The position numbers and the translations under genes were made by a program. From a virus: 21,894 bases of DNA. The stretch spans positions 1 to 21,894 of IMG/VR virus record IMGVR_UViG_3300030098_004102. One strand, 5' to 3'. Shown in pieces: positions 1-21,894 of this stretch; positions within the stretch are counted from its first letter, which is position 1; each line of letters opens with the position of its first letter. The notes below the pieces were generated by a model, which was not told the DNA's origin, did no database searches, and saw only the letters and a program-made list of their open reading frames with translations.

Positions 1-1257
1 GTGCCTCATTCTGGGCAAGAACGCTTACATTTCCCTAAAAAAGATGCTAGATTCATCGTTGCAGTGTGTGGAAGACGTTGGGGCAAGTCAGTATCTGCCT
101 CAAAGGAGATTGAGTGTGTAATTACGCAGCCAAACAAGAGAGCTTGGGTAGTTGCACCTACTTATCAGACCGCAGAGAAAGTTTTTAGAGAAGTCTGGCA
201 TACTTGCATCACTGAAAAGCAAATGCCTACAAGGAGAGCCTCATATAGAGATATGTACATTGAATTTGAGTGGGGTAGCGTATTTGAAGGCAAATCTGCA
301 GACAATCCCCCTAGTTTAGTTGGTGAAGGTCTCGATTTACTTGTTCTAGACGAGGCAGCCAAGCAAAAGAAGAGAACTTGGGAGATGTATTTACGACCTA
401 CTCTCTCTGATCGTAAAGGTAGTGCAATATTTATCACTACCCCAGAGGGATACAACTGGGTATATGAATTATACCTGAGAGGACAAAATGATGAAGATTG
501 GAACTCGTTCAACAGTCCATCATGGGAAAACCAATATGCCTATCCTAGTGGAGAAAGCGACCCAGACTTGGTGGAAGCTAAGAGAAATATGGCCCCAGAG
601 ATTTTCGACCAAGAGTATGGGGCTCTATTCACGAGCTTTGCAGGTAGGGTTTATGAATTTGATAGGAATCTTGATGTGGGCAAGTATCCTTATAATCCAA
701 GTCTTCCTACATTTTGCTCTATTGATTTTGGTTATAGGATGCCTGCTGTGGGATGGTTTCAAACATATAAGGTCAATGGGGAGACACACATCAACATAAT
801 TGATGAAATTATACATCAAACAAATATTAAGACTGATGTACTTGCAAATATGGTCAAATCTAAACCCTATAATGTCAATCAATATTTTGGAGACCCTGCA
901 GGAAAACAGGTTTCTGGACAATCAGGCTTGGGAGATACAGAAATATTTCGTAGATTAGGCATAGTGATTAGGTCACGAAGAGACAAAGTTAGTACTAAAA
1001 TTGAGTCTGGTATCTCTCACATTAGAAGATATATAAAGAATGCAAATGGAGACAGGTTTATCCATGTTGATAAGAAATGCACAGGAATTATAGAAGATTT
1101 TGAGAATTATAGATATCCAGAGCACAAAGAAGGGAGCCTATTGAAAGAATCGCCTATCAAAGATGGATTTCATGACCATGGAATGGATATGGTTAGGTAT
1201 TTTTTCATAAATCGTTTCCCCATACCTCAGGCAAAACTTAGATTAGGGAGTAGATAA
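1..1257 (+). CDS. terL: Terminase large subunit (ATPase and nuclease)
   Basis: This is the DNA-packaging motor subunit: it hydrolyses ATP to pump DNA through the portal and cuts the concatemer. The N-terminal ATPase domain shows a Walker A motif CGRRWGKS (residues 23-30), a Walker B motif LLVLDE (113-118) and a motif III/coupling segment TTPEG (146-150). The C-terminal RNase H-like nuclease domain carries the expected acidic residues: D242 in SIDFGY, D298 in FGDPAG, and D392/D396 in HDHGMDM. The length of 418 aa is usual for the family. The frame opens with GTG at base 1, so upstream sequence is not visible and a few N-terminal residues may be missing, although the spacing to Walker A looks nearly complete. 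The stop overlaps the portal start by 1 nt. No small terminase subunit is visible; it would be expected upstream. Confidence 0.96.
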   Translation: MPHSGQERLHFPKKDARFIVAVCGRRWGKSVSASKEIECVITQPNKRAWVVAPTYQTAEKVFREVWHTCITEKQMPTRRASYRDMYIEFEWGSVFEGKSADNPPSLVGEGLDLLVLDEAAKQKKRTWEMYLRPTLSDRKGSAIFITTPEGYNWVYELYLRGQNDEDWNSFNSPSWENQYAYPSGESDPDLVEAKRNMAPEIFDQEYGALFTSFAGRVYEFDRNLDVGKYPYNPSLPTFCSIDFGYRMPAVGWFQTYKVNGETHINIIDEIIHQTNIKTDVLANMVKSKPYNVNQYFGDPAGKQVSGQSGLGDTEIFRRLGIVIRSRRDKVSTKIESGISHIRRYIKNANGDRFIHVDKKCTGIIEDFENYRYPEHKEGSLLKESPIKDGFHDHGMDMVRYFFINRFPIPQAKLRLGSR

Positions 1258-2582
1258 TGAGTCAATATTCAGATGCTTTAATTAAGCAATCAATTTCAGA
1301 TTTTATTGGAACAAAAGCAGCATATCGAAGAAGATATGTTCAAAAGTTACTAGATTATTACACAGGGACTAATGCTGATGGATATATATCAAATTATTTT
1401 TCATCTGGCTCGTTCCAAGAGATACCAAGATACCATATGAATATAACTAGAAAATTTATTGATAAAATGTCTAGAATATACACTGCTCCACCTGAAAGAA
1501 AACTTAAAAACAAAACAATGAGCAAAACTTATGCTGATCTTAGTAGATATAAGGATACTAGGTTTAAGCATATTGAAAAGATGACAAATTTAATTGGTAC
1601 CCTTGCAAGTTATGTTTATCTTGAAGAAAAAACTGATGGATTATGTATTGAGCATAGACCAATATACTATTTCAATGCTTTTTTCGATGATGATAATCCT
1701 TATGACCCAATTGCAATCGTTTATCCTAAATTAAAATCAACAGATTCTCCAGACTATACGTACATTGATAAATTTGATTATGTTTATTGGGATGATGAAG
1801 TTGTTGTAGAATATAATTCTGAGGGAATTGTTATAAGTGAAAAAGAGCATAACCTAGGAATACTTCCATTTGTTTTCACTAGAGATATTGAACAAATAGA
1901 TGATTTCTTTGCAGAAGGAGCATCAGATATAGTTGACGTTAATGAACATATCAATATAATTTTCACAGAAGCATGTCTTGGATTGAGATTTCAAATGTTT
2001 GGGCAGCCTTGGGCCAGTGGAGTCTATGATGACGAGCCCCTTGCAAGGATGGGTTCTGATACCATTATCAATCTTCCTCAAGATGGAAAGTTTGGGATAG
2101 AGTCCCCCCAAGGCGACCTAAGTAAGGTAATAGACTTTGTAAAATTTCAAATAGAGATGTTGGCTCAATCTAGACACATGTATGTTAATTTTGATAGCAA
2201 TCAAGATAGACCATCATCAGGACTAGCATTAAAAATTAAAGATTTTGATAGAATGGAAGACTATCATGACGATATTGATAGATGGAGAAACTATGAGTAT
2301 GATTTTTTCTACGTAGAGAAAGTTTTAGCATCTAATTTCAATATTGACCTAGGAGACGATTTGATCGTTGACTTTAAGGAGCCAGAATATCCAAGAGCTG
2401 TTGTAGAGCAGATTCAAAAGGATGAATGGATGCTATCTAAAGGCTTTATTACTGAAGAAGAAATAATGATGAGGGAGAAGGGCGACATATCTATCGAGGA
2501 GGCTAGGAGGATTCTAAAACAGAATAAGAAGAATCTAGAACAAGCTCCAAAGGAAGATGAAAATGCAATTCAGGAAAAATAA
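1257..2582 (+). CDS. Portal protein (SPP1 gp6-like)
   Basis: The portal forms the dodecameric ring at one capsid vertex through which DNA enters and leaves and to which terminase docks. At 441 aa it fits the SPP1-type portal family. Recognisable family traits are LLDYYTG (31-37), a helix with NITRKFIDKMSRIYTAPP (62-79), the segment HNLGILPFVF (188-197), and a long helical region after DIVDVNEHINIIF (214-226), followed by an acidic and lysine-rich C-terminus. It starts with ATG in a TAATG overlap with the terminase stop, with GGGAG upstream as SD. Its position directly after the terminase supports the call. I did not see a fused MuF or protease domain. Confidence 0.92.
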   Translation: MSQYSDALIKQSISDFIGTKAAYRRRYVQKLLDYYTGTNADGYISNYFSSGSFQEIPRYHMNITRKFIDKMSRIYTAPPERKLKNKTMSKTYADLSRYKDTRFKHIEKMTNLIGTLASYVYLEEKTDGLCIEHRPIYYFNAFFDDDNPYDPIAIVYPKLKSTDSPDYTYIDKFDYVYWDDEVVVEYNSEGIVISEKEHNLGILPFVFTRDIEQIDDFFAEGASDIVDVNEHINIIFTEACLGLRFQMFGQPWASGVYDDEPLARMGSDTIINLPQDGKFGIESPQGDLSKVIDFVKFQIEMLAQSRHMYVNFDSNQDRPSSGLALKIKDFDRMEDYHDDIDRWRNYEYDFFYVEKVLASNFNIDLGDDLIVDFKEPEYPRAVVEQIQKDEWMLSKGFITEEEIMMREKGDISIEEARRILKQNKKNLEQAPKEDENAIQEK

Positions 2583-3054
2583 AGGCCCAAAAGATGCAAA
2601 AAAGGTTGTAGATAAATGGATGACAAGATGGAAAAAGAATGTAGCCTTAATTGTTGAGGAAGAAATAGAGAAAGCCTTTTCAATGGAGAGGCATTCAAAT
2701 GATAGAAGAGGTAGGTGGACTAGATTAAAGCCAACTACTCAAAGACAGAGAGCAAGTTTTGGATATAATCCAACAAACCCAATTTTATTCAGGTCAGGTC
2801 GATTAAAAAGAGCAATAAAAGTATTACTTACAGAAGATTTCGTTGAGATAGTGACAAAGAATAGATATTCACAATTATTGAATGATGGTTGGACTGGATA
2901 TAAAAAGGGTGGATTGCAAAAAATTGCTGCTAGAAGACACTTGGAAATCCCAGATAAATTTCTTAATATTGAAAGAAGGAAAGAGCTTACCAATTTTCAG
3001 CATTATGTAGACAAGATGAATGAAGAGCTATGGAAAAAAGTCTACAAAAAATAG
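2563..3054 (+). CDS. Virion morphogenesis protein, Mu gpG-like
   Basis: A 163-aa basic protein that resembles the phage virion morphogenesis / tail completion family typified by Mu gpG. The pattern seen is a charged N-terminal helix, then RWTRLKPTTQRQR (51-63), then ILFRSGRLKRAI (74-85), matching the family's W-x-x-L-x-x-T and I-L-x-x-T/S-G-x-L signatures, and a later ARRHLEIPDKF (123-133) where relatives have a conserved RPF-type motif. I prefer ATG 2563 over the in-frame ATG 2557 because AAGGA at 2550-2554 is correctly spaced for 2563 and almost touches 2557. It overlaps the portal 3' end, suggesting translational coupling. It sits where many phages have a MuF-type head protein. The exact role, connector assembly or tail completion, is inference. 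Confidence 0.7.
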   Translation: MQFRKNKGPKDAKKVVDKWMTRWKKNVALIVEEEIEKAFSMERHSNDRRGRWTRLKPTTQRQRASFGYNPTNPILFRSGRLKRAIKVLLTEDFVEIVTKNRYSQLLNDGWTGYKKGGLQKIAARRHLEIPDKFLNIERRKELTNFQHYVDKMNEELWKKVYKK

Positions 3055-3065
3055 AAAGGATGAAT

Positions 3066-3299
3066 ATGTCAGATATAACAAAAGAAGATATTAGAAAATT
3101 ACTAGATATGTTTACAACAGAGTTATCAAAAATAGATAATAAGCTAGATGAACTAGTTGATTCTATTACTGCTGAAGATTTACCAGAAGATATAGCAATA
3201 GAGAACCTATATGGAGACGAAATCCCCTTTCCTACTGAGACTTTAGTAGAAATGGGTAAGTACCTAGGCAAGGTTCCTTTTTTCCTAGGTATCACTTAA
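3066..3299 (+). CDS. Small acidic protein of unknown function
   Basis: A 77-aa acidic protein that I do not recognise. It has a helical, coiled-coil-like N-terminal half (MSDITKEDIRKLL through DELVDSI) and a short hydrophobic end (VPFFLGI). The frame extends to an upstream ATG at 3030, but that start lies inside the preceding gene without an SD. AAAGGA at 3055-3060 is well placed for ATG 3066, which I choose; ATG 3060 is a lesser alternative. It lies between the gpG-like gene and the scaffold gene, so a minor role in head assembly is possible but unproven. Its last codons contain an inverted repeat, listed separately. Confidence 0.7.
   Translation: MSDITKEDIRKLLDMFTTELSKIDNKLDELVDSITAEDLPEDIAIENLYGDEIPFPTETLVEMGKYLGKVPFFLGIT
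3261..3291 (+). repeat. Inverted repeat TACCTAGG / CCTAGGTA
   Basis: TACCTAGG at 3261-3268 and its exact reverse complement CCTAGGTA at 3284-3291 flank a 15-nt loop that contains a run of six T. It sits within the last codons of the 77-aa gene, just before the 60-nt gap ahead of the scaffold gene. It could form an mRNA hairpin or serve as a binding site. It lacks a T-tract after the stem, so it is not a standard terminator. It may be chance. Confidence 0.35.
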
Positions 3300-3359
3300 T
3301 ATTTGCATATATATAAACTTCTGTCGTATCTTATGTACTAGAAAACTAAGGAGTGACAG

Positions 3360-3932
3360 ATGTCAACAGAACCTACAGGCCAGGAGGCCACCCAAATAAG
3401 CAGTGAGCAGTCAGCTCAAACTACAAAATCAGACGACAACGTAGATTACAAATCCCTTTATCTTGAAGAAGTTACTAATGCTAAAAAACTTCGCAAGAGA
3501 GCGCAGGAATCAGAGTTAGCTATTTCAGATTTTAAAAAAGCCAAGGAAACTGACAAAGTTAGACAATTGAAAGAACAAGAAAAGTTTAAGGAACTTTCTG
3601 AGAGCTTACAATCTAAACTTGACGAGGTTTCGCCATTTAAAGAAAAGTGGGAAAATTATGAGGCTAATAAAAGGGAATCTCTACTCTCAAAGCTGCCAAA
3701 GGAAGATAGAGAGTCTTTAGCTCAGGAGAGTTTAAAGACATTAGAGTATATCGTATCCTTACAATCCTCAACTAAACCAGAGAGTCCAAAACATACCCCA
3801 GGTGCAAGTAGAACAGTTAAAGAACCTGAGCTACCTACAGATTGGGCTAATAAATTAACTCCTGAGGAAAAGAGGAACAATTGGGATAGTATACTTGCAA
3901 AGTATGGTATAACAAATATAAATAAAAGATAA
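3360..3932 (+). CDS. Capsid scaffolding protein
   Basis: A 190-aa, very hydrophilic, charged protein with a disordered Ser/Thr/Gln-rich N-terminus (1-28), a long helical and probably coiled-coil middle (about 30-135, rich in K, E, L) and a C-terminal helical segment ending in WANKLTPEEK and the last residues INKR. The composition and its position immediately before the major capsid gene are those of a scaffolding protein, which nucleates procapsid assembly and then leaves. Such proteins often bind the coat through a basic C-terminal helix. AAGGAG at 3348-3353 precedes ATG 3360. No prohead protease gene is visible nearby, so scaffold exit may occur without cleavage or through an unrecognised enzyme. 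Confidence 0.85.
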   Translation: MSTEPTGQEATQISSEQSAQTTKSDDNVDYKSLYLEEVTNAKKLRKRAQESELAISDFKKAKETDKVRQLKEQEKFKELSESLQSKLDEVSPFKEKWENYEANKRESLLSKLPKEDRESLAQESLKTLEYIVSLQSSTKPESPKHTPGASRTVKEPELPTDWANKLTPEEKRNNWDSILAKYGITNINKR

Positions 3933-3937
3933 TTTCT

Positions 3938-3944
3938 AAGGAGG
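3938..3944 (+). promoter_or_regulatory. Strong Shine-Dalgarno site for the capsid gene
   Basis: AAGGAGG lies 7 nt before the ATG at 3952. It is among the closest matches to the anti-SD consensus in the window, which fits the need for the most abundant virion protein. Confidence 0.85.
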
Positions 3945-3951
3945 AATTACA

Positions 3952-4974
3952 ATGAACTACTTATTAAACAATATTAATGGATGGGTACAGTCTGGGCCTA
4001 TGGGTAATGACCTTATGGGTTATGGCGCAGTAAGTGCTGATCCACCAATTATACAATCACAGACAGTGACTGCTGGTGAGCATGGTGAAAACCTAGTTCC
4101 TGAGTTGTGGTCTGATATGATTTTTGACTATCTTCAGAAAAAGCTAGTTTTTAAGAATCTACTTCAAGATTATTCTGAGCTAGTAAGTGGAAGAGGCGAT
4201 GTTATCCATGTTCCTAAGTTAATAGCTGGAACTGGTGCACAACAAGCAGGCCTTGGTAACGCAGGTGCTGACTTTGGTGGTCAAGCAGCTAGTGCTATAC
4301 AATTTGATGGAACTAATGAGCTAGAAGCAACAATAACAATTGATCAGCATTGGTATGCTGCAAAAATGGTTACTGATGTGCTTAAAGTTCAAGCTCTTCC
4401 TGGTATGATGGAAAAGTATACAATGGGTATTGCATATGACCTTGCAAATAAAATGGATTCTTATATTGAAAGCGTTTTATCAGCAGGAGTAACAACAAAC
4501 ACAGTAACACCAACAGCAGGTGCTACAGATTTTGATGATGAGATACCTCTAGATAACTGGGCTACTTTATTTGAAAAAGTAAGAGCAGTGAATGTTGACC
4601 CTATAGCTGATGGTTGTGTTCTAGTTGTTAACTATAAGATATTTGGTGGATTTATGAATCCTGCCTCTGAAGCTGGTAAATATCTTGTTAAGGCTGACGT
4701 AACTGCTGGTGCAAATGGAATGGTTTCAGGTGTTGTGCCTACATTCTGGGGTGTTCCAGTGATTATGAGTAACAATATTGGTACAGGTGCAAGTGAAAAG
4801 GCTGCTTACTTGTTACATCCACAGTCATTTGGTTTTGCATCTTCTATAGCTCCTAGGGTAACTTCACAATATGACATTGATTATTTGTCTACTAAAGTAG
4901 TAGCAGATTCATTGTTTGGTTGTGCTGCTATCAATGAGGACTTTAGTGCTGTAATGATTAACCCTGCTAACTAA
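3952..4974 (+). CDS. Major capsid protein
   Basis: A 340-aa protein that forms the icosahedral shell. It has a short variable N-terminus, then the segment VPELWSDMIFDYLQKK (49-64), a long-helix region and the mixed Ala/Gly/Thr-rich body usual for HK97-fold coats, and a C-terminal part with SQYDIDYLSTKVVADSLFG followed by INEDFSAVMI, which matches the end of many coat proteins. It follows the scaffold directly and is followed by a strong hairpin, consistent with a highly expressed coat gene. There is no long N-terminal delta domain, which agrees with the presence of a separate scaffold gene. I cannot assign it to a specific coat subfamily (P22-like versus other HK97-fold) without a profile search. 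Confidence 0.9.
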   Translation: MNYLLNNINGWVQSGPMGNDLMGYGAVSADPPIIQSQTVTAGEHGENLVPELWSDMIFDYLQKKLVFKNLLQDYSELVSGRGDVIHVPKLIAGTGAQQAGLGNAGADFGGQAASAIQFDGTNELEATITIDQHWYAAKMVTDVLKVQALPGMMEKYTMGIAYDLANKMDSYIESVLSAGVTTNTVTPTAGATDFDDEIPLDNWATLFEKVRAVNVDPIADGCVLVVNYKIFGGFMNPASEAGKYLVKADVTAGANGMVSGVVPTFWGVPVIMSNNIGTGASEKAAYLLHPQSFGFASSIAPRVTSQYDIDYLSTKVVADSLFGCAAINEDFSAVMINPAN

Positions 4975-4988
4975 TAGTAGGATAGTTA

Positions 4989-5020
4989 AAATAAGGGGAG
5001 GAGTTTTCCTCCCCTTATTT
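4989..5020 (+). terminator. Perfect 14-bp hairpin after the capsid gene
   Basis: AAATAAGGGGAGGA (4989-5002) pairs exactly with TCCTCCCCTTATTT (5007-5020) across a GTTT loop. The stem has a GC-rich core and an AU-rich base, so transcription ends with TTATTT on the plus strand and also TTATTTT on the minus strand, as in a bidirectional intrinsic terminator. It starts 15 nt after the capsid stop. The SD of the next gene (AAGGAG, 5023-5028) follows immediately, so the likely effect is partial termination or 3'-end protection of capsid mRNA rather than a full stop. Confidence 0.85.
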
Positions 5021-5033
5021 ATAAGGAGAAAAA

Positions 5034-5237
5034 ATGTCAAATAAGATTAAATTTACTGCATCAACATCGCCAAAGTATACAGCTTTAGGATATAAGGTTG
5101 GAGACGAGATAGAAGTTGATGATGTCGAGCTAAAAAGATTACAATCGTCTGGATATGGATTCACATTAGTTGAGAGTCCCAAGCCAAAGAAAAAAGCTAG
5201 TAAAAAGAAACCAAGCAAAAAATCTAAAGGAGAATAG
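5034..5237 (+). CDS. Small protein with lysine-rich tail
   Basis: A 67-aa protein in two parts. Residues 1-48 look like a small beta domain with YKVGDEIEVDDVELKRLQSSG, a pattern seen in many tiny phage proteins placed near capsid genes. Residues 49-67 are almost all Lys, Ser and Pro (PKPKKKASKKK and on). AAGGAG lies 5-6 nt before ATG 5034. It directly follows the terminator-like hairpin and precedes the probable decoration protein. The basic tail could bind DNA or an acidic capsid surface, but the function is not known. Confidence 0.75.
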   Translation: MSNKIKFTASTSPKYTALGYKVGDEIEVDDVELKRLQSSGYGFTLVESPKPKKKASKKKPSKKSKGE

Positions 5238-5240
5238 AGA

Positions 5241-5780
5241 ATGCCTCTAACTAAATCAAGAAAACTTTCCAAAAGAGGATTCGATATCCAGGAGAGACTA
5301 AATAAACAATACTTAGATGTTGTTACAGTTACAGCTACAACAGATGCTGAAACTATTGGAGATAATAAGGTAATTGCACAGTCTATAGAGATAGCAAATG
5401 CAAGTTCAATACCAGGGGGTTCAGGTTTAATTAAATCTATAACAATATTAGATGAAGTAGCTACTGGCCCAGCAGTCGATGTGATATTTTCAAGCGTTAA
5501 TACTGCTATAACTCAAGACCAAGGTAAGGCTGTTGGAGAGGATGTTGGAGACTTAGATTCTGCACTAGCTAATGTAGTAGGTTATGTTTCTATTGCTGCA
5601 GGAGATTACACTGACTTACATGATGCTAAAGTTGGAACTAAGACAAACATTGACTTAGCATTTAGCACAGCAACTGCCTCAACTAAACTTTATATGCATA
5701 TCATTAATAGAAGTGGTGGTAATTGGGTAGCAACAGCAACCACTAATATGAAGGTAAAGATAGGCATTCAAAAAGACTAG
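5241..5780 (+). CDS. Probable capsid decoration / virion structural protein
   Basis: A 179-aa Ala/Thr/Val-rich, beta-type protein that starts after a clear AAAGGAG (5226-5232). A basic N-terminus (residues 1-25) leads into a beta domain with IAQSIEIANASSIPGGSGLIKSI split over strands, then VDVIFSS, and a C-terminal LYMHIINRSGG ... KVKIGIQKD. I recall the same general pattern in structural proteins of uncultured marine phages placed just after the coat gene; this is recognition from memory, not a search. Its location after the coat suggests a head decoration or stabilising protein. A head fibre or other minor capsid protein is an alternative. The stop overlaps the next GTG by 1 nt. Confidence 0.65.
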   Translation: MPLTKSRKLSKRGFDIQERLNKQYLDVVTVTATTDAETIGDNKVIAQSIEIANASSIPGGSGLIKSITILDEVATGPAVDVIFSSVNTAITQDQGKAVGEDVGDLDSALANVVGYVSIAAGDYTDLHDAKVGTKTNIDLAFSTATASTKLYMHIINRSGGNWVATATTNMKVKIGIQKD

Positions 5781-6256
5781 TGGTCGAGTTTAAAAAGCAA
5801 ATAAAAAATGTAGTTGAAGAAGTACTTTATAGGCTAGGGTGTTATAGTGACGATGCCCTAGTTATGGTTTTAAGGACAGGACAAGCTGAATCAGGATACA
5901 AAGTTTTAAAACAATTTGGTAATGGCCCAGCATTATCTTACTGGCAAGTAGAACCAGCTACTGCTGTAGATTGTGTAGATAATTATTTAAAATATAGAAA
6001 AGATAAATATGATGCTTTAATAAGTTTAGGTTTTAGACCTGACAATATAGAATTTAGTTTACTTTCAAATATAGCAGTTGGAGCTGCATTCTGTAGAATT
6101 AAATATTTAAGAGATAAAGAACGTATACCATCTTGGGATGATTTACATGCTCAGGCACAATACTGGAAAAGGGTTTATAATACTGAATTAGGCAAGGGCA
6201 CAATAGAACATTTTAAAAAGGCGAATGATGGATACTTTGAGACACTATCTACATAA
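5780..6256 (+). CDS. Lysozyme-like endolysin candidate
   Basis: A 158-aa soluble protein without a signal peptide. RTGQAESGY (32-40) offers a candidate catalytic Glu at position 37 on a helix, followed by GNGPALSYWQVEPAT (47-61), which resembles the substrate-cleft strand region (G-x-x-Q) of lysozyme/SLT-fold enzymes, then a helical remainder with ALISLGF and YLRDKERIPSWDD. This arrangement is seen in small phage proteins sometimes annotated as endolysins or internal lytic proteins. It starts with GTG in a TAGTG overlap with the previous gene; the SD is weak, so translation probably depends on coupling. The holin-like gene overlaps its 3' end, which supports a role in host peptidoglycan degradation at lysis. 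Catalytic activity is inferred only. Confidence 0.6.
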   Translation: MVEFKKQIKNVVEEVLYRLGCYSDDALVMVLRTGQAESGYKVLKQFGNGPALSYWQVEPATAVDCVDNYLKYRKDKYDALISLGFRPDNIEFSLLSNIAVGAAFCRIKYLRDKERIPSWDDLHAQAQYWKRVYNTELGKGTIEHFKKANDGYFETLST

Positions 6257-6452
6257 TAATCCAGGCTCTTCTTTAACAGGAACGATCTCTGGCTACATAG
6301 TATCTTTTTCAGAACTCTTTAGCCCTATTTTAAGTTTTTTGATATTATTAGCAAGTACTGTTACTGCAATATCATTAGCATACATTCAATACAGAAGGGC
6401 ATTAAATTATGGGAAAAACACCAGTAAGAAGAGTAGTCGTAACTCCAGATAA
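6225..6452 (+). CDS. Holin-like small membrane protein
   Basis: A 75-aa protein with one clear hydrophobic segment (about residues 31-54, FSPILSFLILLASTVTAIS region), possibly preceded by a weaker one (18-29), and a strongly basic hydrophilic C-terminus (KNTSKKSSRNSR). These are the usual traits of phage holins, which form membrane lesions that release endolysin. It overlaps the lysozyme-like gene by 32 nt and the phosphoesterase gene by 44 nt. There are two adjacent ATG codons, 6225 and 6228, after AAAAAGG, reminiscent of dual-start holins in which two products differ in length, but the difference here is one residue. Low sequence specificity means the call rests on topology and context. Confidence 0.6.
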   Translation: MMDTLRHYLHNNPGSSLTGTISGYIVSFSELFSPILSFLILLASTVTAISLAYIQYRRALNYGKNTSKKSSRNSR

Positions 6453-7182
6453 ACACTTCCCCTTAGCTGATCACGAAGCTATCAAAGTATTATGCAAGTC
6501 AATAGAAATAGTTAAACCAGACACCTATATAGATTTAGGAGATGTAGGAGAATGGGAGGGTGTTTCTCATTGGAAGTGGAAGAAGAAAAAGAGACCTCCA
6601 TTGGAATTTCAAATGCCTTATGTAGATAAGGATATAAAAGATGTTAATGATGGTATGGACATTATTGATGAAGCCCTAGATAAAGTTAATTGCAAAGATA
6701 AGCATTTTTGTCAAGGGAATCATGATGCTTGGGTTGATAGGTTTAATGATGAGCATCCATATTTAAAATTATCATTTAAGAATGCTGTTAAATTAAAATC
6801 TAGAGGGTATAGCTTTCATGAGATGGGCAAATACCTAAAGATGGGTAAATTGTTCTTCTATCATGGTCATCATTATGCTAGTATGCATCATGCTAGAAAT
6901 CATTTAATGAAGTTAGGTGTTAATATTATGTATGGACACCACCATGACTTGCAACAATCTAGCGTTACACACATGGATGGACAAAAAAGTGCCTGGTCAA
7001 TTGGATGCCTAAAAGATATGTCTGACGAGGAGAACTCTTGGCTAGGCAACATGAAACATAACTGGTCACATGCATTTGCTATTGTAGATTTCTTTGAAAA
7101 TGGTTATTTTACAGTACACGTTATTCAAATAATTAAAGGTAAAACCTCCCTGTGGGGAGAGATAGTAGATGGGACTAAGTAA
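6409..7182 (+). CDS. Calcineurin-like metallophosphoesterase
   Basis: A 257-aa protein with the full set of metallophosphoesterase motifs: D14-x-H16 in TPDKHFP, G44-D45 in DLGDVGEW, G103-N-H-D106, H152-G-H154 in YHGHHY, and G176-H-x-H179 in YGHHHD. These residues coordinate the two metal ions in the active site. The beginning (D-x-H-F-P followed by an acidic/His segment and EAIKVL) resembles a phage-borne branch of the family whose substrate is unknown. It lies between two holin-like genes and overlaps the first; AAGGG at 6395-6399 precedes ATG 6409. No signal peptide is present, so it should act in the host cytoplasm. Possible substrates are nucleic acid ends, nucleotide signals or phosphoproteins; the sequence does not decide between them. 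Confidence 0.88.
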   Translation: MGKTPVRRVVVTPDKHFPLADHEAIKVLCKSIEIVKPDTYIDLGDVGEWEGVSHWKWKKKKRPPLEFQMPYVDKDIKDVNDGMDIIDEALDKVNCKDKHFCQGNHDAWVDRFNDEHPYLKLSFKNAVKLKSRGYSFHEMGKYLKMGKLFFYHGHHYASMHHARNHLMKLGVNIMYGHHHDLQQSSVTHMDGQKSAWSIGCLKDMSDEENSWLGNMKHNWSHAFAIVDFFENGYFTVHVIQIIKGKTSLWGEIVDGTK

Positions 7183-7463
7183 TGGATATATTTGCAATAC
7201 TAGAAACATTTGGACTACCTGTATTTCTTGTTATAGCTTTAGGCCTATACGTACAAAAGCAAAACAAGTGGATACAAGAAACTTTAATGCAGGAATTAGA
7301 AGAATCCCAAAATAGGTTGGAGGGGATAATGATAAAATTAATAGACCAACAGAAGTCAATGCAGACAGATAGTTTCCCTGAGCTACATAAAGAGTTAGCT
7401 AGGTTAACAGGTAGCTATCAAGCATTGGTTAACATTATAACTAAATTAAAAAGTAAAAATTAA
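7182..7463 (+). CDS. BhlA/UviB-like membrane protein (holin candidate)
   Basis: A 93-aa protein with an N-terminal membrane segment (residues 9-25, TFGLPVFLVIALGLYVQ) followed by a long charged helix (26-60, QNKWIQETLMQELEES) and a C-terminal helix with HKELARLTG. One N-terminal membrane segment plus a cytoplasmic coiled coil is the layout of the BhlA/UviB holin-related family. It starts with ATG in a TAATG overlap with the phosphoesterase stop. With the 75-aa protein it would give this phage two holin-type proteins, perhaps a holin/antiholin pair. A phosphoesterase partner that anchors it to the membrane is another possibility suggested by the coupling. Confidence 0.6.
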   Translation: MDIFAILETFGLPVFLVIALGLYVQKQNKWIQETLMQELEESQNRLEGIMIKLIDQQKSMQTDSFPELHKELARLTGSYQALVNIITKLKSKN

Positions 7464-7475
7464 AAAGGAGATAAT

Positions 7476-7772
7476 ATGTTAGATCAGATACTAGGAGTTG
7501 TAGGCAATAATTCAACAATGTTAATGGGTGGAGGTTCAGCAGCTATTGTTTTATGGGTACTAAAGAAGGTTCCCAATGAGCATATTGCTGGTGTTGTAGA
7601 AACAGCTTGTGAGAGTCTTGGTAAGGTAATGACTCTAGGGTTAGCAAAGTGGAATATTACAAAGAAGATTTGGAATACTACTATTGAGCCCTGGTTTATA
7701 GATATAGTAGATAATACTATTGGCGCAGCTGTCAGAGGCTTCATTAAAGGCCTAAGAAGTGATAACAAATAA
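7476..7772 (+). CDS. Small protein with one hydrophobic segment
   Basis: A 98-aa protein I do not recognise by family. It has a short N-terminus, a glycine-rich hydrophobic stretch (about 15-30, MLMGGGSAAIVLWVLK) that could span or enter the membrane, and then an amphipathic helical region with TTIEPWFIDIVDNTIG. An excellent SD (AAAAAGGAG) lies before ATG 7476, suggesting high expression. It stands at the end of the lysis block and overlaps the next gene. It may be a third membrane-active lysis factor or a virion-associated membrane protein. Confidence 0.7.
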   Translation: MLDQILGVVGNNSTMLMGGGSAAIVLWVLKKVPNEHIAGVVETACESLGKVMTLGLAKWNITKKIWNTTIEPWFIDIVDNTIGAAVRGFIKGLRSDNK

Positions 7773-7965
7773 GTTAATTAGCAAAGTATTGCCTTTCATA
7801 CTCAAGGAGATGTGGAAGGCAATTACTCCAGAGTTGGCTCCATTGAGAAAGTATGTAAATGAGCCTAATGAATTAGATTTAGAGGTCAAAGCATTAAGAA
7901 AAAAAATTAAAAGGATAGAGAGAATAATAGGTGCCCAAGCAAAAACTCATAAGCAAGATAAATAG
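7759..7965 (+). CDS. Small basic coiled-coil protein
   Basis: A 68-aa protein beginning with GTG 7759 inside the end of the preceding gene; AAAGG at 7746-7750 serves as a plausible SD. It contains an amphipathic N-terminal helix (LISKVLPFILKEMWKAI) and a basic C-terminal heptad-like helix (DLEVKALRKKIKRIERII). No family is recognised. It overlaps the following fibre-like gene by 35 nt, so it may be coupled to it. Confidence 0.6.
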   Translation: MITNKLISKVLPFILKEMWKAITPELAPLRKYVNEPNELDLEVKALRKKIKRIERIIGAQAKTHKQDK

Positions 7966-9298
7966 AATAAGGAATCGTACTTCTTTAAAGAATAGTAATA
8001 AATACTCCTTGCATCTAGATAGAACTTTGCATAAAAATCCACAGCCTATTAAGGCTTCTCCTGACAAAGAAAATGAAATAACTGAGACGATATTACCAGT
8101 GCATGTAGCAGAAGATTTTCTTTTAATACAAGGAGATTTATATGTTAATGGATTTTTAAATATGTCTAGTGGTGTTATAACTAAAACTCCATCTTTAGAT
8201 ACAGATATAACTAATAAGAAATATATTGATGATCAGTTCAAGCAAACAGTATTGATTGATTTAGACGTAACAGCTACTACTGCTAGTGATGATTGGACTG
8301 CATTAAAGATAGATTTAGATAAGACAGGTGCAACGACCACTAATAATACTATTTATGGACTTAGGATAGATTGTGATAATACAACAGCCACTAATGGTAT
8401 TGTGAGTATGTATGGGATAGCAAATACACCAACATTGACATTTGCAGCTGATGCAGGCGCAGCTGTGGTAGCAGGAATAACCCAAGTAGTTACAGGTGGT
8501 GCCCCAAGTACCTCATGGGGATATGGTTTAATCCAAACAGTCACAGGTTCTGATTCAAACTATGGTATAGTTCAAACTGTAGATAATGGTGGTATTGACA
8601 TAGAATTAAGAAGTTCTGCTGACACAGGAGATAAGTGTACTATTTCAACTACTGCTAATGGAGCAACAACTATTGAAACTATAGATAACAATGCAGCATT
8701 AGCTAATTTAACATTAGATGTAGATGGAGATATTACACTTGACTCTCACTCTGGTAATTTTATAGCAAAAAAAGCAGGTACAGAGTTTAGTGCTGCAAAT
8801 AGTTCTTATGCAGGTATGATATTAGGATATACTTATTTACATCCTACAGATGCACAAGTAGCACATGAAATACAAAACAGCATGACTGTAGAAGATGCTA
8901 GTCATAGGATAATATTTAAAACACCACCTAGTGAAAAAGTAGAAATAGAATTGAGTTGTTTTATTAATGTAGGCTCTACTGATACAAATATAGATGTAGG
9001 TCTAAGTGATAATAGTACATACAATTCTATTGGAGCAGGGTTTGAATATGATTTAGGTGGCGTATGGTTTAGCGACGATGAAATTGATGACGATATTATA
9101 ATTGTAAAATGGGTTCTAGAGGCTGCAAATTTAGCATCAATAGGTTCTAGTAATACATTTTATATTGGATTCTCTACAGCAGGAAGTACGAAGACAGCCA
9201 ATATCTCTTATGGTGTAAGAGCATCACATGGATTAAGTAATCCACCCTTTATTGTAAAGGCAACAGCATTACCATCCACTTTAGATGATGGTTCGTAA
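7931..9298 (+). CDS. Fibre-like virion structural protein
   Basis: A 455-aa Thr/Ala/Asp/Gly-rich protein starting at GTG 7931; no ATG occurs before residue 77, and AGAGAG (7917-7922) is an acceptable SD. A basic N-terminal region (1-50) may anchor it to the particle. Next come GDLYVNGFLNMSSG and TNKKYIDDQ, patterns typical of tail-fibre stems. The central part has repeated Y-G-L/I strands (TIYGLRID, SMYGIANT, GYGLIQTV, NYGIVQTV) and DGDITLDSHSG, suggesting a beta-helical trimeric fibre. The C-terminal domain (about 290-455) looks like a beta-sandwich tip, with IELSCFINVG and YIGFSTAG. It may bind receptors or decorate the head; its position before the connector leaves both open. Confidence 0.75.
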   Translation: MPKQKLISKINRIRNRTSLKNSNKYSLHLDRTLHKNPQPIKASPDKENEITETILPVHVAEDFLLIQGDLYVNGFLNMSSGVITKTPSLDTDITNKKYIDDQFKQTVLIDLDVTATTASDDWTALKIDLDKTGATTTNNTIYGLRIDCDNTTATNGIVSMYGIANTPTLTFAADAGAAVVAGITQVVTGGAPSTSWGYGLIQTVTGSDSNYGIVQTVDNGGIDIELRSSADTGDKCTISTTANGATTIETIDNNAALANLTLDVDGDITLDSHSGNFIAKKAGTEFSAANSSYAGMILGYTYLHPTDAQVAHEIQNSMTVEDASHRIIFKTPPSEKVEIELSCFINVGSTDTNIDVGLSDNSTYNSIGAGFEYDLGGVWFSDDEIDDDIIIVKWVLEAANLASIGSSNTFYIGFSTAGSTKTANISYGVRASHGLSNPPFIVKATALPSTLDDGS

Positions 9299-9316
9299 AG
9301 GAGAATATATTGTACT

Positions 9317-9346
9317 ATGAAAAAAATAGCTAGTGTATTAAATTAA
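9317..9346 (+). other. Nine-codon ORF in the gap between fibre genes
   Basis: An ATG at 9317 opens MKKIASVLN and then TAA. AAAGGAG lies at 9297-9303, overlapping the stop of the preceding gene, with a somewhat long 13-nt spacing. It could be a translated leader peptide, a remnant of a deleted gene or chance. The rest of the gap 9299-9367 holds only the SD of the next gene (GGAG, 9359-9362). Confidence 0.25.
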
Positions 9347-9367
9347 CTATACAGAAATGGAGACAGA

Positions 9368-10222
9368 ATGTCTAATTTAAAACAGAAAAATATAGCAGGA
9401 ACATATAAAGATGTTCTGACTATAGATACTGCTACTGATAATCAAGGTATTACTAGTACATTAAGAGCTATTACTGATGGTGGTAATAACAATACTGTTG
9501 CAGCTATCAGTACTAATTCACTAAGGGTTAGACCAGCTTCAAACTTAACTACCACTCTTAGAGTTCAAACTAGTGATGGGACAGATGCACTTAAAGTTGA
9601 CACTACTAATAATGAAGTAGTAGTTGGTGCAAATAGTGAATATGCACTTAGAGGTCAAGAAGTTTTTTACTGGCAAGGTTCATATGCTAATGTAACTCAG
9701 AACCAATGGTACAATATGTTTCATAGTTCTATACCAGGATTTCTAGGAGGGAGCTCTGCTATACAAAATTTAGGAGATACGTTTGGTACAGGAAGTACTC
9801 CTGAGGCAACACATAGCACTTCAATAGGAGACAATACTGCTCATACAGGTAATTACAATAGCATGTATTTCTGGAGATTGTTTTCTAAAGTTAAAATCGA
9901 TAGTGTTACATTTCATTATATAGCTAGGTATGAAGGGTCAGCCTCTGCATATCCTGTAGTTGAGTGTGAGGTAATGACTTATAAGAATAGTGATGGATTT
10001 ACTGGATCGTCAGGAAACTATACAAATGGTACTACAATTGCTAGTCATACTAGCACCTTGACTTCATCAGCTCTTGAGAAGGCAGAAAATTTAACTATTG
10101 ACGTTGCAGATATATCAGATGTCTCACACCCATATAAAGTCTTAGTTCCATGTTTAAGACTTACAACTGTGGGCGATTATAATTTAATGGCTAAAGTATA
10201 CGTGAATTATCATGTGTATTAA
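9368..10222 (+). CDS. Fibre-like virion structural protein
   Basis: A 284-aa beta-rich protein with GGAG five bases before ATG 9368. The N-terminal half (1-95) has short repeating strands rich in Thr, Asn and Asp (DVLTIDTATDNQG, TLRVQTSDGTDALKVD) ending in NNEVVVGANSEYALRG, as in phage fibre shafts that precede a tip domain. The C-terminal half (about 100-284) includes a long Ser/Gly/Thr loop and strands such as VKIDSVTFHYIARY and LMAKVYVNYHVY, suggesting a globular tip. No catalytic motif is seen. It lies between another fibre-like gene and the 641-aa structural gene, so it probably belongs to the same appendage or capsid surface complex and may affect host recognition. Confidence 0.7.
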   Translation: MSNLKQKNIAGTYKDVLTIDTATDNQGITSTLRAITDGGNNNTVAAISTNSLRVRPASNLTTTLRVQTSDGTDALKVDTTNNEVVVGANSEYALRGQEVFYWQGSYANVTQNQWYNMFHSSIPGFLGGSSAIQNLGDTFGTGSTPEATHSTSIGDNTAHTGNYNSMYFWRLFSKVKIDSVTFHYIARYEGSASAYPVVECEVMTYKNSDGFTGSSGNYTNGTTIASHTSTLTSSALEKAENLTIDVADISDVSHPYKVLVPCLRLTTVGDYNLMAKVYVNYHVY

Positions 10223-10242
10223 TAATATTTAAAGGAGAAGAT

Positions 10243-12168
10243 ATGGCTAATAAACCTTATTATGGTGCATACTCATCTAGAATGACTCTAAGTTATGATG
10301 GTGGCAGCACAACTGTTAGAAGTGGAGGAAGATATAAAGAAATAATATCAAAAGCTATTGAGTTAGATAACGCAGATGCTTTTGTTAAACTATTTACTGT
10401 TGATGCTGACCAAGGCACTGGAGGTGTAAAGTCTATTGCTGCAAACCAAGTTAGAGACTTTAACGCTATGTTAATTCATAATGAGTCAGATGCAGCAGTC
10501 GAAGTTCTCTATACCACTGGAAGATTTACAGATAATTCTGGATCAGCTGATACATATGATGAAAATATATCATTAACTACATTTATTCCAGCAGGTTCAT
10601 ATGCATATATAGACAATCCAAGGATTGTTGGCTACGAACATGATTTAGGAGGGGGAACACCAACATCATCAATGAATGGAGAGACAGCTAATACTACTGC
10701 ATTTGACCCTACATATTTAACTGATAGTGGGGTAACATTAGCAGCATCTCCAACAGCAGCTTATGATAATACGAGTTGGACAGTTAATGATTCTGACAAA
10801 GTTGCTCCAGGGGATATTTTAGTTTTAAGTCCAATGGGTAAAGGAATGAACGCAGTCTCAGGGGCACATACATTTGAAATTGTTAGAGTAAGAAGTATTA
10901 CAAATACTACAACTATTGTAGTTGAAAGAGGTCTATATAAAACTACTCCATGTGCTCATGACCATACAGATTCTGACCAACAAAAATTATATTTTTGGGG
11001 ATTCAATGAACTAGTACCACCAGCATTCGTAACATCAGATGATATAACTGCAACTGCTTCAACTGCCACAGATACAGGTGGTGCTATGGCTACTATTGTT
11101 ACAGCTGGAGATATTAACTGGATAGACGAAGGCTTTATCGCAGGAATGTTTGTGTCAATTGTTGGAGGCTCAACAGATTGGAATGATGATTGTGGATTAA
11201 TAACTGAAGTCACTTCCACTACATTAACTGTGCATAGATGGGCTGGTACTATAGAGGCAAAAGGAGCAGGTTCAGGTTGGGATGCAGTTACAGGTTATTG
11301 GTGTGGGACAGATGCTAATGGTAACTATAAGAATAATACATTTCTTGGTACAGCTTGTCGTTCAGATAATCACATACAAGGGATTGTGCCTGGGGGACAA
11401 TATATTGATTTTCCTGTTCCTGTTTCTCAAAAACTAGGATTGAGAGGACTAACAACTAAAACTAGTACTGGTTTAACTGCTAGTACAACTTATAATTTTG
11501 CTCTAAATATAGATGGTCAAAGAGAAACTATATCCTTTACAACAGATGCTAATAATCTAAATTGGGGTGGAATTAATGGAGTTCTATCAAAGATACAATC
11601 AGCTTTATCTACTAAAGTGAAAGATGGTAGTTTATATAGGAATGTAACTTGTACTTTGGAGAATGGAGACATTGTATTTAAAAGCCACACTGGTGGTGGA
11701 AGCTGGAATGGTTATTGTACAAACAGGGGAACTGATCATAGAAATACAACAGGAGCATCTCAAGTAGATATACAAGATACTGCTAGTGGTAATCAATTCC
11801 TTGGCTCAGGTAAAGTTCCAGGCTCAATGCAACCTGCAACTAGTAATGATTTTAAACCAACAGAGACTTTACATCCATCTACTAGCGAGGTTATAAATTC
11901 ATATGATAATATAATGATTGATAGGGGCGATGGTACTATGAGAAGAAACTCTGGTGGTCGTGGTAGTATAAATTATGAAACAGGTGCTATTAATTTATCA
12001 GGACTTCCTGCTTGGAGTCAATTACAAGGATATATAATAAAGAACTCAGCACATTGTGGTCAATTAGATACAGTAGCTGGAGAAAGTAGAAATGGTATAA
12101 CTGAAGTCTATGCGAGAAGCGTAAATGCAAAAGCTAATGCAAAGATTAGATTAACTCTACTAGCGTAA
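10243..12168 (+). CDS. Large beta-rich virion structural protein
   Basis: A 641-aa protein preceded by AAAGGAG. It is rich in Thr, Gly, Asn and Asp, with no membrane segment or enzyme motif. Residues about 185-246 form a module PGDILVL ... FEIVRVRSI ... TTIVVERGLYKT ... AHDH, and about 295-336 a second related one (IAGMFVSIVGG ... ITEVTSTTLTVHRWAG). A related module is found in the insertion of the next gene's product. A later part (about 400-490) contains TYNFALNIDGQ and ENGDIVFKSHTGGG. Residues DYNIMIDRGDG-like (NIMIDRGDGT) and NYETGAINLSGLP near the C-terminus resemble phage tail or neck proteins. It is most likely a virion component of the neck, head surface or tail; the exact site is unknown. 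Confidence 0.7.
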   Translation: MANKPYYGAYSSRMTLSYDGGSTTVRSGGRYKEIISKAIELDNADAFVKLFTVDADQGTGGVKSIAANQVRDFNAMLIHNESDAAVEVLYTTGRFTDNSGSADTYDENISLTTFIPAGSYAYIDNPRIVGYEHDLGGGTPTSSMNGETANTTAFDPTYLTDSGVTLAASPTAAYDNTSWTVNDSDKVAPGDILVLSPMGKGMNAVSGAHTFEIVRVRSITNTTTIVVERGLYKTTPCAHDHTDSDQQKLYFWGFNELVPPAFVTSDDITATASTATDTGGAMATIVTAGDINWIDEGFIAGMFVSIVGGSTDWNDDCGLITEVTSTTLTVHRWAGTIEAKGAGSGWDAVTGYWCGTDANGNYKNNTFLGTACRSDNHIQGIVPGGQYIDFPVPVSQKLGLRGLTTKTSTGLTASTTYNFALNIDGQRETISFTTDANNLNWGGINGVLSKIQSALSTKVKDGSLYRNVTCTLENGDIVFKSHTGGGSWNGYCTNRGTDHRNTTGASQVDIQDTASGNQFLGSGKVPGSMQPATSNDFKPTETLHPSTSEVINSYDNIMIDRGDGTMRRNSGGRGSINYETGAINLSGLPAWSQLQGYIIKNSAHCGQLDTVAGESRNGITEVYARSVNAKANAKIRLTLLA

Positions 12169-12178
12169 GGAGATTTAT

Positions 12179-13417
12179 ATGGCAGTATCAACAACTTATT
12201 GTACGAATACAGATATATTGGATGTATATCCTAATATAGATGAGTTTGATAGTAAAACACCTTTATTTGGATGGACAACAGAAACTTTTACTAAGGCAGA
12301 TGCAAGTACAGATACTTTTTATGTTATTTACAACTCAGGCTTTATACCATCTTTATTTATAGATAGCAAAGAACAAGTGTCAGGGAAATTGACAATTGGG
12401 ACAACAAAAATTGGTGACACAGCTGAGGCTGTTGATAATAGTGAAACAGTTATAGATATTACAGGTACTCTTAGCGACTTTTCAGCAGGGTCATTTATTA
12501 AAATAAATAGTGAAATTATGTATGTGACAACAGTTACAGATGCATCTACTGATACTCTTACTGTTATAAGAGGTTGCTTGGGTACTCACAAAGAAACACA
12601 TGATAGTGGAGCAGATATATTTCAACATTTCAAACCAAGTACAAATGGTCAATTTTTATATGACTCAGATAATGATTTTTTAATATTAAAGTATGGCTCA
12701 GACCCAGTCAATTCAAATGTAGAATCAGGAACTAATTTCAACACATTGACTACTAGGATTAGAAAAAATGCATCTAGATATTTTGATTCGAGAGTTGATG
12801 CTAACTTACCAAGAGACCAATGGAAAGATAAAGAAGGTAATTATGACTACATAGTAGTCAGAACAACTGCGCTTATATCAGCATACTTTTTAATCAACGC
12901 CAGACAGCCAGGCAGTGAGTTAGCATTACAATTTATGGATGAGATAAACTTTAACCTTGATCAGTTAAATTCAGGTAAAGTAAAATTAGGATACCAAGTA
13001 TCTAGTGATTCATCTAGTGGTATATTAAGAGAAGTTGTCTCCCCTCAACGAGCAAACCCATTACATATTGTTGATACTAGGGGAAATTATAATGGCTCTT
13101 ATGACCTTTTCAAAATAGTGATTACAACCGCAGGGGTACTTGGTACTGCAAAATTCTCAGTCTATGCAAAAGGTGCAGATAATTTAAAAACAAATCAAGT
13201 CGTCACAGATAAGATTATAAATGGTCAATATCAATCTATTGGTAGTGGACTAGAAATAAGATTCCAAGGTCAAGATTCTAGTAGCGCAGCTACAGCAGGT
13301 GGTACTCCAGATGAATGGGAATTAGAATGTTGGGGTGCCTATGAATCATTTGATGGTTCTCCAGGCAACGCAGGAAATACTAGAATGACTAGAAAAAGTA
13401 GCATAAGAAGATATTAA
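12179..13417 (+). CDS. Head-tail connector protein with insertion domain
   Basis: A 412-aa protein. The ends of a small gp36/DUF1320-like head-tail connector domain appear to be split: TTYCTNTDILDVYP (5-18) at the N-terminus and, after a long insertion, ASRYFDSRVDANLP (198-211) and a helical part with RTTALISAYFLINAR and LDQLNSGKVKLGYQ (228-273). The insertion carries a beta module, AGSFIKINSEIMYVTTV then LTVIRGCLGTHKETHDSGADI (103-147). A C-terminal beta domain (about 275-400) follows, ending in a basic RMTRKSSIRRY tail. Connectors of this type dock under the portal and close the head for tail joining. SD AAGGAG precedes ATG 12179. Position next to a tail-terminator-like gene supports the assignment. 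Confidence 0.65.
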   Translation: MAVSTTYCTNTDILDVYPNIDEFDSKTPLFGWTTETFTKADASTDTFYVIYNSGFIPSLFIDSKEQVSGKLTIGTTKIGDTAEAVDNSETVIDITGTLSDFSAGSFIKINSEIMYVTTVTDASTDTLTVIRGCLGTHKETHDSGADIFQHFKPSTNGQFLYDSDNDFLILKYGSDPVNSNVESGTNFNTLTTRIRKNASRYFDSRVDANLPRDQWKDKEGNYDYIVVRTTALISAYFLINARQPGSELALQFMDEINFNLDQLNSGKVKLGYQVSSDSSSGILREVVSPQRANPLHIVDTRGNYNGSYDLFKIVITTAGVLGTAKFSVYAKGADNLKTNQVVTDKIINGQYQSIGSGLEIRFQGQDSSSAATAGGTPDEWELECWGAYESFDGSPGNAGNTRMTRKSSIRRY

Positions 13418-13875
13418 TGCCTGTATCATACACCAATATTATAAAAACAAAAATACTAGAACCTATAAGATTGTTGATTAGAAATGAGTTTGGAGCTAGT
13501 TATAACACTTATATAGGTACTAAGTATGAAAATAGAGGCACTCAATCAATCAGATTGGAGTGTATTAGGCAAGAACTTAGTAGCCAGGGATCACATGGCT
13601 ATGAAAACCAATATACTGTCGAAATAAGCCTATATTTAAATATGTCTAATTATGAAGATAAAGTTAAGATGGACAAGCTATACAATGATGTTTCTAGGTT
13701 AGAGCAGATACTACATAATAAAAGAGACCCTGTTAGTAGAAGTAACGATGATGCTTTCTATTCAGGGGACACTGTCAGCATATCATTTAACGAGAAAGAT
13801 GAAGATGAAGATGATATAGATTCTCTGGTGTGTGCTAAGCTAGAATACCTTTGTTATTTTACTAAGATGTCTTAA
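13417..13875 (+). CDS. Probable tail terminator / tail completion protein
   Basis: A 152-aa protein with a helical N-terminus (NIIKTKILEPIRLLI), a strand-rich middle (TQSIRLECIRQEL, YTVEISLYLN), a helix (KMDKLYNDVSRLEQILH) and a final strand region after an acidic stretch (NEKDEDEDDIDS) ending in AKLEYLCYFTKMS. The helix-strand arrangement and final V-x-x-x-x-Y-type strand resemble tail terminator proteins that cap the tail tube at the neck. Its location between connector and tail tube genes matches. It starts in a TAATG overlap with the connector. The similarity is structural impression plus context, not a firm family match. Confidence 0.5.
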   Translation: MPVSYTNIIKTKILEPIRLLIRNEFGASYNTYIGTKYENRGTQSIRLECIRQELSSQGSHGYENQYTVEISLYLNMSNYEDKVKMDKLYNDVSRLEQILHNKRDPVSRSNDDAFYSGDTVSISFNEKDEDEDDIDSLVCAKLEYLCYFTKMS

Positions 13876-13924
13876 ATTAGACTACAAATTTTTTTAATAA
13901 AAGTAAACACAGGAGGATTTCCTA

Positions 13925-14149
13925 ATGGCTAAGTATAAGCTAAAAGAAGGTAAATCTCTAGATAATTTCCCTAATAATGGAAAGATAGGAAGGACTATTA
14001 GGATTGCACTAACTAATAATGGTTCTTATGAAGATTTCCCTGGAGCGCAGGAAATACCTAGTGATTGCCTCTCTTTTTTAACAGAAGAGACAGGTGTTAG
14101 TAAAGTTGCTACACCAAAGAATAAAGAAAAAAGTAAGGGAGGTAAGTAA
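13925..14149 (+). CDS. Small basic-tailed protein of unknown function
   Basis: A 74-aa protein with AGGAGG (13911-13916) eight bases before ATG 13925. The body contains NNGKIGRTIRIALTNNG and EIPSDCLSFLTEETG; the end is lysine-rich (TPKNKEKSKGGK). No family is recognised. It directly precedes the tail tube gene in a TAATG overlap, so it may be co-produced with it. The gap before it (13876-13924) contains a run of eight T but no stable hairpin. Confidence 0.7.
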   Translation: MAKYKLKEGKSLDNFPNNGKIGRTIRIALTNNGSYEDFPGAQEIPSDCLSFLTEETGVSKVATPKNKEKSKGGK

Positions 14150-15183
14150 TGGCTACAGATACAAAATTTTGGTCATCAAATGAGCTAGAAGTTGGAGTCG
14201 CAGTAGATGCTACTAATGTAGGTACAGCAGCTTCATCATTCACAGCTATCGAGACAGAATCAGTTACGTTTCCAACTCTTGGAGACTATAGGGTAGAACG
14301 TAGAGGTGGAGCTACATCTGGTAGATTCGTTTCAGAAGGAGACTTATTTGTATATGAGCCTGGTTCTATACACGAAATATCAGTTTCTGGATTTATGACA
14401 GAGGAACTACAATTACTATTGATGCCTAATGTTACTGGAGTTGCAATGACAGGTGACCCAGACACAATTACTATTGCAAAGGAAACTACTGGCCCAGCTA
14501 ATCTTACATTTGTTCAACATGCTAGTGCTGCTAATCATTTAACTGTATCTTTTGCATTCAATGGTGTGGGAGAAACTGGATTTGCTGATTCTATTATATT
14601 ACCAGGGTGTGTTATAACATCTCTAACTCTATCTTGGGATGCAAATGAAGATGGTGGTAGATTAAAATTCGACTTAACTGCACAAACTAGAGTACCAACT
14701 GCTAGTTATGCTACAGCTGGAACCATAGGTGCATATTCTACAAATTATTGCTATGGAACAAGTTATAATTCTGCATGGAAACTTTTTGATGTTGAATGTT
14801 TTTATAAGAGTTGGGCACTAACTATAGATAATCCTGTTACATTTTTAGGAGGTTCAGATGCTACTGCTACTAGTGTTGCAGGAGAGCCACAAACATATGT
14901 AAGGTCAATTCCAGAAATGGGAATTACTTTTGCAAGTGTGGTAAAGTATGACACTGGTCTTGATGGCCTATGGGCAGATTCTAGAAATACTGGCGCAGAT
15001 GCTACTAATGATAGCACTAATGCTGTATTTATAGACTCTTCTGACGATTCTAAGCAGATACATATAGAAAAGGCTAGTATTGAAGAGATAGGATGGGATG
15101 AAGGAGACTTCTTAGGATTAAGTACCACACTAAAGGCTAGAAACCATGGTGGAACTAACATATTTAAATATGTTTGGGGTTAA
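14149..15183 (+). CDS. Major tail tube protein
   Basis: A 344-aa beta-rich protein that probably forms the hexameric rings of the tail tube. It starts MATDTKFWSSNELEVGVAV, includes TAIETESVTFPTLGDYRVE, a membrane-free Thr/Gly-rich body with ITSLTLSWDANEDGG, and ends with a long strand KARNHGG ... FKYVWG. The N-terminal target-like strand, the internal ITSLTLSWD strand and the position one gene before the tail chaperone and tape measure are those of a tube protein. At 344 aa it is longer than minimal tube proteins, leaving room for an extra surface domain (about 210-290). No second tail protein gene of sheath type follows, so a non-contractile tail is inferred. Confidence 0.75.
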   Translation: MATDTKFWSSNELEVGVAVDATNVGTAASSFTAIETESVTFPTLGDYRVERRGGATSGRFVSEGDLFVYEPGSIHEISVSGFMTEELQLLLMPNVTGVAMTGDPDTITIAKETTGPANLTFVQHASAANHLTVSFAFNGVGETGFADSIILPGCVITSLTLSWDANEDGGRLKFDLTAQTRVPTASYATAGTIGAYSTNYCYGTSYNSAWKLFDVECFYKSWALTIDNPVTFLGGSDATATSVAGEPQTYVRSIPEMGITFASVVKYDTGLDGLWADSRNTGADATNDSTNAVFIDSSDDSKQIHIEKASIEEIGWDEGDFLGLSTTLKARNHGGTNIFKYVWG

Positions 15184-15205
15184 AATTAATTAATAGGAGA
15201 TTATC

Positions 15206-15553
15206 ATGAGTGATAAAAAAATCGTTAAGTTACCTAGAGGTACTGTAGAGTTATCCACAGGTAAGAAGGTAAATTTGAAAGATATGTCAATAGATGAGAT
15301 AGATGAATGTAGTGATATAACTACAATACATCAAGATGGTGCAGGGGGAACTTATTTTTCTGGATTATCCAAGTCTAGGACAGCTTGGTTAAGAAGAGGA
15401 ATAAAAGGAGGTGACTTTGTTAATTTCAAGACAGCTCCTAATGGATTCGTTGACGACTCAGTTCTAAAGCAGTTAAGTGAGATTGAAAAGAATGAATTGG
15501 TTCAGTTGATTCAGGAGTATCAATCTATGGGGGAAGAGAATCCCTCACACTAG
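15206..15553 (+). CDS. Tail assembly chaperone, short form (lambda G-like)
   Basis: A 115-aa protein translated without frameshifting. It has a beta-type N-terminus (KKIVKLPRGTVELSTGKKV), a middle with SRTAWLRRGIKGGDF, and a C-terminal helix (SVLKQLSEIEKNELVQLIQE) ending GEENPSH. Position between tail tube and tape measure genes and an open -1 frame continuing after its end are the hallmarks of the G component of the G/GT chaperone system, which holds the tape measure protein while the tube polymerises. AGGAGA (15196-15201) precedes ATG 15206. Confidence 0.8.
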   Translation: MSDKKIVKLPRGTVELSTGKKVNLKDMSIDEIDECSDITTIHQDGAGGTYFSGLSKSRTAWLRRGIKGGDFVNFKTAPNGFVDDSVLKQLSEIEKNELVQLIQEYQSMGEENPSH

Positions 15554-15987
15554 CATTTTCTCTATTATTAGGCGATAGGTGTAGAGGGTGTCCATATTGT
15601 AATTTTCCTTACGAGGCTACAATACCCATAAAGAGCTCATTAGGTTCTTTTGAAAAAAAGATTTTTAATGACATTGAAGATGTATGGGATGTTATCTGGT
15701 TACTAAAGGAAGACACGATAAATAACTCTAATGGGGCAGAGAGTGTTAACGTAGAAGGATCAGTTAGTACTCAATTGCCCTTTTTTTGTTGTCCTAATAA
15801 CGTTACAGATGAGTCTAATACTTCAATTGTAAATAAGTACTTTTACTGCAAGGAGATGAATACTCCACCATTTAGAGGTTCTTATGAAGACACACCTGTA
15901 AGATGGATAAAGCAAGTGTCCATTATAAAGAATTGCAAAACAATACTACAGAATAGAGCTAAGAAGAACGCTGAAAAGAAAGGATAA
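15206..15987 (+). CDS. Tail assembly chaperone, -1 frameshift fusion (GT-like)
   Basis: The -1 frame relative to the short chaperone is open from 15493 to the stop at 15985-15987, well past the short form's TAG at 15551-15553. It has no ATG before 15853 and no SD-preceded start, so it is most likely reached by frameshifting. If the slip occurs at the five G (15529-15533), residues 1-109 of the short form are joined to 151 aa, giving 260 aa. The extension starts GRESLTLAFSLLLGD and contains seven Cys: C126, C129, C132 (C-x2-C-x2-C), C195-C196, C215 and C244, suggesting a metal site. The C-terminus is basic (RAKKNAEKKG). In known systems the T part binds the tape measure protein, whose gene starts 2 nt downstream. 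Confidence 0.8.
15529..15535 (+). other. Probable -1 ribosomal frameshift site GGGGGAA
   Basis: In the zero frame the codons read ATG GGG GAA GAG. A one-base backward slip lets the Gly tRNA re-pair perfectly with GGG; the A-site Glu tRNA would be mismatched at one position, so the site is not a perfect X-XXY-YYZ heptamer. It lies inside the window 15493-15553 in which both frames are open, about six codons before the zero-frame stop. A weak stem, CTCTA (15560-15564) with TAGAG (15582-15586), lies downstream. Confidence 0.7.
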
Positions 15988-15989
15988 GT

Positions 15990-18900
15990 ATGGCTAAAAA
16001 GATAGATGTAAGTAAGGAAGCTGCTAGATTAACCAAGCAAATAATAAAGCAGACCCAAGCCACTCAAAAGAATACTAAGGCTAGGACTACTAACACTAAA
16101 GCCAATCATAATGCTGCTCCTGGCTTAGACCAATTAAGTGCTGCTCTATTTGCACAAACTACAAGAATAAATCAACTAACAAAAGCATTAGAGAAAAATA
16201 ATAGAGCTCGTAGACGTAATACAAGAGAAGGCGTTCTTGGTTTTGAACATAATAGGCTTCTAACTGGATCGTTTGCTGTTCTTCGTTCCAAACTATTATT
16301 GGTTGCCTTTGGTTATGCTATGGTCAGTAAGACTGTGGGTGTTTTACTAAAACAAAATTCTGACTTCCAAGCATCTGTTGATAGAATAAACTCAGGATTG
16401 GAAAGCACAGGTAGATTTACGATAGCAACATCTAGGCAAATGATGGAATTGTCAGATGAAATGGAGATTTTGACTGGAGTAGCAGGAACTCAGGTAAATG
16501 AAGTTATTGGTCTAGGATTAACTTTTACTAATATATCTACAAGTACTATGCCTGCGTTTACTAAAGCAGCCTTAGATATGACTGCTGGTATGAATGCAGG
16601 AAAGATAACTGCTGAGGGATTAAAGTCAAGCTCAATCATATTAGGTAAAGCCCTAAATGACCCAATTACAGGTCTCTCTGCATTATCAAGAGTTGGTGTC
16701 CAATTTAGTGATGCACAGAAAAATCTAATTCAAACCTCTATTGCATTTGGAGATACTCTAACAGCACAACAAATTATATTAAAAGAAGTAGATAAACAAT
16801 TTAAAGGTAAGGCATCTTTAGACAATTACGAAAAAACCATGAGAGACCTAGATACTGCTATTGGGAATCTGCAAAGAGCAATAGGTAAAGATTTAGCACC
16901 AGTCGTAGAGTCACTTGCAAAATCATTAAAAGTAGTCGTTGAGCAAACTGACACTAGAAGTATTGCAGAATTTGCTGGAGTTTTCACTGGATTATCAGCA
17001 ACATTATTAATTGCTAGAAAAAGTTTAACAAGTTTCTTAGCATCTCAATTAGGTTTAAGCCTAAGCACAAAAACTCTTTGGGAAAGAACTCAAAAATACC
17101 TATTCACAGTTAAAGATGGTCAAAAAGTAGTAGTTGCGCAGACAAATAGAATGAGAGCTCTTATGGTATTAACTAGAATACTTTCTAAAAGCCTAGGTGT
17201 TCTCACTCTTGCATTTGGAGGAACCATGCTTTGGTTCTCTAAAGCAAAAAAGAGCACCAAAGAATTAAATGATGAAACATTAAATTACATAGATACTCTT
17301 AATAGAGTTCAATCCCCAACTGCTCCAACAGGGGAGGCTACAGAAGTATCATTGACTGGAGATGCATTATATAGGCAAAAAGTTGATCAGTTAAGTAGTA
17401 GTATAGAGGGTCAAGAATCTTCATTGAAATTATTAAATGAAAGAGTTAATGCTACTAAAGATGCTATATCTGGAGCAACCACTGGAACCAATGAGTATAC
17501 TGAAGAGTTAGAATTATTAAAGTCTGTACTTTCTAAAATTTATCCAAAACAAGAAGCATTCTCTGACGCAGCAATTGATGTAAATAAATTACCAAGTCAA
17601 GTTTCAGATGCATTGCAAACCATAGAATCTAAAGTAAAAGCATTTAGAAATAAATCTAAGCAATACAATCTAAGCTCTTCTATAATGGATGATGAGGAAT
17701 TTTCAAAGGCAATAAATGTTGTAACATCTGAATTAGACAAGTTATCTGGCTTAGGTGTTGGTAGCTCAGGCATTCTAGAATTTTTTGGTCAATGGGTAGG
17801 AGCAGGAGAAGATGCATCTTCAATGCTATTAGATACTAGAGGCAATGTTATAAGTAATCAAATAGCAGTAAAAAGATTAAGTGATGCATTAAGCTCAGTA
17901 TCTAAAGAACTAAAGGCACAAAAGGATAATTTAGATGTAAATAATAAATCTTATAGTGAGTTAAAGAAAGTTATAGAGGATAAAGAATCTTCAATATCTT
18001 CACTTAAAGATCAGCTAAAAGAATATCAAGTAAAATTAGGTATAGTAGTTGAAGAGACAGAAGACTCAACAACTGCTACAATTGATTTTGATAGTGCTAT
18101 TAAGGGTACAATGCATACTATGGACATAGCATCTAGCCAAGGTATGGTTGCTTATATAGAAAAGCTAAAGCAAATTAATAGTACTCATGAGCATTCAAGT
18201 AAAACTTTAGATGATCAGTTAATTCCATTACTACTTAAGTATAAACTTACTAATGATGCTATTACAGGTAAGCCATTAATTGACAACGATGGTCTATATG
18301 ATACAGTTGCTATATTAAAGCAATTTAGGGACTATGCAACCTTAGATGATAAAGATATTCAAGCTATAAATCAATATGCTAAGGAATGGGAATTATCTGC
18401 TGATGAGATAAAGAAAGCAGTTTTGGCTGGACAGCAAGTAAATATAATCCAGGCTGAGCTTAAAAAAGATGCTACTGATGAGCAGATTCAAACTTGGGCG
18501 AATAGATTTGGTGAAGATGTTGATGAGTTGAGGGAAAAATTACAAGCTAGTGAATTTGGATTAGTTGCTCCTGGTGGAGAAGATACACAACTAATAGTTA
18601 CTTATAATAGTCATTTTGCAGAACTTCTAAAAATGTTTGAACTATTCCAAAAGAATAAACCTTGGTCAATATTCGATAAGATTAGCGATGCTATGGGATT
18701 TAACGTTAGCCATTTAAAAGAAGTTCTAGATGCAGTATTTGATGTAGCTAATGCTTATACTAAACTTGTTGACTCACAAGTCCAAGTAGAGAGACAAACA
18801 ATTCAAACTCAATATGCTCAAAAACAAGCTGTTGTATCAGAGATAAGAAATCAGACTGTTAGAGCTTTATATGAGAAGAAACTTCAAGACCAAAAAGATA

Positions 18901-19388
18901 AAGATGAAAGAGAATTATTTAAAAAGCATAAGAAAAACCAAATAGCAATGGCTTGGATAGCAGGAGCTCAAGGAATCCTAAACGTTCTAATGGAACCAGC
19001 TCCAAAAGGAATGACTTTCCCTGTGGCTTCTGTTATAAGAGGTCTGCAAATAGCTGCTATAGGGGCTACGACAAAAGCACAAGTTGATACGATTAAATCT
19101 CAAGAGACATTTGCTACAGGTGGATATGTTTCAGGGCCATCACACAATATGGGTGGAGTACAAGCTGAACTTGAGGGTGGAGAGTTTGTTATGAGAAAGT
19201 CAGCTGTGGATAGATATGGAATAGATTTCATGAAAGATATAAATCAAGGTTCTACTTCTCCTGGAAATCAAATAGTAGTTAATGTTACATTTACAGGTAA
19301 TGTAAATTCTGATCAATTTATTGAAGATGAAGTTATACCTCAAATACAAAGTGCTATACAAAGAGGAGTTAATTTAGGAGATGCATAG
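15990..19388 (+). CDS. Tail tape measure protein
   Basis: At 1132 aa this is the longest complete gene in the window. The N-terminal 80 residues are basic and Thr/Asn/Lys-rich. A hydrophobic segment lies at about 94-119 and another at about 402-417. The region at about 215-247 (GKALNDPITGLSALSRVGVQFS) is a signature of tape measure proteins. Long coiled-coil-prone helices fill about 450-960. The C-terminus has a hydrophobic helix pair (about 984-1033) and then FATGGYVSGPSHNMGG and EGGEFVMRKSAVDRYG, also a family signature. The protein sets tail length and enters the host envelope during DNA delivery. By the usual 0.15 nm per residue it predicts a tail of about 170 nm. AAAGGA precedes ATG 15990, and the chaperone gene lies immediately upstream. 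Confidence 0.95.
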   Translation: MAKKIDVSKEAARLTKQIIKQTQATQKNTKARTTNTKANHNAAPGLDQLSAALFAQTTRINQLTKALEKNNRARRRNTREGVLGFEHNRLLTGSFAVLRSKLLLVAFGYAMVSKTVGVLLKQNSDFQASVDRINSGLESTGRFTIATSRQMMELSDEMEILTGVAGTQVNEVIGLGLTFTNISTSTMPAFTKAALDMTAGMNAGKITAEGLKSSSIILGKALNDPITGLSALSRVGVQFSDAQKNLIQTSIAFGDTLTAQQIILKEVDKQFKGKASLDNYEKTMRDLDTAIGNLQRAIGKDLAPVVESLAKSLKVVVEQTDTRSIAEFAGVFTGLSATLLIARKSLTSFLASQLGLSLSTKTLWERTQKYLFTVKDGQKVVVAQTNRMRALMVLTRILSKSLGVLTLAFGGTMLWFSKAKKSTKELNDETLNYIDTLNRVQSPTAPTGEATEVSLTGDALYRQKVDQLSSSIEGQESSLKLLNERVNATKDAISGATTGTNEYTEELELLKSVLSKIYPKQEAFSDAAIDVNKLPSQVSDALQTIESKVKAFRNKSKQYNLSSSIMDDEEFSKAINVVTSELDKLSGLGVGSSGILEFFGQWVGAGEDASSMLLDTRGNVISNQIAVKRLSDALSSVSKELKAQKDNLDVNNKSYSELKKVIEDKESSISSLKDQLKEYQVKLGIVVEETEDSTTATIDFDSAIKGTMHTMDIASSQGMVAYIEKLKQINSTHEHSSKTLDDQLIPLLLKYKLTNDAITGKPLIDNDGLYDTVAILKQFRDYATLDDKDIQAINQYAKEWELSADEIKKAVLAGQQVNIIQAELKKDATDEQIQTWANRFGEDVDELREKLQASEFGLVAPGGEDTQLIVTYNSHFAELLKMFELFQKNKPWSIFDKISDAMGFNVSHLKEVLDAVFDVANAYTKLVDSQVQVERQTIQTQYAQKQAVVSEIRNQTVRALYEKKLQDQKDKDERELFKKHKKNQIAMAWIAGAQGILNVLMEPAPKGMTFPVASVIRGLQIAAIGATTKAQVDTIKSQETFATGGYVSGPSHNMGGVQAELEGGEFVMRKSAVDRYGIDFMKDINQGSTSPGNQIVVNVTFTGNVNSDQFIEDEVIPQIQSAIQRGVNLGDA

Positions 19389-21894
19389 TGACATTACATA
19401 ATGAAAGATTTGAAAATTTATCATCGACACTAGATACTAGCATATCTGCTTTTGTTACTTTAGGAGAACATGATAGTAATGGAAAGCCTATACCTGATCA
19501 TAGCTTAGCGTTTGGTTCATTCTCTGATGGAGCTATACTCAGTGGTAGTGCTCAAACAGGATATAATAGGCTAACTATGTATCCATATCTTAAAGATAAT
19601 TTTAGGATATCGAAAAGTTTTGACATAGAAAATAGAAGATATTTAATATCAAATGTAACTATATCATTAGTTGAAGGAAAAGTAAGAGCTGGAGGGTTGT
19701 ATTCATCTCTTTCTACTATTTTATATAGTGAATTCCCTAATTCTAATTTAAATGCTAGAAAATCAGTTTTAAATTCTACAGCAGTTATATGGTTTGCAGG
19801 TGTCTCTAGAAGTATGAATTTTAATCATACCCTTCCTATATTTAGAGGATATGTTTCTGATATGAGTCTAGATAAAAATATTATTACCTTGAAATTAGAA
19901 GACCATATGTCCAAGGTAGTAAATAGAGAAATTCCTTCATTCCAAATGCCTTCAGAGTTAACAGGAGAAATTGAAGAGAATGGATTTAGATATGGAATAA
20001 CTGAAGATCAGCTAAATAGACCAGTACCAATTACGCTTGGTAACGTAAAGCATTCTGAAACCATTAAGTATCACGACATGGCTACTGAGCTATTTTTAGA
20101 AAATTCAAATAGCTATGGCTATGAATTTAAATATCTTGCTAATGATAGGGTTGGTCAAATGTTTCCTAATACTAATATATATTTATTAGACCATAATTCT
20201 AGTAATGACAATACATTTGCTAGAATGGATGTAGGATTAGATTTAGGAAATAACAAAGACATGATAAGTAGTGCTACAAGTTGCAATATGTGGGATGATA
20301 CTACTTGGAGAGACATAAGAGACATTTATAATGTTTGGGTAGGAGATAGATTTTATCCAGAACGTTCATTTTACACTCTTGATAGTGGAGAAATACGACT
20401 CGTATCTTCTTGGATGATGGATAATGACTTACAAATGCTTGTTCCATCAACGACATTTGCTAATGAAACTTTATATTATTTTCATAGAGCTGCCATGAAA
20501 GATGGTGCTTACATGACAGGATTTGATATTAGTAATTGGTATGGTTGGCAGGATACTGCAGAAGAGTTCTCAAATAATTTCTTTGGAGCAGATGTAACAG
20601 CATCAATTGTTCAATCTTTTGAAGCTATATCTGGACAAATATGGTGGAATGAAGAGTATGAAGATGGTTATGGTACTTTTGACCCTAACGATGGTGTAAT
20701 ATTAAGTGGAGCTGATTTTAATGCTTGGGGTGTGTTTGCAGTAGAAACACCAGCATTGTGGTTTGGAAAGCTACACGATGTACTGTCAAGCAACTTCCTT
20801 ACCACTCAGTATGAAACCACATTCCTAAGAGGTATAGTTAGTGCTAATACTAACAATGATGAGCTTGACACTATAGATTTTGAAGACTGGATTGTTATGT
20901 ATCATTATGATGTTGCAGTTAGAACTGCATCAGATTCACAAAAAGCAGAAAGTCAAGTAATGTTTCAAGATTCAAGTGGTACATTTATAGTTCCAGCAGA
21001 TAATTGCTCAGCTAATATTAGATTTAGCACAATATTCTACGATTATGGACTAGGGGAATCTGAATCATATTCTCCTGATGACAATCTATTTGAAGGTAGT
21101 GATGCAATTTTTAGCCAAAGTGGTGACTTTGTTCACGAGCATAATAGTTGGAGGATTGCTGGTGACGCAGGTCTTGACCCAGCTGCAACTGATTGGGTTA
21201 GAATAAGAGGAAATGTTAAAATTGGAGAAAAAGGTAGTGATGCATTTGGTATACCTAAAGGAATGTCATTGTATATGACTGGGTTCCAAATTGGAACAGG
21301 AGGATGGTATCAGTCAGATGGTACTCAGTCAACTGGTATGGAAAACTTTATAATCTCTGACGACTTTGGAGGTGCTTGTCAAATAAGAGTATATGACTTT
21401 GTTATAGCATATTTATTTGGAGTTTCAAATGCCTATAATAAATTAAAAATATCAAGTAGAGGAAGGGGAACAGGTCTTAATGCTAATGGAGATATAAACA
21501 ATCCAAATAATAGTAGTGTGGTCTCTATAGCAGGCTCTGATAATCCAGTCGACAATCCAGTGAGTATGATTGCACATTTGATGGAAAAGGAGCTAGGTAT
21601 TGATTTTGGAGGTAATTTTCCTACAAGTACAAAGAATGCACATGATCAGCATCATAATGGTACACTAGGAACAGATTTAGGTCACGACAAAGATAATTGG
21701 GAATTAAATTTAAATCTAAAAGATAGAACACAATTCAAGCAAGTTATGGAGGATATTGCAAAATCTTCAAACTCTATACCTATGGTTGTTACTGGGAAAG
21801 ATGGTAATGCTGACTTAGAGTTCTTTTCTTTTAAAGAATCTTTTTCTAGTATATCTACTCCAACTATACCTACATATGGATGTACGTATAATTT
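19388..21894 (+). CDS. Tail tip / baseplate hub protein, partial at window end
   Basis: Starting from GTG 19388, in a TAGTG overlap with the tape measure stop, the frame is open for 835 codons to the last base, so the C-terminus lies outside the window. Visible parts are VTLHNERFENLSS at the start, a passage LNRPVPITLGNVKHSE (about 212-227) resembling a P-V-x-x-x-G-x-V motif common in tail-tip proteins, several aromatic-rich beta stretches, and NPVSMIAHLMEKELGIDFG (about 723-741) followed by a His-rich HDQHHNG and ELNLNLKDRTQFKQ, which recall hub proteins of the J/Tal kind that organise the tail tip. Position right after the tape measure gene supports the call. No catalytic domain is visible in this portion. 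A separate distal tail protein gene is not seen between them. Confidence 0.7.
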   Translation, partial: MTLHNERFENLSSTLDTSISAFVTLGEHDSNGKPIPDHSLAFGSFSDGAILSGSAQTGYNRLTMYPYLKDNFRISKSFDIENRRYLISNVTISLVEGKVRAGGLYSSLSTILYSEFPNSNLNARKSVLNSTAVIWFAGVSRSMNFNHTLPIFRGYVSDMSLDKNIITLKLEDHMSKVVNREIPSFQMPSELTGEIEENGFRYGITEDQLNRPVPITLGNVKHSETIKYHDMATELFLENSNSYGYEFKYLANDRVGQMFPNTNIYLLDHNSSNDNTFARMDVGLDLGNNKDMISSATSCNMWDDTTWRDIRDIYNVWVGDRFYPERSFYTLDSGEIRLVSSWMMDNDLQMLVPSTTFANETLYYFHRAAMKDGAYMTGFDISNWYGWQDTAEEFSNNFFGADVTASIVQSFEAISGQIWWNEEYEDGYGTFDPNDGVILSGADFNAWGVFAVETPALWFGKLHDVLSSNFLTTQYETTFLRGIVSANTNNDELDTIDFEDWIVMYHYDVAVRTASDSQKAESQVMFQDSSGTFIVPADNCSANIRFSTIFYDYGLGESESYSPDDNLFEGSDAIFSQSGDFVHEHNSWRIAGDAGLDPAATDWVRIRGNVKIGEKGSDAFGIPKGMSLYMTGFQIGTGGWYQSDGTQSTGMENFIISDDFGGACQIRVYDFVIAYLFGVSNAYNKLKISSRGRGTGLNANGDINNPNNSSVVSIAGSDNPVDNPVSMIAHLMEKELGIDFGGNFPTSTKNAHDQHHNGTLGTDLGHDKDNWELNLNLKDRTQFKQVMEDIAKSSNSIPMVVTGKDGNADLEFFSFKESFSSISTPTIPTYGCTYN

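Follow-up and report, generated by a model that had tools for sequence, protein, structure and literature searches.

The 21,894-nt stretch of viral DNA analysed here (IMG/VR record IMGVR_UViG_3300030098_004102, positions 1 to 21,894; referred to as the window) comes from a phage known from environmental DNA alone, and it very likely encodes a G/GT-type tail chaperone pair, in which a hairpin-aided -1 slip would produce a GT protein of about 260 aa whose T domain would have a metal site, most likely for zinc. Tail assembly chaperones govern how phage tails attain their right length, and T domains are poorly understood and difficult to recognise. The frameshift itself is of the known G/GT kind. 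The predicted metal-binding T domain appears to be new; no metal-binding tail chaperone was described in the titles and abstracts covered by our literature search, which reached few subscription papers.

Locus layout and slip site

As in the lambda gpG/gpGT system, the tape measure gene is directly preceded by two overlapping ORFs (table 1), and the predicted -1 slip falls close to where the short one ends. The -1 frame is limited upstream by a TGA (15493-15495) and overlaps the end of the short chaperone ORF around the slip site; the functional part of the -1 frame is the 152 residues from the slip site (15529) onward. A preliminary description, made from the sequence alone, had reported a frame of 165 codons from 15493 to 15987. 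This frame is indeed open, but the start was placed one codon early and the count included both stop codons, the true number being 163. The overlap that had been placed at GGGGGAA was borne out, in the 0-frame register G GGG GAA. We also agree that the -1 frame has no credible start, as no ATG, GTG or TTG occurs in the window's frame ahead of the TTG at 15775, and that simple ORF calling yields merely a 70-aa stub of the extension.

Table 1. Coordinates of the features of the chaperone locus in the window
Feature	Position	Strand	Remarks
Major tail protein candidate	14149-15183	+	344-aa ORF upstream of the chaperone; assigned by position only
G-like short tail chaperone ORF, 0 frame	15206-15553	+	115 aa; 115 codons 15206-15550, ATG start, TAG 15551-15553
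T-like extension, -1 frame	15496-15987	+	163 sense codons 15496-15984, TAA 15985-15987
Shine-Dalgarno-like AGGAG	15513-15517	+	11 nt 5' of slip site; possible stimulator
Slippery heptamer G GGG GAA	15529-15535	+	In register; known motif (PMC10274946)
Stem-loop	15542-15588	+	6 nt 3' of slip site; CCCTCACAC (15542-15550) with GTGT-A-GAGGG (15579-15588), one bulged A
C-x2-C-x2-C knuckle	15580-15600	+	C126 15580-15582, C129 15589-15591, C132 15598-15600
C196, fourth predicted ligand	15790-15792	+	QLPFFxC motif; Cys in 129/129
C215, frequent, dispensable Cys	15847-15849	+	C 109, A 12, S 7, T 1 (n=129)
Tape measure protein gene	15990-19388	+	1132 aa; directly downstream of -1 frame; PHROG 27166, E 2.5e-13

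The gene at 15990 gave tblastn matches to annotated tape measure proteins, and most relatives have a long ORF at the same position. A relative of the ORF at 14149-15183 was found in 5 of 5 related contigs examined; this ORF showed no family match and no match among phages.

Successive IMG/VR scans for relatives of the extension yielded 4, 25, 285 and 335 candidate places, and the best 80 of 285 and the best 80 of 335 were taken on from the last two. Detailed comparison covered 87 loci, the window included, and then 57 further distinct sequences; 129 distinct extensions were compared in all. Conservation of the frame in relatives was a check named beforehand, and the -1 frame and slip site proved to be kept across the 87 loci, with the 0-frame ORF of the short chaperone also conserved. 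GGGGGAA was observed in frame in 78 of these loci and GGGGGAG in the other 9. The 0-frame codon ahead of the heptamer is variable (GTG, TTG, CTG, ATG, ACG or AAG), yet its last base is always G, indicating that the heptamer is conserved rather than the amino acid. One locus (L027) has a -1-frame TAA immediately 5' of GGG, and therefore the shift must take place at the heptamer itself. A 0-frame TAG is found directly 3' of the heptamer in 16 GGGGGAA loci and in most GGGGGAG loci. The most divergent relatives use other slip sites in the same place, namely A AAC CCC (L117-L119), A AAC CCG (L164) and an A-run (L185). Such replacement of the slippery sequence, with direction and place retained, argues strongly that a -1 frameshift has been selected for.

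The slip site had been regarded as imperfect and unusual, a view that did not hold. Tail-chaperone slip sites with GGGGGAA have been described: in the SEA-PHAGES data, about a thousand cases of the 'fivetwo' motif all take this form, at which, according to the authors, G:U pairing allows the second tRNA to re-pair (PMC10274946). The heptamer of the window is identical to that of these chaperone slip sites, which were analysed with PRFect (PMC10274946), a program whose training set is biased to high GC, whereas the window phage has 35% GC. Unlike the SEA-PHAGES sites, the family of the window exchanges the heptamer in its divergent members. Taken together, the conserved slip site, the two conserved frames and the downstream hairpin strongly back the G/GT-type -1 frameshift that had been suggested. 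As in lambda, the fusion would be a minority product; both the occurrence and the rate of -1 frameshifting are here predicted from sequence.

Stem-loop and Shine-Dalgarno-like element

Two elements absent from the preliminary description, a conserved stem-loop and a Shine-Dalgarno-like element, flank the heptamer. The 40 non-redundant sequences divide evenly at the first core pair of the stem, 20 having C-G and 20 having G-C. Later pairs alternate between C-G and A-U, and such switches represent compensatory change; in these pair counts the register was picked per sequence from four, which favours pairing. Using the unadjusted alignment, 0 of 500 shuffles equalled the real data in covariation score or in the percentage of pairing, and most of the signal was lost when the partner was slid by 1-3 columns. 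The stem escaped automatic consensus folding, since it occurs among the relatives in two registers that differ by one base; the named stem was recovered by counting its pairs across the alignment. The stem was present at the same place in 57 of 57 further sequences, the hairpin counts not being probabilities since relatives are not independent.

The choice of glycine codons was also analysed. The invariant Gly of C-x-G-C is encoded by GGC when the 5' arm carries G (20/20) and mostly by GGG when it carries C (14/20); GGG and GGC are rare Gly codons of the phage (27 and 36 of 329). With the -1-frame protein fixed, the natural RNA was more stable than synonymous recodings in 31 of 40 sequences (p<0.05). 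The window alone forms a hairpin with one bulge that is modestly better than shuffles (z -1.77) or recodings (p 0.14), an effect weak enough that the case rests on the family. The 3' arm (15579-15588) coincides with the codons for C-R-G that immediately precede the second Cys of the knuckle; RNA structure and predicted metal site would thus constrain the same bases.

For the Shine-Dalgarno-like element, 72 distinct relatives were compared: AGGAG at spacing 11 was found in 20, AGGA in 17, AAGAG in 9, and none of the tested motifs in 23. Its presence, in this or a weaker form, in about two thirds of the relatives suggests that it is at most auxiliary. The Gln codon at this site is CAG in 25 and CAA in 14 of the 40 sequences, compared with 29 CAG and 132 CAA in the window's genes.

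Selection, fold and predicted metal site of the extension

When the bases of 15554-15984 were shuffled 20,000 times, not one shuffle preserved an open frame. Over 144 codons of the -1 frame, differences between the window and one relative (L001) numbered 34, 30 and 69 at codon positions 1, 2 and 3, and changes among the relatives concentrate on third positions of this frame. Judged by these patterns, the extension is a real protein under purifying selection in the -1 frame. It is conserved from the slip site (GGRESL) onward, without any conserved start codon.

No credible match to the extension was detected in Pfam, NCBIfam, PHROGs or PDB; a match to NCBIfam integrase_1 (E 0.0019, 5 members) was judged to be due to chance. 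Among PHROGs, even the strongest pointer to a tail assembly chaperone was weak (phrog_9001, E 0.011, from one relative and its C-terminal part). Searching 50,697 phage records by tblastn with the extension and three diverged relatives gave nothing credible. The only matches, at E 0.04 (PhiR34_1 and two others), overlie a ybcM-type regulator gene on the opposite strand and were attributed to chance, as was an Rfam folP match (E 0.011) that is on the opposite strand and far below the gathering score. Scanning 84,980 genomes of bacteria and archaea turned up no relative of the extension. These searches suggest a family of relatives from uncultured phages, with no match found in cultured phages. 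It has been described that G-T frameshifting is conserved among phages despite low sequence similarity (PMC5009743), and a missing family match is thus not evidence against membership.

An AlphaFold2 model built from 52 sequences (pLDDT 90, pTM 0.82) predicts a helix-strand-strand arrangement followed by helices. With 25 sequences an earlier model had reached only pLDDT 66, and the PDB search made with so poor a model was uninformative. Comparison of the better model with PDB revealed no strong structural match (best Z 3.7), a result that for a predicted fold does not prove novelty. In BFVD, the predicted folds of two unnamed viral proteins match the T domain: A0A516LCZ5 (108 aa, E 1.7e-5, 32% identity) and A0A516MDN7 (89 aa, E 2.6e-4, 40% identity). 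Both are shorter than the extension and may be gene calls that captured only part of it.

In the numbering used here, a fusion residue equals the T residue + 108, and the Cys positions listed in the preliminary description are right in fusion numbering. Conservation of these residues in relatives, also a check named beforehand, gave a divided answer. C126, C129 and C196 (extension C18, C21 and C88) are invariant in all 129 distinct sequences. Residue 132 (extension 24) is H in 75, C in 42, E in 11 and D in 1, and nothing else, all four being residues able to bind metal. C215 (extension C107) is frequent and optional, and C195 and C244 (extension C87 and C136) are not conserved among the 129 sequences. 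What stands of the suggested metal-binding T domain is thus a ligand pattern of three invariant Cys and one H/C/E/D position, without C195 and C244. All four ligand-type residues are present in the extension across the 129 sequences. C126, C129, residue 132 and C196 probably constitute a four-ligand metal site for zinc, and the predicted structural site can be written as C-x2-C-x2-[C/H/E/D]-x63-C; metal binding and the kind of metal are both predicted from this pattern.

Glu at extension position 24 is accompanied by Cys at extension position 124 (fusion 232) in 11 of 11 sequences, and no other sequence has that Cys. This pairing may represent ligand rewiring, although the 11 sequences may be one lineage, which makes it only suggestive. 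The relatives concerned are L130, L133, L135, L138, L140, L151, L156, L160, L166, L170 and L172.

Proposed mechanism, alternatives and genome context

We propose that most ribosomes would make the 115-aa G protein and that a minority would slip by -1 at the heptamer, where tRNA-Gly would re-pair with GGG and tRNA-Glu with GGA, the latter with G:U as its middle pair. The slip, aided by the stem-loop 6 nt 3' of the heptamer and probably by AGGAG 11 nt 5' of it, would yield the GT fusion of about 260 aa. The T domain would be an independently folding alpha/beta domain held by a structural metal, most likely zinc, with C126, C129, residue 132 (C/H/E/D) and C196 as ligands. In the lambda scheme, many G bind the tape measure protein and few GT bring the major tail protein via T (PMC5009743). 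Position, frames and slip site of the window fit this scheme; by analogy, coating of the tape measure protein would fall to G and recruitment of the major tail protein to T. The window differs from lambda gpG/gpGT in that its T domain has no detectable relative in known families and has an invariant metal-site-like ligand set, and in having GGGGGAA with a conserved downstream hairpin.

A broader proposal, which we consider plausible but a little short of probable, is that a widespread family of uncultured phages has for its T domain a metal-dependent fold not described before, in which the metal would hold the surface that recruits the tail protein, ligands would have been exchanged in evolution (Glu132 with Cys232), and the codons of the Cys knuckle would form one arm of the hairpin. 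If true, a first structure of T with its tail protein could conveniently be sought with this T domain, which would be compact, well folding and stabilised by metal. The family, which keeps the frameshift switch while replacing the heptamer, would also be a natural test set for sufficient heptamers and hairpins.

Overlapping frames of which the second lacks a start can look the same when one gene is interrupted by a genuine indel or by a mistake in sequencing. We give such a pseudogene practically no chance: the same two-frame layout occurs in 87 loci and 57 further distinct sequences, the -1 frame is under purifying selection, and by this conservation the reading is already refuted. It is also extremely unlikely that the extension is a separate gene with its own internal start, for example at TTG 15775 or just 3' of the slip site. 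ORF callers do output such stubs, and the BFVD proteins of 108 and 89 aa, being shorter than the extension, could be stubs of this kind. However, 31 of 78 relatives, window included, have no ATG, GTG or TTG between the slip site and CxxC, a start at TTG 15775 would lose three of the four predicted ligands, and conservation is unbroken from the slip site onward; an internal start would also leave the conserved heptamer and hairpin unexplained. If the frameshift is real, the Cys residues might still form disulfides, a redox centre, an Fe-S cluster or a site for another metal instead of structural zinc, which we consider rather unlikely. Metal identity cannot be read from sequence, and most members retain the optional fifth Cys, C215. 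On the other hand, the exchange of C, H, E and D at residue 132 fits a metal ligand and not a disulfide, and His, Glu and Asp are less usual at Fe-S clusters. A tail chaperone is expected to work in the reducing cytoplasm, which also counts against this reading.

Another possible origin of the extension is the T4 hub-assembly chaperones gp26 and gp51 (Pfam T4_baseplate, PF12322), of which it might be a diverged relative. Like the predicted GT protein, these are tail assembly chaperones and CxxC carriers. The hub assembly chaperone gp51 is not part of the finished particle (PMC3004832); its gene lies near the T4 tape measure gene, and its CxxC is followed further along by another conserved Cys. 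C85, C88 and C185 of gp51 are invariant in seven T4-like sequences, and a weak zinc-finger-like Pfam match covers its CxxC (E 0.12). Such a relationship is nonetheless very unlikely. Profile-profile comparison by hhalign gave a probability of 2.5% over 14 columns, with the Cys not among them, and hmmsearch of T4 gp26/gp51 scored below zero, so that membership of PF12322 gained no support. The window and four relatives showed no T4_baseplate match in Pfam, and gp26/gp51 are not named among the structural matches listed. Unlike the window's chaperones, gp51 and gp26 are separate ordinary genes without a frameshift, and no homology is detectable. T4 gene 51 corresponds to positions 3480-4229 of L101, and whether gp51 has a metal site merits a test.

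Several other genes of the window could be assigned. Positions 1-1257 encode a terminase large subunit that tblastn matched to many phages, with Arthrobacter phage Wollypog as the best match (35% identity), and a portal candidate follows the terminase at 1257-2582 (PHROG 145, E 3.5e-4). The major capsid protein candidate at 3952-4974 shows 28% identity to mycobacteriophage capsids such as that of Rita (E 2e-13), despite the 35% GC of the window. Upstream of the chaperone, 12179-13417 encodes a 412-aa protein, residues 71-148 of which match tail protein profiles (PHROG 1101, E 1.4e-9).
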